A DNA stretch of 64,000 nucleotides. It comes from Acetobacterium sp. KB-1. GTDB taxonomy: Bacteria; Bacillota; Clostridia; Eubacteriales; Eubacteriaceae. The notes under the pieces are model-generated. The model searched no databases. It was not told the origin of the DNA and saw only the letters and a program-made list of their open reading frames with translations. The translations under genes were made by a program, and so were the position numbers. The stretch lies in NCBI RefSeq assembly GCF_003260995.1, contig NZ_CP030040.1, forward strand, positions 1,525,736 to 1,589,735, in the 5' to 3' direction. Positions within the stretch are counted from its first letter, which is position 1, and every line of letters starts with the position of its first letter. Positions 1 through 64,000 of the stretch are shown in pieces.

Positions 1-16
1 AAGGGGCGGTTTTTTT
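1..16 (+). terminator. 3' half of an intrinsic terminator, possibly of a T-box leader of glyS
   Basis: The window opens with a G/C-rich stretch followed by seven T residues, 40 bases before the glyS start, which looks like the 3' arm and U-tract of an intrinsic terminator. Aminoacyl-tRNA synthetase genes of Firmicutes are often controlled by tRNA-sensing T-box leaders that end in such a terminator. The specifier loop and T-box sequence would lie left of the window, so this is inference; it could equally terminate an upstream gene. Confidence 0.35.
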
Positions 17-55
17 AGTTTAGATACTAAAAATTTAATTAAGCAGGAGGAAAAA

Positions 56-1450
56 ATGTCAGAATTTACAATGGCTGAAATTGTCAGTCTCGCAAAAATG
101 AGGGGAATTGTCTTCCCCGGTTCAGAAATTTATGATGGTCTTGCCAACAGTTGGGATTACGGCCCACTCGGCGTTGAAATGAAAAATAATGTTAAAAAGG
201 CCTGGTGGAAAAAATTCGTTCAGGAATCACCTTTTAATGTGGGTCTGGATGCCGCTATCCTAATGAACCCTAAAACCTGGGTCGCCTCCGGACACGTGGG
301 TGGCTTTAACGATCCGTTGATGGATTGCAAAGCCTGTCAGTCGCGCTTCCGGGCCGATAAGCTGATTGCCGATTACTACTTTGAAAAAGGCGAAGATGTG
401 ATCGTCGATGCCTGGTCAAATGACGAGATGAAGGCTTTTATCGAGGAACATCAGATTGCCTGTCCCGAATGTGGAAAAATGGATTTTACCGATATCCGCC
501 AGTTTAATCTGATGTTTAAAACCTTTCAGGGTGTCAATGAAGATACCGCCAGCGAAATCTTCCTGCGGCCAGAAACTGCCCAGGGTATTTTTGTCAATTT
601 TAAAAATGTTCAGCGCACCACCCGTAAAAAAATACCATTTGGGATTGCCCAGGTCGGTAAATCCTTTCGTAATGAGATTACGCCGGGGAACTTCATTTTC
701 CGAATCCGGGAATTTGAACAAATGGAACTGGAATTTTTCTGCGCCCCTGGCACGGATTTGGAATGGTTTGACTACTGGAAAGCTTTCTGTAAAAAATGGC
801 TGTTCGACCTGGGTATGAAGGACGAAAATATCCGTTTCCGGGATCATGATCAGGAAGAACTATCCCATTACAGTAATGCCACCACCGATGTGGAATTCCG
901 CTTTCCTTTTGGCTGGGGCGAGCTTTGGGGGATTGCTGACCGTACCGATTTCGACTTAACCCAGCACCAGAATCACTCCGGGAAAGACATGAAATATACC
1001 GACCCGGTTACCAACGAAAAATATATCCCGTATTGTATCGAGCCCTCCTTAGGTGCCGACCGGGTTTTTCTGGCCTTCCTTTGCAATGCCATGGAAAAAG
1101 AAACCATTACCAATGGTGACAAAGTTGAAGAACGAAATGTGATGCGGATTCATCCCTTCCTTTCGGCATACAAGGCCGCAGTTTTACCACTGTCTAAAAA
1201 GTTAAGCGACAAGGCCGGAGAACTTTTCACCCTGTTGTCTAAACACTTTATGATTGAATATGATGAAGCGGGTAGCATTGGCAAGCGTTACCGCCGCCAG
1301 GACGAAATCGGCACACCGTTCTGCGTCACTGTAGATTTTGACACCCTGGAAGACGAATGTGTCACCCTAAGAGACCGCGATACCATGGACCAGGTTCGGG
1401 TTCCTATTGCTGAGGTCGTTGATTATATTGCTAAGCGGATTGATTTTTAA
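56..1450 (+). CDS. glyS: Glycyl-tRNA synthetase (class II, homodimeric type)
   Basis: This 464-aa cytoplasmic enzyme charges tRNA-Gly with glycine using ATP. The N-terminus carries the family's class II motif 1 region ([20 protein letters not shown]) and a zinc-type Cys insertion (CKACQS near residue 92, CPECGK near 136). Motif 2 follows ([20 protein letters not shown] near 205), then a class II motif 3 region ([13 protein letters not shown]) and a C-terminal anticodon-binding domain. Full length for the alpha2 (GRS1-like) family, not the alpha2beta2 GlyQ/GlyS type. The ATG is preceded by AGGAGG. It is one of five plus-strand genes and is followed by a structured repeat (1466-1649) and a bidirectional terminator. 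The terminator-like sequence just upstream suggests T-box control. Confidence 0.96.
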
Positions 1451-1465
1451 TTTGCTAATTAAGTA

Positions 1466-1649
1466 GTACCGACAATTATTACATCATGTTGTTTGCATCG
1501 GAGCGGACATGGCGATAGCCTGCGTGGAGGCAACGAGCCAATCACAAGCAGGCTTGTAGTTGGCGACTGCCCACGACTGATAAGAAATTTTTAATTTCTT
1601 ATCAGTGTCCGATTCCGCAGCAAACAACAGATTAATAATTGATCGGTAC
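1466..1649 (+). repeat. Structured interspersed repeat, copy A, with an 85-bp internal insert
   Basis: Begins GTACCGACAATTATTACATC and ends with the near-inverted complement GATTAATAATTGATCGGTAC; inside these is a second paired segment, TGTTGTTTGC with GCAAACAACA. Compared with copy E (54054-54151) it carries about 85 extra bases (about 1523-1607) next to the conserved GCCTG at the hairpin tip. The insert holds two hairpins of its own: 1537-1564 (GCCAA...TTGGC with CAAGC/GCTTG inside) and a perfect one at 1577-1605. The element lies between the glyS stop and the terminator at 1689-1736, so it should be transcribed with glyS. Open frames crossing it show no protein signature. Confidence 0.85.
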
Positions 1650-1688
1650 GGAGTTTCCAGTACGCCTATCCAAAATTCATTATCATAA

Positions 1689-1736
1689 CAAAAAAACCGC
1701 CCCCGTTCGAAACCCGTTCGAACAGGGGCAGTTTTT
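1689..1736. terminator. Bidirectional intrinsic terminator between glyS and the polyferredoxin gene
   Basis: A stem of about 16 bp with two mismatches (left arm 1696-1711, right arm 1717-1732) and a 5-nt loop. It is flanked by an A-run on the left and a T-run on the right, so it can end transcripts of both converging genes. Confidence 0.85.
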
Positions 1737-1760
1737 AAGTGATAAATTTTTAAAGACGAC

Positions 1761-2150
1761 TTAGGCTTCTTTGATCGCCAATACGTTCTGTGGACATGCT
1801 TCAACACAGATTCCACATGAAATACATTTTGATGGAACATCCCGGTCTTCTGATTTAACCAGCACTCCGAATGGACATGCTTCGACACATTTACCGCAGT
1901 TTACACATAGTTTTTTACTAATCATAAAGACGCCTTTGGCATTTTTTGTGATTGCACCGGCTTCACATACTTTTGCACATTTACCACATTGTACACATAC
2001 CAATGTTTTTAAACTGCCATCATCTTTTGTGGTAATTTTAACACATGACAATTCTGAAACAGGTTCCTTGTAAAATGCGGTTGAACATGCTAGTTCACAT
2101 GTCAAACAGTTAACACATGCGGCCTGATCTGCTACGATTACTTTTTTCAT
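1761..2150 (-). CDS. Four-cluster [4Fe-4S] polyferredoxin (HycB/CooF-like electron carrier)
   Basis: A 129-aa cytoplasmic electron-transfer protein. It has four CxxCxxCxxxC motifs: Cys12/15/18/22, 52/55/58/62, 82/85/88/92 and 109/112/115/119, enough for four [4Fe-4S] clusters, plus one extra Cys at 36. This resembles the HycB/HydN/CooF group that passes electrons to hydrogenases, CO dehydrogenase or formate dehydrogenase, but it is shorter than most and no oxidoreductase partner is adjacent, so its partner cannot be named. The ATG is preceded by AAGGAGG. It appears monocistronic: own promoter (2221-2249), a leader hairpin and a shared terminator. Confidence 0.85.
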   Translation of the reverse strand: MKKVIVADQAACVNCLTCELACSTAFYKEPVSELSCVKITTKDDGSLKTLVCVQCGKCAKVCEAGAITKNAKGVFMISKKLCVNCGKCVEACPFGVLVKSEDRDVPSKCISCGICVEACPQNVLAIKEA

Positions 2151-2172
2151 TGTTACTCCTCCTTAAGGACAA

Positions 2173-2190
2173 TTTGATCAGATGATCAAA
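2173..2190 (-). promoter_or_regulatory. Small perfect hairpin in the polyferredoxin leader
   Basis: TTTGATCA-GA-TGATCAAA, arms of 8 bp around a 2-nt spacer, about 8 nt before the Shine-Dalgarno of the polyferredoxin gene and downstream of its promoter. It could be an operator or an mRNA 5'-stabilising hairpin; no T-run follows, so it is not a terminator. Confidence 0.5.
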
Positions 2191-2220
2191 TTTTTGTTTA
2201 AATTTTAACAACTGATTTTT

Positions 2221-2249
2221 ATTCTACTTTTAAAGCCGATAATTGTCAA
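2221..2249 (-). promoter_or_regulatory. Sigma-A promoter of the polyferredoxin gene
   Basis: On the minus strand TTGACA (2244-2249), a 17-nt spacer, then TAGAAT (2221-2226), about 70 nt before the start codon. The -35 is perfect consensus and the -10 has one mismatch. Confidence 0.75.
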
Positions 2250-2381
2250 CATAATACGGAATTTTTACAGCTACTTCTCACCCATCCCCCACAATAAAGC
2301 CAACCCTGATACTATTTCTTAGTACCCTGCTGGAATTCTTTCTAAATACGGTTAAATTTTTATCCATTATTTCCTGACATT

Positions 2382-2412
2382 AAAAAAGCTCTCCAGAATT
2401 GGAAAGCTCTTT
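2382..2412 (-). terminator. Intrinsic terminator after prfA
   Basis: On the minus strand, AGCTTTCC and GGAGAGCT pair (one G-U) around a 6-nt loop and are followed by six T residues. It lies directly after the prfA stop and ends the uvrC-to-prfA run. Confidence 0.8.
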
Positions 2413-2417
2413 CGCGT

Positions 2418-3488
2418 TTAAGAATGTTGTTTAAGTTTTTCGGCCTGGTCACTGGTGACCAGGGCATTGATCATTTCATCGATGTCACCATCCAGGAAAG
2501 CTTCCAGTTGATAAACAGTCATGTTGATGCGGTGATCAGAAATACGCCCCTGGGGGAAATTGTAGGTCCGGATACGCTCACTGCGGTCCCCGGTACCAAC
2601 CTGACTTTTGCGGTTTTCGGCAATTTCACTTTGCTGTTTTTGCTGTTCGATTTCGTAAAGCCTGGCCTTTAATATTTTTAACGCCTTGTCTTTATTTTTA
2701 AGCTGCGACTTCTCATCCTGACAGGTCACCACCATCCCGGTGGGGATATGGGTAATTCGAACCGCGGAATCGGTGGTGTTAACACTTTGGCCACCATTAC
2801 CGGATGATCGGTACACGTCAACCCTCAGGTCATTCGCACCAATTTCAATTTCAACATCCTCGGCTTCCGGCAAGACTGCTACCGTGGCGGTTGAGGTATG
2901 GATCCGTCCGCCTGATTCAGTACTGGGGATTCGCTGTACCCGATGAACGCCGCTTTCATATTTCAGACGACTGTAAACCCCGTTGCCTTCAATCGAAAAA
3001 ATGATTTCCTTAATCCCCCCGATATCGGGTATACTGGAACTCATAATTTCACTTTTCCAACCCTGACGTTCGGCATAACGGGTCAACATTCGAAAGAGAT
3101 CGCCAGCGAATAAGGCCGCCTCACTGCCGCCGGCACCAGCCCGAATTTCGACAATAACATTTTTGTCATCATTAACATCTTTGGGCAACAGTAAAATTCT
3201 TAATTCTTCTTCCTGTTCGATCTTCTTTTTTGTTAATTCCTCCAGTTCCGCCTCAGCCATTTCTTTAAAATCTTTTTCCAATTCTTTATCGGCCAGCATT
3301 TCTTTAGTATCATCAATGGCTGATAAGGTCTCTGAGAACTGATTGTATTTTTGAATGATCGGTTCAATGTGGGACTGTTCTTTCATCAGCTTTCGCCACT
3401 GATTTTGATCCCCAATGATCTCGGGGTCGCTAATCTTTTCGTTTAAATCAGCATATTTTTGGGCTAAAAAATCTAACTTATCTAACAT
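2418..3488 (-). CDS. prfA: Peptide chain release factor 1
   Basis: A 356-aa class I release factor that recognises UAA and UAG in the ribosomal A site and triggers peptidyl-tRNA hydrolysis. The catalytic GGQ loop is intact ([15 protein letters not shown] near residue 230). The stop-codon-reading segment follows the conserved VHRVQRIP and reads PST, an RF1-type PxT motif. [19 protein letters not shown] marks the start of the core domain. Length is normal. The ATG is preceded by AAGGAG. It is last in a same-strand run with degV 60 nt upstream. No adjacent prmC methyltransferase is visible. Confidence 0.96.
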
Positions 3489-3548
3489 AATACTCCTTAA
3501 TTTTTTTTAATTAGTAATTCGAATTTGTTTATATCTGCCTTGCAATGA

Positions 3549-4424
3549 TTAAAACTGATACGCTTCTTTCCATTCGTCAAAGAAAAAAACAGCCAGCGTT
3601 CCGGGTCCGGAGTGGGTTAAAACAGTTGGCCCTAATGGCACGATTTTAAACCGCTTGATATTTAATCGCTTACCCGCCATTTTTACAAATAGCTCCACCA
3701 GCTCTGGATTATCGGCATGGCTAATACCAATCACTTGCTTCTCAAGCTGATCACCGTTTGTTTCCAGGTAATCCACCATTTTCTTAACCAGTTTTTTTTC
3801 GCCTCTGACCTTATCAATCTGTTGAAGTTCACCACTTTTGTTTACGTCAAGCAACGGATTGATATGCAGCATATTTCCGATGATGGCGGTCCCCTTATTT
3901 AATCGGCCACCCCGATACAGGTATTGAAGGTCAGTCACCGTGAAAACATGTTTGACATGATCAATATGATAGCTGATTTGTTTGATCAGCGTCTCCATGT
4001 CACAGCCTGCTGCAGCGACTCTGGCGGCACCATAGACAATATGCCCCAGTCCATAGCAGACAGCTTTGGTATCAACAACTTCAAAGACCGCATCGGGATA
4101 TTTTTCTCTTAAATCCCGTTTCGCCAGCGCGGCAGCCTGATAGGTTCCCGACAGTCCACTGGAAAAAGCCAGATAAATAAAAGGTTTATTTTCTAAGATT
4201 AAGTCTTCAAACCGTTTATAAAAATCCCCGTAAGGAATCTGAGACGTTTTATAACGTGTACCCTGTCGCATATTCTCACAAACTTCTTCAGATGATATAT
4301 CAATACCGTCACGATAGGTTTTTTCATTTTCGACTACATAAACTGGCATGATTTCAATATTAAATTCTTGCTGATCCGTTTTTTCTATATCACAGGCAGA
4401 ATCGGTTATGATCTTTATCGTCAT
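3549..4424 (-). CDS. DegV family fatty-acid-binding protein
   Basis: A 291-aa DegV/EDD-fold protein. Family members bind a fatty acid and some (FakB) present it to the kinase FakA for phosphorylation and phospholipid synthesis. The N-terminal IKIITDSACDIEK, the SSGLSGTYQAA segment (TSQIPYG before it) and the GRLNKGTAIIGN region are characteristic. No fakA-like kinase is in the window, so the in vivo role is open. The ATG has AAAGGA upstream. Neighbours are the PHP phosphoesterase upstream and prfA downstream on the same strand. Confidence 0.9.
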   Translation of the reverse strand: MTIKIITDSACDIEKTDQQEFNIEIMPVYVVENEKTYRDGIDISSEEVCENMRQGTRYKTSQIPYGDFYKRFEDLILENKPFIYLAFSSGLSGTYQAAALAKRDLREKYPDAVFEVVDTKAVCYGLGHIVYGAARVAAAGCDMETLIKQISYHIDHVKHVFTVTDLQYLYRGGRLNKGTAIIGNMLHINPLLDVNKSGELQQIDKVRGEKKLVKKMVDYLETNGDQLEKQVIGISHADNPELVELFVKMAGKRLNIKRFKIVPLGPTVLTHSGPGTLAVFFFDEWKEAYQF

Positions 4425-4472
4425 TTTTCTGTCCTTTCCTACTTGATTTTAAGAAACTCATTTTATCACAGT

Positions 4473-5240
4473 TTAGTCATTTTTCAAAAACAATTCTTGG
4501 GCATAATCGCGAGGATCAGCAAACAACACCCTTCCCTTGCTTTCGAGATAATTAATTAACCGATTGTAATCCAGGTTGATAATCAATTCGTCGGGGAAAT
4601 CAATCGCATCCAAAACCTGATCAACGTAGGGGAAATCACCAATATCGGTCGCAAAGTGGGTATCACTGCCAATGATAATCGGTATTTCCAGTTCTTTACA
4701 GCGATTGGCAATCCATTCGCAGTTGGGTTTTGAACCTCTTCTAATAAAGAAAGAACCGTTATTTATTTCAATCAGGGTGTTGTTTTTTTTGGCATCCTGA
4801 AGGATGGCTTCATAATCCAGCTCATAGGTGGGATTCCCCAAATGACAGATAAAGTCAATATCGGGATTGGCAATAGCCCCCAGGACGGCGCTGGTATTGA
4901 CAGATTTTGTCTGCGGTTTAAAGGTCGGAGTGTGGAGCGATGCCGAAATGATTTCCAGAGATTTAATAAAATCCATCGGGATATCGGTATTTCCGTCGGC
5001 GTCCATGATGTTGCTCTCGATTCCTTTGAGGACTCTGACATTGTTTATTTTTCCGGGAATCACCCGATAATTAGCAAAGAACAAAGGCGTTGGTGCTCCC
5101 GGTAAAGCCGGACCATGTTCGGTGATGCAGATCATCTCCAAATTCTTTTTTGCGGCGGCATCAACTAACTCCTGGATAGTATTGTAGGCATGTCCGCAGG
5201 CAATGGTATGGGTGTGGGCATCTAAAACGTAATTTCTCAT
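4473..5240 (-). CDS. PHP-domain phosphoesterase (YcdX type)
   Basis: A 255-aa PHP-family hydrolase. The four motifs with metal ligands are visible: DAHTHT at residues 7-12, ITEHGP near 39-44, a Glu/His region (KGIESNI and SASLHTP) and a C-terminal GSDTHF. YcdX-like proteins use a trinuclear metal site to cleave phosphoesters; the natural substrate is not predictable. The start has AAGGAG eight bases upstream. It lies between hprK and degV, a common hprK-PHP neighbourhood in Clostridia. Confidence 0.88.
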   Translation of the reverse strand: MRNYVLDAHTHTIACGHAYNTIQELVDAAAKKNLEMICITEHGPALPGAPTPLFFANYRVIPGKINNVRVLKGIESNIMDADGNTDIPMDFIKSLEIISASLHTPTFKPQTKSVNTSAVLGAIANPDIDFICHLGNPTYELDYEAILQDAKKNNTLIEINNGSFFIRRGSKPNCEWIANRCKELEIPIIIGSDTHFATDIGDFPYVDQVLDAIDFPDELIINLDYNRLINYLESKGRVLFADPRDYAQELFLKND

Positions 5241-5298
5241 GTTATTTTCTCCTTCTCAATTGACGATTCGTCAACGCTCAAACATCTAGCCGATTTGA

Positions 5299-6300
5299 TT
5301 AATCCTGTTTTTTCTGTAGCTCCCGTTTTTGTGTGTCGAGATCATTCTGGTGAGCGACACGGTCGCAAAAGACCTGGGCTGAGTGATAACCATACTGTTT
5401 GGTACGATTGTTGATCGCCGCCGTTTCGATGATGCAGGCCAAATTTCTGCCGCCTGAAACGGGGATCATCACTTCCGGAATTTCGACCCCCAAGATATCC
5501 AGCGTTTGTTCATCAAGACCCAGGCGATCATAGGGTGATCGTTCATCCCAATTTTCCAGACGGATGACCATGTCAATTTCAACATCTCTTTTAACGGCTC
5601 TGGCACCATAAAGGGTTTTAACGTCTATGATACCAATTCCCCGAATTTCCATAAAATGTTCGAGCAGTACCGGGGCTGTTCCCATTAAATGACCGTCTCG
5701 GATCCGTTTCACCTCAACCACATCATCCGCGATGAGACAATGACCACGCTTGACAATTTCTAATGCCGTTTCACTTTTGCCAATGCCACTGGGCCCGGTA
5801 ATCAACACACCGACTCCAAAAACCTCAACTAATACCCCGTGCAAACTGATCCGTGGTGCCGACAGCTGATCAATATAGTTAACCAGATCATAAAACAATG
5901 TGGTTGTATTTTCCTTACTTTTTAACAGGGTCCGTCCGTATTTCCTGGCCGCATCTTCAAACAGATGAGTCTCCTCCAAATCCCAACATACAATAAAACA
6001 GGGAAATTCATAGGAAAAAAAATCGTCGATCTTTTTCTCGCGAACCTCAGGATCCAGATCCAGCAGATAGGAAACTTCCACCTTACCAATCACCTGCACC
6101 CGATTCGAATCAAAATGCTCATAGTACCCATGAAGCTGTAATCCCGGACGATTGATCCCACTGTTGACCAGGTTCAAATCCGCTGACTGATAATAAATTT
6201 TTTCAAGTTTGATATCTTTACAAAAATCGTCTAAATTTACTTTCCCATTCATTCTTTTGTTATCTCTTTTCATTGATTTACTACTAATTAGTTTACTCAA
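5299..6300 (-). CDS. hprK: HPr kinase/phosphorylase
   Basis: A bifunctional enzyme that phosphorylates HPr on Ser46 when glycolytic intermediates are high and removes the phosphate otherwise, controlling catabolite repression in Firmicutes. The Walker A loop is GPSGIGKS (residues 169-176), and the HprK signature is at RGIGIIDVKTLYGARAVKR. The matching HPr, with Ser46 present, is at 61642-61905. I take the start as TTG at 6298-6300 because GAGG lies eight bases upstream; this gives 333 aa, slightly longer than usual at the N-terminus, and an internal ATG at 6252 is an alternative. The uvrC stop is 40 bases upstream. Confidence 0.94.
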   Translation of the reverse strand: MSKLISSKSMKRDNKRMNGKVNLDDFCKDIKLEKIYYQSADLNLVNSGINRPGLQLHGYYEHFDSNRVQVIGKVEVSYLLDLDPEVREKKIDDFFSYEFPCFIVCWDLEETHLFEDAARKYGRTLLKSKENTTTLFYDLVNYIDQLSAPRISLHGVLVEVFGVGVLITGPSGIGKSETALEIVKRGHCLIADDVVEVKRIRDGHLMGTAPVLLEHFMEIRGIGIIDVKTLYGARAVKRDVEIDMVIRLENWDERSPYDRLGLDEQTLDILGVEIPEVMIPVSGGRNLACIIETAAINNRTKQYGYHSAQVFCDRVAHQNDLDTQKRELQKKQD

Positions 6301-6339
6301 GTTATTCTACCTCAAAGTTTCCGTTGTTAAAAGTTTTTT

Positions 6340-8178
6340 TCACGACTTGTTGCGAAAATGTTCAAATACGGCCTGGGCCGTTTTAATCTGCATCCCGGGG
6401 ACTGACTGTAGTTCTTCGATGGTAGCTTTTTTGATTTTATCCACTTGGCCAAAGTGAGCCATTAAGGCTTCGCGACGTTTTTTTCCGACGCCGGGGATTT
6501 CCTCAAGCTGGGAGACCAGCATTTCTTTTTTTCTTAAAATCTGATGATAGCCCAGGGTATAACGATGGACCTCTTCCGAAATTTCGGATAGAAAAACCCC
6601 GAGTGGGGTCGCTTTTTTGATTGGATATTCGGTACCTTGATGAAAAATCCCCCGCAGCCGATGGTGATCATCTTTGACCAATCCACACACCTCAATCGCA
6701 ACGGTTGGATACAAAGAAACAATACTCTGTGCCGCATTCACGTGACCGACACCGCCATCGATCATCATCACTTCCGGTAATGGCAAGAAATTATTGCCTT
6801 CCGGAGCTTTCATGGCCCGTTCCATCCGTCTGAAGATCATTTCTTGCATGCTGGCATAATCGTTCTGACCTTCCACCGATTTAATTTTAAAGCGACGACA
6901 GGCTTTCCGATTTAGTTTACCCTCGTCAAAAACCACCATTCCGCCAACGTTATTGGTGCCGCTGATATTAGAAATATCATAAGCCTCAATCCGAACGGGA
7001 CGCTGCGCCAATCCCAATAAATCCTGTAATCCATCCAAACGGCTTTTGGAGCGGATCTCTTTTTCTCGTTTTTCCATTAATTTCTGTTTAAGTGCCAGGT
7101 CAGCGTTATCGGTCACCATTTCCAGCATTTTTATTTTTTGTCCCCGCTTTGGTGCGTGAACCTCAATTTTTTTACCAGCCAGATCCCCCAGCCATTCTTC
7201 AATAACTTTTTTATCTTCCAATGGCTCTTTTAAAATAATCTCCCGGGGAATAAACCCGCAGCTGGCATAATACTGTTTAACAAAACTTTCTTGCACTTCT
7301 CTTGAACTCACACCCTCAACTTCTTCAAGAAAGAAATGATCCCGCCCCATCAGCTTGCCTTCTCGTACATGAAAAACCTGGACACATCCCAATCCATCAC
7401 TTTTGGCAAAACCGATAAAGTCCTGATCCTGTTTAGCACTGGAGCTGATTTTCTGCTTTTCAACGATATGCGCAATGCCGGAAATCTGATCGCGGTATTT
7501 AGCCGCTTCTTCATAATTCTGATTCATGGCGGCAACAGTCATTTTATCATTGATATTTTTAAGTAGATCGGGATGGCGGCCGTTTAAAATATCCAAAACT
7601 GACGCAATATCTTTGGCATACTTTTCTTTGGACACATTTCCCTGGCAGGGTGCCTGACACTGACCAATATGATAGTTAAGACAAGGCCGACCGGTCTTTT
7701 TTCCATAAGCAACCTGACGGTTGCAGGTTTTTAGCGGGTAAATCTTTAAAATAGCTTCAATGGTATTTTTTACTGCATAGGAGCTGGTAAACGGACCAAA
7801 GTACTTGGCGCCGTCTTTTTTATATTCCCGGGTCATCAGTAGCCGCGGATATTCTTCCTGAACGGTCAGCCGTATCCAGGGATAGCTTTTATCATCTTTT
7901 AGTAAAATATTATAGCGCGGATGATGCGTCTTAATCAGATTACATTCTAAAATCAGCGCTTCCATTTCCGAATCGGTTACAATCGTCTCAATTGTTTCGA
8001 TATGAGATACCAAAACCACCGTTTTAGCGGTTAACTGACTGGCACTATGAAAATACTGCCGTACCCGATTGCGCAGATTAATGGCTTTACCCACATAAAT
8101 AATCTCGCTATTTTTGTTTCTCATGATATAGACCCCGGGGTTTTGGGGCAGATCTTTTAATTTTTCTTTATCATACAT
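6340..8178 (-). CDS. uvrC: Excinuclease ABC subunit C
   Basis: The 612-aa dual-incision nuclease of nucleotide excision repair. In order: GIY-YIG nuclease (NPGVYIMRN...IIYVGKAINLRNRVRQYF), a Cys cluster (CNRQVAYGKKTGRPCLNYHIGQC, shown here only as landmarks near residues 140-165), the UVR helix pair, an RNase H-like second nuclease domain (RIEAYDISNISG, MIDGGVGHV) and C-terminal helix-hairpin-helix motifs (EEIPGVGKKRREAL). I place the start at the ATG at 8176-8178, which has AAGG nine bases upstream; a TTG nine bases further out lacks a separate ribosome site. It is first in a minus-strand run with hprK, apart from the uvrBA genes at 15-17 kb. Confidence 0.95.
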   Translation of the reverse strand: MYDKEKLKDLPQNPGVYIMRNKNSEIIYVGKAINLRNRVRQYFHSASQLTAKTVVLVSHIETIETIVTDSEMEALILECNLIKTHHPRYNILLKDDKSYPWIRLTVQEEYPRLLMTREYKKDGAKYFGPFTSSYAVKNTIEAILKIYPLKTCNRQVAYGKKTGRPCLNYHIGQCQAPCQGNVSKEKYAKDIASVLDILNGRHPDLLKNINDKMTVAAMNQNYEEAAKYRDQISGIAHIVEKQKISSSAKQDQDFIGFAKSDGLGCVQVFHVREGKLMGRDHFFLEEVEGVSSREVQESFVKQYYASCGFIPREIILKEPLEDKKVIEEWLGDLAGKKIEVHAPKRGQKIKMLEMVTDNADLALKQKLMEKREKEIRSKSRLDGLQDLLGLAQRPVRIEAYDISNISGTNNVGGMVVFDEGKLNRKACRRFKIKSVEGQNDYASMQEMIFRRMERAMKAPEGNNFLPLPEVMMIDGGVGHVNAAQSIVSLYPTVAIEVCGLVKDDHHRLRGIFHQGTEYPIKKATPLGVFLSEISEEVHRYTLGYHQILRKKEMLVSQLEEIPGVGKKRREALMAHFGQVDKIKKATIEELQSVPGMQIKTAQAVFEHFRNKS

Positions 8179-8216
8179 ACTGGTCAACCTTAAATAAATA
8201 TTTTTTTGGAATTTTT

Positions 8217-8246
8217 TGTTTATTCGCCACCTAATTTTGGTATAAT
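8217..8246 (+). promoter_or_regulatory. Promoter of the 82-aa unknown gene
   Basis: TTGTTT (8217-8222), an 18-nt spacer and a perfect TATAAT (8241-8246), about 50 nt before the start codon. It lies in the divergent gap with uvrC. Confidence 0.6.
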
Positions 8247-8296
8247 AATAATACTTTTTTAAACATCAGATTATTATACAGAAAGGAAGTGTTACC

Positions 8297-8545
8297 ATGT
8301 TTGAAAAAATAACTACAGATGGTCATAACACCCTGATTTCTTTCGGCAATTTTGAAGTGAAGATTGTTCCGAAAATTTATGGTGGATTTACTCTGACAAA
8401 ATCAATTAAAGACAACCCCTTTAAAATCATCGAAATACGTGAGATAAGACTTCCGCTTTCGGAGAAGGAAGTCCTAAAGGAAGCTAAAGAGCTATTAAAA
8501 CGAAAATATGAGTCCATTGATTTCAACAATTATTGTACCACATAA
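8297..8545 (+). CDS. Small protein of unknown function (82 aa)
   Basis: I do not recognise this protein. It is a real gene on context: a consensus-like promoter upstream, GGAAG nine bases before the ATG, and a strong terminator (8567-8606) just after the stop. The predicted protein is soluble and charged, with a beta-rich N-terminal half and a Lys/Glu-rich, probably helical C-terminal half (residues about 52-72). There is no signal peptide, membrane segment or Cys motif. It is divergent from uvrC and followed by csp, with which it shares strand but not a transcript. Confidence 0.7.
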   Translation: MFEKITTDGHNTLISFGNFEVKIVPKIYGGFTLTKSIKDNPFKIIEIREIRLPLSEKEVLKEAKELLKRKYESIDFNNYCTT

Positions 8546-8566
8546 ACCTTGAGTTCAGCTTTTTTT

Positions 8567-8606
8567 GATCCATCTCAACCCCGATCCCTGAGATGGATCT
8601 ATTTTG
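8567..8606 (+). terminator. Intrinsic terminator after the 82-aa gene
   Basis: GATCCATCTCA (8567-8577) pairs perfectly with TGAGATGGATC (8589-8599), followed by a short T-rich tract. The 306-bp gap up to csp (8546-8851) also holds the csp promoter and its structured leader. Confidence 0.75.
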
Positions 8607-8690
8607 GCTTTGTGTTTAGCCTGTTATCCCTAAGCGGTTGTAATAATGCCGATCTTTTCTTTAAACTATTTAAAGTGTTTTTTAAATAAT

Positions 8691-8719
8691 TTGACATCTA
8701 CCCTTGCTGGGTGTATAAT
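8691..8719 (+). promoter_or_regulatory. Perfect sigma-A promoter of csp
   Basis: TTGACA (8691-8696), a 17-nt spacer and TATAAT (8714-8719): both hexamers and the spacing are exact consensus. Transcription should start near 8726, giving a leader of about 125 nt. Confidence 0.9.
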
Positions 8720-8749
8720 GAAATGGAATTAAAGTGTATTTATTGATTT

Positions 8750-8813
8750 CACATATTTTTGCAAGTCATTTTTACGTTTAGATGATTTGCAAAAATATGT
8801 GTTTTTTGTTTTT
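8750..8813 (+). promoter_or_regulatory. Terminator-like hairpin in the csp leader
   Basis: Arms 8750-8769 and 8782-8801 form a 20-bp stem (one G-U) with a 12-nt loop, followed at once by a T-rich run. It lies between the csp promoter and its ribosome binding site, so it looks like an attenuator. Long structured leaders are known for cspA-type genes, where temperature or RNA-chaperone activity changes folding; that this one acts as a terminator or thermosensor is inference. Confidence 0.75.
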
Positions 8814-8851
8814 GCATCACGATTTATAATAATATCTAGGAGGTACCTAAA

Positions 8852-9052
8852 ATGAATAATGGTACAGTAAAATGGTTTAACGAGGAAAAAGGATTTGGTT
8901 TTATTTCAGTCGATGGCGGCGAAGATGTATTTGTACACTTCTCAGCAATTATTGCTGATGGTCGTAAAAACCTTGTTGAAGGACAACGCGTAACTTTTGA
9001 TACCGAAAAAACGGACCGTGGCTTACAGGCGACAAACGTTTTTATTGCATAA
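8852..9052 (+). CDS. Cold shock protein (CspA family)
   Basis: A 66-aa single cold-shock domain that binds single-stranded RNA and DNA and acts as an RNA chaperone. RNP1 (KGFGFI, residues about 14-19) and RNP2 (VFVHF, about 29-33) are both intact. Length and composition are normal. A near-perfect ribosome site AGGAGGT sits at 8838-8844. It is monocistronic: consensus promoter, structured leader and its own terminator (9066-9098). Paralogues are common, so no specific csp letter is assigned. Confidence 0.96.
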
Positions 9053-9065
9053 TTAAGTCTTTTTT

Positions 9066-9098
9066 AAAGCCCCACCAGCTTTGCTGGTGGGGCTTTTT
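9066..9098 (+). terminator. Intrinsic terminator of csp
   Basis: AGCCCCACCAGC (9068-9079) and GCTGGTGGGGCT (9083-9094) pair perfectly around TTT, followed by a T-run. Confidence 0.93.
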
Positions 9099-9105
9099 GG
9101 CTACC

Positions 9106-9132
9106 GTACCGACAATTATCTACTATCAATTG
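9106..9132 (-). repeat. Remnant of the structured interspersed repeat
   Basis: GTACCGACAATTATC matches the terminal 15 bases of the 98-bp repeat, after which similarity fades quickly. The inner end overlaps the stop codon of the small FeoB-associated gene. It is probably a deletion remnant. Confidence 0.55.
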
Positions 9133-9305
9133 TTTTTTTTATGATCTTCCACTGGCGCTTTATTGCTGACATGGCAGCCCGGGCAGTTGTCACCGCCTTT
9201 GCAGCCTTCACAGGAAAAATCGCCTGATTTCATTTTTCTTACTTTCTTAAATATAACATAGCCTGCCGCACCTAAAATTAATGCTGCCAGAATCCAGGTA
9301 ATCAT
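9126..9305 (-). CDS. FeoB-associated Cys-rich membrane protein (59 aa)
   Basis: A short open frame directly downstream of feoB. It starts MITWILAALILGAAGYVIF, one N-terminal membrane helix, followed by a Lys/Arg-rich turn and a Cys cluster (CEGC near residue 32, CPGC near 41) and a charged tail. This matches the FeoB-associated Cys-rich membrane protein family, thought to assist FeoB-type ferrous iron uptake, perhaps like FeoC or by metal binding. The ATG at 9303-9305 is preceded by GAAGGAAAA. The stop codon falls inside a repeat remnant, so the last residues may have been altered by that element. Confidence 0.85.
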   Translation of the reverse strand: MITWILAALILGAAGYVIFKKVRKMKSGDFSCEGCKGGDNCPGCHVSNKAPVEDHKKNN

Positions 9306-9358
9306 CTTTTTTCCTTCTTTCTTCTATATATAATGCATTGAATATAATCGGTTGAATT

Positions 9359-11380
9359 TCAACCCACAATCCGACTGCCAACTTGATAAATCACAAAGGC
9401 AACCCCATAAGCCAAACCAATTTGATAAACCAGGGCGAATATAAAATCCCGCCAGTTTCCCAATTCCTTTTTCATCGTGGCAATGGCTGCCATACAAGGT
9501 GATGCCAATAAAATAAAGACGACAAAACTATAGGCAGATACCGGGGTAAAAACCTGACTGATGGCAACGGTGAAACTGCCATCCTGTCCCGATAAAAGAA
9601 CACTCATGGTGCTGATAATCATTTCTTTGGCTGTAACACCCGTCAGTAAAGCCACGGAAGCTACCCAATTGCCAAAACCTAAGGGCACAAAAATTGGAGC
9701 GATAATTTTGCCAAACATCGCTAAAATACTTTCGTCTGGCGTTTGGGTCATCTGAAAGCTTAGATCAAAGCTTTGTAAAAACCACAGTACCACCGATGCT
9801 GCAAAGATAATAGTGCCGGCCCGAACGATAAATTCTTTCGTCCGTTGCCAGACCTGAGTCGCTGTATTTTTGAGCTTTGGCAATCGTAATGGCGGAATTT
9901 CCAGTAGGTAACCGGAATCAGCACCCTTAAACCAGGTTTTTGAAAGCACAAATCCTGAGGTGAAAACCACGGTTAAGCTGACCAGATAGAGTGAAAAAAC
10001 CAGCACTGTCTGATACTGCGCGAAAAACACCGAAGCCATCAAGACATAAATTGGCATTTTGGCACCGCAGGAAATGAATGGCGTCAATACCGCCGTTAGC
10101 TTGCGTTCCCGTTCATTTTCCAGGGTCCGGGTCGCCATAATTCCGGGAACTGAACATCCCAACCCCACTACCATGGGAATAAATGATTTTCCCGATAACC
10201 CAAAATGTCTGAAAATCCGGTCCATAATAAAGGCAACCCTTGCCATATAGCCACTGTCTTCCAGAATCGAAATAAAAACAAAGAGCACCACCAGTTGGGG
10301 AATAAAGGTCAGTACCGCACCAACTCCGGTAATAATGCCATCATTAATAAGGGCGATGATCCAGCCCGCAGCACCAAGACTCCCCAAACCTCTTTCAACC
10401 GCAACCATCAACACATCATTGATAAACCACTCAATGCCACCGATGGTAATCTCCCCTACCAGAGTGATTGAGACATAATAGATAACAAACATAAAGAAAA
10501 AGAATATCGGTAGCGCTGCATACCGATTCATCAAGACTTTATCCAGTTTATCCTGAAATTGAATGGCATTATCTTTCGTCTTTTTAGTGGCCCTGGTGAT
10601 CCCTTCGGTAATAAAGCGATATCGATAATCAGCAATCGCACTATCTACATCATGATGAGACACGGTCTCTATTTTTTTTCTGATGTCATCAATATCTTTT
10701 AACAAATCGATTTTTTCATGAATCTTTAGCAACACTTCTTCATCTTTTTCAATGAGTTTGATCGCCCGAAAAAGGTGGGGATAATCTGACAAAACGTCCG
10801 GATACTTACTTCCAATCAAACTATCAAATTCATTGAATAAGTCCCTTATCTCCGCGGGAAAAATCTCGGGAAAGTCTTTTAATTTTTTAATACCAACCGT
10901 TTTTTCAACCAGTTTGATCAATTCGTCAATGCCCGTTTCTTTTTGGGCCGATATTTCAATAAAAGGATAGCCAAAGATCTTTTCCATCTCTCCGACGTCA
11001 ATTTCCACCCCGGTCTTTTTAACCACATCCATCATGTTTAAAGCGCCGACCATGGGACAATTCAGCTCCATCAGTTGGGTGCTTAAATAAAGATTTCGCT
11101 CGATATTGGAGGCGTCAATTATATTGATGATCAGATCCGGCCGTTCTTCCAACAAAAAATTACGGGACACAATCTCATCCATGGAATAAGGCGCCAGCGA
11201 ATAAATACCCGGCAAATCCACTAAAGTAATCTCCTTATCGGTGTCTCTTAAGTCTCCTTCTTTTTTTTCAACCGTTACACCGGGCCAATTTCCGACATAG
11301 AGATTACTGCCCGTGAGACAATTAAAAAGTGTGGTCTTCCCTGAGTTAGGGTTGCCCACCAATGCGATCTTATATTTCAT
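9359..11380 (-). CDS. feoB: Ferrous iron transport protein B
   Basis: The 673-aa GTP-dependent Fe(II) importer of the inner membrane. The N-terminal G domain has G1 GNPNSGKTT (residues 9-17), the switch segment GNWPGVTVEKKEG, G3 DLPG and a downstream helical GDI domain. The C-terminal half has about eight to ten membrane segments, with two Gate motifs including the conserved Cys in GLGCSVPGIMATR and FISCGAKMPIY. Length is normal. GGAG precedes the ATG. It lies between feoA and the small Cys-rich protein, an arrangement typical of anaerobes; control is expected through the palindromic promoter at 11824-11858. Confidence 0.96.
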   Translation of the reverse strand: MKYKIALVGNPNSGKTTLFNCLTGSNLYVGNWPGVTVEKKEGDLRDTDKEITLVDLPGIYSLAPYSMDEIVSRNFLLEERPDLIINIIDASNIERNLYLSTQLMELNCPMVGALNMMDVVKKTGVEIDVGEMEKIFGYPFIEISAQKETGIDELIKLVEKTVGIKKLKDFPEIFPAEIRDLFNEFDSLIGSKYPDVLSDYPHLFRAIKLIEKDEEVLLKIHEKIDLLKDIDDIRKKIETVSHHDVDSAIADYRYRFITEGITRATKKTKDNAIQFQDKLDKVLMNRYAALPIFFFFMFVIYYVSITLVGEITIGGIEWFINDVLMVAVERGLGSLGAAGWIIALINDGIITGVGAVLTFIPQLVVLFVFISILEDSGYMARVAFIMDRIFRHFGLSGKSFIPMVVGLGCSVPGIMATRTLENERERKLTAVLTPFISCGAKMPIYVLMASVFFAQYQTVLVFSLYLVSLTVVFTSGFVLSKTWFKGADSGYLLEIPPLRLPKLKNTATQVWQRTKEFIVRAGTIIFAASVVLWFLQSFDLSFQMTQTPDESILAMFGKIIAPIFVPLGFGNWVASVALLTGVTAKEMIISTMSVLLSGQDGSFTVAISQVFTPVSAYSFVVFILLASPCMAAIATMKKELGNWRDFIFALVYQIGLAYGVAFVIYQVGSRIVG

Positions 11381-11435
11381 TTTTACTCCTCATTTCCATA
11401 GATGTCAGACTGTCCTGATGAATATTATAAACAAC

Positions 11436-11459
11436 GAAACCACCTATACAGGTGGTTTC
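11436..11459 (-). promoter_or_regulatory. Hairpin between feoA and feoB
   Basis: GAAACCACC and GGTGGTTTC, a perfect 9-bp stem with a 6-nt loop, in the 86-nt gap between the two genes. On the transcript it is followed only by a weak U-rich tract. It could be a leaky terminator or processing site that sets the feoA to feoB ratio. Confidence 0.5.
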
Positions 11460-11466
11460 TGGTTTA

Positions 11467-11697
11467 TTACTGAACCATTAAAATATTTTCAGCATCTTTT
11501 TTTCGGAGGCTGAGGGAATATCCCCTTAAACGAACTTCGATGGGATCCCCAAATGGCGCCGTTTTGTTAACTTCTATCTCTACACCTGGTGTTACACCCA
11601 TATCCATAAGTTTACGTCGCATTAATCCTTCAACGGCGATCGAGCCAACGCAGGCTTTTTGGCCTGGTCTTAAATCTTTTAAAGTAAACATAAGCAC
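11467..11697 (-). CDS. feoA: Ferrous iron transport protein A
   Basis: A 76-aa SH3-like cytoplasmic protein needed for full FeoB activity, probably by direct contact with FeoB. Features match the FeoA domain: an N-terminal LKDLRPGQKACV, then MRRKLMDMGVTPGVEIEV and the C-terminal DPIEVRLRGYSLSLRKKDA. It is the first gene of the feo operon; the ATG has AAGGTG seven bases upstream. The promoter lies about 125 nt further upstream, leaving a moderately long leader. Confidence 0.95.
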   Translation of the reverse strand: MLMFTLKDLRPGQKACVGSIAVEGLMRRKLMDMGVTPGVEIEVNKTAPFGDPIEVRLRGYSLSLRKKDAENILMVQ

Positions 11698-11779
11698 ACC
11701 TTCTATTCATATGGTTTAAATTCATAAATGGAATCTGCCAAAATTAGCTAATGATGACTGCGGTTGTTGAAAAACTCCC

Positions 11780-11798
11780 GTGCCAACCAATTGTTAAT
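11780..11798 (-). repeat. Possible terminal remnant of the structured repeat in the feo leader
   Basis: GTGCCAACCAATTGTTAAT matches the repeat end GTACCGACCAATTGTTAAT at 17 of 19 positions. No partner end is visible nearby, so this may be an old fragment or chance. Confidence 0.35.
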
Positions 11799-11823
11799 GA
11801 TGACTTTCTTTTTTGTTAGTTTT

Positions 11824-11858
11824 ATTATACTCTAATTGAAACTCATTGTCAATTAGAG
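11824..11858 (-). promoter_or_regulatory. feo promoter embedded in a perfect palindrome (Fur-box-like operator)
   Basis: On the minus strand TTGACA (11847-11852), a 17-nt spacer and TATAAT (11824-11829) are exact consensus. The same stretch forms a perfect inverted repeat with 10-bp arms, CTCTAATTGA (11830-11839) and TCAATTAGAG (11849-11858), filling the spacer and -35. The core TGACAATGAGTTTCA matches the Fur 7-1-7 pattern TGATAATnATTATCA at 11 of 14 defined positions. Iron-dependent repression of feoAB by Fur or a DtxR-type protein is expected but not shown. Confidence 0.8.
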
Positions 11859-11899
11859 ACTAAAACTTTTTATGGCTTTAAGTTTTATTTAAACACATC

Positions 11900-11927
11900 A
11901 AAAAAGAAAGCTGAAATCTGCTTTCTT
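11900..11927 (-). terminator. Intrinsic terminator of the uvrBA transcript
   Basis: On the minus strand AAGAAAGC and GCTTTCTT pair around an 8-nt loop, followed by T residues. It lies about 220 nt after the uvrA stop, with repeat copy C in between. The 448-bp gap 11698-12145 holds this terminator, copy C and the feo promoter; no gene is apparent. Confidence 0.75.
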
Positions 11928-12028
11928 GACATATACGTTTTGGCTTAAAGAATTTTGCAAATTGACTGTAATTGTGCAGTGTGCAGGCGATCACGGATCG
12001 CCCCTACTTAATATCGGCAGAAAATACT

Positions 12029-12127
12029 GTACCGACTAATTGTTAATCGGTTGTTCGCCACAAGCTCGGACAGGCTATCGCCAGGTCTGCCTTGATGCGT
12101 ACAACATGATGTAACAATGGTCGGTAC
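12029..12127 (-). repeat. Structured interspersed repeat, copy C
   Basis: A 99-bp copy in reverse orientation with respect to copies A, E and F, ending GTACCGAC/GTCGGTAC. The inner stem reads TGTTGTACGC against GCGAACAACC (one mismatch). The conserved core AGCCTGTCCGA is intact. It lies between the uvrA stop and the uvrA terminator, so it should be transcribed. Confidence 0.88.
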
Positions 12128-12145
12128 TAGGTATCTTTTATTCTA

Positions 12146-14953
12146 TCACTTTAAGATTTTCTTGAGATACTGGCCGGTGTAAGATTCAGGGACCTGGGCG
12201 ATTTCTTCCGGGGTTCCAATGGCAATGATGGTGCCGCCGCCGTCGCCGCCTTCCGGACCCAGATCGATAATGTGGTCGGCCACCTTGATCATATCCAACT
12301 GGTGCTCAATGACAACTACCGTGCTGCCACTGTCAGCCAATCGCTGGATCACGGTAATCAGTTGATGGACATCGGCAATATGCAAACCGGTGGTCGGCTC
12401 GTCCAGTACATAGAGGGTTTTCCCGGTATTGCGTTTGCTTAATTCCGTCGCCAGTTTAACCCGTTGGGCTTCTCCCCCCGATAGCTGAGTTGAGGGCTGG
12501 CCCAGGCGCACATAACTGAGACCCACGTCGTATAAGGTTTGGAGCTTATCTTTGATTTTGGGAATATTGTTAAAAAATTCCAGGGCTTCTTCCACGGTCA
12601 TCTCCAGTACATCGGCAATATTTTTGCCCTTGTATTTGACTTCCAGTGTTTCCCGATTATAGCGCTTGCCTCCACAGACCTCACAGGGAACATAGACATC
12701 TGGCAGAAAGTGCATTTCAATTTTGATGATCCCGTCGCCGCTGCATTTTTCGCAGCGACCACCCTTGACATTAAAACTAAACCGCCCCTTCTGATAACCT
12801 CTGGCTTTGGCTTCCGGGGTTTTGGCAAAAAGATCTCGAACCAGATCAAACACGCCGGTGTAGGTGGCCGGATTGGAGCGAGGGGTTCGGCCAATTGGAG
12901 ACTGATCGATATCAATGACCTTGTCAATGAATTCGACACCCTGGATATGAGTATATTTCCCCGGTTTTCTCAAACTGCGGTAGAGCTTTTGAGAAATCCC
13001 CTTGTATAAAATTTCATTGATCAGGGTACTTTTCCCCGATCCGGAAACGCCGGTCACACAGATAAATTTTCCCAGTGGGAAATCAACATCCAGATTTTTT
13101 AAATTATTTTCCCGGGCACCAATAATTTTAATCGTGTCGCCAGTGCCTTCCCGTCGCTTTTCCGGGATTGGGATAAACCGCCGACCACTGAAATACTGAC
13201 CGGTAACAGACTCGGGAACCGCCATGATTTCTTCCAAACTGCCCTGAGCAACGATTTCGCCGCCGTGAACCCCGGGACCGGGGCCAATATCGACAATATA
13301 ATCAGCGGCTTCCATGGTTTCTTCGTCATGTTCGACCACAATCAGCGAATTTCCCAAATCGGTTAACCGCCGCAATGTTTCTAAGAGTCTTTGATTATCC
13401 CGTTGATGCAGTCCGATACTGGGTTCGTCCAGGACATAGAGAACCCCCACCAGACCCGAGCCAATCTGGGTGGCCAAGCGGATCCGTTGGGACTCACCGC
13501 CAGACAAGGTGCCGGCGTTCCGGGATAGGGTTAAATATTCCAGCCCGACATTTTTTAGAAAATTCAGCCGGGCATTTATTTCTCTAAAAATCGACTCACC
13601 AATTAGCATTTCCCGCTCGCTCATTTTCAGATTTTTGAAAAAATCAATCAACAGACCAATCGACATATCTGTGATTTCAATAATGTTGCGGTCATGAATG
13701 GTAACAGCCAGACTGCCAGGGTTTAGCCGCTTCCCGTGACAGGTAGGACAAGGTGTTTCTGACATATAGCGCTCAATTAGCGACCGCATCCGTTCGGAGG
13801 TGGTTTCCAGATAGCGCCGTTCCATATTTTTAATGAGCCCCTCAAAGGTTGAGCTATAGGTTCCCGAAAACTTGCCTTCATAGGCAATTTCTAACACCTC
13901 ATCACTGCCGTATAAGAGGGCATGCAAAAATGCCTCACTGGCCTCTTCCAGCGGTGTCTCAATCGAAAACTGATGCTTTTCGGCCAGTGCCTTGATTAAA
14001 TTATAATAGTATTTGGAATCACTTTTTAATCCAAAAAATTTGATCGCCCCACTCGAAATAGACAAGCTTTTATCGGGGATCAGTAAATCCGGATCGACTT
14101 CCTGATGAAAGCCCAAGCCATGGCAATCCGGACACATTCCAAAAGGATTATTAAAGGAAAAGGTGCGCGGTTCCAAGGCATCCATGGCAATGCCACAATC
14201 GGCACAGGCCAGTTTTTCACTGAAAAGCTCCTGTTCACCGCCGATCACATCACAAATGACCAGTCCACCGGAAAGTTTCAGGGCAATTTCTAATGAATCG
14301 GAGAGCCGTTTTCCGAGGTTATCCTTGGCGACCAGACGATCCACCACCACTTCGATGGTATGCTTCTTATTTTTATCCAGATTGATTTCGTCGGTGACTT
14401 CCATCGGCTCGCCATCGACAATGATCCGAACGAACCCTTCTTTTTTGATGTGATCAATGGTTTTTTTGTGCTGCCCCTTTTCCCGCCTAACAACTGGTGC
14501 CAGGATCTGGAATTTTGTTTTTTCCGGAAGGGTCATGATCCGATCAACAATCTGATCGACGGACTGGGATTCCACCACTTTTCCGCATTTGGGGCAATGG
14601 GGAATCCCAATCCGGGCGTAGAGCAACCGCAGATAATCATAAATCTCGGTAACTGTGCCAACGGTGGAGCGGGGATTACGATTGGTCGTTTTCTGGTCAA
14701 TCGATATCGCCGGAGACAAACCGTCAATGCTCTCCACATTGGGTTTTTGAGACTGGCCCAAAAACTGCCGGGCATAGGAGGAGAGGGACTCCATGTAACG
14801 GCGCTGTCCTTCGGCGTAAATCGTATCAAAGGCCAGCGACGACTTCCCCGATCCGCTGAGCCCAGTAAAGACGACGAGCTGATCCCGGGGGATTTTTAGG
14901 TTTATGTTTTTTAAATTGTGCTCCTTAGCACCTTTTATTTCGATGTACTTCAT
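12146..14953 (-). CDS. uvrA: Excinuclease ABC subunit A
   Basis: The 935-aa damage-sensing ATPase of nucleotide excision repair, which loads UvrB onto damaged DNA. It has two ABC ATPase halves: Walker [14 protein letters not shown] near the N-terminus and [13 protein letters not shown] in the second half, with signatures [12 protein letters not shown] and [12 protein letters not shown]. Zinc-binding CxxC pairs occur near CPKCGK, CADCGI/CPDCHG and [14 protein letters not shown]. The ATG at 14951-14953 has AAGGAG at a good distance; an in-frame GTG 21 bases upstream overlaps that site and is unlikely. It follows uvrB by 21 nt in one operon. Confidence 0.97.
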
Positions 14954-14974
14954 GTTTCTCCTTATTTTTGTCAC

Positions 14975-16951
14975 TTATCTTCGATAATTTTTAAGATGGT
15001 GGATTTCGTCTCTTAGTTTGGCAGCCCGTTCAAATTCTAGGGCTTCCGCAGCGGTCAGCATCTCCAGTTCCAACTCTTTAATTTTAACATCAATATCCAC
15101 TGCTTCATCACCAATTACATAGGTATCCGACGCTTCAGCCACCTTGGTTGCCTCAATGATTGAATGGATATCTTTTTTAACGGAGCTGGGGGTAATGTGA
15201 TGGGCTTCATTATGGGCCGTTTGAATGGCCCGGCGACGATTCGTTTCGCTAATCGCCCGATCCATGGAGGGGGTGATCTTATCGGCATACATAATGACAT
15301 GACCTTCTAAGTTACGGGCGGCCCGACCAACGGTTTGAATCAGGGAGGTCTCTGATCTGAGGAAGCCTTCTTTATCGGCATCCAAAATCGCGACCAGACC
15401 AACTTCCGGTAAATCAAGCCCTTCCCGGAGCAGATTGATCCCCACCAGCACGTCAAAGGTGCCTAAGCGTAAATCCCTGAGAATTTTCATCCGCTCAATC
15501 GTATCCACATCTGAATGCAGATAATTCACCAGAATCCCATTTTCTTTCAGGTAATCAGTAAGATCCTCGGCCATTTTCTTCGTTAAGGTGGTGACCAATA
15601 CCCGATTCCCCTTGTCGGTTGTTAGTTTTATTTCTCCCAACAGGTCGTCAATCTGACCGGCAACCGGGCGAACCGTTATCTCGGGATCAATCAGACCAGT
15701 GGGTCGAATGATTAGTTCAACCGTATTCTGACTGTGTTCTTTTTCATATTTGCTGGGCGTGGCGGTGGTGAAAACGATCTGATTAATCTTACTCTCGAAT
15801 TCAGAAAAATTCAGCGGCCGGTTATCATAGGCCGAAGGCAGACGAAAACCATAGTCGACCAGATTGCTTTTTCGGGCCTTATCCCCGGCGTACATCCCGC
15901 CAATCTGGGGAATGGATACGTGCGATTCATCGGCAACGATTAGAAAGTCCTTGGGAAAATAGTCAATCAGGGTATAAGGCGGTGATCCCGGGGGCAATCC
16001 GTTAATGTAACGGGTGTAATTTTCAATGCCGTTGCAATACCCCATTTCCCGGAGCATTTCAATATCGTAATTCGTCCGCTGAAGAATTCGCTGGGCTTCT
16101 ACTAAACGATTGTTACGTGTATATTCGTCATAGCGCAGCCGCAGTTCTTTCTGTATCCCCGAAATCGCCCGTTCCAGATTTTCTGGGGTGGTCGTGTGGT
16201 GAGAGGCCGGGAAAATCGAGACATGGTTGAGCTCCCCATATATCTCACCGGTTAAGGTATCAATCTCCGTAATGCGCTCAATTTCGTCACCGAAGAATTC
16301 CAGGCGGATGGCTTTGTTTGATGAGGCCGATGGAAAGATCTCCAGAATATCCCCTCTGACCCGAAAATTGTTCCGCTCAAAGGCGATATCGTTGCGGGTG
16401 AACTGGATTTCCACCAGTTTTCGGATGATCGTATCCCGATCTTTTTCCATCCCCGGACGCAAAGAAAGCATCATGTTTTCATAATCAAAGGGACTTCCCA
16501 GTCCATAAATACAGGATACACTGGCAACCACAATCACATCCCTTCGTTCAAACAGGGCGGCCGTGGCGGAGTGACGTAATTTATCTATTTCATCATTAAT
16601 CGATGAATCTTTTTCAATAAACAGATCCGAATGAGGTACATAGGCTTCGGGCTGATAATAATCATAATAACTAACAAAATACTCCACTGCATTATCCGGA
16701 AAAAAACTCCGGAATTCATTGGTCAGTTGGGCCGCCAGGGTCTTATTATGGGCAATCACAAGCGTTGGTTTTTGGACCGCCTCGATAACCTTGGCCATGG
16801 TATAGGTTTTTCCTGACCCGGTTACCCCCAATAAGGTCTGATATCGCAAACCATCCTGGATCCCCTGCACTATTTTTTTTATAGCCGGTCCCTGATCGCC
16901 CTTGGGTTCGTATTCCGAGACAACCTTAAAAGCATGCTTCATTTCTTTCAT
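14975..16951 (-). CDS. uvrB: Excinuclease ABC subunit B
   Basis: The 658-aa UvrB helicase-like protein that verifies damage and recruits UvrC. It has Walker A GVTGSGKT near residue 39, the beta-hairpin region [12 protein letters not shown], the DESH box ([16 protein letters not shown]), helicase motif VI (QTVGRAARN) and a C-terminal UVR motif that contacts UvrC. The ATG at 16949-16951 has GGAGAG upstream. It is the start of the uvrBA operon; uvrC is about 7 kb away. Confidence 0.97.
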
Positions 16952-17067
16952 CAGCACTCTCCAATCATTATGATGAACATTCGTTCTATTATTTTACCAT
17001 AGCTTTTTTTTAATGGCAATCAATAATCCTTCTGATTTAATAAAATCTTAAATTTTTTATCGCATTG

Positions 17068-17093
17068 AAAAAGCATACCATCATGGCATGCTT
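17068..17093 (-). terminator. Intrinsic terminator after ctpA
   Basis: On the minus strand AAGCATGCC pairs with GGTATGCTT (one wobble) and is followed by a T-run, just after the ctpA stop and before the uvrB start. Confidence 0.8.
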
Positions 17094-17099
17094 GAAAAA

Positions 17100-18299
17100 T
17101 TAATTGGTTACGCCTAGTACTTCCAGGGCTTTTTGAAGTTGGACATCTTCTTCGTCCGTGAAAATATTATTCATCATAAAATCAGTCGCCTCAATGACAA
17201 TATTCGGTTCCAGTCCTTTTTCGTGAATATTATTGCCATTAGGCGTGAAGTATTCAGAATTTGTTACCTTAAACCCGCCACCATCAGTGAGGCTGATGAC
17301 TTCCTGCACAATTCCTTTGCCGAATGTCTTGGTTCCCACTAATTGTGCCGCTCCCGTATCCTGCAGAGCACCAGCTAATATTTCTGCCGAGCTGGCGGTT
17401 CCTCCATCGACCAGAGCCACCATTGGTAAACTAAGCTGTTCTTCCCCATCGGAGGTGTAATCTGTCTTATTGCCTTTTTTGTCAACCGTATAAACAACCA
17501 CGGTTTGCCCCAGAATACGGTCAGCGATTTCCACCGCTTCTTTTACCCCGCCACCGGGATTACTACGTAAATCAATGACCAGGCCGGTAATGTTTTGGGC
17601 CATCAGCTCATTAATCTGGGTTTCGAAATCGTCTGCTGTTTTATCGGTAAACTCGCTGATTTGAATATAACCTTTATCGCCAATCACCCGGGATCTCACG
17701 GTTACGGCTTCAATGGTTTTTCGCACCAATTCCATTTCAATGATTTCCTCACCTCTGGCAATGGTAATGTTCACCATACTATCCGCCGGACCCTTCACCT
17801 TTGCGACAACCGCATCTGCTCCAATGGTGCTGACATCCTCACCATCTACCTTAATAATCTTGTCACCGGTTTTAATCCCAGCATCATCTGCCGGGGTGCC
17901 TTTCTGAGGTGCAATCACATAGGTATAGCCCTGTTCGTCCTCTGCTACCACCACCCCAATGCCTTCATAGGAGCCAGTGGCCATTTCCATGTATTTACTG
18001 AATTCCTCAGAGGTATAATAAGTGCTATAGGGATCACCCAAACTCTCGAACATCCCTTTAATGGCGCCATCAATCAGGGTGGTGTTATTCACGTCCTGAT
18101 AATATTCTGAGGCGATCTGTTCCTTAAGCACCAGAAGTTTTTTAATACCGGCCGCTGTTTCGTTGCTGTCGACAGTTATAATCATCTTATTCCCCAGGAG
18201 TACATTACTGGTTGTTGCTACTGCAAAGGTGATCATGTTTGTGATGATCAGCACCACTATTATCACGACAAGCTTTGTTTTATTTTGTTTATTTTCCAT
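17100..18299 (-). CDS. C-terminal processing serine peptidase (S41, CtpA/CtpB type)
   Basis: A 399-aa membrane-anchored tail-specific protease acting outside the membrane. It has one N-terminal helix (residues about 10-30), a PDZ domain (GIGVVVAED to IIKVDGEDV) and the S41 core. The catalytic Ser is in DGGTASSAEI (Ser304) and Lys in TFGKG (Lys328). The ATG at 18297-18299 has AGGTGA upstream. It follows the FtsEX and M23 genes, a common order in Clostridia, suggesting a role in envelope protein turnover, but the long palindrome at 18335-18380 probably separates most transcripts. Confidence 0.93.
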   Translation of the reverse strand: MENKQNKTKLVVIIVVLIITNMITFAVATTSNVLLGNKMIITVDSNETAAGIKKLLVLKEQIASEYYQDVNNTTLIDGAIKGMFESLGDPYSTYYTSEEFSKYMEMATGSYEGIGVVVAEDEQGYTYVIAPQKGTPADDAGIKTGDKIIKVDGEDVSTIGADAVVAKVKGPADSMVNITIARGEEIIEMELVRKTIEAVTVRSRVIGDKGYIQISEFTDKTADDFETQINELMAQNITGLVIDLRSNPGGGVKEAVEIADRILGQTVVVYTVDKKGNKTDYTSDGEEQLSLPMVALVDGGTASSAEILAGALQDTGAAQLVGTKTFGKGIVQEVISLTDGGGFKVTNSEYFTPNGNNIHEKGLEPNIVIEATDFMMNNIFTDEEDVQLQKALEVLGVTN

Positions 18300-18334
18300 T
18301 GTCTTCACCTGTATTCTAAATTTTTTTGACTGCA

Positions 18335-18380
18335 AAAAGAACAGGAGAAAAGAATCATGATTCTTTTCTCCTGTTCTTTT
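18335..18380. terminator. 46-bp perfect palindrome, terminator between the M23 gene and ctpA
   Basis: The two 23-nt arms (18335-18357 and 18358-18380) are exact reverse complements with no spacer. On the minus strand it follows the M23 gene stop by 22 nt and ends in T residues. It lies about 35 nt before the ctpA start codon, within what would be the ctpA leader, so it either ends the ftsEX-M23 transcript or attenuates ctpA. Confidence 0.85.
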
Positions 18381-18402
18381 GTTCTATTCTACAACGGTTC
18401 GC

Positions 18403-19572
18403 TTAAAAATATCCTAAAGGATCGACAAATGATCCTCCGGAAAGAACGCCAAAGTGTAAATGGGCACCGGTAGAATCCCCGGTTGAGCCGACGTAACCAA
18501 CCACATCCCCTTTATTGACCGTTTGCCCTGATGATACTGCAAAGTCACTCATATGGGCATACATGGCTTGTAGGCCATTACCTAAATCTATGATCACACA
18601 GTTTCCATAACCGCCATTCCAGCCTGCTGAGATAACCGATCCGTTACCCATGGCCATAATTGGTGTTCCCGATGGCGCGCCCATATCAACCCCATAATGG
18701 GTTCGATAATCGCCCCAGATTGGATGGAGTCGGGTACCGAAGTAATCATCATCATAGATCGGGTAATAACCCGGGCAGGGCCATTGATAGGTTCCGTTTG
18801 ATGGCACAAAGCTTGAGCTTCCTCCCGTGGTTGAACCGCCGGAGGCGGCCGCCTGAGCGGCCATCATTTCCCGTACCTGAGCTTCGATACTCGCTGCATT
18901 GGCAGCCTCGGCAGCTACAATGGCCTGGTATTCAGCTACAATGGCCTGGTTTTGAGCGAGTAAACTATCTTTTTGAGCCTTAATTTCTTCTTGTTGCGCT
19001 AGTGCTGCTTCCTGCTCGGCTTTTTTAGAAATTGTCAACAGACGATCTGCTTCAATTTTTGCTTTTTTCTCATCGATAACTTTTTTTGTTTCCGCCAAAG
19101 CGTTTAGTGATCCCTTATCCGATTCAATAATGTAACGGGACATGTCAACCTTGGTAACAAAATCGGCAAAGTCATTGGAAGTAAATAAAAATTCAAGCAT
19201 ACTGCCATTTCCGTACATGTACATGGTACGCACACGCTCATTCATGGACTCTTCCTGCTCTTTTCGTTTGGCTTCGGCAATATCCAATTCCTGCTGTGTT
19301 TTGGCGATATTCGCTTCCAATGTTGCAATTTCAGCATTGATTGTATCAATGACACCGTTAATTCGGCTCATTTCGTCGTTAGCTTTGCCAATTTCAGTCT
19401 CAATTCCGGCAATGGTATTTTGTGTCATATCGATTTGATATTGAGCTGCTGCCTGTTTTTCATTGCTTTCCGCCAGTTGTTCGGTCAGGGATGCTGCATT
19501 AGCTGGTGATATTAGAATCCCCAGTGTGACAACTACACCCACAATGCCTGAAATAATTTGTTTTTTTGTCAT
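18403..19572 (-). CDS. Secreted coiled-coil M23 peptidoglycan hydrolase (EnvC/NlpD-like), FtsEX partner
   Basis: A 389-aa secreted murein hydrolase. It has a signal peptide (cleavage near ANA-AS), a long coiled-coil region (residues about 30-230), a Ser/Gly-rich linker and a C-terminal LytM/M23 domain. Zinc ligands appear intact: HYGVD and HLHFG, so it is probably an active endopeptidase, unlike E. coli EnvC. It follows ftsX by 36 nt; in many bacteria FtsEX gates a coiled-coil hydrolase in this way. AGGAGG lies eight bases before the ATG. A close paralogue is at 21604-22827. The stretch before the M23 domain differs from the paralogue (YYPIYDDDYFG in place of GEITSPFG). Confidence 0.92.
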   Translation of the reverse strand: MTKKQIISGIVGVVVTLGILISPANAASLTEQLAESNEKQAAAQYQIDMTQNTIAGIETEIGKANDEMSRINGVIDTINAEIATLEANIAKTQQELDIAEAKRKEQEESMNERVRTMYMYGNGSMLEFLFTSNDFADFVTKVDMSRYIIESDKGSLNALAETKKVIDEKKAKIEADRLLTISKKAEQEAALAQQEEIKAQKDSLLAQNQAIVAEYQAIVAAEAANAASIEAQVREMMAAQAAASGGSTTGGSSSFVPSNGTYQWPCPGYYPIYDDDYFGTRLHPIWGDYRTHYGVDMGAPSGTPIMAMGNGSVISAGWNGGYGNCVIIDLGNGLQAMYAHMSDFAVSSGQTVNKGDVVGYVGSTGDSTGAHLHFGVLSGGSFVDPLGYF

Positions 19573-19608
19573 CCGACAATCCTCCTGTTTTTGACCCAGT
19601 CTAATCAT

Positions 19609-20526
19609 TTATACATCCAAGAATTTGCGAATTGCAAATATACTGCCCACTGCACCAATAAATCCTCCATAAATCAGGAAGAAAAACATCAGCTGTCCCA
19701 TCACGGCGTCCGGAGGCGCCAGGGTGGCATCAACCGGTAGAAAGAGATTTCCGCCAACTAAACCTAATATATAATAGTAGGTAATTCGGATAATCAGGAA
19801 TGCCACAATGGCTCCCATTAAACCAAGCAGGGTTCCTTCCAGAATAAAAGGTGCCCGTATATAGGCGTTGGTAGCCCCCACATATTTCATAATTCCAATT
19901 TCCCGACGTCTTGCAAACACCGTTAATTTAATGGTATTGTAGATAATAAAAATAGAAATCATCGACAGCACCACCAGCACGACAAGACTCAAGGTGTTGG
20001 TAAATTTGTTAAAACTTACTAGTGCTTCTACATATTCCTGTCCATAGCGGACATATTCAACGCCGTTGCCACTAAACGACATCGCCAGTTTTTGAACCTC
20101 GTCCATATCCTCCGGGTCGGTTACCCGAACAACAAAGGAGGCCGGCATCGGGTTGTTTTCAGAATTATAGCCACTGAGCAGTGGTGCATAATCTTCCAGA
20201 CTAACCGTAAATTTTTCCAACGCTTCCTCAGCGCTTTCATAGGTAACACTTTCAATCAGATCACTTTTTTCAAGGGCCTGTTGAATCGTTTTTCCCTGAG
20301 TGTCGGTAAAGTCTGACTGTAGAAATATCTTGAGTTCCAGTTTTGATTCCACATCCTTGGTCACTTCCTGAACATTGATGGTTAAAATCAGAAAAATACC
20401 CAGAATAATTAAAGCAGCGATCACCGAAAGCACCGAAGCGGCACTCATCAGGTTGTTTCGCTCGATACTTTTAACCGTGTCTCGAACAACATTTTTAGGC
20501 ATTGTTTTGATGCTACTAAACTTCAT
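19609..20526 (-). CDS. ftsX: Cell division ABC transporter permease FtsX
   Basis: A 305-aa FtsX with four membrane segments: one after the short N-terminal cytoplasmic stretch (VLSVIAALIILGIFLILTI), then an extracellular domain (residues about 45-160), and three C-terminal segments. FtsX passes ATPase-driven movement in FtsE to an extracellular peptidoglycan hydrolase. The start overlaps the end of ftsE: the ATG at 20524-20526 has CAGG upstream, while an ATG two codons earlier is less well placed. The next gene is the M23 hydrolase. Confidence 0.95.
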   Translation of the reverse strand: MKFSSIKTMPKNVVRDTVKSIERNNLMSAASVLSVIAALIILGIFLILTINVQEVTKDVESKLELKIFLQSDFTDTQGKTIQQALEKSDLIESVTYESAEEALEKFTVSLEDYAPLLSGYNSENNPMPASFVVRVTDPEDMDEVQKLAMSFSGNGVEYVRYGQEYVEALVSFNKFTNTLSLVVLVVLSMISIFIIYNTIKLTVFARRREIGIMKYVGATNAYIRAPFILEGTLLGLMGAIVAFLIIRITYYYILGLVGGNLFLPVDATLAPPDAVMGQLMFFFLIYGGFIGAVGSIFAIRKFLDV

Positions 20527-21205
20527 ATCCATACCTGCCTGTCGCATCATCTACCTTAAGGACACCATCTTCCAATGTCAAAACCCGTTTTTTCATGGTA
20601 TCCACAATTTCCCGGTCATGGGTTACAACCAGAATGGTCGTCCCTCTGCGGTTGATTTCTTCTAAAATACTGATAATTTCATACGATGTTTCCGGGTCAA
20701 GGTTCCCGGTGGGCTCATCGCAAATCAAAATAGATGGATTATTAATGATGGCCCGGGCGATGACCACTCTTTGTTGTTCACCCCCGGATAACTCATGGGG
20801 ATAATGGTTCATTCGATGGGATAAGCCCACCATATCCAGAGCCAGGGGCACCCGCTTTTGAATCTGCTTCTCAGATTTTCCAATAATTTCCATGGCATAG
20901 GCCACATTTTCGTAGACACTTTTGTTTTCCAATAGACGAAAGTCCTGAAATACAATTCCCATTTTTCGTCTTAAAAAGGGAATTTCCTTTTTTGATAATT
21001 TTGACACATTAAAGTTATTAATATAGACCGATCCTTCGGTCGCTTCAATCTCTCTTAAGAGAAGTTTAATGAATGTGGATTTCCCCGCACCACTTCTACC
21101 CACAAGAAAGACGAACTCACCCTTATCAATAAAGAGACTCACATTTTTAAGGGCATCGCTCTTATTTTTATCATAACCCTTGGTTACATTTTTAAATTCT
21201 ATCAT
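20516..21205 (-). CDS. ftsE: Cell division ATP-binding protein FtsE
   Basis: A 229-aa ABC ATPase that drives FtsX. Walker A GRSGAGKSTF (near residue 36), signature LSGGEQQRVVIARA, Walker B ILICDEPTGNLD and the H-loop VVTHD are all intact. It ends inside the ftsX start, giving translational coupling. The gap upstream (21206-21603, 398 bp) holds no gene that I can support; it contains a candidate extended -10 (TGC then TAAAAT on the minus strand near 21416-21421) and the terminator of the next M23 gene. Confidence 0.96.
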   Translation of the reverse strand: MIEFKNVTKGYDKNKSDALKNVSLFIDKGEFVFLVGRSGAGKSTFIKLLLREIEATEGSVYINNFNVSKLSKKEIPFLRRKMGIVFQDFRLLENKSVYENVAYAMEIIGKSEKQIQKRVPLALDMVGLSHRMNHYPHELSGGEQQRVVIARAIINNPSILICDEPTGNLDPETSYEIISILEEINRRGTTILVVTHDREIVDTMKKRVLTLEDGVLKVDDATGRYGYEV

Positions 21206-21540
21206 ATTTTAAGCCACTCCTAAATTACTTATCATTTTAATCGCTTTGACGTGCCATTTTAACATGCATGGTCCTATTTTCTTCTTAAGTGTTTATTGAT
21301 AAGTTAAGATAATTAATTAACTAGAGAATGTCCGAGACGTCTGGATATCAGTCAAGTTTTGAGCTTTTTTGACCTTCTGAGGAGTCTTCGTGTATCACTG
21401 AATTTATTTTAGCATACTTTTCAAATAATTTCATTAAAAAAATAAATTTTTTGTAACAAATGTATCTAAATTTATCTGTTTTCGTCTTTTTTATGATGTT
21501 ATCCCGTCTTCCAACCGACCATTCAATTTTTTGCAAAATA

Positions 21541-21580
21541 AAAGAGAAAAGACTGTTAATTCACAAATCTTTTCTCCTTT
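21541..21580 (-). terminator. Intrinsic terminator after the second M23 gene
   Basis: On the minus strand AAAGGAGAAAAGA pairs with TCTTTTCTCTTT (one bulge) around a 15-nt loop and is followed by T-rich sequence, 24 nt after the stop codon. Confidence 0.7.
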
Positions 21581-21603
21581 TATTTTAATTGATTAAGATT
21601 TCT

Positions 21604-22827
21604 TTAGATATGGGGGTCGATTGGCGACCCATACAATCGTACTTCATAATGAAGATGCGCTCCGGTTGAATCTCCGGTACTGCCAACGGCACCAACGGTC
21701 TGACCGGCACTGACGGTTTCACCTGATGAGACATAAATTGCACTTAAATGGGCATAGACCGCCGATAAGCCATTACCGATATCCACGATGACACAGTTTC
21801 CGTAACCGCCGTTCCAACCAGCCGAGATCACCGTGCCGTTACCAGCAACAGCTACCGGAGTACCTGAAGACGCACCAATATCAATACCGGCATGAAAACG
21901 AGTATCGCCCCAAATGGGATGGGTTCTCCAGCCAAATGGACTGGTGATCTCTCCATAACACGGCCAGACATAAGAGCTGGAATAAACCGGGGGTGCGGTT
22001 GAACCACCACCTGAGCTATCTCCGCCAGTGGAACCATCGGAGCTTTCAGCGTCTCCACTGCTTTGGGCTTGGGCCGCCTGGGCCGCGGCTTGTTCGGCAG
22101 CAGCCCGCTGTTGTTCATAATAGGCTTGTAATTGACCTTCAATATCAGCAGAGGTTGCTGCTTCAGCCTCTTCAATGGCTTTATACTCGTTGAGGGCAGC
22201 TTGATTTTGGGCCAATAATTGATCTTTTTGAGCCAGTATCTCTTCCTGCTGTGTCAAAACCACTTCCTGTTCCGTTTTCTTCTCAACAGTTTTTAATCGA
22301 TCTGCCTCAATACCGAGTTTTTTCTCATCGATCACTTTTTTCGTTTCATCCAGAGCATTCAGGGAGCCCTTGTCCGCACTCATGATGTAGCGGGACATAT
22401 CTAATTTCGTAACAAAATCCGAGAAATCTGAAGCTGAGAAAATAAATTCCATGACGCTGCCGTTACCGTACATGTACATCGCCCGAACCCGATCGCTCAT
22501 CGATTCTTCCTGCTCCAGCTTTTTGGCCTCAGCTATTTTCAGCTCTTCCTGCTTTTTAGCAATATTGACTTCAATGGCTGCGATTTCGGCATTGATTGTG
22601 CTAATCACCCCACTGATTCGATCAACCTCTTCATTAACCTTAGTAATTTCTTCTTCAATCCCATTAATGGTGTTTTGAGTCATGTCAACCTGATATCTTG
22701 CCGCTGCCTGTCGAGCATTGCTTTCTGCTAACTGCTCGGTTAATGAAGCCGCATTGACGGGTGCTGTTAAAAATGCCAAAACCATGGAACCCGTTACGAT
22801 TCCTGCTATAATTCGATGTTTTTTCAT
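21604..22827 (-). CDS. Secreted coiled-coil M23 peptidoglycan hydrolase, paralogue
   Basis: A 407-aa paralogue of the protein at 18403-19572: same signal peptide pattern (ending VNA-AS), same coiled coil beginning SLTEQLAESN, and same M23 domain. Zinc ligands are intact: HAGID and HLHYE. The linker is longer and Gln/Ala- then Ser/Gly/Asp-rich. It is separated from ftsE by 398 bp with its own terminator and promoter, so the pair brackets ftsEX. It probably arose by tandem duplication and may work with or without FtsEX. AAGGGG precedes the ATG. Confidence 0.92.
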   Translation of the reverse strand: MKKHRIIAGIVTGSMVLAFLTAPVNAASLTEQLAESNARQAAARYQVDMTQNTINGIEEEITKVNEEVDRISGVISTINAEIAAIEVNIAKKQEELKIAEAKKLEQEESMSDRVRAMYMYGNGSVMEFIFSASDFSDFVTKLDMSRYIMSADKGSLNALDETKKVIDEKKLGIEADRLKTVEKKTEQEVVLTQQEEILAQKDQLLAQNQAALNEYKAIEEAEAATSADIEGQLQAYYEQQRAAAEQAAAQAAQAQSSGDAESSDGSTGGDSSGGGSTAPPVYSSSYVWPCYGEITSPFGWRTHPIWGDTRFHAGIDIGASSGTPVAVAGNGTVISAGWNGGYGNCVIVDIGNGLSAVYAHLSAIYVSSGETVSAGQTVGAVGSTGDSTGAHLHYEVRLYGSPIDPHI

Positions 22828-22915
22828 TTTTCCCCTTTCCCACAATCTAAAATTGTGACCCTGTCTATTTGTTGTTACGTTTACTTTAAATTTTTATTGT
22901 TTTTGTAACGGTTGT

Positions 22916-22924
22916 ATTATACCA
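22916..22924 (-). promoter_or_regulatory. Extended -10 promoter of the second M23 gene
   Basis: On the minus strand TGG followed by TATAAT, about 90 nt before the start codon; the -35 is weak (TTTTAA at 17 nt). A small hairpin (CACAAT/ATTGTG, 22841-22857) lies next to the ribosome site. Nothing else is evident in the 306-bp gap 22828-23133 except this and the adh terminator. Confidence 0.5.
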
Positions 22925-23018
22925 TATTCATGTTTCAATTAAAACAAAAATAATAAAATAACTTGAAAGTATTTTGTATAAAAGGAAGATAAATGCGACG
23001 TATTTTAGTATTCCAAAG

Positions 23019-23054
23019 AAAAAAGACACTCCCAAAATTAGGAATATCTTTTTT
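23019..23054 (-). terminator. Intrinsic terminator after the Fe-ADH gene
   Basis: On the minus strand GATATTCC and GGGAGTGTC pair with two G-U wobbles, followed by six T residues, about 80 nt after the stop. Confidence 0.65.
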
Positions 23055-23133
23055 AATGTCTTTTTTATGACTGTTTGAGACGAATTATTCGCATTGACGC
23101 GTATAAGCCTTATACTGCCCTAAAATAGAGGTC

Positions 23134-24282
23134 TCAAAAAGCCGCTTTATAAATAGATATTACATCTTCTTTGGTTGGGCATTTGGGATTTCCACCGGTA
23201 CAGATATCGGCCAGGGCCAGATCTGCCAATTCGCCAAAGTCCTCTTCTTTAACACCGATTTCTTTGAGTCCCGTCGGTATACCGACATCTTTGGACAGTT
23301 TTTTGATGGCATCAATGGCCATGATATTAATTTCTTTTGGCTCCCGACGGCTGGTGTCGACACCCATCGCCTGAGCCACGTCTTTTAACCGATCACCGAC
23401 GGCATCGGCATTAAACGCCGTTACATAAGGAAGCAAAATGGCATTGCAAACACCATGAGGCAGGTCATAGAAGCCGCCTAACTGGTGCGCCATGGAGTGA
23501 ACGATTCCCAACCCCGCGTTGGAAAAGCCCAAACCAGTGACAAACTGACCATAGGCCATGACATCACGGGCATCCAGATCGTCACCGTCTTCAACCGCTT
23601 GTCTTAAGCTGCCGGAAATGGCTTTGATGGCTTCTAAATTAAAGAGATCCGTAAATCGGGAGGCACCGGCAGTGGTGTAGCCTTCGATCGCATGGGTTAA
23701 GGCATCCATACCAGTTGCTGCAGTTAATGATTTTGGCATTTTCAGCATTAAAACCGGGTCATTGACCGCGACAGTAGCCAAACAGTTAGGATCAACAATA
23801 ACCATTTTCAGTTTACGCGCTTCGTCGGTGATGACATAGTTAATCGTCGCTTCACTGGCGGTGCCGGCGGTGGTGTTAATCGCCACAATCGGCAATGATT
23901 TATTAGCTGTTTTGCCAACGCCTTCGTAATCTCTGAGGTCCCCGGGGTTGGTTGCCAGAATAGCAATCCCCTTGGCGGTATCCTGAGGTGATCCGCCACC
24001 AACGCTCACTACAAAATCACATTCGTTGTCTTGTAGTACTAAAAGACCAGCGTTTACATTGGCAACCGTTGGATTGGGTCTAACTTCTGAAAAAACAGTA
24101 TAAGGAACTTTTGCTCCATCTAATACATCAAGTACGTCTTTTACAATACCGGCTTCTACAAGTACTTTATCGGTTACAACTAAAGCTTTTTTCACGTTCA
24201 GCCGTTTGATCTCAGGTGTAATCAGTTCAATTGCACCCGGTCCCATAATGACGACTGGTGGAAAATAATAGGTTTTTGCCAT
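23134..24282 (-). CDS. Iron-containing alcohol dehydrogenase
   Basis: A 382-aa NAD(P)-dependent group III (iron-type) alcohol dehydrogenase. The dinucleotide-binding GGGSPQDTAKG is near residue 96; the metal-binding region includes Asp/His in GMDALTHAIEGYT, HSMAHQLGG and LPHGVCNA. Family members interconvert alcohols and aldehydes or diols; substrate cannot be set from sequence, though ethanol or 1,3-propanediol type activities fit a fermenting anaerobe. AGGAGG-like GGAGG precedes the ATG. It is monocistronic, with a candidate promoter at 24315-24342 and no partner aldehyde dehydrogenase nearby. Confidence 0.92.
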   Translation of the reverse strand: MAKTYYFPPVVIMGPGAIELITPEIKRLNVKKALVVTDKVLVEAGIVKDVLDVLDGAKVPYTVFSEVRPNPTVANVNAGLLVLQDNECDFVVSVGGGSPQDTAKGIAILATNPGDLRDYEGVGKTANKSLPIVAINTTAGTASEATINYVITDEARKLKMVIVDPNCLATVAVNDPVLMLKMPKSLTAATGMDALTHAIEGYTTAGASRFTDLFNLEAIKAISGSLRQAVEDGDDLDARDVMAYGQFVTGLGFSNAGLGIVHSMAHQLGGFYDLPHGVCNAILLPYVTAFNADAVGDRLKDVAQAMGVDTSRREPKEINIMAIDAIKKLSKDVGIPTGLKEIGVKEEDFGELADLALADICTGGNPKCPTKEDVISIYKAAF

Positions 24283-24314
24283 AAGAATACCTCCAAATTT
24301 TATTCGTTTACATG

Positions 24315-24342
24315 ATTATATGCCATAGAAATGGCTGAATAA
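24315..24342 (-). promoter_or_regulatory. Candidate promoter of the Fe-ADH gene with a small operator-like palindrome
   Basis: A perfect TATAAT on the minus strand (24315-24320), about 33 nt before the start codon. Directly upstream in the spacer lies GCCAT-N4-ATGGC (24322-24335), which could be a repressor site. The -35 is poor, suggesting an activator or weak promoter. Confidence 0.45.
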
Positions 24343-24451
24343 ATGGAAATTTTCTCTTGTTTGAGATACATTATTGAAATGACTGGTAAGTGACATGGAA
24401 TAAACCAAACACAACTAATACTAAACGGCTTTCAAGCAATTTGAAGATCCC

Positions 24452-24548
24452 GTACGATCAATTATTAATCTGTTGTATGCGGCAAGCTCGGACAGGCTTT
24501 ACCGTGACCGCCTTGATGCATACAACATGATGTAATAATTGTCGGTAC
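24452..24548 (-). repeat. Structured interspersed repeat, copy D
   Basis: A 97-bp copy in the reverse orientation. Outer pairing is AATTATTA with TTAATAATT as in copy A. The inner stem is TGTTGTATGC with GCATACAACA: the change T to A on one arm is matched by A to T on the other. The core AGCCTGTCCGA is intact. It lies in the divergent gap between the Fe-ADH gene and dxr (24283-24659, 377 bp), the only copy not placed between a stop and a terminator. Confidence 0.88.
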
Positions 24549-24582
24549 TGCTTTCATTCTAATACAATTCCATCTGCTTAAT

Positions 24583-24611
24583 TTGTCTTTTATTTTTAAG
24601 AATTATATTAT
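24583..24611 (+). promoter_or_regulatory. Candidate promoter of dxr
   Basis: TTGTCT (24583-24588), a 17-nt spacer and TATTAT (24606-24611), about 50 nt before the dxr ATG and just downstream of repeat copy D. Confidence 0.6.
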
Positions 24612-24659
24612 ATGATTTTAGTAATTATTTGTAGAATTAAGCGTGTGAAAGAGGTAATT

Positions 24660-25808
24660 ATGAAAAATATCAGTATCCTTGGGTCGACTGGTTCAATTGG
24701 AACCCAGGCTCTGGAAGTCGTTTCACAAAACAGTGACACTTTAAATATTGTCGGTTTAACCACGAACACCCGCATTGATTTGCTGGAAAAACAAATTGAT
24801 ATCTATGCTCCCCGCCTGGTTTGTGTGATGGATGGAGACGCCGCACTGTTGCTGGAAAAACGGATGAAGCAAAAGGGCTCGGAGGTGGAAGTGGTCACCG
24901 GTTTAGAGGGGCTCATCGCGGTTTCAACGGCATCAGAAAACGATCTGCTCCTCACTGCGGTTTCGGGTATGATTGGGCTTAAGCCGACCCTGGCTGCCAT
25001 CAGTGCCGGCATTGATATTGCCCTGGCCAATAAAGAAACCCTGGTAGCCGGTGGTCAGATCATCATCGATGCAGTGGCAGCAGCAGGGGTTTCACTACTA
25101 CCGGTGGACAGTGAACACAGTGCCATCTTTCAATGTCTGATGGGAAACAAGCATGAAGAAATAAACCGGGTCATCATCACGGCTTCCGGTGGGCCTTTCC
25201 GGGGCCAAACACGGGAACAACTGCAATCCGTTACCTTAGCCCAGGCTCTGAAACACCCTAACTGGTCGATGGGCAAAAAAATTACCATTGATTCAGCAAC
25301 CCTGATGAATAAGGGTTTGGAAGTCATTGAAGCCAAATGGCTATTTAATCTGAAAAATGATCAAATTGATGTGGTGGTGCATCCCCAGAGTATCATTCAT
25401 TCGATGGTGGAGTTCATCGACCATTCCACCATCGCCCAATTGGGAATGCCGGACATGGCGCTGCCGATTCAAATCGCCTTTTTCTATCCGGATCGGATCG
25501 CTAATAACCGCCAGGCTCTGGATTTTGGAAAGGTTAGGGAACTTAGCTTTGAAGCGCCGGATCTGATTACTTTTCCCTGTTTACAACTGGCCTACGACGC
25601 CCTTGATATTGGCGGAACCATGGCTTGCGCCCTCAATGCCGCCAATGAGATATCGGTGGCCCGATTTTTAAATCAGAGGATTACTTTTTTAGATATTCCC
25701 CGAATTAACCGGCTGGTGATGGAAAAACACTCGGTCATTTCAAATCCAGACCTTGGTGATGTGCTGGCTGTGGATGCCTGGGCCCGAGCAGTAGCAAAAC
25801 GGATCTAA
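24660..25808 (+). CDS. dxr: 1-deoxy-D-xylulose 5-phosphate reductoisomerase
   Basis: A 382-aa enzyme converting DXP to MEP with NADPH, the committed step of the non-mevalonate isoprenoid pathway. It has the NADPH site GSTGSIGTQALEVV near the N-terminus, the metal/substrate residues in VDSEHSAIFQCL, the GGPFRG loop and HPNWSMGKKITIDSATLMN. The start is the ATG at 24660 with GAGG upstream; the longer in-frame ATG at 24612 overlaps the promoter. It stands alone on the plus strand, while its usual neighbours uppS, cdsA, rseP and ispG form a minus-strand cluster 7-11 kb away. Confidence 0.96.
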   Translation: MKNISILGSTGSIGTQALEVVSQNSDTLNIVGLTTNTRIDLLEKQIDIYAPRLVCVMDGDAALLLEKRMKQKGSEVEVVTGLEGLIAVSTASENDLLLTAVSGMIGLKPTLAAISAGIDIALANKETLVAGGQIIIDAVAAAGVSLLPVDSEHSAIFQCLMGNKHEEINRVIITASGGPFRGQTREQLQSVTLAQALKHPNWSMGKKITIDSATLMNKGLEVIEAKWLFNLKNDQIDVVVHPQSIIHSMVEFIDHSTIAQLGMPDMALPIQIAFFYPDRIANNRQALDFGKVRELSFEAPDLITFPCLQLAYDALDIGGTMACALNAANEISVARFLNQRITFLDIPRINRLVMEKHSVISNPDLGDVLAVDAWARAVAKRI

Positions 25809-25855
25809 CGAAGTCAAGCTTTAATGCGTTACTGTTTTCTATTCTTCTCATAATC

Positions 25856-25905
25856 AAAAAAAGACAACCGTATCTCGCGCCGCGTTTTACGGTTGTCTTT
25901 TTTTA
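25856..25905. terminator. Bidirectional terminator between dxr and the MFS gene
   Basis: A perfect stem of GACAACCGTA and TACGGTTGTC flanked by A- and T-runs on either side, serving both converging genes. Confidence 0.92.
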
Positions 25906-25915
25906 CATGGTGATG

Positions 25916-27127
25916 TTACACCGTCTGCTTGACTTCATCGCTTTTTTTACTATACATCCCAACCAATACCATTGAAACCACACTACCAACAATTAAGGTT
26001 GCCGCGGCAATTTGCCAGTCCGCCCGGGTAGCCGTTAAATTCAGGGTTTCACGTGTGAATTTCAGTACATAAGGTGAGATAAATTGTCCAATCCCGGTTG
26101 CACTGACATAAATAGAGATCGCAACCGCTGCGTATTTGGGCTTTGCCGCGCTTTTTGCAACCGCAATTGTAATGGCCGGATTAAAGGTACCAAAACCCAT
26201 CCCAAAAATGACTGCGCCAACAATCAGCATTGTCATACTGTTTGCAAATATTAACACGACAAATGCCAGACCCACTGTTAAGACAGCAAATGGAACCGTG
26301 AATTGTTTTAGTAGTTTTGCGGTGTTTCCAAACAAAAGTCCCAATACAAAGGCAGCACCCGTAAAAACCGTTAAGACGGTGGCCGCTTGGGCTGCGTTGC
26401 CAAGCCCATCAGACTGAATAACCATGGCAATATTGGTCATAAAACTGAATTGAACAACATTTACCAATAAACAGACGAACGCCAGAATAAACGAAATTGA
26501 TGTCACTTTCTTTTCTTTTATGCCGGATTCAGGCGTTTTTTCTGGTTTCTTAACACCCGTATCCGGTAATTTAAACCAGATTAGTAGGGCAATCGGGATG
26601 ATGAGTAGAAAACCCAGAAAAGAATAGCGCCAGTTATAGGCTGCCAGGATTCCGCCCATCATCTGGAACACGACACCTGCCGCCGCCCCAACGGCACTTC
26701 TGAAGCCCATCAGTTTGTTCTGCTGCTGTCCAGTAAAGAGGTCTGCGACAACTGCCGATGCCATCGGGAAGACTAAACCATATCCAGCACCGAAGACAAA
26801 TCGCATCACGATCATAAATTGCAGATCGCCAACAAAGGCAGATGGAATCCCGCCGACGAACATCAGGATCATAGCAATAGAGATAATCTTTTTGATGCTG
26901 ATGTACTGGGTTAGTTTACCAGCGACCAATGCGAAGACCACCATCATCAGAGAAGGAATTGTGGATAATAACTTAATGGTCTCTGGGGCCGCATCTGGAA
27001 ACGCTTTTGCGATTTCACCCAGGGCTGGAGTCGTCATGCTGGTTGTGTACATCAGCAAGGCAACCGACAAGGCCGCTATCTGGACCCACACATTACTGTT
27101 TTTTTGTCCGCTCATTTGTTCACTCAT
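25916..27127 (-). CDS. Major facilitator superfamily transporter
   Basis: A 403-aa inner-membrane transporter with about 12 predicted helices and a charged central loop (residues about 195-215, KKPEKTPES). The MFS motif between helices 2 and 3 is degenerate (GKLTQYISIKKI). Substrate cannot be predicted. GGAG precedes the ATG. The 445-bp gap upstream (27128-27572) holds a candidate promoter (TATAAT on minus at 27218-27223, weak -35), a TTGTACAA palindrome near 27162-27169 and the terminator of the TetR gene; no other gene is seen. The adjacent TetR regulator on the same strand is a plausible repressor. Confidence 0.85.
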   Translation of the reverse strand: MSEQMSGQKNSNVWVQIAALSVALLMYTTSMTTPALGEIAKAFPDAAPETIKLLSTIPSLMMVVFALVAGKLTQYISIKKIISIAMILMFVGGIPSAFVGDLQFMIVMRFVFGAGYGLVFPMASAVVADLFTGQQQNKLMGFRSAVGAAAGVVFQMMGGILAAYNWRYSFLGFLLIIPIALLIWFKLPDTGVKKPEKTPESGIKEKKVTSISFILAFVCLLVNVVQFSFMTNIAMVIQSDGLGNAAQAATVLTVFTGAAFVLGLLFGNTAKLLKQFTVPFAVLTVGLAFVVLIFANSMTMLIVGAVIFGMGFGTFNPAITIAVAKSAAKPKYAAVAISIYVSATGIGQFISPYVLKFTRETLNLTATRADWQIAAATLIVGSVVSMVLVGMYSKKSDEVKQTV

Positions 27128-27486
27128 TTTTTCACTCCTTTAAAAATAGTTTTTTGACTGCTTGTACAATACGATTTGGACCGCCTTTCAAATATTAATC
27201 GCGTTTGGTTTGTTGAGATTATATTACCATCATCTGATTTATTTGTCACTCATTTTATTCGCATTTTTTGTTATTTATTTTATTTTACTATAATTAAGAC
27301 TTTATTCGCTTGATGTAATCCATTATTATCGTATTTTTTTATCTATTATCTTTTTAAACGTTAGCATTACAAAGAGATTATCCTTGTTTAAACTATTATT
27401 AATCATATTTATTGTTGTCCGTTCATACACGCCGACAAAGAAGCTGACACGCGTAGTGCGATCTGAGCATTTCTGATTTTGACATT

Positions 27487-27536
27487 AAAAAAAGATCAAT
27501 ACAATTGCCGTTTTTAGCAATCGAACTGATCTTTTT
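27487..27536 (-). terminator. Intrinsic terminator after the TetR gene
   Basis: On the minus strand a long stem beginning AAAAAGATCA and closing TGATCTTTTT, with some wobble pairs in the middle and an 8-10-nt loop, followed by T residues. Confidence 0.8.
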
Positions 27537-27572
27537 ACCATCATTCCCTATTTAATTACGGTATTGAAGCTA

Positions 27573-28244
27573 TTATGCTGCAACTACCACTGTAAAGTTT
27601 TTTTCAACCCTAAGGTTAATTGCACCAATCATTCCCCGCGACTCTTTTATACACTGGTCAATAAAATCATTATCAAACCGCAGGCTCTGAAACAGCAAAC
27701 GAATTTCCAACTCGGCCAGATATTCGCTGCTGCAATCCAGATACCCACCCCCCCAGGAGACGTGGAGCCCATGAACCACGGCCAAGTTTGCAAGGGCTAA
27801 TGCCTTCACTTCCAGCCGATCAAGTCCCAGTTTGTAAGACCGGTTGATGTTTTCGACAAATCCAACCGAGGCACTTTCTGTTTTCATCAATATATTAGTA
27901 TCGCACAATTCATGATAAAATTGATTCAAATGGCGATTTAAGCGACAGTTACGATTCTGAACCCGATATTCGATTGCCGTTTTTATCACCGCATTACAAC
28001 CGGGATACTTTTCATCGATGGCTTTTTGCGTTTTGACTTTATTCGCCACCATGTATTCATTATAAACCTCAAGTGCCAGATTATTTTTGTTATTAAAATA
28101 ATAGGCCACCATCGCCTTATTTGTTCCCGACGCTTTGGCAATATCTGCTAAAGTTGTTTTAACAAACCCATACTCATAGAATAATTGTTTTGCTGTTACA
28201 TAAATTTTATGCTTAGTTTCCAGCCCAGTCTTGTAGTTAGCCAA
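27573..28244 (-). CDS. TetR family transcriptional regulator
   Basis: A 223-aa regulator with an N-terminal TetR helix-turn-helix: AKQLFYEYGFVKTTLADIA, then GTNKAMVAYYFNNKNNLALE. The C-terminal ligand-binding half is not recognisable as a named subfamily. I prefer TTG at 28242-28244 because GAGG lies eight bases upstream; an in-frame TTG at 28265 has no site. The likely target is its own promoter or the MFS gene downstream. A promoter is visible at 28276-28304, so it is not simply read through from polC. Confidence 0.85.
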   Translation of the reverse strand: MANYKTGLETKHKIYVTAKQLFYEYGFVKTTLADIAKASGTNKAMVAYYFNNKNNLALEVYNEYMVANKVKTQKAIDEKYPGCNAVIKTAIEYRVQNRNCRLNRHLNQFYHELCDTNILMKTESASVGFVENINRSYKLGLDRLEVKALALANLAVVHGLHVSWGGGYLDCSSEYLAELEIRLLFQSLRFDNDFIDQCIKESRGMIGAINLRVEKNFTVVVAA

Positions 28245-28275
28245 ATCTTTTTCCTCGCTCTCCAATAGTTAACTT

Positions 28276-28304
28276 ATTTTAGCATAAAAACAGATTTTGC
28301 CCAA
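28276..28304 (-). promoter_or_regulatory. Promoter of the TetR gene
   Basis: On the minus strand TTGGGC (28299-28304), a 17-nt spacer and TAAAAT (28276-28281) with an upstream TG extension (TGC). Confidence 0.6.
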
Positions 28305-28371
28305 CCCTGATTCCAGCAAAACTGCTATCTTTATTCTTTTATTATTTCTTAAGTCCGACAATATCGCTTTA

Positions 28372-31300
28372 CTAGAAAAAAGCAATCTGATTTGACGCCG
28401 GCAACTGATTTAAGCACCCCTGTTTTTCCAGCGTTTCAATGACCGATTTGCTGATCTTGGTGCGGTTCTGCAAGTCCTCCCGGGACATGTAGGGGCGAAG
28501 TTGAGCTTCTTCATAAATGCGCTGGGCGGCCTTGTCGCCAATCCCTTCCAGGGCGTTGAGTGGTGGCAGCAACGTATCGCCAATGATCCGAAACTGGTTA
28601 AAATGGGACTCGTAGACATCGACATTTTTAAAGCTGTAGCCGCGGCACATCATTTCATGGGCAATCTCCAGCACCGTTAAGAGTGACTTTTCTTTGTTGG
28701 AGGCCTTCGTCCCCAGTTCTTTAATCTGATTCATCCGATCCACAATCACACCTTTTCCCTGACTGGTGAGCTGAGCATCAAACTCACTGGCCCGTACTGA
28801 AAAGTAGGTGGCATAATAGGCCAGCGGGTAATAAACCTTGTACCAGGCAATCCGAAAAGCCATTGTAACATAAGCGGCTGCATGAGCCTTGGGAAACATG
28901 TACTTGATTTTTTTACAAGAATCAATATACCACCCCGGCACCTTGTTCTTTTTCATGTCATCTTCCCATTCTGGCTTTAGTCCCTTCCCTTTACGCACCG
29001 CTTCCATAATCGTAAAGGCGGTTTTGGCTTCTAACCCGGCATAAATCAGATAAATCATAATATCATCGCGGGTACAAATGGCCTCTTTGATGGTAGCCTT
29101 CTTATCCCTTATCAAGTCCTGAGCGTTATTTAACCACACATCGGTTCCATGGGATAATCCGGAAATCCGGATCAGATCAGAAAAGGCTGTCGGTTTGGTG
29201 TCTAAAAGCATTTCCCGAACAAAACTGGTCCCAAATTCAGGAATCCCACAAACCCCCAATGGTGACTCAAAATCATTATCTTTTAAATCCAGAGCTTTGG
29301 TGGAGGTGAATAAGCTCATCGTTCTTTCGTCGTCCAGAGGAATCCCAACCGGATCGATGCCGGTAAAATCCTTAAGCATTTTGAGCATGGTGGGATCATC
29401 ATGGCCCAGAATATCTAGCTTTAGCAAACGGCCACTGATCGACTCGTAGGCAAAATGGGTGGTAACGGTATCGCTTTCGGTATCATCTGCCGGACGTTGT
29501 ACTGGGCAGAAATCATAGATATCCTTATAGGTTGGCACGACCATAATCCCCCCGGGATGCTGACCTGTGGTTTTTTTGACTCCCGCACAGCACGAAATCA
29601 CCCGTTCCAGTTCGGCTCGGGTCGCTTTGATTTCTTTTTCGTCATAGTAGTTTTTGACAAACCCAAAGGCGGTCTTTTCAGCAATGGTGGAAATCGTTCC
29701 GGCCCGAAAAACCTTGCCCTTGCCAAAGAGTACCTCAGTATAGCGATGCGCTTCAGCCTGGTTCTCGCCGGAAAAATTAAGGTCGATATCGGGTTCTTTA
29801 TCACCTTCAAAGCCCAAGAAGGTTTCAAAGGGAATATCGAAGCCATCTTTATCAAGCTTGGCACCACAATGGGGACAATTGGCATCTTTTAAATCCGGTC
29901 CCACCCCAACCTCGGTGCTGTTGAAAAACTCGGAATGTTTACAACTGGGGCAACGGTAGTGAGGGGCTAGCGGATTCACCTCCGTAATTCCGCACAGGGT
30001 GGCCACAAAGGAAGACCCCACCGAACCCCGGGAGCCCACCAGATAGCCGTCTTCCATGGAATGGTAAACCAGCTTCTGGGCAATCAGATAAAGAACCGAG
30101 TAGCCGTTTCCGATAATCGAATCCAATTCTTTTTTAATCCGTTTTTCGACCAGTTCAGGCAGCGGTTGACCAAAAAGCTCTCTGGCCCGACCTTCCACCA
30201 TTTCACGGATTTCTTCGTCGGACCCTTCAATGACTGGCGGATAGGTGCCATCAGGAATCGGTAGCACTTCTTCAATCATCGTACCAATTATGCGGGGATT
30301 ATCAATCACCACTTCGCGGGCGGTTTTCTCATCCAGGTAGTCAAATTCATTAAGCATTTCCTGGGTGGTCCGATAATAAAGCGGCGGCTGTTTGCTGGCA
30401 TCCTTGAAACCTTGACCGGTCATCAAAATTTCCCGGTAAAGGGAATCTTCCTGATTGACAAAATGGACGTCGCCCGTCGCCACTACCGGCTTATTCAAAC
30501 TTTTGCCAAGCTCAATAATCCGCAGATTAATTTTTTTTAAAGCCTCCTGATCCGGCACACTGTTATTGTCAATCAGGTACTGATTGTTTCCCAGTGGTTG
30601 GATTTCCAGATAGTCATAAAAGCTGGCGATTTGCTGAATTTCATCCTGCGACTTGTTATGAACCAGGGCTGAATACAATTCTCCCGCTTCGCAGGCCGAG
30701 CCCAACAAGAGGTTTTCGCGGTTTTCCGCCAGTAAAGACTTAGGAATACGCGGTTTTTTATAAAAATAATTCAGATGTGATTCGGAAACGAGGCGATACA
30801 AATCCTTGATTCCTGCCTGATTTTTGGCATAAATAATAATATGATTTGTGGCATTAAGGCGAATACTTCGTTCCCGACTGGACAGGGTGTTAAGGGTCTG
30901 GATCGAGGTACAACCTTTTTTCTCAGCCAGATCCAGAAGCTTAACAAACACCTTGGCCGAGGCGGCGGCGTCATCAAGGGCCCGGTGATGATTTTGAATC
31001 GCAATTTTAAAATAAGAGCAAAGTTTTTTTAAGTTATGCCGGGTAATCTGGGTTAGCAGACACCGGGACATCGCCAGGGTATCAACGGCCGTATTTTCAC
31101 GGTTGATGCCGTGGTCGGCTAAAGCTTTGTTTAAAAAGCTCATATCAAAAGCAGCATTGTGGGCCACCAGAATGGTCTCGCCAGCAAACTCCAGAAACTG
31201 CTCCAACGCCTCCCGCTCTTCCATCCCATCAGCCACCATTTGATTGGTAATATTGGTCAGATTAGTAATGAATGCCGGTATTTCACAATGGGGATTCACC

Positions 31301-32637
31301 AACGTCGAAAAGCTATTGACAATTTGTTTATTCTTAATCCGCACCGCAGCAATTTCAATAATCTTGTGGTTTCCCGGCACCAGACCGGTCGTTTCTAAAT
31401 CAAAAAAAGTAAATTCGCCGCAGAAATCCTGATCCTGATCGCCATAAACCATGTTTAGCTGATCTTCAACCAGATAACCTTCGACCCCATAGAGCACTTT
31501 GATTTTTTTCTTTCGTCCCAGTTCCATCATTTCCGGATAAGCCTGCAGCACTCCGTGGTCAGTAATGCCAATGATGTCATGCCCAAAATTAGAAGCCTGC
31601 TTCATAATCTGCTCGACCTTACTGACCGCATCCATGGCACTGAATTGACTATGTAGATGAAGCTCCACCCGCTTGACCGGGGCATCATCGGTTTTAATGG
31701 TTTCTTTGGAAAGGTTGATATTGCGGGGATAAAACATCATTTCCTGAGAATATTCGTCATAATTAATCTTACCTTCAACCAGATACCAACCGCCTTCTTT
31801 AATGCCGGCAATGACTTCTTCTTTGTCGGTAAAGATTTTACAGGTGATACTGTTGGTATTGTCGGTAATATTAAAGGTCAGCAGGGTCTTATTGTTTTTT
31901 AGCGGCCGCGTATTGACCCCAAAAACCCAGCCCTTAATAACCAGACTTTTACCTTCGGATTCGCCATTGATATTAAAATCGACATTTTTAAGCCATTCCC
32001 AGGTATGGGTTATCTTTTTTCCGGTGACCACATCCCCCGGTTTTTCAGCCTTGGGAAGCTTGGCCTGGTTGGAGCCATTCGCTGATCCACTTGAACTGGG
32101 ACTAACCGGCTTAATGGCAGCCAATCGTTTTTCCAGATCCTGCTGACTTTTTTGGGCCACTGAATCATCATCGGTGAAACGCACCACCAATTCGGCTTCC
32201 AGACCATAGTGTTCGGCGATTAATCGCTTGAAACGACTGGAAAAAATCGCCAGTGCTTCGCCATCCAGTTCACCAGTGGATCGTCCCCTGACATAAAAGG
32301 TATTGCCTTCGGCAATCAAGGTATTAATGAGTAGGATGTTGGTAATCTTTTGATTGATCCCCACCAGTAGCTGACAGACCCCTTTGCTATCGGTGGCCAA
32401 CAGATGCTTACCATCCTGATATTTAAGGGGTGCAACCTCAACTTGCAAGGCTTTTGCATAATCAAAAATTTCCTGCATTGCGGTTTTTATAAATTCGGTA
32501 TCGGTTTGTTTTTTAGGACTTGAAAATTTAAAAATCAATTCCTCTTTAGCGGAATTGATTTTTATACTATCGGTGATCAGATGATAGTCTGCTATTATTT
32601 TCTTAAATCGTTCTTGTCGTCGGGTTAAAATACTCAA
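28372..32637 (-). CDS. polC: DNA polymerase III alpha subunit, PolC type
   Basis: The 1421-aa replicative polymerase of low-GC Gram-positives. In order: an N-terminal domain, OB fold (near residues 210-310), PHP domain (VELHLHSQFSAMDAVS and GITDHGVLQAYPEM) split by a DnaQ-type 3'-5' exonuclease (FFDLETTGLVPGNH, VAHNAAFDMSFL, HRALDDA), then the catalytic palm with Cys zinc motif (CPSCKH...CPHCGA) and PDIDLNF, and the C-terminal helix-hairpin-helix and tau-binding region. The TTG start at 32635-32637 has GAGG eight bases upstream. It follows ispG by 10 nt, last in the uppS-cdsA-rseP-ispG-polC run. Confidence 0.97.
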   Translation of the reverse strand: MSILTRRQERFKKIIADYHLITDSIKINSAKEELIFKFSSPKKQTDTEFIKTAMQEIFDYAKALQVEVAPLKYQDGKHLLATDSKGVCQLLVGINQKITNILLINTLIAEGNTFYVRGRSTGELDGEALAIFSSRFKRLIAEHYGLEAELVVRFTDDDSVAQKSQQDLEKRLAAIKPVSPSSSGSANGSNQAKLPKAEKPGDVVTGKKITHTWEWLKNVDFNINGESEGKSLVIKGWVFGVNTRPLKNNKTLLTFNITDNTNSITCKIFTDKEEVIAGIKEGGWYLVEGKINYDEYSQEMMFYPRNINLSKETIKTDDAPVKRVELHLHSQFSAMDAVSKVEQIMKQASNFGHDIIGITDHGVLQAYPEMMELGRKKKIKVLYGVEGYLVEDQLNMVYGDQDQDFCGEFTFFDLETTGLVPGNHKIIEIAAVRIKNKQIVNSFSTLVNPHCEIPAFITNLTNITNQMVADGMEEREALEQFLEFAGETILVAHNAAFDMSFLNKALADHGINRENTAVDTLAMSRCLLTQITRHNLKKLCSYFKIAIQNHHRALDDAAASAKVFVKLLDLAEKKGCTSIQTLNTLSSRERSIRLNATNHIIIYAKNQAGIKDLYRLVSESHLNYFYKKPRIPKSLLAENRENLLLGSACEAGELYSALVHNKSQDEIQQIASFYDYLEIQPLGNNQYLIDNNSVPDQEALKKINLRIIELGKSLNKPVVATGDVHFVNQEDSLYREILMTGQGFKDASKQPPLYYRTTQEMLNEFDYLDEKTAREVVIDNPRIIGTMIEEVLPIPDGTYPPVIEGSDEEIREMVEGRARELFGQPLPELVEKRIKKELDSIIGNGYSVLYLIAQKLVYHSMEDGYLVGSRGSVGSSFVATLCGITEVNPLAPHYRCPSCKHSEFFNSTEVGVGPDLKDANCPHCGAKLDKDGFDIPFETFLGFEGDKEPDIDLNFSGENQAEAHRYTEVLFGKGKVFRAGTISTIAEKTAFGFVKNYYDEKEIKATRAELERVISCCAGVKKTTGQHPGGIMVVPTYKDIYDFCPVQRPADDTESDTVTTHFAYESISGRLLKLDILGHDDPTMLKMLKDFTGIDPVGIPLDDERTMSLFTSTKALDLKDNDFESPLGVCGIPEFGTSFVREMLLDTKPTAFSDLIRISGLSHGTDVWLNNAQDLIRDKKATIKEAICTRDDIMIYLIYAGLEAKTAFTIMEAVRKGKGLKPEWEDDMKKNKVPGWYIDSCKKIKYMFPKAHAAAYVTMAFRIAWYKVYYPLAYYATYFSVRASEFDAQLTSQGKGVIVDRMNQIKELGTKASNKEKSLLTVLEIAHEMMCRGYSFKNVDVYESHFNQFRIIGDTLLPPLNALEGIGDKAAQRIYEEAQLRPYMSREDLQNRTKISKSVIETLEKQGCLNQLPASNQIAFF

Positions 32638-32647
32638 AGATCTCGCC

Positions 32648-33712
32648 TCACATTTTTTCTATTTCTTCTAATAATACCGAGATGATTTCATCCTCGGCAA
32701 TGCTTTTTATAATTTCACCCTTTTTAAATAGCACCGCCTTATTTTTTCCCCCGGCAATGCCAATATCAGCCGCCTTGCCTTCGCCGGGACCATTCACAAT
32801 ACACCCCATCACAGCCACCCGGAGGTCTTTTTCAACCGTTCTCAGCTGCCGGTCGATTTCTTTAGCAATGCCGATTAAATCAATTTCGGTACGACCACAG
32901 GTGGGACAGGAGATAACTTCCACCCGGGGTCGTCGACCACTGTAAAGACCGATGCCGCTAAGAATATCGCGAGCCACATCAATTTCTTCGAGCGGATCGC
33001 CAGTTATCGACACGCGCAGCGTATCCCCTAACCCATCTAGTAGCAGATAGCCGATGCCCATCGCCGATTTAACGGCTGAGCTTCGCAGGATTCCAGCCTC
33101 GGTGATCCCCAGATGCAAGGGGTAATCATACTTTTGTGAAAATTGTTCATAAGACGCGATGGTAAACCGGACATCTGAAGCCTTCATTGAAACCACGATG
33201 TTATCAAAGCCGGCATCTTCTAAAATTCGGATGTGCCGTACCGCTGATTCGACCATCCCGGCCGGGGTAGCTCGACCCTTATTTTTGGCTAGAATTTCTT
33301 TTTCCAGGGAGCCGGCATTCACCCCAATTCGAATCGGAATGCCGCGTTCGGTCGCCATCGCAACAATTTCCCGAATGCCTTTTTCCGAACCAATATTACC
33401 CGGATTAATGCGCAACTTATCAACCCCATTTTCCATAGCGGTCAGGGCTAGTTGATAGTCAAAGTGAATATCAGCCACCAGCGGAATATGAATTCCTTTT
33501 TTTATCTCAGTAATAGCCTGGGCCGCCGCTTCATCAGGAACTGCGACCCGGACAATCTCACACCCGGCGGCTTCCAGAGCCGTAATCTGAGCAATTGTTG
33601 CAACACTGTTTCGGGTATCGGTATTGGTCATTGACTGGATGGCAATGGGATTTTCTCCGCCAATGGCAGTTGCTCCAATCCTCACCACCCGGGTTTCTTT
33701 TCGTTTTTTCAC
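32648..33712 (-). CDS. ispG: 4-hydroxy-3-methylbut-2-en-1-yl diphosphate synthase (IspG/GcpE)
   Basis: A 354-aa [4Fe-4S] enzyme that converts MEcPP to HMBPP, the sixth step of the MEP isoprenoid pathway. It has the TIM-barrel start (GGENPIAIQSMTNTDT) and cluster Cys in SCPTCGR and in VMGCIVNGPGEGK. A GTG start at 33710-33712 follows AGGAG. It sits between rseP and polC with 9-10 nt gaps, clearly one operon. The other MEP gene in the window, dxr, is displaced to 24.7 kb. Confidence 0.96.
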   Translation of the reverse strand: MKKRKETRVVRIGATAIGGENPIAIQSMTNTDTRNSVATIAQITALEAAGCEIVRVAVPDEAAAQAITEIKKGIHIPLVADIHFDYQLALTAMENGVDKLRINPGNIGSEKGIREIVAMATERGIPIRIGVNAGSLEKEILAKNKGRATPAGMVESAVRHIRILEDAGFDNIVVSMKASDVRFTIASYEQFSQKYDYPLHLGITEAGILRSSAVKSAMGIGYLLLDGLGDTLRVSITGDPLEEIDVARDILSGIGLYSGRRPRVEVISCPTCGRTEIDLIGIAKEIDRQLRTVEKDLRVAVMGCIVNGPGEGKAADIGIAGGKNKAVLFKKGEIIKSIAEDEIISVLLEEIEKM

Positions 33713-33721
33713 ATCGTTCTC

Positions 33722-34516
33722 CTATGCTGCCAGCCGCATAATATCATTCACAGCAATCAGGACCGCCAGGGCAATCAGGGCAATAAATCCAAAGTAGTTA
33801 ATTTTTAATTCCCATTCCGGACTGAGTTTCCGACGCACCACCATTTCAATCAGGAGGATAAAAATTCGACCACCATCCAGGGCTGGCAGTGGAAACAGGT
33901 TGATAATCCCCAAATTGACACTTAACATGGCGGTAAAGGCCAGCAAAATAACCAACCCGCTTTGCAAAAAGGTATCGACCATCGATACCATTCCAATCGG
34001 CCCAGCCAGCTGATCCAAGCCCACCTGACCCGTAAACAACATCCCGAAGCTCTGAAAAATCAGACCGGAAAACCGCCAGGTATTTAAAAAGGCGGTACCT
34101 ATGGCGTCAAAGATGTTGGTGTGACCGGTAAATAAGGCCACCACAATCAGACAGACAAGGGCAAAGATAATGTTCATGGCCGAACCGGCCACTAACACCA
34201 GCAGCTTTTCACCCCGGCTTTTTGCTTCAAAGCTGCGGGGATCGATGGGGATATTGGGATCTTTAGGAAGCAGGTTGCCTTCTTCATCAAATGCTGGCTC
34301 TTCGCCCCGCATTTTGCAAAATCCCCCGACTGGAAAGGCTCGAACGGTAAATAGTGTTTCTTTACCTTGTTTACTAAATAATTTTGGTCCCATACCGATA
34401 GCAAATTCTTCGACGAAGATGCCAGTTTTTTTTGCCACCATAAAATGTCCCAGCTCATGAACAATCACTAAGACACACAAAATAAGCAATGTAATAAGGA
34501 TCGTATATAAATTCAA
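33722..34516 (-). CDS. rseP: Site-2 zinc metalloprotease RseP, lacking the PDZ domain
   Basis: A 264-aa intramembrane protease of the S2P family, which cuts membrane-bound anti-sigma factors and similar substrates. The active site is intact: HELGH (residues 20-24) and LDGG (213-216). Usual homologues are roughly 340-420 aa with a PDZ domain between helices 2 and 3. Here helix 2 (LLVLVAGSAMNIIFALVCLI) runs straight into the post-PDZ region (FDAIGTAFLNTW). The frame is continuous with tight spacing to both neighbours, so it is domain loss, not a frameshift. A TTG start at 34514-34516 has AGGTG upstream. Confidence 0.92.
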   Translation of the reverse strand: MNLYTILITLLILCVLVIVHELGHFMVAKKTGIFVEEFAIGMGPKLFSKQGKETLFTVRAFPVGGFCKMRGEEPAFDEEGNLLPKDPNIPIDPRSFEAKSRGEKLLVLVAGSAMNIIFALVCLIVVALFTGHTNIFDAIGTAFLNTWRFSGLIFQSFGMLFTGQVGLDQLAGPIGMVSMVDTFLQSGLVILLAFTAMLSVNLGIINLFPLPALDGGRIFILLIEMVVRRKLSPEWELKINYFGFIALIALAVLIAVNDIMRLAA

Positions 34517-34524
34517 ATTTTCAC

Positions 34525-35409
34525 CTACGCGATGCCAATGGTTAATTTGGCAAAAATATAAATAAGAGGAATGATAAAGAGGATGCTGTCAAAGCGATCC
34601 AAAATTCCACCATGACCGGGCAAAATGGTGCCAAAATCTTTTATTTTGGCTTTGCGCTTGATCATCGATGCTGTCAAATCCCCGCATTGTCCGGCAATGC
34701 TTCCAAAAACGCCAACAATCAGGTATAAATACCAGGGCAAAACAAAACTAAAGTAAGAACTTAAAATGGTTCCATAAAGGATGGTACTCAGTGCCGCAAC
34801 AATGACTCCGCCAACCGATCCGGCGATGGTTTTTTTGGGGCTGATCAGGGGCGCAATCTTTCTGTTGCCGATGGATTTCCCAATAAAATAGGCTGCCGTA
34901 TCGGTTGTGAACGCGATCACAAAAATCAGCCACATATAGTAGGCGCCTTTGTTGACAGTTTCAAAAAGAAACAGATGACCAAACATAATCGGTACATATA
35001 TGAGCCCCATCAAAGTGGCACTACCGCGCGAAATCTCAACATTTCCCGATAAAATTTCGTAACAGAAAATAATAATAAAGGCTACCAGCAAAACCGGCAT
35101 CAGAAAATAATAATCCAATTTGATGGTCACCATTAGCATAATCGACAAAATAATCATCAGAAAGACATTAATTCTAGGGTGAATCATTTTGTTGACAGCT
35201 CGGGTATACTCCATCGTCCCGACAAAAGCCAGAAAGGACACACCAATGACCAGGATAAATCCCCCTGTATACAAAATAATAATGAGCAGCGGCAGACCAA
35301 TAACCCCGGTCCAGATTCGGGTTTTCATGGAACTCTTTTCAGCCCGTCTGCTCGCACCTCTTAATCGTTCCGCCCGGCGGCTCTCCAAACTGCTACTCGG
35401 CCGATCCAT
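34525..35409 (-). CDS. cdsA: Phosphatidate cytidylyltransferase
   Basis: A 294-aa multi-helix membrane enzyme making CDP-diacylglycerol from phosphatidate and CTP. The C-terminal family signature is complete: SMIKRKAKIKDFGTILPGHG followed by GILDRFD. The ATG at 35407-35409 has AAGGA nine bases upstream and overlaps the uppS end by 17 nt; it gives an Arg/Ser-rich N-terminal extension of about 28 residues. An alternative ATG before KTRIWTGVIG near 35327 would give a more typical length but has a weaker site. It lies between uppS and rseP. Confidence 0.94.
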   Translation of the reverse strand: MDRPSSSLESRRAERLRGASRRAEKSSMKTRIWTGVIGLPLLIIILYTGGFILVIGVSFLAFVGTMEYTRAVNKMIHPRINVFLMIILSIMLMVTIKLDYYFLMPVLLVAFIIIFCYEILSGNVEISRGSATLMGLIYVPIMFGHLFLFETVNKGAYYMWLIFVIAFTTDTAAYFIGKSIGNRKIAPLISPKKTIAGSVGGVIVAALSTILYGTILSSYFSFVLPWYLYLIVGVFGSIAGQCGDLTASMIKRKAKIKDFGTILPGHGGILDRFDSILFIIPLIYIFAKLTIGIA

Positions 35410-36103
35410 AACGACGATTCCTTCTCTGATAATTTGCGATCATTTCATAATAATTTGCGACTTCAAAGTCTGGCCAATAAATGTCGGTAAACATAAATTC
35501 GCAGTAGGCCATCTGCCATAGCATAAAATTGCTCAGCCGACTTTCCCCACCGGTTCGAATCAGCAGATCCGGATCAGGCTGACCTTTGGTATAAAGATGC
35601 GCGCTGATCTGGGCTTCGCTCACCGCTTCCGGGCTTATCCCCAGGGCCATAAGGCCCTTCACGGCTTGGACAATTTCGTCTCTGCTCCCGTAGTTCAGGG
35701 CAATATTAAGTACCAGGCCAGTGTTTTTAGCGGTGGTGTCCATGGCTTTCACAGCGGCTTCCCGAACTTTTTTTGTTAACCCGTTCATGTCTCCAATGAC
35801 GTTGATTTTGACATTGTTTTCATGTAATTCCCCAACTTCTTTATGGAAATACTCAACCGCAATATTCATCAACCCCGTGACTTCTTCGGGACTCCGTTTC
35901 CAATTTTCAGTGGAAAAAGCATACATCGTAATTATCTTTATGCCGACATCTGAGGATGCCCGGACAATTTTTTTCAATGTCTTCATGCCGGCATTATGGC
36001 CAAATAAACGGGGTCGATTTTTTGCTTTTGCCCAACGGCCGTTTCCATCCATGATTATGGCTATATGCTCAGGCAGATTATCTTTATCTAACTGACTTGT
36101 CAT
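35393..36103 (-). CDS. uppS: Undecaprenyl diphosphate synthase (isoprenyl transferase)
   Basis: A 236-aa cis-prenyltransferase that makes the C55 carrier lipid for peptidoglycan. It has the N-terminal IAIIMDGNGRWAK with catalytic Asp, the GHNAGMKTLKKIV segment, the YAFSTENWKRS region and the C-terminal RTGGESRLSNFMLWQ. I use the ATG at 36101-36103, with GGGG six bases upstream; an in-frame GTG four codons earlier overlaps that site. First gene of the uppS-cdsA-rseP-ispG-polC operon with its own promoter at 36162-36190. Confidence 0.96.
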   Translation of the reverse strand: MTSQLDKDNLPEHIAIIMDGNGRWAKAKNRPRLFGHNAGMKTLKKIVRASSDVGIKIITMYAFSTENWKRSPEEVTGLMNIAVEYFHKEVGELHENNVKINVIGDMNGLTKKVREAAVKAMDTTAKNTGLVLNIALNYGSRDEIVQAVKGLMALGISPEAVSEAQISAHLYTKGQPDPDLLIRTGGESRLSNFMLWQMAYCEFMFTDIYWPDFEVANYYEMIANYQRRNRRYGSAE

Positions 36104-36161
36104 ATTGCACCCCACTCTCTATTGTATTTGCGCATTTTTTTCACTCTTTTCTTCTTTCAAT

Positions 36162-36190
36162 ATTATATGCTATTTTTTAAGATTTGTAAA
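36162..36190 (-). promoter_or_regulatory. Promoter of the uppS-polC operon
   Basis: On the minus strand TTTACA (36185-36190), a 17-nt spacer and TATAAT (36162-36167), about 50 nt before uppS. The 394-bp gap (36104-36497) otherwise holds only the terminator at 36282-36307. Confidence 0.75.
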
Positions 36191-36281
36191 TTCTATCACC
36201 AGGGGATACCTTGAAACAAGCTTTATTTAAGACTCAATTTATCCGAACTGCAAATCGTGTCCAGCCAAACACGCCAAAAAA

Positions 36282-36307
36282 GGAAAAACCTCAGGCATAG
36301 CCTGAGG
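36282..36307 (-). terminator. Intrinsic terminator after the YheO-like regulator
   Basis: CCTCAGGC (36289-36296) and GCCTGAGG (36300-36307) pair perfectly around ATA, followed on the minus strand by a T-run. It lies about 190 nt after the stop codon. Confidence 0.85.
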
Positions 36308-36497
36308 TCCCCCTGGAAATTATTGTGAAAATGAGAATTATTGTTATCAATATAACATCTTTCTATCAAAAAGTAAACGATTAAACAAAAATTAATTTAT
36401 TTTTATTTTGGTTAAGGTTAGCTTTAATCATTTTAACGTTCCGTGTAGACCAATGTCTGTTACTTACTTAAATTAAGCATGCATCCTGTCCCTAAAA

Positions 36498-37142
36498 TTA
36501 TTTTTTAGTAAGTGAAAGATAGCGGTAAAGGGTGGGGACCGAAACGCCCATGCACTTGGCCAGATACCAGATGGTTCCCTTAACCGAAAATGTTCCCATT
36601 TCATCCAGTTTCCCCACCAGCTCGACTTTTTCATCCTTGGATAAGAGTTTTAGTTTTTTAAGCAAATCCTGGGAAATATGATTGAGATTATTATCCACCA
36701 GTTCTTTTACATCAATATTTATTTTTTCGGGTCCTTTTTCCTTTTGTTCATTTTCAACCAGTGGCGGACGGATCATCTTGTCTAAAAGATCCCGGGCGGC
36801 AATGAGTTCATGACTATCCGAATTGATACAGATCATGCCAATCAGAACGTCATTTTCGTCCTTGATAAACCAGGACGCCGATTTGATCGATTCTTTTTTC
36901 TTGAATTTTTTGGGATCATTATTCATATAGGGTACTTTTTTATGCACCTCACTGCGAAGAATTCTTAAGTTTGTTTCCGTAATCGGATCGCCAACCTTTC
37001 GTCCGCTGATCTGCCCATTGCGTATGGCGACCACCGAATGATGCCAGTCGGTCATATCATGGAGAACAACTTCCGTATTTTCTCCCATAAATTCTGCTAA
37101 AAAATCCACCAGGGTCACATAGTTCTCCAGTTTTTTATTCAC
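36498..37142 (-). CDS. YheO/DauR-like transcriptional regulator (PAS-like plus HTH)
   Basis: A 214-aa predicted regulator. The N-terminal half (residues about 5-120) matches the YheO-type PAS-like domain: FMGENTEVVLHDM, then VGDPITETNL and WFIKDENDVLIGMICIN. The C-terminal half ends in a helix-turn-helix (TIWYLAKCMGVSVPTLYRYL). DauR-type members control D-arginine catabolism in Pseudomonas; ligand here is unknown. It starts at a GTG with AGGG upstream. The gene follows ridA and the HAD phosphatase, and the pairing with ridA suggests an amino-acid-derived signal. Confidence 0.85.
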   Translation of the reverse strand: MNKKLENYVTLVDFLAEFMGENTEVVLHDMTDWHHSVVAIRNGQISGRKVGDPITETNLRILRSEVHKKVPYMNNDPKKFKKKESIKSASWFIKDENDVLIGMICINSDSHELIAARDLLDKMIRPPLVENEQKEKGPEKINIDVKELVDNNLNHISQDLLKKLKLLSKDEKVELVGKLDEMGTFSVKGTIWYLAKCMGVSVPTLYRYLSLTKK

Positions 37143-37177
37143 AATATCCCTCTCTTTATTTGATTGGCCAGAAAGAT

Positions 37178-37214
37178 ACCCATGGTCATCTGTCGTAACA
37201 AGATGGCCATGGGT
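37178..37214 (-). promoter_or_regulatory. Hairpin between ridA and the YheO-like gene
   Basis: ACCCATGG-CATCT and AGATGGCCATGGGT form a stem of about 14 bp with one mismatch. No clear T-run follows on either strand, so it may be a processing site, a partial terminator or an operator. Confidence 0.5.
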
Positions 37215-37249
37215 TCCTTATTATCACTATTTTTTTAAGTCCTGGCGTT

Positions 37250-37633
37250 TTATTTAGCTGCAATCGCTTCAATTTCAAAGCGGGCAGCCTTGGGTAAAGC
37301 AGCTACCTGCACACAGGATCGAGCCGGATACTCAGCCTGACCTTCAAAAAAAGCGGCGTAAATATCATTAACCATGGCAAAGTCTGCCATATCAGCCAAA
37401 AATATCGTCGTTTTAACGATATCCTGTCGACTAAACCCAGCTTCTTCTAAAACAGCGTTTAAATTGTCCAAACCTCTTTGGGCCTGCTTTGCGACGCCAT
37501 TCTCCAACTCACCAGTTTCAGGGATCAGTCCTAACTGACCTGAGGTATACAGGGTCTCTCCAACTAAGTACGCATGGGAATAAGGTCCCACTGCAGCCGG
37601 TGCCTTGTCGGCGATGATAGCTTTTTTATTCAT
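37250..37633 (-). CDS. RidA family imine/enamine deaminase
   Basis: A 127-aa YjgF/YER057c/UK114 protein. RidA proteins hydrolyse reactive 2-aminoacrylate and related imines made by PLP enzymes. The conserved Arg is in the C-terminal PARSCVQVAALPK segment, with GPYSHAY at the N-terminus and YTSGQLG in the middle. AAGGAG precedes the ATG. It lies 22 nt after the HAD gene, so they are probably cotranscribed. Confidence 0.92.
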   Translation of the reverse strand: MNKKAIIADKAPAAVGPYSHAYLVGETLYTSGQLGLIPETGELENGVAKQAQRGLDNLNAVLEEAGFSRQDIVKTTIFLADMADFAMVNDIYAAFFEGQAEYPARSCVQVAALPKAARFEIEAIAAK

Positions 37634-37654
37634 AATGATCTCCTTAATTATTTA

Positions 37655-38485
37655 CTAAGCCAATACAAACTTCTCAATGGCATGGGCAACCCCATCCTCA
37701 TAGAAGGGTAGCGTAACATGGTTGGCCATGGCTTTAATTTCCTCTGACGCATTCCCCATGGCAACACTGAGGCCGGCAAACTCCAACATCCGCAGATCGT
37801 TGTCGCTGTCTCCGATTGCCATTACATTTCCCGGTGCTAATTTTAAGATCCGACAAAGCTGTTTTAACCCATCGCCCTTATTGGCCGAACGATGATTGAC
37901 CTCAATGTTGTTTGAAATCGCTTTGGTCAGCGTCACACCATGAATTTGAGAAAACTTCTGCCAGAGCACCCGCAGGTTATTGTCACTGAGCAAAGGAATA
38001 TTAATTTTTTCGATTTCGGAAGCATGTTCCGTAGTAAAATCCAACACATTATCAACGGCTCTGGCATTGCTGCGAATAAAGGCAATCAGATCCTTTGACA
38101 ATTCATTCCGATCACCAATCATATCAAAATAACGGCGCTCACCGTAGGATTGGCCCTGATAATAAACCTCACAAAATAAGTTTCGGCGGGTCAGTGTCTT
38201 CATAATCTTTTTGACGCTGCCAGACCCCAGATAGTTGCTGCTGATCACTTCTTTGGTACTTAAATTGGTTACCGCCGCCCCATTCGAGGTCACGGCATAA
38301 TTAATTCCCGGAATACTCACCACCGATTCCGGCAATTGACCCAAGATCCGTCCTGTCGATGGAACCACATGAATGCCTTTGGCAATGGCCTTAGCCAGAA
38401 CAATTCGGGTTCTTTCTGAAATTGACATATAATCCTTTTGTAGCGTAGTCCCGTCCATATCCAGTGCGATTAGTTTTATATCCAT
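37655..38485 (-). CDS. HAD superfamily (Cof-type) phosphatase
   Basis: A 276-aa Cof/YidA-type haloacid dehalogenase phosphatase. The catalytic motif is LIALDMDGTTLQ near the N-terminus, motif II Thr/Ser in STGR, and motif III/IV Lys plus Asp pair in NKGDGLKQL and AIGDSDNDLRML. Members dephosphorylate sugar phosphates, PLP or nucleotides, and substrate cannot be predicted. GGGG precedes the ATG. It is upstream of ridA and about 140 bp from the ABC ATPase gene. Confidence 0.9.
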   Translation of the reverse strand: MDIKLIALDMDGTTLQKDYMSISERTRIVLAKAIAKGIHVVPSTGRILGQLPESVVSIPGINYAVTSNGAAVTNLSTKEVISSNYLGSGSVKKIMKTLTRRNLFCEVYYQGQSYGERRYFDMIGDRNELSKDLIAFIRSNARAVDNVLDFTTEHASEIEKINIPLLSDNNLRVLWQKFSQIHGVTLTKAISNNIEVNHRSANKGDGLKQLCRILKLAPGNVMAIGDSDNDLRMLEFAGLSVAMGNASEEIKAMANHVTLPFYEDGVAHAIEKFVLA

Positions 38486-38624
38486 GGTTTACCCCATTTC
38501 TTATTCTTCATATTTTTTAACTCGATGTGACTCATTCGTTTAACATAAGGATAGTTTAACATAAGAACATCAGTTTTTCATCAGGTAAGCCTTTACAGTT
38601 TTTTAAATTGTTTGTTTTGCACCA

Positions 38625-39263
38625 TTACGTTAATCTTTCTTTTTTTAAAACTTGAACTGGTTTATCCGAAAAGGTCAGGATAATATCGGCTAAGTGCCTG
38701 ATCTCATCTTCTTGATGACTGACAAAGATCACCGTTCGTTTGTTCTGCTCCCAAATTTTTAAAAAGTCATCCATCAGCCGGTTTTTTAGTGAACTGTCGA
38801 GACTGCTAAATGGTTCATCCATCAATAGTAATTCGGAAGGATATAGAAAGGCCCGGGCAATGGATACCCGCTGACGCATGCCACCGCTGAGCTCGTGGGG
38901 ATAATAGTCCCCAACGGTAGTCAAACCAACGCGTTCCAGCATGGCATCAATCTCACGTTCATGGGAGCCAGGTTTTTTAATCGCCCTTGCTTTAAAAACA
39001 AAGCGCAGATTCTCCCGGACCGTTCGCCAGGGCAGCAGCCGTGGTTCCTGAAAAATATAGGAGATTGCCTGGGGATTAATGCCTTCAATGGTTCCCCGAT
39101 CGGGCTGCTCCAAGCCACCGCAAAGATTAAGCAAGGTCGTTTTTCCGGCTCCGGAAGGTCCCAGAATGCCCGTGATTTTATTTTTTTCAAATACCAGATT
39201 AAAGTCTTTAAAAATAGTCTCTTGCCCATATTTTTTACCGAGGTCTTTTATGATAATGGACAT
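38625..39263 (-). CDS. ABC transporter ATP-binding protein (SsuB/TauB/ThiZ-like)
   Basis: A 212-aa ATPase for substrate import. Walker A GPSGAGKTT, Q-loop FQEPRLLPW, signature LSGGMRQRVSIARA, Walker B LLLMDEPFSSLD and the switch His (FVSHQEDE) are intact. It is shorter than most SsuB/TauB proteins. The start overlaps the permease end by 16 nt and has GGGAGG upstream. Third gene of a binding protein, permease, ATPase operon. Confidence 0.92.
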   Translation of the reverse strand: MSIIIKDLGKKYGQETIFKDFNLVFEKNKITGILGPSGAGKTTLLNLCGGLEQPDRGTIEGINPQAISYIFQEPRLLPWRTVRENLRFVFKARAIKKPGSHEREIDAMLERVGLTTVGDYYPHELSGGMRQRVSIARAFLYPSELLLMDEPFSSLDSSLKNRLMDDFLKIWEQNKRTVIFVSHQEDEIRHLADIILTFSDKPVQVLKKERLT

Positions 39264-40039
39264 TGACTGCCTCCCTTTTGACGATTTCCGATCACATAGA
39301 GCGTCATCTTTTCAATGGCAAGGCTGCAGATCACAATCACCAGGGTCCAGGAAAAAAGCAAATCGGTTTCCAGATAAATTTTTGCGTAATACAGATTCAT
39401 CCCGATAGACGGCAAGGCATTGGCCAAAACCTCGGCGGTGACGGTAACCTTCCACCCCAAACCGATGGCGCTCATCAGCGCGGATACTGCATAGGGTTTT
39501 ATCGATGGCACATAAATATCGCGGATTATTTTAGATTGCTCCACATTATAAATTTTTGCCATCTGCAGCAACTTGTGATCGGTGCTTCTCACCCCTTGCA
39601 CCACATTTGTCCAGGTCACCGGGAAGCAGACCAGAAAGGTAACCACCAGCGGTACCAAACCAGAGGCGATCCATAAGTTGATTAGAATAATCACCGAAAC
39701 CACCGGTAGCGACTTGATGGTACTGACAAAGGGATTCATGATTCCATAAAAGGGTTTGTTGAGCCCCCCAGCCAAACCCAGCACCAGACCCAGTACCACT
39801 GAAATAAAAACCCCGCCAAATACTCGGAGCAAGGTGACCCCGATGCTCACAAAAAACTCAAAATCCCCAGCCAGGGTTATCACACCTTTCAGGGTTTTAA
39901 GCGGCGATGGCAGCACCAGTGGGCTGTCTACCCACCGGGCTGCCAAGGCCCAGAGGAGCACCCAGAAAAAGGCCACTCCAATCTTGCTGATCCATTTCGT
40001 TTTATTTTGGTTATTTTCCAAGAACGTAGAAATCTTCAC
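39248..40039 (-). CDS. ABC transporter permease (SsuC/TauC/ThiX-like)
   Basis: A 263-aa BPD-type permease with about six membrane segments and the EAA-like loop (QGVRSTDHKLLQMAKIYN). The start is uncertain because its 5' end overlaps the binding-protein gene. I choose GTG at 40037-40039 (GGGAGG upstream at a rather long spacing); TTG at 40021 or further-out TTG at 40072 are alternatives. The overlap implies translational coupling. Confidence 0.85.
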   Translation of the reverse strand: MKISTFLENNQNKTKWISKIGVAFFWVLLWALAARWVDSPLVLPSPLKTLKGVITLAGDFEFFVSIGVTLLRVFGGVFISVVLGLVLGLAGGLNKPFYGIMNPFVSTIKSLPVVSVIILINLWIASGLVPLVVTFLVCFPVTWTNVVQGVRSTDHKLLQMAKIYNVEQSKIIRDIYVPSIKPYAVSALMSAIGLGWKVTVTAEVLANALPSIGMNLYYAKIYLETDLLFSWTLVIVICSLAIEKMTLYVIGNRQKGGSQCPLS

Positions 40040-41009
40040 CAGGAACTTTTCCTCCCACAGCCTTTGGTTCAAATCCGGCTAATATGGTATAGTACTCATT
40101 TAAAGATTGCTGTGCCTCTTTAACCGGAATGAAGACGATATTACAATTTGGAATCGCTTTTTCTGCCAATGCTGCGTCGGCCATAATCCCTGCGGCCACA
40201 ATATTTTTTGCCCCCTCAGCGGGATCGTCATTCACTGTCTTGACGGATGCTTCATAGGCTTCCATAAACTGCTTTAGCACCTGGGGATTGGTTTCTGCCC
40301 ATTCCTTATTAACAACGACGGCTGTCATTTGCAATTGCGAACCGTTACTGGCTTCTGCCCAGGCTTTTGATAGATCCACTGCTATTTTGATTGTCGGTTT
40401 CTTTGCTGTAACGGTGGTCACAAATGGTTCCGGCAGCATGGCAATCGTAGCCTGTCCGGCAACTAATTGAGCCACTGCTTCACTGTGCTCAGCCACATAA
40501 TTAATCGTGATGTCTACACCTGGGGTCAATCCATTTTTCTCCAGTAAATAGTTGAGCACATATTCCGGTGTCGATCCCTGGCCACTGGCCACAATGGTCT
40601 TTCCTTTTAAGTCGGCGATGCTGGTAACGCCAGCGGTTTCATCGGCCACAATATAAAGCACTCCCAGGGTATTGACTGATCCCAGAACGACCTGACCTTC
40701 AGTTTTATTAAACAGCACGGCGGCTAAATTACTGGGCAGTGCGGCAATTTGGTATTCGCCACTGATGACACTGGCTGTCAACTGATCCGGAGCACCGGCC
40801 ACCGTGAATTCGGTGGTGACATTTTCGCCCAGATCCACACCATTAACAATCATTTCTGCCATGCCCATACCGGTTGGTCCAGCCAAGGTGCCAACTTTCA
40901 CGGTTTGCCGTTCTGCCGGTTTTGCCTGGCAAGCGGTAAAGCTAAAAATCATCACCATGATTAAACCCATCAGGATCACTAATTTTTTCATCTTGTTTTC
41001 TCTTTTCAT
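40011..41009 (-). CDS. ABC transporter substrate-binding lipoprotein (SsuA/ThiY-like)
   Basis: A 332-aa exported lipoprotein with the lipobox FTAC near residue 28, anchoring it outside the membrane. The mature part is of the NMT1/SsuA/TauA/ThiY type (VGTLAGPTGMGMAEM, then a hinge near GKTIVASGQGSTPEYV). Possible ligands include sulfonates, nitrate-like anions or a thiamine precursor; none can be preferred. The ATG at 41007-41009 has AAGGAAG upstream. It is the first gene of the operon and has a leader hairpin at 41033-41059. Confidence 0.88.
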   Translation of the reverse strand: MKRENKMKKLVILMGLIMVMIFSFTACQAKPAERQTVKVGTLAGPTGMGMAEMIVNGVDLGENVTTEFTVAGAPDQLTASVISGEYQIAALPSNLAAVLFNKTEGQVVLGSVNTLGVLYIVADETAGVTSIADLKGKTIVASGQGSTPEYVLNYLLEKNGLTPGVDITINYVAEHSEAVAQLVAGQATIAMLPEPFVTTVTAKKPTIKIAVDLSKAWAEASNGSQLQMTAVVVNKEWAETNPQVLKQFMEAYEASVKTVNDDPAEGAKNIVAAGIMADAALAEKAIPNCNIVFIPVKEAQQSLNEYYTILAGFEPKAVGGKVPGEDFYVLGK

Positions 41010-41032
41010 CTTTTCTTCCTTTTCATTTGATT

Positions 41033-41059
41033 CCAGCCAGAAATAATTTTTCTGTCTGG
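41033..41059 (-). promoter_or_regulatory. Leader hairpin of the ABC binding-protein gene
   Basis: CCAGCCAGAAA and TTTCTGTCTGG pair with one mismatch around a 5-nt loop, about 10 nt upstream of the ribosome binding site. No T-run follows. I could not fit the 366-bp gap (41010-41375) to a known riboswitch; it holds this hairpin and the subtilase promoter. Confidence 0.45.
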
Positions 41060-41301
41060 TAAGCGGTATTCGTTTCAATCGTAATCATTCTAACACGCAA
41101 ATAGTTTATTTGAAAGAAGAACAAGGTGGAAATATTCGACTTTGTCGTTAAGCGCTTCGCGAAGTATCGCCATCTTTTTCATTTGATGAAACGACTGCTC
41201 GTCTTAATAAACCTATTCGCAAGCCATGCTTTTTTATTCCCGAATCATCCTCTTTTAAACGATTATTTCAAGTTACATCTAAGGTAATCACTGGCTAATT
41301 A

Positions 41302-41310
41302 TGATATAAT
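41302..41310 (+). promoter_or_regulatory. Extended -10 promoter of the subtilase gene
   Basis: TGATATAAT, an extended -10 with perfect TATAAT, about 65 nt before the ATG. No good -35 is seen, which is common for extended -10 promoters. Confidence 0.6.
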
Positions 41311-41375
41311 TCAGGTTAGAAACTTGCGCGTCTGAGAACCTGTTTTTAGACCTATTAAATATCCGAGGAGATTCC

Positions 41376-43142
41376 ATGAAACGAAAAATGAAACCCTACC
41401 TGATTATTTTTAGTATCGTGATGTTGATGCTTTCTTTGTCGGTACCTACCCTGGCAAATGAATCCATTCAAACTGATACTCTTTCTAATTCCAGTGAAAT
41501 GAGTGTGAACAATCAAATGAACATTAACACCTTGTCCGAACTTCCTGATCTGGAAAGTGACGACAATACAAGTCAGCAGATCGTTATTATTTACAGAGAT
41601 TCAAGTCCCCTTAATGTTAAGAGCCTGTCATTATCCACTAATGCGGTCGCTAAAGGAGAAACCGTATCTGATCGGGTCGATATTCTGGAGGTAAAAAGCG
41701 ATGTCGATGTTGATGCATTGATTAAAACGATCAGTGAGAACCCCAATGTTTTAGCAGTTGATCGCAATGATACGCTAAAAACCTATTCGCTCCCCAATGA
41801 TCCTTATGTTACCGATGGCAAAGCGTGGCAGTTTCAAAGCATCGGCACCGATAAAACCTGGGACCAAGTCTCAAATGCCAAAACCGTTGGCGTCGCGGTT
41901 TTAGACACCGGACTCAATACCAATCACCCCGATCTGACTGGCCGCATTATTGCCGGTTATGACTATGTCACCAAAAGTAGCACTGTTTTAGATCAGGACG
42001 GTCACGGAACCCTGGTTAGCGGTTTTATTGCCGCTACTGCTAATAATGGCATTGGACTCTCTGGTGTGGCCGGAACGGCCAATGTAAAAATTGCCCCCTA
42101 TCGGGTCGGTGCCAAAGGCCTCTCGGTTGCCAATATCTGCGCTGCCCTGATGGATGCTGCTGATCGTTCCGACATCAAAGTCATTAACATGAGCTATGGT
42201 GGTTATGATTACAACAACAGCGAAGCGGCTGCTATTCAATATGCCAAAGACAGAGGTAAGGTGCTGGTGGCCTCCTCAGGAAATGAGGGCGAAGCAAATG
42301 ATCCCAAAACCGGATTGTCATCTTACCCCGCTTCTTACGACGGCGTCATTTCGGTGGCGGCAACCACCCGTTTCAATGACCGGGCCGCCTTTTCTCAGTA
42401 TAACACGATGGTCGATCTGGCTGCTCCCGGAGAAGATGTTTACACGACTTCTATTGATGGCGACTATATAAATGATAGTGGCACCTCTTTCGCTTCTCCC
42501 ATCGTTGCCGGTGCCTGTGGGGTCTTACTGGCCGCCAATGGGAGCTTAAATGCCGACCAGGTGGAAGCCGCACTGACTTCCACTGCTCTGGATCTTGGTG
42601 TTCCAGGGAAAGATGATTATTTTGGCTATGGCTTGATCCAATTGGATCGCGCTCTTGCAACGGTAATAGCTGATAAATCATTAACCGCCTTATATAAAAC
42701 CCATATTCAAAACCTTGGTTGGGAAGACGTGTTTAAACGAAACGGTGAACTCAGCGGCACCTCGGGTTTAGGTTACCGTTTGGAGGCGATTCAGATTGCC
42801 TTGGATAATCCCGGTTATGACGTCGGCGTAACCTATCGAACCCATATCCAGGATGTGGGCTGGCAGGAATGGCGCAATAACGGTGATCTCAGTGGCACTT
42901 CTGGAGCTGGTCTTCGCCTGGAAGCGATAGAGATTAATCTAACCGGTCCCGATGCTGATCAATTTGATATTTATTACCGTACCCATGTTGAAAATTTGGG
43001 CTGGTTGAGTTGGGCGGCTAATGGCGAACAATCCGGTAGCTCCGGCTACGGCTACCGGCTCGAAAGCATTGAAATTATGACCTTACCCAAAGGGAGCACC
43101 TTTAATACCTCCGGTGACGCGTTTATCGTCAACCCGACCTGA
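41376..43142 (+). CDS. Secreted subtilisin-like protease (S8) with three ChW repeats
   Basis: A 588-aa secreted serine protease. It has a signal peptide (cleavage near LANES), an I9-type propeptide (about 65-130), and an S8 catalytic domain with Asp177 (AVLDTG), His210 (DGHGT), oxyanion Asn303 (SSGNEG) and Ser371 (SGTSFASP). The C-terminus has three clostridial hydrophobic W repeats (about 439-475, 486-521, 532-567), each with GW and a closing RLE(A/S)I(Q/E)I. ChW repeats occur in surface proteins of Clostridia and are thought to bind the cell surface or polysaccharides. GAGGAG precedes the ATG. Monocistronic with its own promoter and terminator. Confidence 0.95.
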   Translation: MKRKMKPYLIIFSIVMLMLSLSVPTLANESIQTDTLSNSSEMSVNNQMNINTLSELPDLESDDNTSQQIVIIYRDSSPLNVKSLSLSTNAVAKGETVSDRVDILEVKSDVDVDALIKTISENPNVLAVDRNDTLKTYSLPNDPYVTDGKAWQFQSIGTDKTWDQVSNAKTVGVAVLDTGLNTNHPDLTGRIIAGYDYVTKSSTVLDQDGHGTLVSGFIAATANNGIGLSGVAGTANVKIAPYRVGAKGLSVANICAALMDAADRSDIKVINMSYGGYDYNNSEAAAIQYAKDRGKVLVASSGNEGEANDPKTGLSSYPASYDGVISVAATTRFNDRAAFSQYNTMVDLAAPGEDVYTTSIDGDYINDSGTSFASPIVAGACGVLLAANGSLNADQVEAALTSTALDLGVPGKDDYFGYGLIQLDRALATVIADKSLTALYKTHIQNLGWEDVFKRNGELSGTSGLGYRLEAIQIALDNPGYDVGVTYRTHIQDVGWQEWRNNGDLSGTSGAGLRLEAIEINLTGPDADQFDIYYRTHVENLGWLSWAANGEQSGSSGYGYRLESIEIMTLPKGSTFNTSGDAFIVNPT

Positions 43143-43189
43143 TTTTAAGCGCTCCCCCCCCCTTAATCTCTAATTGAGTTAATAAATTT

Positions 43190-43227
43190 AAAGCCGACAG
43201 GAAATGTCTATTTCCAGTCGGCTTTTT
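43190..43227. terminator. Bidirectional terminator between the subtilase and the large permease
   Basis: AAAGCCGAC and GTCGGCTTT (with AGGAAA/TTTCCA inside) pair around a short loop and end in a T-run; both genes converge here. Confidence 0.88.
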
Positions 43228-43237
43228 TGATTCGATT

Positions 43238-46200
43238 TTATTCGATTGATTTAAGTGATTCCACCATGCTGATCCGTTTAATAATTGGCGTCATCAGAAT
43301 ATTGACGATAAAGGTAAAGGCCAGCGTAAAGACCACCGAGTAAATAAAGCTGGTGGGCTCAATGCCCCGGGCAAACATGGCAATATCTGTTTCGACGGTG
43401 TTAATAATAAAGCCATTAAGTAAAACGCCTAAAAACAGACCCACGATGATTCCGATCACCGATAAAACAACATTCTCCCTGAAAATGTACTTATACACCT
43501 CCATATCATAAAACCCCAGAACCCGAATGGTGGCAATTTCTCGAACCCGTTCGGAAATATTGATGTTGGTCAGGTTATAAAGCACCACCGCTGCCAGGGC
43601 TCCGGCCGAAAGCAGCATCACGACGACGACAATGCTCAAGCTGCTGATGCTGTCAGCCGATGATTTTACAATATTTCCGGTAAAGTTTACTGCTACCACC
43701 CCATCTCTGGCCAGCCAGTCACTGGCAATGGCATCTTCCAGATCGGTGTTGGCATCGGGAATATTAACATAAGCCATATTAACCATCAGCTCTTTTCCAA
43801 AGGCTTCTTCATAAACTGCTGGCGATAAATAAAGATAATTTTCGAGATAGTTTTCAGTAATCGCTCCTAATACCACTTCATGGCTTTCGTCCTCATTGTA
43901 GACCCGGATGGTATCGCCCACCTTCAGTCCCAGACTGCCGGCAACTTTTTCTGATAAAACGGCACCCGCCTCTTCTAAATTTATCGCTTCTGCTGATTTT
44001 CTGTTTTGCAAATGAATAAACGTATTAATCTGCTCCGCTGTTTCCGGCACAAACAGATAGGCCGCTTTGCCGTTACCCGTTCCGGTTTTTTCAACGGTCA
44101 TCTTGGCTTGATGGGCCAACATATTTTCACTAAAGCGGGGATCATTCTCTAATATTTTTTTGAAGTCCGCCTTTTCAACTAGGGTTTCTTCATTTTTTAA
44201 CGCCATGTAACCATCAAAAACCGTAATGTTCTCAAACTGTCGGGGAATCATCGCGAAAATCGCATCCTGAAGCCCGAAGCCAGCCAGAATCAGAGCGGTA
44301 CATCCGGCGATCCCAATCACGGTCATAAAAAACCGACCCTTATAACGCAGTAGGTTACGGGCAGTGACCTTCTCAATAAAGCCCAGCCGTTTCCAGATAA
44401 AGGGAATACTCTCAAGGAAAATCCGTTTTCCAATCTTTGGTGCCTTGGGACGCATCAACTCTGAAGGGTGTTCTTTGAGCTCGTAATAGGTAACGATCAC
44501 AGCTGCCACCACGGTACCGGAAATCGCAATCAAGCAAGAAATTAAAAGCGGTATCCATGGCGGTGCAATAATTAAATCCGGCACCTGATAAAGCAAACCA
44601 TAGGCTCCGGCGATTAAATACGGCAATGTATTGATACCGACAATCAGTCCAATCACCGAGCCGATACTGCCAGCTAATAAGGCATAGACAAAAAACTTCG
44701 AACCGATCTGATCATGGCGGTAACCCAATGCTTTAAGCGTACCAATCTGGGTGCGCTGCTCTTCCACCATCCGGGTCATCGTGGTAAAGGAAACCAGGGC
44801 AGCTACCAGTAGAAAAATCAGTGGAAACACGCCGGAAATATTATCAATCCGCTTTGCGTCTTCACCGTAACTGGTATAACCGGGATTGTCGTCACGGTTA
44901 TACAGATACCATTTTCCAAACTCCAAATCATTAATTTTAGCTTCGGCCTTTGCTAAATCATTAGCGGCGTTGGCCAGTTCGGCTTCGCCCTCTGCCCGTT
45001 TCATTGCCAACTGGGCTTCCCCATCGCGGAGTTTCACCCATCCTTCATCCAATTGATTCTGGGACGCAATCAGGGTACTGCGTCCTTCTTCCCGGCCGGC
45101 TTCAAAGGCCGCAACTCCAGCGCTTAATTGGTTTTTACTATCAGCCAGGCGAGCCCATCCTGCTGATAACTGATTCTCGCCGTCAATAGCAGCTTGGGCC
45201 AGAGCGGCTTCGGCCTGGGGCAGGGTTGTTTCCAACTCAGCCAGTTGATTTTTCATTCCGGTCAGTTGGACAGAAAAATCATAAATCGCTTCAATCCCCT
45301 GGTTGATCTGCTCTTTTGCGGCGTAAACCTGGGCTAAACCTGCTTCAACCTCAATAATCCGGCTGTTGATTTCATTCAACTGAGCTTCCAGTTCCGCCAG
45401 TTGGGCCGGATAATCCGGGTCAGTCGGATCCAGACTCTGAATCTGGGCTTCGACTGCCGCGCTTTGGACCTCCAGATCTGCCCGTGCTGACTCACCCTGG
45501 GCAATCTGGTTTTCCAGCTCCGCCAACTGGGCTTCCAGCTCCGGTAACTGACCGGAGGGGTCCTGAGTTTCCATTTTAGCAATTCCGTTTCTTAAGTCGG
45601 TGATTCCCTGGCGCAGGGTTTCCAACTTTTCCTCACCATTTGCCAGCTCCTGTTTTAAGGTGTCAGCCCCACGAATCAGATCTGCCTCACCTTGAATGAT
45701 CTGATTCTTGGCATCGGCAAGTTGGGCCTGTGTCTGGGCAATCATGGTGTTATACTCGTTCCAGCCAGCACTGAGGGCGGCCTCGCCGTTAATTAACTGG
45801 TTTTTGGCATCATTCAAACTGGCCTCGCCCTGAGCCATCCCGTCATTAAACTGGGTCACCCCATCGTTGTACTTGGCCCGACCCTTATCCAGTTCTACCT
45901 GAGCTTTAGCCAAAATATCATCGTGATTGATTCCCAGCTGCAAAATACCCAGGGCTTCCAATTGTTTCTCCAGGAACCCAATGGCTTCTTCGTATTCAGT
46001 TGAAAAGGGATCAACATGGTCGGCAGTGGCCTGTGATAAGAGATAAACCTCAGTATACCGTTCAAAGACAAAGTTTTCTGCGGGAATAAAGCTATAATAA
46101 TCGACTTCGCCCCGGCCAACCGAGGTGCTGCCGCGCTCAATCGACACATACTGGGGCGATCTAACAAAACCAACAATTGTGAAGGTATCCCGTTTGATCG

Positions 46201-46705
46201 AATCAGATAGTGCTTTATCGCCAACCTCCGAGGATAGCTTGATCGTTTCACCCAGTTGGTAAGTATAACTGGAAGCACCCATGCCCTTAGCTTCCTGAGG
46301 CTGTTCCAACAACAGTTCGTCTTCATTTTCCGGCAGGCGCCCTGCCACCAGCAGTGGTTGATTCAGGGCCTGGTCTTCATTATAGGCCATCAATTTGATC
46401 ACAGGGCGTTTATCGCCCCGCTCAATAATGACATCCGCCGAATAGCCGGGCATCACCGTCGCCACGCCTGGAGAATTTTTAATCGCGTCCACATCCGCCG
46501 GCAAAAAACCATAGGTCGAGACTAGACGCATGTCCATCAGTTGCTGGTTTTGATAGTACTGACTGACTGTATATTTCATGCTGGGGCCGGTTGTTTTAAC
46601 CCCTACAAAAAAGCAGATGCCTAGAGCAATGATCGCAACGATCGATAAGAAACGGTTTTTTGATTTTTTGATTTCTCTGAATGTGTCTTTTTGCAATGCT
46701 TTCAT
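43238..46705 (-). CDS. Large FtsX/MacB-type ABC permease with an extracytoplasmic coiled coil
   Basis: A 1155-aa membrane protein. It has an N-terminal helix (residues about 20-40) and MacB-like extracytoplasmic domain, then a long coiled coil (about 265-610) rich in repeated A/E/L/Q heptads. Next come three or four helices of a first FtsX domain (about 630-770), a second extracytoplasmic domain and a C-terminal FtsX domain (last about 120 residues). It belongs to the FtsX-like permease superfamily (lipoprotein export, antimicrobial peptide sensing or cell-wall signalling). No matching LolD/MacB-type ATPase is next to it, so it must borrow one. AAGGA precedes the ATG. Confidence 0.88.
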   Translation of the reverse strand: MKALQKDTFREIKKSKNRFLSIVAIIALGICFFVGVKTTGPSMKYTVSQYYQNQQLMDMRLVSTYGFLPADVDAIKNSPGVATVMPGYSADVIIERGDKRPVIKLMAYNEDQALNQPLLVAGRLPENEDELLLEQPQEAKGMGASSYTYQLGETIKLSSEVGDKALSDSIKRDTFTIVGFVRSPQYVSIERGSTSVGRGEVDYYSFIPAENFVFERYTEVYLLSQATADHVDPFSTEYEEAIGFLEKQLEALGILQLGINHDDILAKAQVELDKGRAKYNDGVTQFNDGMAQGEASLNDAKNQLINGEAALSAGWNEYNTMIAQTQAQLADAKNQIIQGEADLIRGADTLKQELANGEEKLETLRQGITDLRNGIAKMETQDPSGQLPELEAQLAELENQIAQGESARADLEVQSAAVEAQIQSLDPTDPDYPAQLAELEAQLNEINSRIIEVEAGLAQVYAAKEQINQGIEAIYDFSVQLTGMKNQLAELETTLPQAEAALAQAAIDGENQLSAGWARLADSKNQLSAGVAAFEAGREEGRSTLIASQNQLDEGWVKLRDGEAQLAMKRAEGEAELANAANDLAKAEAKINDLEFGKWYLYNRDDNPGYTSYGEDAKRIDNISGVFPLIFLLVAALVSFTTMTRMVEEQRTQIGTLKALGYRHDQIGSKFFVYALLAGSIGSVIGLIVGINTLPYLIAGAYGLLYQVPDLIIAPPWIPLLISCLIAISGTVVAAVIVTYYELKEHPSELMRPKAPKIGKRIFLESIPFIWKRLGFIEKVTARNLLRYKGRFFMTVIGIAGCTALILAGFGLQDAIFAMIPRQFENITVFDGYMALKNEETLVEKADFKKILENDPRFSENMLAHQAKMTVEKTGTGNGKAAYLFVPETAEQINTFIHLQNRKSAEAINLEEAGAVLSEKVAGSLGLKVGDTIRVYNEDESHEVVLGAITENYLENYLYLSPAVYEEAFGKELMVNMAYVNIPDANTDLEDAIASDWLARDGVVAVNFTGNIVKSSADSISSLSIVVVVMLLSAGALAAVVLYNLTNINISERVREIATIRVLGFYDMEVYKYIFRENVVLSVIGIIVGLFLGVLLNGFIINTVETDIAMFARGIEPTSFIYSVVFTLAFTFIVNILMTPIIKRISMVESLKSIE

Positions 46706-46878
46706 TAATGTATCCTTTTAAATAAAATTGCTGGTCATTGGTTGCCAATAACCGCGCGGTAATGACCCGAGAGCTGTTTTCCCGGCTATGCCTAAAACAA
46801 GGTTTTTTATATTTTATCATGCTTTTATTAATAAAACACCCATTCCCGGTTAAATAATTCAGTCTGTCACGAAATCTC

Positions 46879-49800
46879 TCACACTATGCTGATCGCTTCG
46901 TTTAAGGTAATCAATCCGATTACCTTTTCCTTAACCGGGACGCCAGTTAATTCGGTCAGGGCCTTTGCATACAGATTGATCTGAATTTCGTAACCTCTAA
47001 GTACTTGCTCCCGTTGCTGGGGATCTTTAAAATAATCTGTCTTATAGTCGATAATAACCCATTTTTGGTCTTCCATAAAGGCACAATCAATGATCCCTTG
47101 AACGATGATCTTTTCGCGAATGTCCGTCCATTCTAACCGGATTTCAGCCGGATCGTAAGCATAGTTAAAGGGGATCTCACGCCTGATTTTTTCGGCCGAT
47201 AATAACCTAATCCCCAGAGCAGAGGTATAAAAGCTGATCAGTTTATCGACACTAATGGTTCTGGCCAAGGCTGCCGGCAAAAATTCTTTGTGAATCAGGG
47301 TCTCAATCTGATTGACCAGATACTTTTTAAGAAACAACGGCAAAGCGGCTTGTCCACTACTAAACAGTTCCTCCCGGATCGGTTTTAAATCGACCACTTC
47401 CATTAAAAGATGAAGGGCCGAGCCCCGTTGAGCGGCGGTGAAATCGGTCTGTTTTTGTTCTAAAAACTTGGGCTTCTCCTGCTTTTTAGAAAGCTTTCTG
47501 ATTTTTTCCTGCTGACGCGTCAAATCAGCTTTTTGATAATCTTTAATTTCGGTCACACTCATCTTACTGGGAAGTTCATTCTCTGCTTTGACTGGATATA
47601 AAAAATTAAGTCGCTGGAAAATCGCCTCCCGATCAGCCTGAGAAATACTGGTTGTCAACTTTTCCGGTGCTGCGGCAGGTGTTTCCATCTCCGGATCAAT
47701 TGCCTGTAACTCATTCGCCGGGTCCTTCCGATCTTCTCTTTCCAGCGCCTGTTTTTCCGTGAATTGAGTCCCCTGATGATAAGCAATCGTAAAATCTGCT
47801 AACTCCGGATTCGTCTCACTGGGGTCCCGCCCAGCCAATACCCCCATCATCACCCAGTCAAGTAAGCTGGCGGCATTAAGGAGGTGATACTCGTCCGGTT
47901 CATTATGCCATTTTTGCTTGGCTTTGTCATGATTTTTTACGGTCCCGACAATCACCAGCTTTTCTTCAGCCCGGGTCATCCCGACATAAAGCAGGCGCAT
48001 TTCTTCGGAAAGCATTTCTTGATTGCTCTGGGCCTTGCAGACCTCTTTAGCCAATGAATTATGCTTATACCGTTTTTCCAGATTAACATAGTCCGGACAA
48101 ATTCCCAGATCCTTATGGAATAACACCTGGGCGTAATTGCTGCGCTTATTAAAACCCTTACCGGTACCAGAAAGAATGACAATCGGAAATTCGAGCCCCT
48201 TGCTTTTATGGATAGTCATCAGTCGCACCACCGTCTCTTGATTACTGACCATCGCCGGGGGCGAAATATCCTGCTTGTGCTTTTTCATGTTTTCGACAAA
48301 GCGAATAAATTGATACAGCCCTTTAAGGGTGGATTTTTTATAGTCACCGGCCCGCTTAAGCAGGATTCGCAAATTACACTGTCGCTGTTCGCCGCCAGGT
48401 AGAGCTCCCACAAAGGCATAATAGCCGGATTCCAGATAGATTTTCCAGAGAAAATCTTCCACTGGCATGAGCTTGGATTGATTTCGCCAAGCCGTCAGTT
48501 TTTGATAAAAACGGCCCAGCTTTTTAGACAGTTCATCGCACTCGAGCTGGCAATAGCTTTCCACCGCCTGATAAAAAAATCCCTGCGGGTGAGCAATTCG
48601 CAACCGGGTGCATTCAGTAGTGGAAAAATTGCCAATCGGCGAGGTCATAATACTTAACAGCGGCAGGTCCTGATGCTGGTTATCCATCAGGTTAAGCAGG
48701 TTTAGGATCATGGTAATTTCTAGCGACTCATAGTAATTAGTGCCACCATCAAAATAGGTAGGAATCCCCATTTCACTAAACACCTTGAGATAAACATCTC
48801 CGCGTCCGGCCACACTGCGCATCAACACCCCAAAATCACCATAGTTGATCGCCCGCTCCTGATTGTTTCGGGTATCAAAAAAAGTTGTTCCCACCAGAGA
48901 CTGAATTTTTTCAGCCACAAATCGGGCTTCAATTTCAACTGCGGTTAGATCTTCCTGCTCCTGTTCCTCAAACGCCTGAAGCTCTCCCGCTTCCTGTTTT
49001 TGCTCTTCAATGATATGGATCTCAGTTTTTTGATAGGGTCCGTCATGGGGCAGACCCTTGTTAAGCCGAGCCTGTTCGTCATAATTGATTTCCCCCAGTC
49101 CGACACTCATGATTTTCTCAAAGATAGCATTAACACTGTTAACCACCCCCTGGGCGGAACGGAAATTCTGATTGAGGGTCACCAGGCTGTTATTGAGGTT
49201 TTCATCCTTGCCAAAGCTTTTATACTTGCCAATAAAGATGGTCGGGTCGGCCAGCCGAAAGCGGTAAATGCTTTGCTTAACATCCCCGACCATAAAATAA
49301 TTATTATCCCGAACAATCCGCTTTAGGATGGTTTCCTGCATTTCGTTGGTGTCCTGATACTCATCCAGAAAAATATAGCGATACCGGGCGCGAACCTCAT
49401 CGGCCACCTCCGGATCTCCTAAAATTTTTAGTGTCAGCTGTTCCAGGTCATTGTAATCAACCAGATTTTTCTGAGCTTTTTTCGCCTGAAAGGCAGTCCA
49501 GAATTTCTGAGTCAGTAAAACCAGATCGGCCATCGGTTTTTTTAGGCTATTAAGCTCCTGGACCATCTCATCGATATTGATGGCAAATCGTTTTTGTAGT
49601 TTAACCATACTGGTTTTGGCTTCATCACGATATTTTTTGATCAGCTCATTCAGCTCTTTATCTTGCTTGGCCGCTCCTTTAAAGCGCTCGTAACTTAGCG
49701 ATTTCAAGGCTTCCAATCCCTGTACCAGATCGGTGCTGATCGTTTTTTCTAGCGCTTTAAGCATCTGCACTTCGCTTTTGCTCTGCTCATGGGTTTTCTC

Positions 49801-50601
49801 AAAACCAACAGCAGTGCTTAAGTTCCCGGCTTCGATGGCTGCATCGATGGCTCCCTGAAGCTCAGTCTCAATTATTTTTTTTAAGGCGCATCCCCACACT
49901 GAATCTTCCAGGCTTTTGACATCGCAATCAAACAGCAACAAGGCCTGATTGCTCCAATTTTCCGGGTTTGGCTGGGTGGCCAGAAAACGGTATAAGGTTT
50001 CAACGGTGTCTTTTAAGGCCTGATCATTTTTATTACCACTATATTTTTCAATTAGATCCAGAAAATCGAGGGACTGTTCGTTTTTATTCCGACTCCGTTC
50101 GGGCTCTTCCTCACTATTTTGCGCCATATTTTTATTTGCACTATTTTCATTCGTGATGGCCTGCTGGTATTCGTCTTCAAAAACCTCTTCCAGCGTTTCT
50201 TTAAGCATCAGCGCGATTTCAGTATCGTTGCCAATGGCAAAGCCAGGATCAATGTCACCCTTATGAAAATACTGGTGTAAAATACCAAGGCAAAAAGAAT
50301 GAAGGGTGGAAATGGAGGCTCCCCCTAAAATATTTAATTGCTTCATTAAAAAGCTGCGATCATTTTCCGGGTTTTCCAGTTCTTTGGCCAGCGCCTGACT
50401 GAGGCGATTTTTCATTTCTCCGGCTGCTCCCCGGGTAAAGGTCAGAATCAGCAGCTCATCGACGCCCACCTTTTCTTCCCGGATAATGCGAATAATTCGC
50501 TCAATCAGCAGGGCTGTTTTACCGGATCCGGCGGCGGCCGATACGAGCATGTTGGTTTCACGGTTTTTTATCGCTTTTAACTGATCACTGGTCCATTTCA
50601 T
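46879..50601 (-). CDS. addA: ATP-dependent helicase/nuclease subunit A
   Basis: The 1240-aa motor and nuclease subunit of AddAB, which resects double-strand breaks for RecA loading. UvrD-like motifs: Walker A SAAAGSGKTALLIER, motif II (FLDEYQDTNEMQ), MTIHKSKGLEFPIV and LLYVGMTRAEEKL; the C-terminal RecB-type nuclease shows GSALHLLMEV, GIIDCAF and DYKTDYF. A charged insert near residues 160-175 is Glu/Asn/Arg-rich. The start overlaps the addB end by 17 nt; GGAG precedes the ATG. Confidence 0.96.
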   Translation of the reverse strand: MKWTSDQLKAIKNRETNMLVSAAAGSGKTALLIERIIRIIREEKVGVDELLILTFTRGAAGEMKNRLSQALAKELENPENDRSFLMKQLNILGGASISTLHSFCLGILHQYFHKGDIDPGFAIGNDTEIALMLKETLEEVFEDEYQQAITNENSANKNMAQNSEEEPERSRNKNEQSLDFLDLIEKYSGNKNDQALKDTVETLYRFLATQPNPENWSNQALLLFDCDVKSLEDSVWGCALKKIIETELQGAIDAAIEAGNLSTAVGFEKTHEQSKSEVQMLKALEKTISTDLVQGLEALKSLSYERFKGAAKQDKELNELIKKYRDEAKTSMVKLQKRFAINIDEMVQELNSLKKPMADLVLLTQKFWTAFQAKKAQKNLVDYNDLEQLTLKILGDPEVADEVRARYRYIFLDEYQDTNEMQETILKRIVRDNNYFMVGDVKQSIYRFRLADPTIFIGKYKSFGKDENLNNSLVTLNQNFRSAQGVVNSVNAIFEKIMSVGLGEINYDEQARLNKGLPHDGPYQKTEIHIIEEQKQEAGELQAFEEQEQEDLTAVEIEARFVAEKIQSLVGTTFFDTRNNQERAINYGDFGVLMRSVAGRGDVYLKVFSEMGIPTYFDGGTNYYESLEITMILNLLNLMDNQHQDLPLLSIMTSPIGNFSTTECTRLRIAHPQGFFYQAVESYCQLECDELSKKLGRFYQKLTAWRNQSKLMPVEDFLWKIYLESGYYAFVGALPGGEQRQCNLRILLKRAGDYKKSTLKGLYQFIRFVENMKKHKQDISPPAMVSNQETVVRLMTIHKSKGLEFPIVILSGTGKGFNKRSNYAQVLFHKDLGICPDYVNLEKRYKHNSLAKEVCKAQSNQEMLSEEMRLLYVGMTRAEEKLVIVGTVKNHDKAKQKWHNEPDEYHLLNAASLLDWVMMGVLAGRDPSETNPELADFTIAYHQGTQFTEKQALEREDRKDPANELQAIDPEMETPAAAPEKLTTSISQADREAIFQRLNFLYPVKAENELPSKMSVTEIKDYQKADLTRQQEKIRKLSKKQEKPKFLEQKQTDFTAAQRGSALHLLMEVVDLKPIREELFSSGQAALPLFLKKYLVNQIETLIHKEFLPAALARTISVDKLISFYTSALGIRLLSAEKIRREIPFNYAYDPAEIRLEWTDIREKIIVQGIIDCAFMEDQKWVIIDYKTDYFKDPQQREQVLRGYEIQINLYAKALTELTGVPVKEKVIGLITLNEAISIV

Positions 50602-53600
50602 CGGTTTCTCCTTCCTCGATTAATGTAAAAAACTGATCTTTCTTCATTGCTGCTTTCAGTACCTCATAACCACCCCGGGTGATTGCGTCATCAAACTGAC
50701 AGATGCCCTTATAATCACAATACTGGCAGGCATAGTCATGGCCTTTTTTATAAGGCCGGACTTTAATATCACCCTCGTAAATGCTTTTGATCTGACGAAC
50801 CACGGTTTTTCGGACATAGTCGATGATGCCCTCAAATTCCTCCCGACTTAGCTTAAATTCCGATCGATAAACCGGCAAAATGTCCGATGTTTTGGAATCG
50901 GCATCATGATCCATGGCAGCGATGACCATTTCGTCATCGAGAAGCAGACCATTGAGTTTAAAGGACTTATTGATCGCCGCCTGGACATTCTCACCAAAAT
51001 CCAATCGCGGCATCGGATCATCAACATAAAAGTAGAAGGTTCCCCCCGGCAGAATATCCTCGGCGTCAATAACTGTCATGGCCCCATCCAGATAGACCAG
51101 CAATTGGAGCGAAAGGCCATAATAAATATCATCATAACCCAACTTTTTACTCCCGGTTTTATAGTCGATGACCTTAACCCAGGTTTGACCATCTTTTTCA
51201 TAGAGGTCCAGCCGGTCAATTTTCCCATAGATCTTCACTTCTCCCAGTTTCGCATCCGGCAGACTTAATTCCTGTTCAAAGCAGAACTCAGTGGCCTGGG
51301 GTTCAAAATCCCCGGCACACAGTTGGGCAACCAGGATATCAACAGACTTTTTGCCAACCCGTTCCAGTTTTTTCCCCAGGTACTGGTTTTGTCCGGTGCT
51401 GTTAAAGACATTGGTTTTTATCTGCGGCAGACAGCTTTCCATGACCCCTTCTAGCAGTGTATCCCGTCGCTCTTTAGGCAGGGTCCGCAGGTCCAGTTTT
51501 TGGTCATGAACTTCCCGGAAAAAGCCGTCGATCAGTTCATGGAGCAAGGTTCCGATTTCGGGCGCGGCAATAGTATAAATGGGCCGGCTCTCGGGTTTTA
51601 AGCCATATCTGACATAGTGGGAAAAAGGGCATTGGCGGTGGGTTTCCAACCGGGTAATACTGGTGCGCAAGTTTTTGCCGTAAAGAACGGTAGCCTCCGC
51701 ACCGGTCATGGCCTGCGAAACCCCGGCATAATTTAGGGCCTCCGTCAGATTGCCGATGATTTGCTGGTAGTCCGGGTTGTTTTGATACCAGTGCTGCACT
51801 TCGGCCCACAGCGCCTCTTCCTGCTGCTGCGCCGAACCGGCTTCAGATCGACTGTTACGCAGGTGGCTAATCAGATGCCAGAGGGTCGCATCAGGCGTAC
51901 TGAGGGTATTCCAGAATGCTGCCACCCCATCGTTAAGAGTTGACAAAATCTTTAGTGACGGGAAGATCATAAGCATCTGGCTCAGTAGAATGCTGGGCTG
52001 CTGACTGTTGCCTTCCATATCGGCTAACGACCAATAAAGGGCCAACCGGGATTTGGGTTTCGTTAAGAGATCATAAACCAGAAACCGTTCCTGATCCATT
52101 TGAAAGCTGCGATTGTTTTGCAGCCTGATCTGGTGAGCACCCAGAATCTGCCGTTCCAAATCTGAGAAAAGGTTGGGCTCGGTGCCGGTTCCCGGGATTT
52201 TCCCTTCGTTTAAGCCAAAAACAATCAGTACCTCAAAGGCTGAGCTGCGGCTCCTGCGTAAATCGGTAATACTGACATAATCCCGATAAGGCGGGATGAT
52301 TCCCAGCCGATAGCCCTGAAAACCACTTTTTAGAATCCGCAAATATTCTTCGGTCGTGGCTTCATCATTTCCCATCGTTTCAACAATCTGATCAAAAACT
52401 TCCATTAAAATGTTCCAGATCTGGTGGTAGAGTTCCATCGCTTCATAATTGCCGGATTCTGACAACTGTTCCACCAGATCCTCAATTTTTTCCGGGGTTT
52501 CGATGGCCACCAGAAATTCATAGAGGGCTTTGGTATAATCCTGACAGGTTCTACCCGCCTTCATCACAGCTTTTAGCTGAATCAGCGGCGTGATCAGTTT
52601 AAGGCGCAGGGCATTAAGACGACCCAGCTCCAGGGCCGGGTTCTGGCTGAGCTTGGTGAATTCCTTTTCCCATTGTTTACCCCGGATGCCAAACTCCAGG
52701 GCATAGTTTTCCAGATCTTCGCATTCAGACAAGGTAATCGGTGAAAAGCCGGTCTTAACAAAACCAAAAACATCATCAAGCCGATAATGATTCTGGATCG
52801 CTTCCAAAGCGGTTACCACTGCTTCAACCAGATGGTTATCCCCAATGGCACGCAGATCATCCATAAAATAAGGGATTTTATACTGGGAGAATATACGCTT
52901 AATGATGCTCCCGTATTCATCCAGATTTCCGGCTAGCACCACCATATCCCGAAAGGACAACCCTTCTTCTCGAACCAGGGTCAGAATCTTGCGCGCGCCC
53001 ATTTCAACCTCTTCCCAGGTATTCTGACATTGCGTCAGGCTGATCTGATTGACTGCGTGTTGATATTCCACCTTGGGATAAGCAAAGAGATTGGTCTCCA
53101 GATGAGCAAGCTCCGGACTTTTTTGATTTTGCTGATTTTGATTGGTGATTTTTTCCAGTTTAAATGACACCTGCGCTCTGGCTCCAATTTCTTTGATGGA
53201 CGCCATGGTATTGGCTGTTAATAAAAAAACTTCCTGGTCCCGTGCTGATGGGTTCGGGTCCCACGGTAGGGCAATATGGATTTCCTTAACCGTATCGACC
53301 AGATTTGCAATCATGCGATAATCCTGGGCTGAAAAATTCTGAAACCCATCCATCCAGATTTCACTGTTCTTGAGAAATTCTGCCGAAGCGATCTTTTCAT
53401 TGACGAAATTACGAAAGTCTTCTTCATCTTTACGGTCAGTTCCCAGTAATTCCTGAAAATGGGTGTAAATCTTTATTACATCGCCTAATTTTTGGGGCAT
53501 GATGCCGTGACCTAGCGTCTTTCTGGTTTCTTCCAAATTTTTTGGAGCAATCTCATTTTGTTTGAGTTCACCAATCAAATCTGAAATACTCGCAAGAAAA

Positions 53601-53947
53601 CCAGGTTTTTTAATACTGGAACGATAAATGGTCAATTGTTCCTGAATATCCCCCATGGTTTTTTGCAGCAGCATATTTTTCCCATGACTGTCCATATAGG
53701 TCTTGGCAAGCCCGCCGGTTTCCTGGAGCACCCGATTTCCCAGCCGCTTAGGACTCAACACCTCGACATCAAGTAGCCCTACTAAGCGATTGGACTTCAT
53801 CAGCGCTTCTTCAGCCCCCAGGGTAAACTGTTCCGGAACCATTAAATAGAGTTTTTCTTTGCCTGCATCCAGGGCCGCACCAATCTGGTGATAGACCGTC
53901 TCACTCAACACCTGAGATTGCCGGCCAACGATCATTGTAATTCCCAT
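50585..53947 (-). CDS. addB: ATP-dependent helicase/nuclease subunit B
   Basis: The 1120-aa AddB subunit, which reads Chi-like sites and carries a second nuclease and an Fe-S cluster. The Fe-S Cys set is visible: one in HRQCPFSHYVRYG and three in YACQYCDYKGICQF near the C-terminus. The nuclease motif includes GKIDRLD and VIDYKTG. The ATG has AAGGA eight bases upstream. It precedes addA in one operon. Confidence 0.95.
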   Translation of the reverse strand: MGITMIVGRQSQVLSETVYHQIGAALDAGKEKLYLMVPEQFTLGAEEALMKSNRLVGLLDVEVLSPKRLGNRVLQETGGLAKTYMDSHGKNMLLQKTMGDIQEQLTIYRSSIKKPGFLASISDLIGELKQNEIAPKNLEETRKTLGHGIMPQKLGDVIKIYTHFQELLGTDRKDEEDFRNFVNEKIASAEFLKNSEIWMDGFQNFSAQDYRMIANLVDTVKEIHIALPWDPNPSARDQEVFLLTANTMASIKEIGARAQVSFKLEKITNQNQQNQKSPELAHLETNLFAYPKVEYQHAVNQISLTQCQNTWEEVEMGARKILTLVREEGLSFRDMVVLAGNLDEYGSIIKRIFSQYKIPYFMDDLRAIGDNHLVEAVVTALEAIQNHYRLDDVFGFVKTGFSPITLSECEDLENYALEFGIRGKQWEKEFTKLSQNPALELGRLNALRLKLITPLIQLKAVMKAGRTCQDYTKALYEFLVAIETPEKIEDLVEQLSESGNYEAMELYHQIWNILMEVFDQIVETMGNDEATTEEYLRILKSGFQGYRLGIIPPYRDYVSITDLRRSRSSAFEVLIVFGLNEGKIPGTGTEPNLFSDLERQILGAHQIRLQNNRSFQMDQERFLVYDLLTKPKSRLALYWSLADMEGNSQQPSILLSQMLMIFPSLKILSTLNDGVAAFWNTLSTPDATLWHLISHLRNSRSEAGSAQQQEEALWAEVQHWYQNNPDYQQIIGNLTEALNYAGVSQAMTGAEATVLYGKNLRTSITRLETHRQCPFSHYVRYGLKPESRPIYTIAAPEIGTLLHELIDGFFREVHDQKLDLRTLPKERRDTLLEGVMESCLPQIKTNVFNSTGQNQYLGKKLERVGKKSVDILVAQLCAGDFEPQATEFCFEQELSLPDAKLGEVKIYGKIDRLDLYEKDGQTWVKVIDYKTGSKKLGYDDIYYGLSLQLLVYLDGAMTVIDAEDILPGGTFYFYVDDPMPRLDFGENVQAAINKSFKLNGLLLDDEMVIAAMDHDADSKTSDILPVYRSEFKLSREEFEGIIDYVRKTVVRQIKSIYEGDIKVRPYKKGHDYACQYCDYKGICQFDDAITRGGYEVLKAAMKKDQFFTLIEEGETDEMDQ

Positions 53948-53993
53948 CCGTTTTTCCTTTCTGCCTTTTTACATCACTAATTCGCCACTATTT

Positions 53994-54027
53994 TAAAAAA
54001 TCACCATCCTTATTTAAAGATGGTGAT
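53994..54027 (-). terminator. Intrinsic terminator of trpS
   Basis: ATCACCATC (54000-54008) and GATGGTGAT (54019-54027) pair perfectly around a 10-nt loop, followed by a T-run on the minus strand. It is 150 nt after the trpS stop, beyond repeat copy E. Confidence 0.9.
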
Positions 54028-54053
54028 CAAAACTGTCGATAGAGAATAAAGTA

Positions 54054-54151
54054 GTACCGACAATTGTTACATCATGTTGTTTGCATCAGAGCGGACACGG
54101 CAGAGCCTGTCCGATTCTGCAGCAAACAACAGATTAACAATTGGTCGGTAC
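54054..54151 (+). repeat. Structured interspersed repeat, copy E (reference copy)
   Basis: The most regular copy, 98 bp. The arms form three stacked stems: GTACCGAC-AATTGTTA with TTAACAATT-G-GTCGGTAC; then TGTTGTTTGC with GCAAACAACA; then CGGACA with TGTCCG enclosing GGC-AGA-GCC. Internal asymmetries (CATCA opposite GA) give the element an orientation. It lies between the trpS stop and terminator. Confidence 0.92.
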
Positions 54152-54174
54152 GGCAACATCACGCCAAACCCTTA

Positions 54175-55185
54175 TTATACGGTCACAAAACCTACTTTTT
54201 TGCGCACCTTTGACAGGGTTCTCCAGGCAATCTGGGACGCCTTTTCGGCGTGAACATGCATGATCTGCTCCAGATACGCCTTTTCCCCCAGTAGCCGATG
54301 ATACTCATTTTGAACCGGCAGCAAGGTATCGGCAACGGTTTCGCCGACAGCCAGCTTGAAATCGCCATAACCCTTGCCGTCAAATTCACGGGTGATCTCT
54401 TCTAGGTTTTTTCCGGTGGCACAAGAATAGATTTCCATTAAATTAGAAACACCGGGTTTTTCTTCGCGATTATGATAAACAGCCATATCCGAATCGGTGA
54501 CTGCTCGTTTAAACTTTTTCACAATCGTTTTAGAGTCATCCAGCAATGAGATAAACGCATTGCTGTTTTCATCTGATTTGGACATCTTTCGTCCCGGCTC
54601 CTGAAGACTCATAATACGCGCCCCAGAATCGCCAAAATAAGCTTCCGGCACCTTAAACACATTGCCAAAATTCTGATTAAAACGTATGGCAATATCCCGG
54701 GCCAGTTCGACATGTTGGCGCTGATCATTGCCGACCGGGACTAAATCGGTTTGATAAAGAAGAATATCCGCAGCCATCAACACCGGATAGTCAAAAAGAC
54801 CGACCCGGATGTTTTCCCCCTGTTTTTGGGATTTATCTTTAAACTGGGTCATCCGGCTGAGTTCGCCCATATAGGTTGAACAATTTAAAATCCAGGCCAA
54901 TTCTGAATGCTCCGGCACCATCGACTGCACATAAAGAATCGATTTTTCAGGATCAATACCCAGGGCTAACAGCAGCGCAATCGATTCGTAGGTCCGCCTG
55001 CGCAAATCGGCCGGGTTTTGGGGCATGGTGATGGCGTGAAGATCCACCACACAAAAAAGACTACGATAATCTTCCTGCATCGTTACCCAGTTTTTCATGG
55101 CACCAAAATAATTTCCGATGGTAAAGGTCCCCGATGGTTGGATGCCACTGTATACAATTTTTTTTACGGGTGCTTCTATTGTCAT
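54175..55185 (-). CDS. trpS: Tryptophanyl-tRNA synthetase
   Basis: A 336-aa class I synthetase charging tRNA-Trp. It has the HIGH-like motif at GIQPSGTFTIGNYFGAM (TIGN) and the KMSKS loop at PGRKMSKSDEN. The tryptophan pocket region DLHAIT and GNDQRQHVELARD is conserved. AAGGAG precedes the ATG. Downstream lie repeat copy E and a terminator; upstream, a possible weak terminator of murI lies at 55220-55245. No T-box is seen in the short 64-bp gap. Confidence 0.96.
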   Translation of the reverse strand: MTIEAPVKKIVYSGIQPSGTFTIGNYFGAMKNWVTMQEDYRSLFCVVDLHAITMPQNPADLRRRTYESIALLLALGIDPEKSILYVQSMVPEHSELAWILNCSTYMGELSRMTQFKDKSQKQGENIRVGLFDYPVLMAADILLYQTDLVPVGNDQRQHVELARDIAIRFNQNFGNVFKVPEAYFGDSGARIMSLQEPGRKMSKSDENSNAFISLLDDSKTIVKKFKRAVTDSDMAVYHNREEKPGVSNLMEIYSCATGKNLEEITREFDGKGYGDFKLAVGETVADTLLPVQNEYHRLLGEKAYLEQIMHVHAEKASQIAWRTLSKVRKKVGFVTV

Positions 55186-55249
55186 GTTTTACTCCTTATT
55201 TAATGGCTGTTCTTTCGTTAATAAAAGAAAAAACCGCCAGGTTAGCGTT

Positions 55250-56086
55250 TTAAAAACTTACTGATGTGCTGGTTGATGGTAAGTGTAGTTCTGTCATTTC
55301 CAGAGAATCACAATCGATCTCCAACTCTTTAATCATCCGCACAAAAATATCATAATCGGCAGTGGTGAGAATTTGGGTGCTGCCAATGTCGTCCCGGGAG
55401 TTGAAATAGTTAAACTCAGTCAGGTGCTTGGTAAGCTGGCGAACCAGACCATTGGCTGGATTAATTAGTTCCAGCTCCGGATACATCTGCCGGATGGTCA
55501 CCGCCACAATCGGAAAATGGGTGCACCCCAGCAACAGTTCTTCAATGACGATTCCTTGTTTGATGCCCTTAAGTAAAATTGGTTCCACGGCTTCCCGGAT
55601 ATTGTTTTTTAATATTTTCAGATCTCCCTGGCCATCGTTAATGACCTTGGCTAAGGTATGCGTTCCCTGGGCAATGTACTCCACATCGCGCGTCCACAAC
55701 TCCAGTTCCTTTTCATAGCCCCGGTTTTTAACCGTTGCCGTGGTGGCAATCAGTCCTACCAAACCCCGGTCCCGCCAGTTCAGGGTTTCCTGGACGCCAG
55801 CCTCAATGACACTGAATAAAGGCACTCGGGCGCTCAGTTCGACAATCAGAGAAGAAAGCGTATTACAGGCTAAAACCACAGCTTTAACCCCTCTATTTTC
55901 CAACTCACTGATAATGGTATTGGCCAGCATGATTAATTCATCATTTTCCCGCTCACCATAAGGCATTCGCATTGAATCGCCAAAATAGAGATAATTTTCA
56001 TTGGGCAGTCGGTCTTGAAGTGCTTTTAATACTGTAAAACCACCAATGCCCGAATCAACAACCCCAATCGGTCCATTGTTGTCCAT
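55250..56086 (-). CDS. murI: Glutamate racemase
   Basis: A 278-aa cofactor-independent racemase that makes D-glutamate for peptidoglycan. The N-terminal GVVDSGIGGFTVLKAL and the two catalytic Cys motifs, VLACNTLSS and LLGCTHFPIV, are intact. The ATG at 56084-56086 comes four bases after the xpt stop, with GAAAGAAG as a weak ribosome site, which implies coupling to xpt. In-frame codons further upstream lie inside xpt and are unlikely. Confidence 0.95.
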   Translation of the reverse strand: MDNNGPIGVVDSGIGGFTVLKALQDRLPNENYLYFGDSMRMPYGERENDELIMLANTIISELENRGVKAVVLACNTLSSLIVELSARVPLFSVIEAGVQETLNWRDRGLVGLIATTATVKNRGYEKELELWTRDVEYIAQGTHTLAKVINDGQGDLKILKNNIREAVEPILLKGIKQGIVIEELLLGCTHFPIVAVTIRQMYPELELINPANGLVRQLTKHLTEFNYFNSRDDIGSTQILTTADYDIFVRMIKELEIDCDSLEMTELHLPSTSTSVSF

Positions 56087-56090
56087 TCTT

Positions 56091-56684
56091 TCACTTCTTT
56101 CCCGATTGATCACGAAATACGATTCCTTCGTCCTCACTCATACCATCAATGATTGCCAATGACTCCAGAACAATTCCCTGCTGACGAATCAATGCCCCGC
56201 CATCCTGAAATCCTTTTTCGATAGCAATGCCCACCCCAACTAAGGTAGCACCGGCTTGATTGATCAAATCAATTAAGGCTTCTGCCGCCTTGCCATTGGC
56301 CAAAAAATCGTCGATAATTAAAATACGATCGGTCGGCCTTAAATACTTTTTTGAGACCATAATTTTATAGGCCTGCTGTTTGGTATAGGAGTATACATCA
56401 CTGGAATAAATTTCCTGATCTAAATTGAGTGACACATATTTTTTTCCAAAAACCACCGGACAATAGTCAAAATATCTGGCCGTGCAAGTTGCAATGGCAA
56501 TCCCCGATGTCTCGATGGTCAGGATTTTGTTGACTCCCTCTCCGGCAAAGCGTTTGGCAAAAGCCTTTCCCATTTCATCAAATAACGCTACATCCAACTG
56601 GTGATTTAAAAATGAATCCACCTTAAGGATTCCCTGGCCTTTGACACGACCTTCTTGTCTAATTTTTTGTTCTAATAATTCCAT
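56091..56684 (-). CDS. xpt: Xanthine phosphoribosyltransferase
   Basis: A 197-aa type I phosphoribosyltransferase for xanthine salvage. The PRPP-binding loop is ILIIDDFLANGKA (near residue 122) and the N-terminal LEQKIRQEGRVKGQGILKVD is family-typical. AAGGAG precedes the ATG. The leader between the -10 at 56714-56719 and the start is only about 20-25 nt, too short for the purine riboswitch that controls xpt in Bacillus. It is followed at once by murI. Confidence 0.94.
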   Translation of the reverse strand: MELLEQKIRQEGRVKGQGILKVDSFLNHQLDVALFDEMGKAFAKRFAGEGVNKILTIETSGIAIATCTARYFDYCPVVFGKKYVSLNLDQEIYSSDVYSYTKQQAYKIMVSKKYLRPTDRILIIDDFLANGKAAEALIDLINQAGATLVGVGIAIEKGFQDGGALIRQQGIVLESLAIIDGMSEDEGIVFRDQSGKK

Positions 56685-56713
56685 TGACTGCTCCTTCGTA
56701 TCCTAATCGAACT

Positions 56714-56722
56714 ATTATAACA
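56714..56722 (-). promoter_or_regulatory. Extended -10 promoter of xpt-murI
   Basis: On the minus strand TGT followed by TATAAT (56714-56719), with a weak -35 (TGTTCA at 17 nt). Confidence 0.6.
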
Positions 56723-56748
56723 TACTCTTATAAATTTGAACACACGCA

Positions 56749-56778
56749 AAACGCGCGGGAATTTCTTCCCGCGCGTTT
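56749..56778 (-). terminator. Terminator-like hairpin after the EF-G-like gene
   Basis: AAACGCGCGGGAA (56749-56761) and TTCCCGCGCGTTT (56766-56778) form a perfect 13-bp stem with a 4-nt loop. The T-run on the minus strand is short. It lies about 185 nt after the stop, beyond repeat copy F. Confidence 0.75.
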
Positions 56779-56803
56779 CTCTTTAAAGCAAATAGATAAA
56801 GTA

Positions 56804-56899
56804 GTACCGACAATTGTTATCGCGTATTGTGTGCATCAAAGCGAACACGGTGCTAGTCGATACGATTTGCGACACACAACTGATTAACAATTGGTCTAC
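56804..56899 (+). repeat. Structured interspersed repeat, copy F (diverged)
   Basis: The outer arm matches copy E (GTACCGACAATTGTTA / TTAACAATT), but the centre is diverged and the right terminus has decayed to GGTCTAC. The inner stem has changed to TTGTGTG paired with CACACAA: both arms changed together, which preserves the hairpin. It lies between a stop codon and a terminator. Confidence 0.8.
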
Positions 56900-56962
56900 G
56901 GACGTTTTTTCGCAACCTCTCAGGATTTTTTTCCTGCAAGGTTACCTACTAATTCACTTTGA

Positions 56963-59041
56963 TTATTCTTTTTCTTTTTGAGCTGCGACAATCACTTTTT
57001 CGGAAATGATCATTGGTGCTTCTTCATAGCGGACAAACTCCATCGAGAATTCGCCTCTGGCTTGGGTCATAGAGCGTAGCTCGGTGGCATACTTAAACAT
57101 TTCTGCCAGCGGGGCCTCAGCCATAATCCGTTGTTTTCCACCTGAAGCTGAATCCATTCCCATAATTCGACCGCGCTTTTTGTTTAAATCACCCATGATA
57201 TCGCCCATGTACTCTTCCGGTACGGTAATATCAACATGATAAATGGGTTCTAGAATAACCGGTGCCGCGTCCTTCATACCTTTTCGGTAAGCTGCTGTGG
57301 CTGCCATTTTAAAGGACATCTCATCAGAGTCAACCGCGTGGTAGGAACCATCATAGAGTGTTGCCTTAACGCCGGTGACCGGATAGCCGGCCAGTACACC
57401 TTCAATCATACATAATTCCAGACCCTTTTCAACGGCTGGGATGAAGTTTCTGGGAACGGCTCCACCAACAACCTTGTCAACAAACTGGAATGGAGCATTG
57501 GGGTCGCTTCCTGGCTCAAAATCAATCCAGACATGACCAAACTGGCCGCTGCCACCGGATTGTTTTTTGTGTTTTCCTTCAGCGGTTGCTTTTTTCTTAA
57601 TGGTTTCCCGGTAGGGAACCTTCATATCAACCAGATTAACATCAACGCCAAACTTCTGTTTTAGTTTTTGAGAAATAATTTCCAGATGCATTTCTCCCAA
57701 ACCAGAGACCAGCGTTTGTTTGGTTTCTTTATTACGGCTCACCGTCATCGTTGGATCTTCTTCCACCAGTCGATGGAGTCCGGTGGCCAGTTTATCAATA
57801 TCGGCCTTGGTTTTGGGCTCAATGGCCATGGCGATAATTGGTTTGGGCAATTCAATTTTATCATAAACAATCGGTGATTTGACACTGGTTAAGGTATCCC
57901 CAGTAACCGTATCACTTAATTTAGAAAAGGCGCCGATATCCCCAGCTTCGAGTTTCTCAACCTCAATCTGCTTGTTTCCTCTGAGTACGTAAATATGATT
58001 GGCTTTTTCTTTTATTTCCTGGGTAGCATTATATATTTCTACGGAATGGTCGAGAATCCCTGACATTACCTTAAAAATTGACAATTTGCCAACGTATGGG
58101 TCCGCAATGGTTTTGAATACCAGTGCTGAAAAGGGTTCATTGTTACTGCATTTCCGTTCAATTTCTTTTTTATTCCGGGGGTCCTTGCCCACTTCAAATT
58201 TTCCTTCGCCCGGTGATGGAAGATACTCGATGAGCATATTTTCCAGGGTTTCAACCCCGATATTCAGGGTTGCTGAGGTACATAACACCGGCATCAACTC
58301 ACCATCGATAACCCCTTTGCGAATACCACTATGAATTTCATCCCGGGTTAATTCTTCGCCTTCAAAATATTTATCCATCAGTGCTTCGCTCGTCTGAGCC
58401 ACTGATTCCATAATCATATCCCGATAAGGTTCTAATTCTGCTTTCATTTCGTCTGTGATGACCACGTCAAAACAGCGATTCTCTTTTCTCTGGCTACCGG
58501 TCATGTCAACAATATTAACAACACCATTCATGGCTTCGCCTTCACCCATTGGTAATTCAAAGGGCACAATCTTATTGCCAAAGGTTTCTTTTAATTCGTC
58601 CATGACCTTTGCAAAGGTCGCATTTTCGCGATCCATTTTATTAACAACAATAAATGCTGGTACATTTGCTTTTTCTAATAGCTCAATGGCTTTTTCAGTT
58701 CCTACCTGAACACCTGACAATGCATCCACGACGATAATTACGGCATCAGCTACCCGAAGTGCTGCATAGGCGTCCCCAATAAAATCAAAATAACCTGGCA
58801 CATCAATAAGATTGATCTTATGTCCACCAAATTCTAAAGGAATAATCGATGAAGAAATTGAAAACTTTCGTCTCTTTTCTTCTGGATCAAAGTCCGATAG
58901 GGTGTTTCCCTCGTCAATTTTTCCCATACGATCAACGGCACCTGCATTAAATGCCAATGCTTCAGTCAAGGTTGTCTTTCCGCTCCCACCGTGACCTAGT
59001 ATAAGAATGTTACGGATGTTCTTTGTTGGATACGTTTTCAT
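56963..59041 (-). CDS. Elongation factor G-like GTPase (EF-G2 type)
   Basis: A 692-aa translational GTPase homologue. G1 is GHGGSGKTT (from residue 17) instead of the canonical AHIDAGKTT; G3 is DVPGYFDF; G4 is NKMD. The usual RGITI switch I is absent, replaced by EEKRRKFSISSS. This is the pattern of the second EF-G class (EF-G2), distinct from the main fusA in str operons, whose role is poorly known. Domains II-V are all present. GAGGGGG precedes the ATG, and a promoter is at 59101-59130. It follows sigB on the same strand. Confidence 0.9.
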   Translation of the reverse strand: MKTYPTKNIRNILILGHGGSGKTTLTEALAFNAGAVDRMGKIDEGNTLSDFDPEEKRRKFSISSSIIPLEFGGHKINLIDVPGYFDFIGDAYAALRVADAVIIVVDALSGVQVGTEKAIELLEKANVPAFIVVNKMDRENATFAKVMDELKETFGNKIVPFELPMGEGEAMNGVVNIVDMTGSQRKENRCFDVVITDEMKAELEPYRDMIMESVAQTSEALMDKYFEGEELTRDEIHSGIRKGVIDGELMPVLCTSATLNIGVETLENMLIEYLPSPGEGKFEVGKDPRNKKEIERKCSNNEPFSALVFKTIADPYVGKLSIFKVMSGILDHSVEIYNATQEIKEKANHIYVLRGNKQIEVEKLEAGDIGAFSKLSDTVTGDTLTSVKSPIVYDKIELPKPIIAMAIEPKTKADIDKLATGLHRLVEEDPTMTVSRNKETKQTLVSGLGEMHLEIISQKLKQKFGVDVNLVDMKVPYRETIKKKATAEGKHKKQSGGSGQFGHVWIDFEPGSDPNAPFQFVDKVVGGAVPRNFIPAVEKGLELCMIEGVLAGYPVTGVKATLYDGSYHAVDSDEMSFKMAATAAYRKGMKDAAPVILEPIYHVDITVPEEYMGDIMGDLNKKRGRIMGMDSASGGKQRIMAEAPLAEMFKYATELRSMTQARGEFSMEFVRYEEAPMIISEKVIVAAQKEKE

Positions 59042-59100
59042 GCTGTTTCCCCCTCGCTTATTTTGCCAATGATTTAATTGTTTTTTTGGTATAGGGCTAT

Positions 59101-59130
59101 TTTATAATATTTTAGAAAAATAATCTACAA
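59101..59130 (-). promoter_or_regulatory. Candidate sigma-A promoter of the EF-G-like gene
   Basis: On the minus strand TTGTAG (59125-59130), 18-nt spacer and TATAAA (59101-59106), about 55 nt before the start. No sigma-B-type promoter was seen here. Confidence 0.55.
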
Positions 59131-59138
59131 AAATTTGC

Positions 59139-59891
59139 TCATAGATCCTCTTTTATCTTTTTCATCACTTTTTTTTCAATTCGCGATACGGTCATCTGAG
59201 ACTTATTAATGAATTCTGCCACTTCTTTTTGTGTTTTGCCCCGGAAAAAACGCTGTTCTACTATAATCCGTTCAACCGGATTAAGCGCTTCAATCTTCTG
59301 CTTTAGAAGATCAATATTTTCCACATTTTCCATGTTGCTATCCCTGTTTCCCAAAAGATCCATCAAGCTGACCTCCTGCCCATCCTGGTTGCTTTCGTAT
59401 TCCATCGATAGTGATTTAGGATAATAGGCATTACTACTTTCCATCGCTTTGATAATGCTTTCCTCAGTGATCTCCAGATAAACAGCAATTTCAGAAATGG
59501 TTGGTGAACGCATCAACTTATGCTCCAGGGTTGTCCGAGTTTGATTAATCTCCCGATTAAGATCCTGAACCTTCCTTGGAATTCGAATCAGCCATTCGCG
59601 ATCCCGATAATAACGCTTTATTTCACCAATAATCGTCGGCGTGGCAAAGGTATCAAATTCATAACCTCTGCTGACATCAAACCGCTCCACCGCGTACATT
59701 AAACCGAGACAGGCAACCTGAAAAATATCTTCATTATCACCATTTCGATGCCCATATTTGCGGGAAAGAATTTTAGGGATGTAGAGATAATTTTCTATAA
59801 GCAAGTCTCTTAATTCACGGTCTTTTGTTTGTTCGTACTCGATAAATAACTTTTTGACATCTTCTTTACTGATTTTTCGCTCATACTTCAT
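59139..59891 (-). CDS. RNA polymerase sigma factor of the SigB/SigF/SigG group
   Basis: A 250-aa sigma-70 family factor with region 2 (DIFQVACLGLMYAVERFDVS, then YEFDTFATPTIIGEIKRYYRD), a shortened region 3 and region 4 HTH (KTQKEVAEFINKSQMTVSRIEKK). Partner-switching genes rsbV and rsbW directly upstream mark it as a stress- or sporulation-type alternative sigma; the arrangement V-W-sigma is the same for sigB and spoIIA-sigF. I lean to sigB because no sporulation gene is in sight. The ATG overlaps the rsbW end by 11 nt and lacks a strong ribosome site, so it should be coupled. Confidence 0.9.
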   Translation of the reverse strand: MKYERKISKEDVKKLFIEYEQTKDRELRDLLIENYLYIPKILSRKYGHRNGDNEDIFQVACLGLMYAVERFDVSRGYEFDTFATPTIIGEIKRYYRDREWLIRIPRKVQDLNREINQTRTTLEHKLMRSPTISEIAVYLEITEESIIKAMESSNAYYPKSLSMEYESNQDGQEVSLMDLLGNRDSNMENVENIDLLKQKIEALNPVERIIVEQRFFRGKTQKEVAEFINKSQMTVSRIEKKVMKKIKEDL

Positions 59892-60294
59892 GGGCCGTCG
59901 ATAGGTTCTTAATCATGGTAATTGAAGTTCCTGACCCTCGCTCACTAATAATTTCCACCCTATCCATTAGTGATTTGATGATAAATAAACCAAAGCCGCC
60001 CAATTGTTTGCCATTAAGATCTGGCATTTCCACAGTTTCTGGTTCAAATCCAACACCTCGATCGGTTACCGTAAAGACCAACTTCTGATGCTCCACAACA
60101 TAGGTCAAGTCATAGCTTGGGTCTGGATTATTGCTGTGGGTTAGTGCATTAGTACAGGCCTCAGACACTGCAACTTTCAGATCTTCCACATCGCCAATGG
60201 AAAAGCCCATCGTGTTTGCCACTGATGCAATTGTAAGACGTGCCAAGCTGACATATTCGGGTTTGGTTGGCAGTGTCAGTTTTATACTATCCAT
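59881..60294 (-). CDS. Anti-sigma factor serine kinase (RsbW/SpoIIAB)
   Basis: A 137-aa GHKL-type kinase that holds the sigma factor or, when ADP/ATP and its partner allow, phosphorylates the anti-anti-sigma. The ATP-binding motifs are visible: VSEACTNALTHS (N box), DRGVGF (G1) and GGFGLFIIKSLMD (G2). AAGGGG precedes the ATG at 60292-60294. It ends inside the sigma gene. The 24-nt gap to rsbV supports one operon. Confidence 0.92.
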   Translation of the reverse strand: MDSIKLTLPTKPEYVSLARLTIASVANTMGFSIGDVEDLKVAVSEACTNALTHSNNPDPSYDLTYVVEHQKLVFTVTDRGVGFEPETVEMPDLNGKQLGGFGLFIIKSLMDRVEIISERGSGTSITMIKNLSTAHEV

Positions 60295-60317
60295 TCTTTT
60301 TCCCCTTCTCAATTTGC

Positions 60318-60638
60318 TTAGTTAGCAGGATTGTCCACAATTTCAATTATTTTATCAACCCCTGTAAGGGATAATAACTTTTTAATATTGGGTCGCGGGT
60401 TCATCATAATAATCCGTTGTCCCATTTCTTTGGACTTGTTTCTCAGTTCGATTAAAACGCCCATGCCGGTACTGTCCATATAGGACAACTCGGAACAATC
60501 CAGAATAATTTCGGTTGCCTTTGTTTTAATTTCTCTTTCAATTGATTCTCTAAATTTCTCGATGGAATAAATGTCGATTTCGCCTTTAATACTGACCATA
60601 CTTGTTTTTCCCATTTCAGTTATGTTATTGCTATTCAT
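60318..60638 (-). CDS. Anti-anti-sigma factor (RsbV/SpoIIAA, STAS domain)
   Basis: A 106-aa STAS-domain protein. The phosphorylatable Ser is in YMDSTGMG (Ser56). When unphosphorylated it binds the RsbW-type kinase and frees the sigma factor. GGAG precedes the ATG. Upstream, 60639-60796 holds two hairpins (60690-60710 and 60749-60775) but no clear promoter; no PP2C phosphatase is nearby. Confidence 0.93.
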   Translation of the reverse strand: MNSNNITEMGKTSMVSIKGEIDIYSIEKFRESIEREIKTKATEIILDCSELSYMDSTGMGVLIELRNKSKEMGQRIIMMNPRPNIKKLLSLTGVDKIIEIVDNPAN

Positions 60639-60748
60639 ATAAACTCCATTTCACAATTAATCTGTTCGAAAAGAAAGCTCTTTTTTTGTCCGCCGCTTTA
60701 TTAGAGGCGGTCGCCAATTGCCGGCCTTCTGATGAATCCAAAACTAGA

Positions 60749-60775
60749 CCCAATGAGGCACTTACCGTCATTGGG
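60749..60775 (-). terminator. Weak terminator-like hairpin between the DUF948 gene and rsbV
   Basis: CCCAATGA and TCATTGGG pair perfectly around an 11-nt loop; on the minus strand a GTTTT tract follows. A second hairpin (60690-60710) lies nearer rsbV. It may only partly separate the two gene sets. Confidence 0.5.
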
Positions 60776-60796
60776 CCTAGGGTTGTAATCCACGGC

Positions 60797-61153
60797 CTAT
60801 ACCTTATCTTTTCTATTTCTGGTTTGAAAAATTCCCAAGCCTCTTTTTAATACCGATGCGGCCTTTACCACCGGATCAATGACATCATGTTTAATGGTAT
60901 TTAGCGCAACTTCAACCTCATCCACCATCAGACTGGACTTCTCTACCACGTGCGCTGTGGATTTACTTATTTCATCGGCATTTTCCATAATACTACGAAG
61001 CGCCAGACGATTATCTTCCATCAGCTTGGTGGTTGTGTCAAAGGTTGCTGCCAGACTTTTAAAAAGTTTGACTAAATATACCGTTCCGACCACAAAGGCA
61101 ACTCCGACTAATAACAGAGCTAATTCCCACAAGCTAAAATTTAACGTTATCAT
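60797..61153 (-). CDS. DUF948 (YtxG-like) membrane protein
   Basis: A 118-aa protein with one N-terminal membrane helix (LWELALLLVGVAFVVGTVYLV) and a helical, probably coiled-coil, cytoplasmic or extracytoplasmic tail. It belongs to the DUF948/YtxG-like family, whose function is unknown; in Bacillus it neighbours ytxH in a general-stress operon. It lies 16 nt downstream of ytxH and upstream of the rsbV-rsbW-sigma genes, consistent with stress regulation. The ribosome site is weak. Confidence 0.8.
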   Translation of the reverse strand: MITLNFSLWELALLLVGVAFVVGTVYLVKLFKSLAATFDTTTKLMEDNRLALRSIMENADEISKSTAHVVEKSSLMVDEVEVALNTIKHDVIDPVVKAASVLKRGLGIFQTRNRKDKV

Positions 61154-61169
61154 TTATAATGTCCAACCC

Positions 61170-61544
61170 TTACGCTTCTTCTTTATCAGCAACTTCTTCT
61201 GACAATTCAGCTTCTTCTTTTTCAAGGGCTTCCAGCTCGTCGCTTAAATCAGCAATATCCTGTTCAACTTCGTCCTGAATTTCCTGAATTTTGCTTTCGA
61301 TCTGGTTTTTGTATTCATTAACGCGTTCTGTAAATTGTTCTTGCATGTCCTGGAATTGTTCTTTGAGATTTTCACCATATTCCACGGCTTGATCATAGGC
61401 ATTTCCCAGGACTTCTTCAGTACCATCAGCCAATTTTTTTCGCGTTTCATCGCCTGCTGCTGGTGCTAATAATACACCCAAGGTTCCGCCGATGATGGTT
61501 CCTAGAAAAAGCCCACCAACAAAATATAATTTGTTACTGCTCAT
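61170..61544 (-). CDS. YtxH domain protein
   Basis: A 124-aa protein with the YtxH pattern: glycine-rich membrane segment (FVGGLFLGTIIGGTLGVLLA) followed by APAAGDETRKKLADGTEEV and an acidic coiled-coil tail rich in Glu and Lys. YtxH-like proteins are general-stress proteins of unknown mechanism. The ATG at 61542-61544 has GGAGG nine bases upstream. It is first in the pair with the DUF948 gene. Confidence 0.85.
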   Translation of the reverse strand: MSSNKLYFVGGLFLGTIIGGTLGVLLAPAAGDETRKKLADGTEEVLGNAYDQAVEYGENLKEQFQDMQEQFTERVNEYKNQIESKIQEIQDEVEQDIADLSDELEALEKEEAELSEEVADKEEA

Positions 61545-61641
61545 TTTAAATTCCTCCACTTTCATTGTGATATTTACTACATTTTACCTCAAAACACCCT
61601 TAATTAACAGTTTTTTATTTTATTTTTTAATTCAAAGAAAC

Positions 61642-61905
61642 TTACTCGCCAAACTTATCGTTGATTAATTGTACCAAGGCATCCACTGCTTCGGCTTCAT
61701 CATCACCTTCGGCCTGAATTTCGACCGTTGTCCCCTGAGAAATCCCGCCTGCCATAATACCCATGATACTTTTGGCATTTATTGAGTTTCCCTCTTTAAT
61801 TACAAATATCTTTGATTTAAATTTACCCGCTGTTTGAACAAACATCGACGCTGGGCGGGCATGCAAACCTGTTGCATTTAATACAGTCACTTCTTTTTTT
61901 ACCAT
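61642..61905 (-). CDS. ptsH: Phosphocarrier protein HPr
   Basis: An 87-aa phosphocarrier. His15 (TGLHARPAS) accepts phosphate from Enzyme I, and Ser46 (AKSIMGIM) is the HPr kinase target; the kinase gene is at 5299-6300. It therefore links sugar uptake and catabolite repression. AGGAGG precedes the ATG. It lies 26 nt downstream of ptsI. No EII component is in the window. Confidence 0.95.
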   Translation of the reverse strand: MVKKEVTVLNATGLHARPASMFVQTAGKFKSKIFVIKEGNSINAKSIMGIMAGGISQGTTVEIQAEGDDEAEAVDALVQLINDKFGE

Positions 61906-61931
61906 TGTAATTCCTCCTAATGATTCTTTTT

Positions 61932-63659
61932 TTAAATATTTAAGTTCAATTTTTTCATTGAGTCTTTAACAAAATCCATTATTTCCTCACCGGTTTCCAT
62001 ATCAAGTGCAGCTTGTGCAATTTTTTTTGCATCTTCATAACGAACGCTGCGAATGATTTTTTTTATCTGAGGAATTGACAGTGCACTCATACTAAATTCA
62101 TAAAGGCCCAGTCCCAAAAGCAGGATCGCCGCTAACGGATCGCCGGCCATTTCACCACACATGCCGGTGAAAAAGTTATCTTTTGATGTTGCCGTAACCT
62201 GTTTAATCAGACGCAGAATAGCCGGATTAAACGGATCGTACAGATAGGACACGTCCTGATTCATTCTGTCTACCGCCAGCGTATACTGGCAGAGATCATT
62301 GGTGCCAATGCTGAAGAAATCGACCTCTTTTGAAATAATATCGGCGGCAATGGCAGCCGATGGAATTTCAATCATTACACCTACCTTGACCGCCTTATCA
62401 TAGGGTAGCTGCTCCTCATCGAGTTCCTTCATACAATCTAAAAGGATCGTTTTTGCCTGTCTTACCTCGGTAATGGATGAAATCATCGGAAACATGATAT
62501 GGGCATGTCCATAAACGCTGGCGCGCAAAATGGCCCGGAGCTGGATTTTGAATAATCCAATTTCTTTGAAACATAGCCGGATTGCCCGCAAGCCTAAAAA
62601 GGGATTTAATTCTTCATCCATTGGTAAATACGGCAATTTTTTGTCACCACCAATATCCAGCGTCCGAATAATTACCGGCCCATCAGGAAACGCTTCTAAA
62701 ACGGACCGGTAAGCTGCAAACTGTTTTTCTTCACTGGGCATTACTTCGCTGTTCATGTATAAAAACTCAGTTCGATAGAGTCCAACCCCGACTCCACCAT
62801 TCTTCAGAACGCCAGCCACGTCATTGGGTTCACCAATATTCCCAACCAGTTCAACTTTTCTACCGTCTAAGGTGACCGCGTCCAGGTCTTTTAGTTCTTC
62901 CAATTCTTTTAGATAATTCTGGTATTTCAGTTTCTCGTTTTCATATGATTTTAGTTGTTCTTTAGTTGGATTAACGCATACCTTACCCGTCAAACCATCT
63001 ACCACCATTAAATCCCCGCTTTTAACGGTCTCAGTGATGTCACCTAAACCAAGTACCGCGGGAATTTCGAGACTACGGGCCATAATAGCGGTATGAGATG
63101 TTCGGCTACCGATGTTAGTCGCAAAACCCATCACCCGTTTCTTATCCATTTGTGCCGTATCCGAAGGTGTCAGATCATCGGCAATGATAATGACATCGTC
63201 ATCGAGTTGGGACAAATCTGCCTGGACAATTCCCAGAATATTATGGAGAACCCGGGTCCCTACATCTTTAATATCAGCAACCCGGGCTCTGAAATAAGGG
63301 TCATCCATCTGATCAAATATTTCATAGAACCGGTCCGTGACGATTTTAACCGCATGATCCGCACTCAGGTGATTGTCATTGATTTCTAATTCAACCCCTT
63401 CTACAAATTCCGGATCATCCAAAACCATCGCATGGGCTTCAAAAATTGCACCTTCTTCTGCACCAAGTTCACTGACGGCTTTTGCTCGAATGGTTTCTAA
63501 TTGCTCATGACTTTTCTTTAGCGCATTCTGGAATTTGACAATTTCAGCCTCGGCGTCTTCAATTTTACTTTTGTTAACTTCCACCTGAATTTTTTCATAA
63601 ACGAGTGCCTTGGCAATAACAATACCAGGCGATGCAATAATTCCTTCTTTAACAAACAT
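61932..63659 (-). CDS. ptsI: PTS Enzyme I (phosphoenolpyruvate-protein phosphotransferase)
   Basis: A 575-aa enzyme that takes phosphate from PEP and passes it to HPr. The phosphorylated His is in GSRTSHTAIMARS (about residue 189). The C-terminal PEP-binding barrel has GLYRTEFLYM, IRTLDIGGDKKLP, EIPSAA and SIGTNDLCQYTLA, and the active Cys in GMCGEMAGDP. The ATG at 63657-63659 has AAGGAG seven bases upstream; an ATG two codons earlier overlaps it. It follows recR and precedes ptsH. Confidence 0.96.
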   Translation of the reverse strand: MFVKEGIIASPGIVIAKALVYEKIQVEVNKSKIEDAEAEIVKFQNALKKSHEQLETIRAKAVSELGAEEGAIFEAHAMVLDDPEFVEGVELEINDNHLSADHAVKIVTDRFYEIFDQMDDPYFRARVADIKDVGTRVLHNILGIVQADLSQLDDDVIIIADDLTPSDTAQMDKKRVMGFATNIGSRTSHTAIMARSLEIPAVLGLGDITETVKSGDLMVVDGLTGKVCVNPTKEQLKSYENEKLKYQNYLKELEELKDLDAVTLDGRKVELVGNIGEPNDVAGVLKNGGVGVGLYRTEFLYMNSEVMPSEEKQFAAYRSVLEAFPDGPVIIRTLDIGGDKKLPYLPMDEELNPFLGLRAIRLCFKEIGLFKIQLRAILRASVYGHAHIMFPMISSITEVRQAKTILLDCMKELDEEQLPYDKAVKVGVMIEIPSAAIAADIISKEVDFFSIGTNDLCQYTLAVDRMNQDVSYLYDPFNPAILRLIKQVTATSKDNFFTGMCGEMAGDPLAAILLLGLGLYEFSMSALSIPQIKKIIRSVRYEDAKKIAQAALDMETGEEIMDFVKDSMKKLNLNI

Positions 63660-63683
63660 CTTCATTCTCCTTTTCTTAAAGGT

Positions 63684-64000
63684 TTAGATCTCATTTCTTC
63701 CTTCAAAGGCTTTAATTAATGTTATTTCATCTGTATATTCAAGGTCAGCACCAATGGGGATGCCCTTAGCCAAACGGGTAACCTTCACCCCGAGAGGACT
63801 AATCAGGTTTCCGAGATACATAGCAGTTGCCTCGCCTTCGACCGTCGCATTGGTTGCCATGATAACCTCTTTTATATCGCTTTCACCAATGCGCAGTAAG
63901 AGTTCCCGGGCTTTGATGTCCGCAGGTCCAATGCCGTCCAGTGGTGAAATGGCGCCGTGCAAAACATGGTACAGGCCATGGTATTCCCGCGTTTTCTCAA
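63684..64000 (-). CDS. recR: Recombination mediator RecR, C-terminal part (runs off window)
   Basis: The frame remains open to the right edge of the window; only the C-terminal TOPRIM part (about 104 codons) is present. Recognisable are [20 protein letters not shown], then GIGPADIK, and the C-terminal [20 protein letters not shown], all typical of RecR. With RecO and RecF it loads RecA at gaps. The N-terminal helix-hairpin-helix and zinc Cys motif lie beyond the window. It ends 24 nt before ptsI. Confidence 0.95.

Follow-up and report, generated by a model that had tools for sequence, protein, structure and literature searches.

A long leader hairpin with flanking helices marks a subset of csp genes in Clostridia and a few other bacteria

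What does a long, uninterrupted hairpin do between a consensus promoter and a cold-shock gene? To our knowledge, csp control in anaerobic Firmicutes is little worked out. The question is raised by a csp locus of Acetobacterium sp. KB-1, found in a 64,000-nucleotide stretch of DNA (the window) from a 3.99 Mb genome whose csp region matches Acetobacterium genomes. The first-pass annotation of the window described a terminator-like hairpin that, if it terminates, would keep csp mostly off unless cold or an RNA chaperone melted or replaced it. The locus reads, in order, divergent uvrC, an 82-aa ORF, promoter, P2, UUUUUUGUUUUU, Shine-Dalgarno (SD) and csp; its features, with the three helices that we name P1, P2 and P3, are as follows.

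8691-8719, plus strand: sigma-70-type promoter, TTGACA-17-TATAAT, with 12/12 consensus bases
8726-8738, plus strand: 5' strand of P1 at the predicted 5' end, GAAUU (8726-8730) and GUGUA (8734-8738), from the MFE fold at 37 C
8750-8801, plus strand: P2 hairpin, 22 bp, with arms 8750-8771 and 8780-8801 and loop 8772-8779
8802-8813, plus strand: U-tract TTTTTTGTTTTT / UUUUUUGUUUUU, abutting P2, from the sequence
8813-8825, plus strand: 3' strand of P1, UGCAU (8813-8817) and GAUUU (8821-8825), from the MFE fold at 37 C
8839-8843, plus strand: Shine-Dalgarno GGAGG, from the sequence
8843-8865, plus strand: P3 start-codon hairpin, GUACC (8843-8847) with GGUAC (8861-8865, codons 4-5), AUG in the loop
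8852-9052, plus strand: csp, 66-aa cold-shock protein with ATG at 8852 (Pfam CSD, 5e-25)
9066-9098, plus strand: ordinary, GC-rich intrinsic terminator of csp, which served as yardstick

Much of the annotated locus holds: the promoter has all its consensus bases, the strong ribosome site is the GGAGG ahead of the ATG, and a terminator-like hairpin does lie between promoter and csp, its U-tract abutting P2. For the reported 20-bp stem with a T-rich tail at 8750-8813, the hairpin and the tail stand and the stem length does not, as P2 has 22 uninterrupted pairs, G-U counted. It is the longest perfect stem in the window when loops of 3-12 are allowed, and six dinucleotide shuffles of the window give stems of at most 16 bp. 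The transcript would start at 8726, the seventh base after the -10 box, judging from the promoter sequence, and counted from this predicted +1 the leader has about 126 nt. The leader folds with z = -5.6, and none of 200 shuffles is equally stable. Promoter-like sites as a class show no excess in the window (4 found vs 7.5 in shuffles). The best promoter site has at least 9/12 consensus bases in 38/38 leaders examined, the window's included, in a best-of scan run without a shuffle control and with a clearly misplaced best site in L070 (individual loci and genomes carry L and G numbers), and P2 starts 29-31 nt past the -10 box in 29/38 of these leaders, a near-fixed spacing.

Several neighbours deserve mention in their own right. 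The 82-aa ORF (8297-8545, plus strand) lies just 5' of the csp promoter, and a Pfam search gave no match for it. Convergent with csp, on the minus strand at 9126-9305, is a FeoB-associated Cys-rich membrane protein (PF12669), which adjoins a FeoB-like ORF (9359-11380) and a FeoA-like ORF (11467-11697), both named by eye. The second longest perfect stem of the window is a 21-bp inverted repeat at 18335-18380, between two minus-strand ORFs; it touches the predicted start of ORF 17100-18335 (protease-like by eye) and precedes ORF 18403-19608 (peptidase-like by eye).

Conservation of the hairpin in relatives had been proposed as a check by the first-pass annotation, and the hairpin is indeed kept and covaries. 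Among 28 diverse leaders from outside Acetobacterium, 15 of the 22 P2 pairs have changes on both sides, and 0/500 shuffles reach any of five measures. In the same set 92.1 percent of P2 cells pair, vs 30-51 percent in slid controls, a percentage that is favoured by the P2 structure having been drawn from one row of the set. A second set of 17 closer leaders (8 of them Acetobacterium), each selected because it matches the 5' arm exactly, pairs in 98.5 percent of cells and changes on both sides in only 1/20 pairs, where six cells carry the change (U-A, A-U, C-G); 15/20 pairs are invariant and two of the five measures fail to exceed shuffles. Because this closer set is nearly invariant and was selected by the 5' arm, it is the diverse set that carries the argument for covariation. 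P2 is an RNA structure, with covariation outside the genus.

The shape of the hairpin is kept as well. Among 33 representatives, P2 has at least 20 bp in 29, with a median of 23 bp and most stems between 20 and 26 bp, while loop lengths range from 3 to at least 11 nt. The first eight bases after P2 include at least six T in 30/33 representatives, and the T fraction falls from about 0.9 over the first five bases to about 0.2 by base 12. These numbers come from a hairpin set of 42 loci in which L025 has no called hairpin of at least 12 bp and L065 and L092 are mis-called; these three are excluded from the P1 and SD swaps, the P1 ensemble, the terminator score, and the temperature, stem/U-tract and promoter statistics, L118 is excluded from most of them, and near-duplicates or long-leader members are dropped in parts of the P1, temperature, stem/U-tract and SD tests. 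Longer leaders are seen in L060 and L070 (Acetatifactor), which have extra sequence and further hairpins between P1 and the SD. A hairpin shape that is kept before csp in distantly related bacteria is, to judge from these sequences, very probably a working control element.

P1 is a helix that ties the 5' end of the leader to a strand downstream of P2. In many members the predicted transcript start reads GUAUUC or similar and its partner lies just past the U-tract, with GAAUAC, GGAUAC, GAGUAC and GAGAUAU among the 3' variants. The partners were first spotted by eye, and the unbiased evidence comes from a flank swap and from an ensemble test that starts at +1. In the flank swap (n=33, with flanks that extend into the promoter), own flanks have a mean of -9.95 vs -8.35 kcal/mol for swapped flanks, a difference reached by 1/20,000 permutations, and the own flank is the best partner in only 3/33 rows. 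In the ensemble test, the mean probability that the first six nucleotides pair with the 3' flank is 0.63 for the own flank, 0.27 for swapped and 0.20 for shuffled flanks; it is above 0.5 in 23/32 leaders and near 0 in five (L019 and L034 of Acetobacterium, and L022, L023 and L040). P1 is thus supported as a feature of the family. Its 3' strand sits past the U-tract, which suggests selection for pairing in transcripts that read through. Within Acetobacterium alone the flank swap is negative (14,101/20,000, n=7), and the window's own P1 is weak, with a probability of 0.33-0.47 at 37 C and a response to cooling that depends on the length of coding sequence folded (0.47 to 0.75, or 0.33 to 0.22). 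Since P1 is weak in the window's genus, it is P2 and, less surely, P3 that bear the claim there. A separate observation concerns L022, L023 and L040, where the 3' strand of P1, GGGUAC, has two possible partners, GUAUUC at the 5' end and GUACC/GUGCC by the SD, which would make a possible either-or switch.

P3 pairs GUACC beside the SD with the GGUAC of Gly-Thr codons. In a swap test with n=42, only 3/20,000 permutations do as well, and the start region has a median energy of -5.8 in element-type genes vs -1.45 in 74 other csp genes. GGTAC at the Gly-Thr codons is found in 37/42 element-type genes vs 26/74 others. Both strands vary (L086, for one, pairs GAUUU with GAAUC), and the helix is missing from L060, L070 and L207. 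The window's own P3 is moderately predicted, with a pairing of about 0.43 at 37 C. At the level of the family P3 is supported. A hairpin between GUACC and GGUAC codons is also predicted at the start of several csp genes that have no long hairpin upstream. Masking of the SD by the 5' flank was also considered and set aside (no covariation; swap test 1540/5000, n=29). A structured leader common to relatives, with P1 and P3 supported at family level, is what the first-pass annotation had missed.

The element is patchy, not universal. Within the genus, 16/19 genomes have a strong model match; in G002 the contig begins inside the hairpin (L018), and G006 and G014 each have one csp found, of another type. 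In the taxonomic family, 25/40 genomes match at E 0.01, and the match is strong in 24 of these. A search pattern that fixes 24 bases on the 5' side of P2 matches 27 genome stretches, in Acetobacterium, Eubacterium callanderi, Anaerocolumna aminovalerica, Lachnoclostridium phytofermentans, Hungatella, Acetatifactor and others, several of them Lachnospiraceae, and a csp starts just 3' of it in 26 of them, the other (L055) ending too early. Wider searches used covariance models from which P1 is absent because the aligner left its 3' strand unaligned. At E 0.001, model R1 matches 17/391 genomes of the class, and these belong to nine families; csp adjoins 27 of the 28 R1 loci checked, which include loci from every matching genome, and the exception is L083, the E 8 match in the window's genome. 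Model R2 matches 7/398 genomes of the phylum. Of the seven R2 loci read, six have a csp, four of their genomes being outside the class, and L206 has none. Both genome counts are lower bounds because few candidates per genome were scored, and R2 matches below about 40 bits are unreliable (L219 resembles an ordinary terminator and L206 lacks csp, while L205, at 39 bits, has one).

The tie to csp is also seen from the side of the genes. In the window's genome, only the 8750 locus of the two closest csp genes has the element, and in a scan of that genome the csp site (plus the opposite strand of its hairpin) scores alone, with the next match at E 8. A survey of 91 csp loci has sense-strand model matches at E <1e-6 in 11, of which five sit at places that also served to train the model and one more is a near sibling of such a training row. 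The element thus marks one subset of csp leaders, in Clostridia and in a few genomes in other classes of the phylum. We rejected the idea that clostridial csp leaders have long helices in general: helices of at least 14 bp are hardly more frequent in them than in shuffles (32/90 leaders vs 265/900), and those of at least 17 bp are somewhat more frequent (19/90 vs 78/900). A different clostridial csp leader, ending ...TTTTAGGAGGAATG and with a TAGCTGG...GCTATG-like motif, is found at L153, L155 and L157, and a second leader family may exist.

How such a leader might work is best approached from its 5' end. By analogy with Staphylococcus aureus cspA, the reading that we favour, tentatively and at a little under an even chance, is that the leader would act post-transcriptionally, through protection of the 5' end and RNase III-type processing. 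In most members the transcript would begin inside P1 (pppGUAUUC...GAAUAY), with its 5' end tied to the strand just 5' of the SD; P2 (mostly 20-26 bp) and the U-rich strand would stand inside P1, and the loop of P3 would hold the start codon. With its 5' end closed, and with the long duplex, the mRNA would be protected from 5'-end-dependent decay, and cutting of the two-turn P2 duplex by RNase III would set the stability and translation of the csp message. Csp itself might bind the U-rich strand, and feedback control of its own leader, raised by the first-pass annotation, is possible. The genome encodes RNase III (TIGR02191) and an RNase J-type gene (TIGR00649), which we take to be RNase J. A duplex of two turns and a paired 5' end suit the biology of RNase III and RNase J; these agents and the direction of the regulation are our inference. 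The fuller proposal, which strikes us as possible and rather doubtful in its entirety, is that of an uncatalogued csp-dedicated cis-RNA family in Clostridia and other classes, where a self-clamping 5' stem around P2 and the U-strand would form a stability switch, autoregulatory and cold-responsive, with RNase III/RNase J and the family's own Csp as its readers.

The main rival to a post-transcriptional leader is attenuation, in which P2 and its U-tract would be a partial intrinsic terminator whose read-through is altered by Csp or another RNA chaperone, or by a polymerase slowed in the cold. Termination is possible, and we hold attenuation as the mechanism to be on the unlikely side. It draws support from the U-tract, which abuts the stem directly, as in terminators (at least 6/8 T in 30/33), and from L204, where an entirely different GC-rich stem is still followed by TTTTTTG; the weak model match L219 also resembles an ordinary terminator. 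On a terminator score, 30/39 leader hairpins pass at d>0, which is below the 36/37 of the csp 3' terminators; most of these terminators score higher than the leader hairpins, each being the best-scoring hairpin after its gene, a choice that favours them. The median stem of those 37 terminators is 11 bp long (range 5-19), vs 23 bp for P2, with the caveat that the 3' terminators of L034 and L035 reach 18-19 bp. The base of P2 is AU-rich (41 percent GC over the basal 6 bp), and the 3' strand of P1, which lies past the stop point, yet pairs above controls. The first-pass annotation saw no antiterminator pairing, and we agree, as no RNA antiterminator is seen in the MFE folds of the window leader and of the relatives looked at. 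In the portion of PMC8307031 consulted, B. subtilis CspB/CspD change read-through, on balance towards termination, which speaks for attenuation. Cooling is predicted to strengthen the hairpin, which speaks against it.

A thermosensor that masks the SD, with alternative folds that conceal it at the growth temperature and expose it on cooling, we regard as improbable. P3 encloses the AUG, the GGGUAC of L022, L023 and L040 has its either-or pairing with GUACC or GUGCC beside the SD, and the SD of L019 and L034 is predicted to be largely base-paired (0.16 and 0.02 unpaired, respectively, at 37 C), all of which speak for masking; the SD of these two leaders is predicted to stay mostly paired at all temperatures, and across 33 leaders the mean predicted openness of the SD goes from 0.63 at 37 C to 0.54 at 10 C, the opposite of opening in the cold. 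A DNA-level operator, an inverted repeat bound by a regulator as double-stranded DNA, would explain why, in part of the family, the primary sequence of the core is strongly conserved (15/20 invariant pairs, in rows chosen by that core). Such an operator is disfavoured, and we give it hardly any credence, by the both-side changes in 15/22 pairs of the diverse set, the loop lengths of 3 to at least 11 nt, the near-fixed place 3' of the promoter, and a U-tract that is much stronger on one side.

Between 4 and 37 C, P2 is predicted to be stable throughout and to gain stability on cooling (-41 kcal/mol at 10 C vs -27 at 37 C); on this prediction we reject the suggestion of the first-pass annotation that cold may melt the hairpin. 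In Acetobacterium bakii DSM 8239 (G009; NZ_LGYO01000008, NZ_LGYO01000004), two csp genes are found at E <1e-6, both with the element, and the sections of Shin et al. (PMC6239172) consulted describe dramatic cold induction of two CspL genes; these probably are the two element-bearing genes. The same sections sought temperature-dependent attenuation for acetogenesis genes, with a negative outcome, and the section on attenuation makes no mention of the A. bakii csp genes. The reported cold induction of CspL neither proves nor excludes attenuation, and the claim that csp is mostly off is left unsupported.

Post-transcriptional or not, the leader supplies a defined RNA element for acetogens and gut Lachnospiraceae, sets up a clean contrast between attenuation and 5'-end protection with processing, and allows csp leaders overlooked by Rfam to be annotated. 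Across the whole window, every Rfam 15 family stays below its gathering score; the E. coli cspA thermoregulator (RF01766) scores 47.7 bits vs a gathering score of 78, over a span (8696-9098) that includes the coding region, and what it shares with the window's leader is the gene family and a long structured leader. Among the matches listed for openly licensed papers, no title or abstract beginning reports the element, and an earlier notice is possible; the main texts of PMC2965389 and PMC2864571 have no 'cold shock' or 'csp'.

The closest likeness is to S. aureus cspA. According to the parts of PMC3386247 consulted, its 113-nt leader (about 126 nt here, from the predicted +1) forms an almost perfect 32-bp helix, cleavage by RNase III stabilises the mRNA and raises translation, and this processing is not cold-regulated. 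Common to both are a csp gene, a long near-perfect hairpin that precedes the SD and lies not far from the 5' end (22 bp in the window, median 23 bp in the 33 representatives), and an RNase III gene in the window's genome. The helix is longer there (32 vs 22 bp), the likeness drawn here is one of layout, and those parts of the paper describe several unpaired 5' nucleotides and no 5'-terminal P1. The Listeria monocytogenes cspA thermosensor, as far as covered in the review PMC8079631, is a csp leader of about the same length that has a distal hairpin; its SD opens in the cold, whereas here no such opening is predicted on average. Intrinsic-terminator attenuators share a hairpin followed by a U-tract downstream of a promoter, and differ from the very long AU-rich stem, the pairing beyond the U-tract and the lack of a visible antiterminator in this leader. 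The cold-shock boxes of B. subtilis cspB/cspC, likened by description only from the part of PMC8307031 consulted, are likewise conserved elements in csp leaders. Leaders of csp genes are already known as regulatory RNAs, and the P1-P2-U-P3 layout and the family that carries it look like a new form of such leaders.
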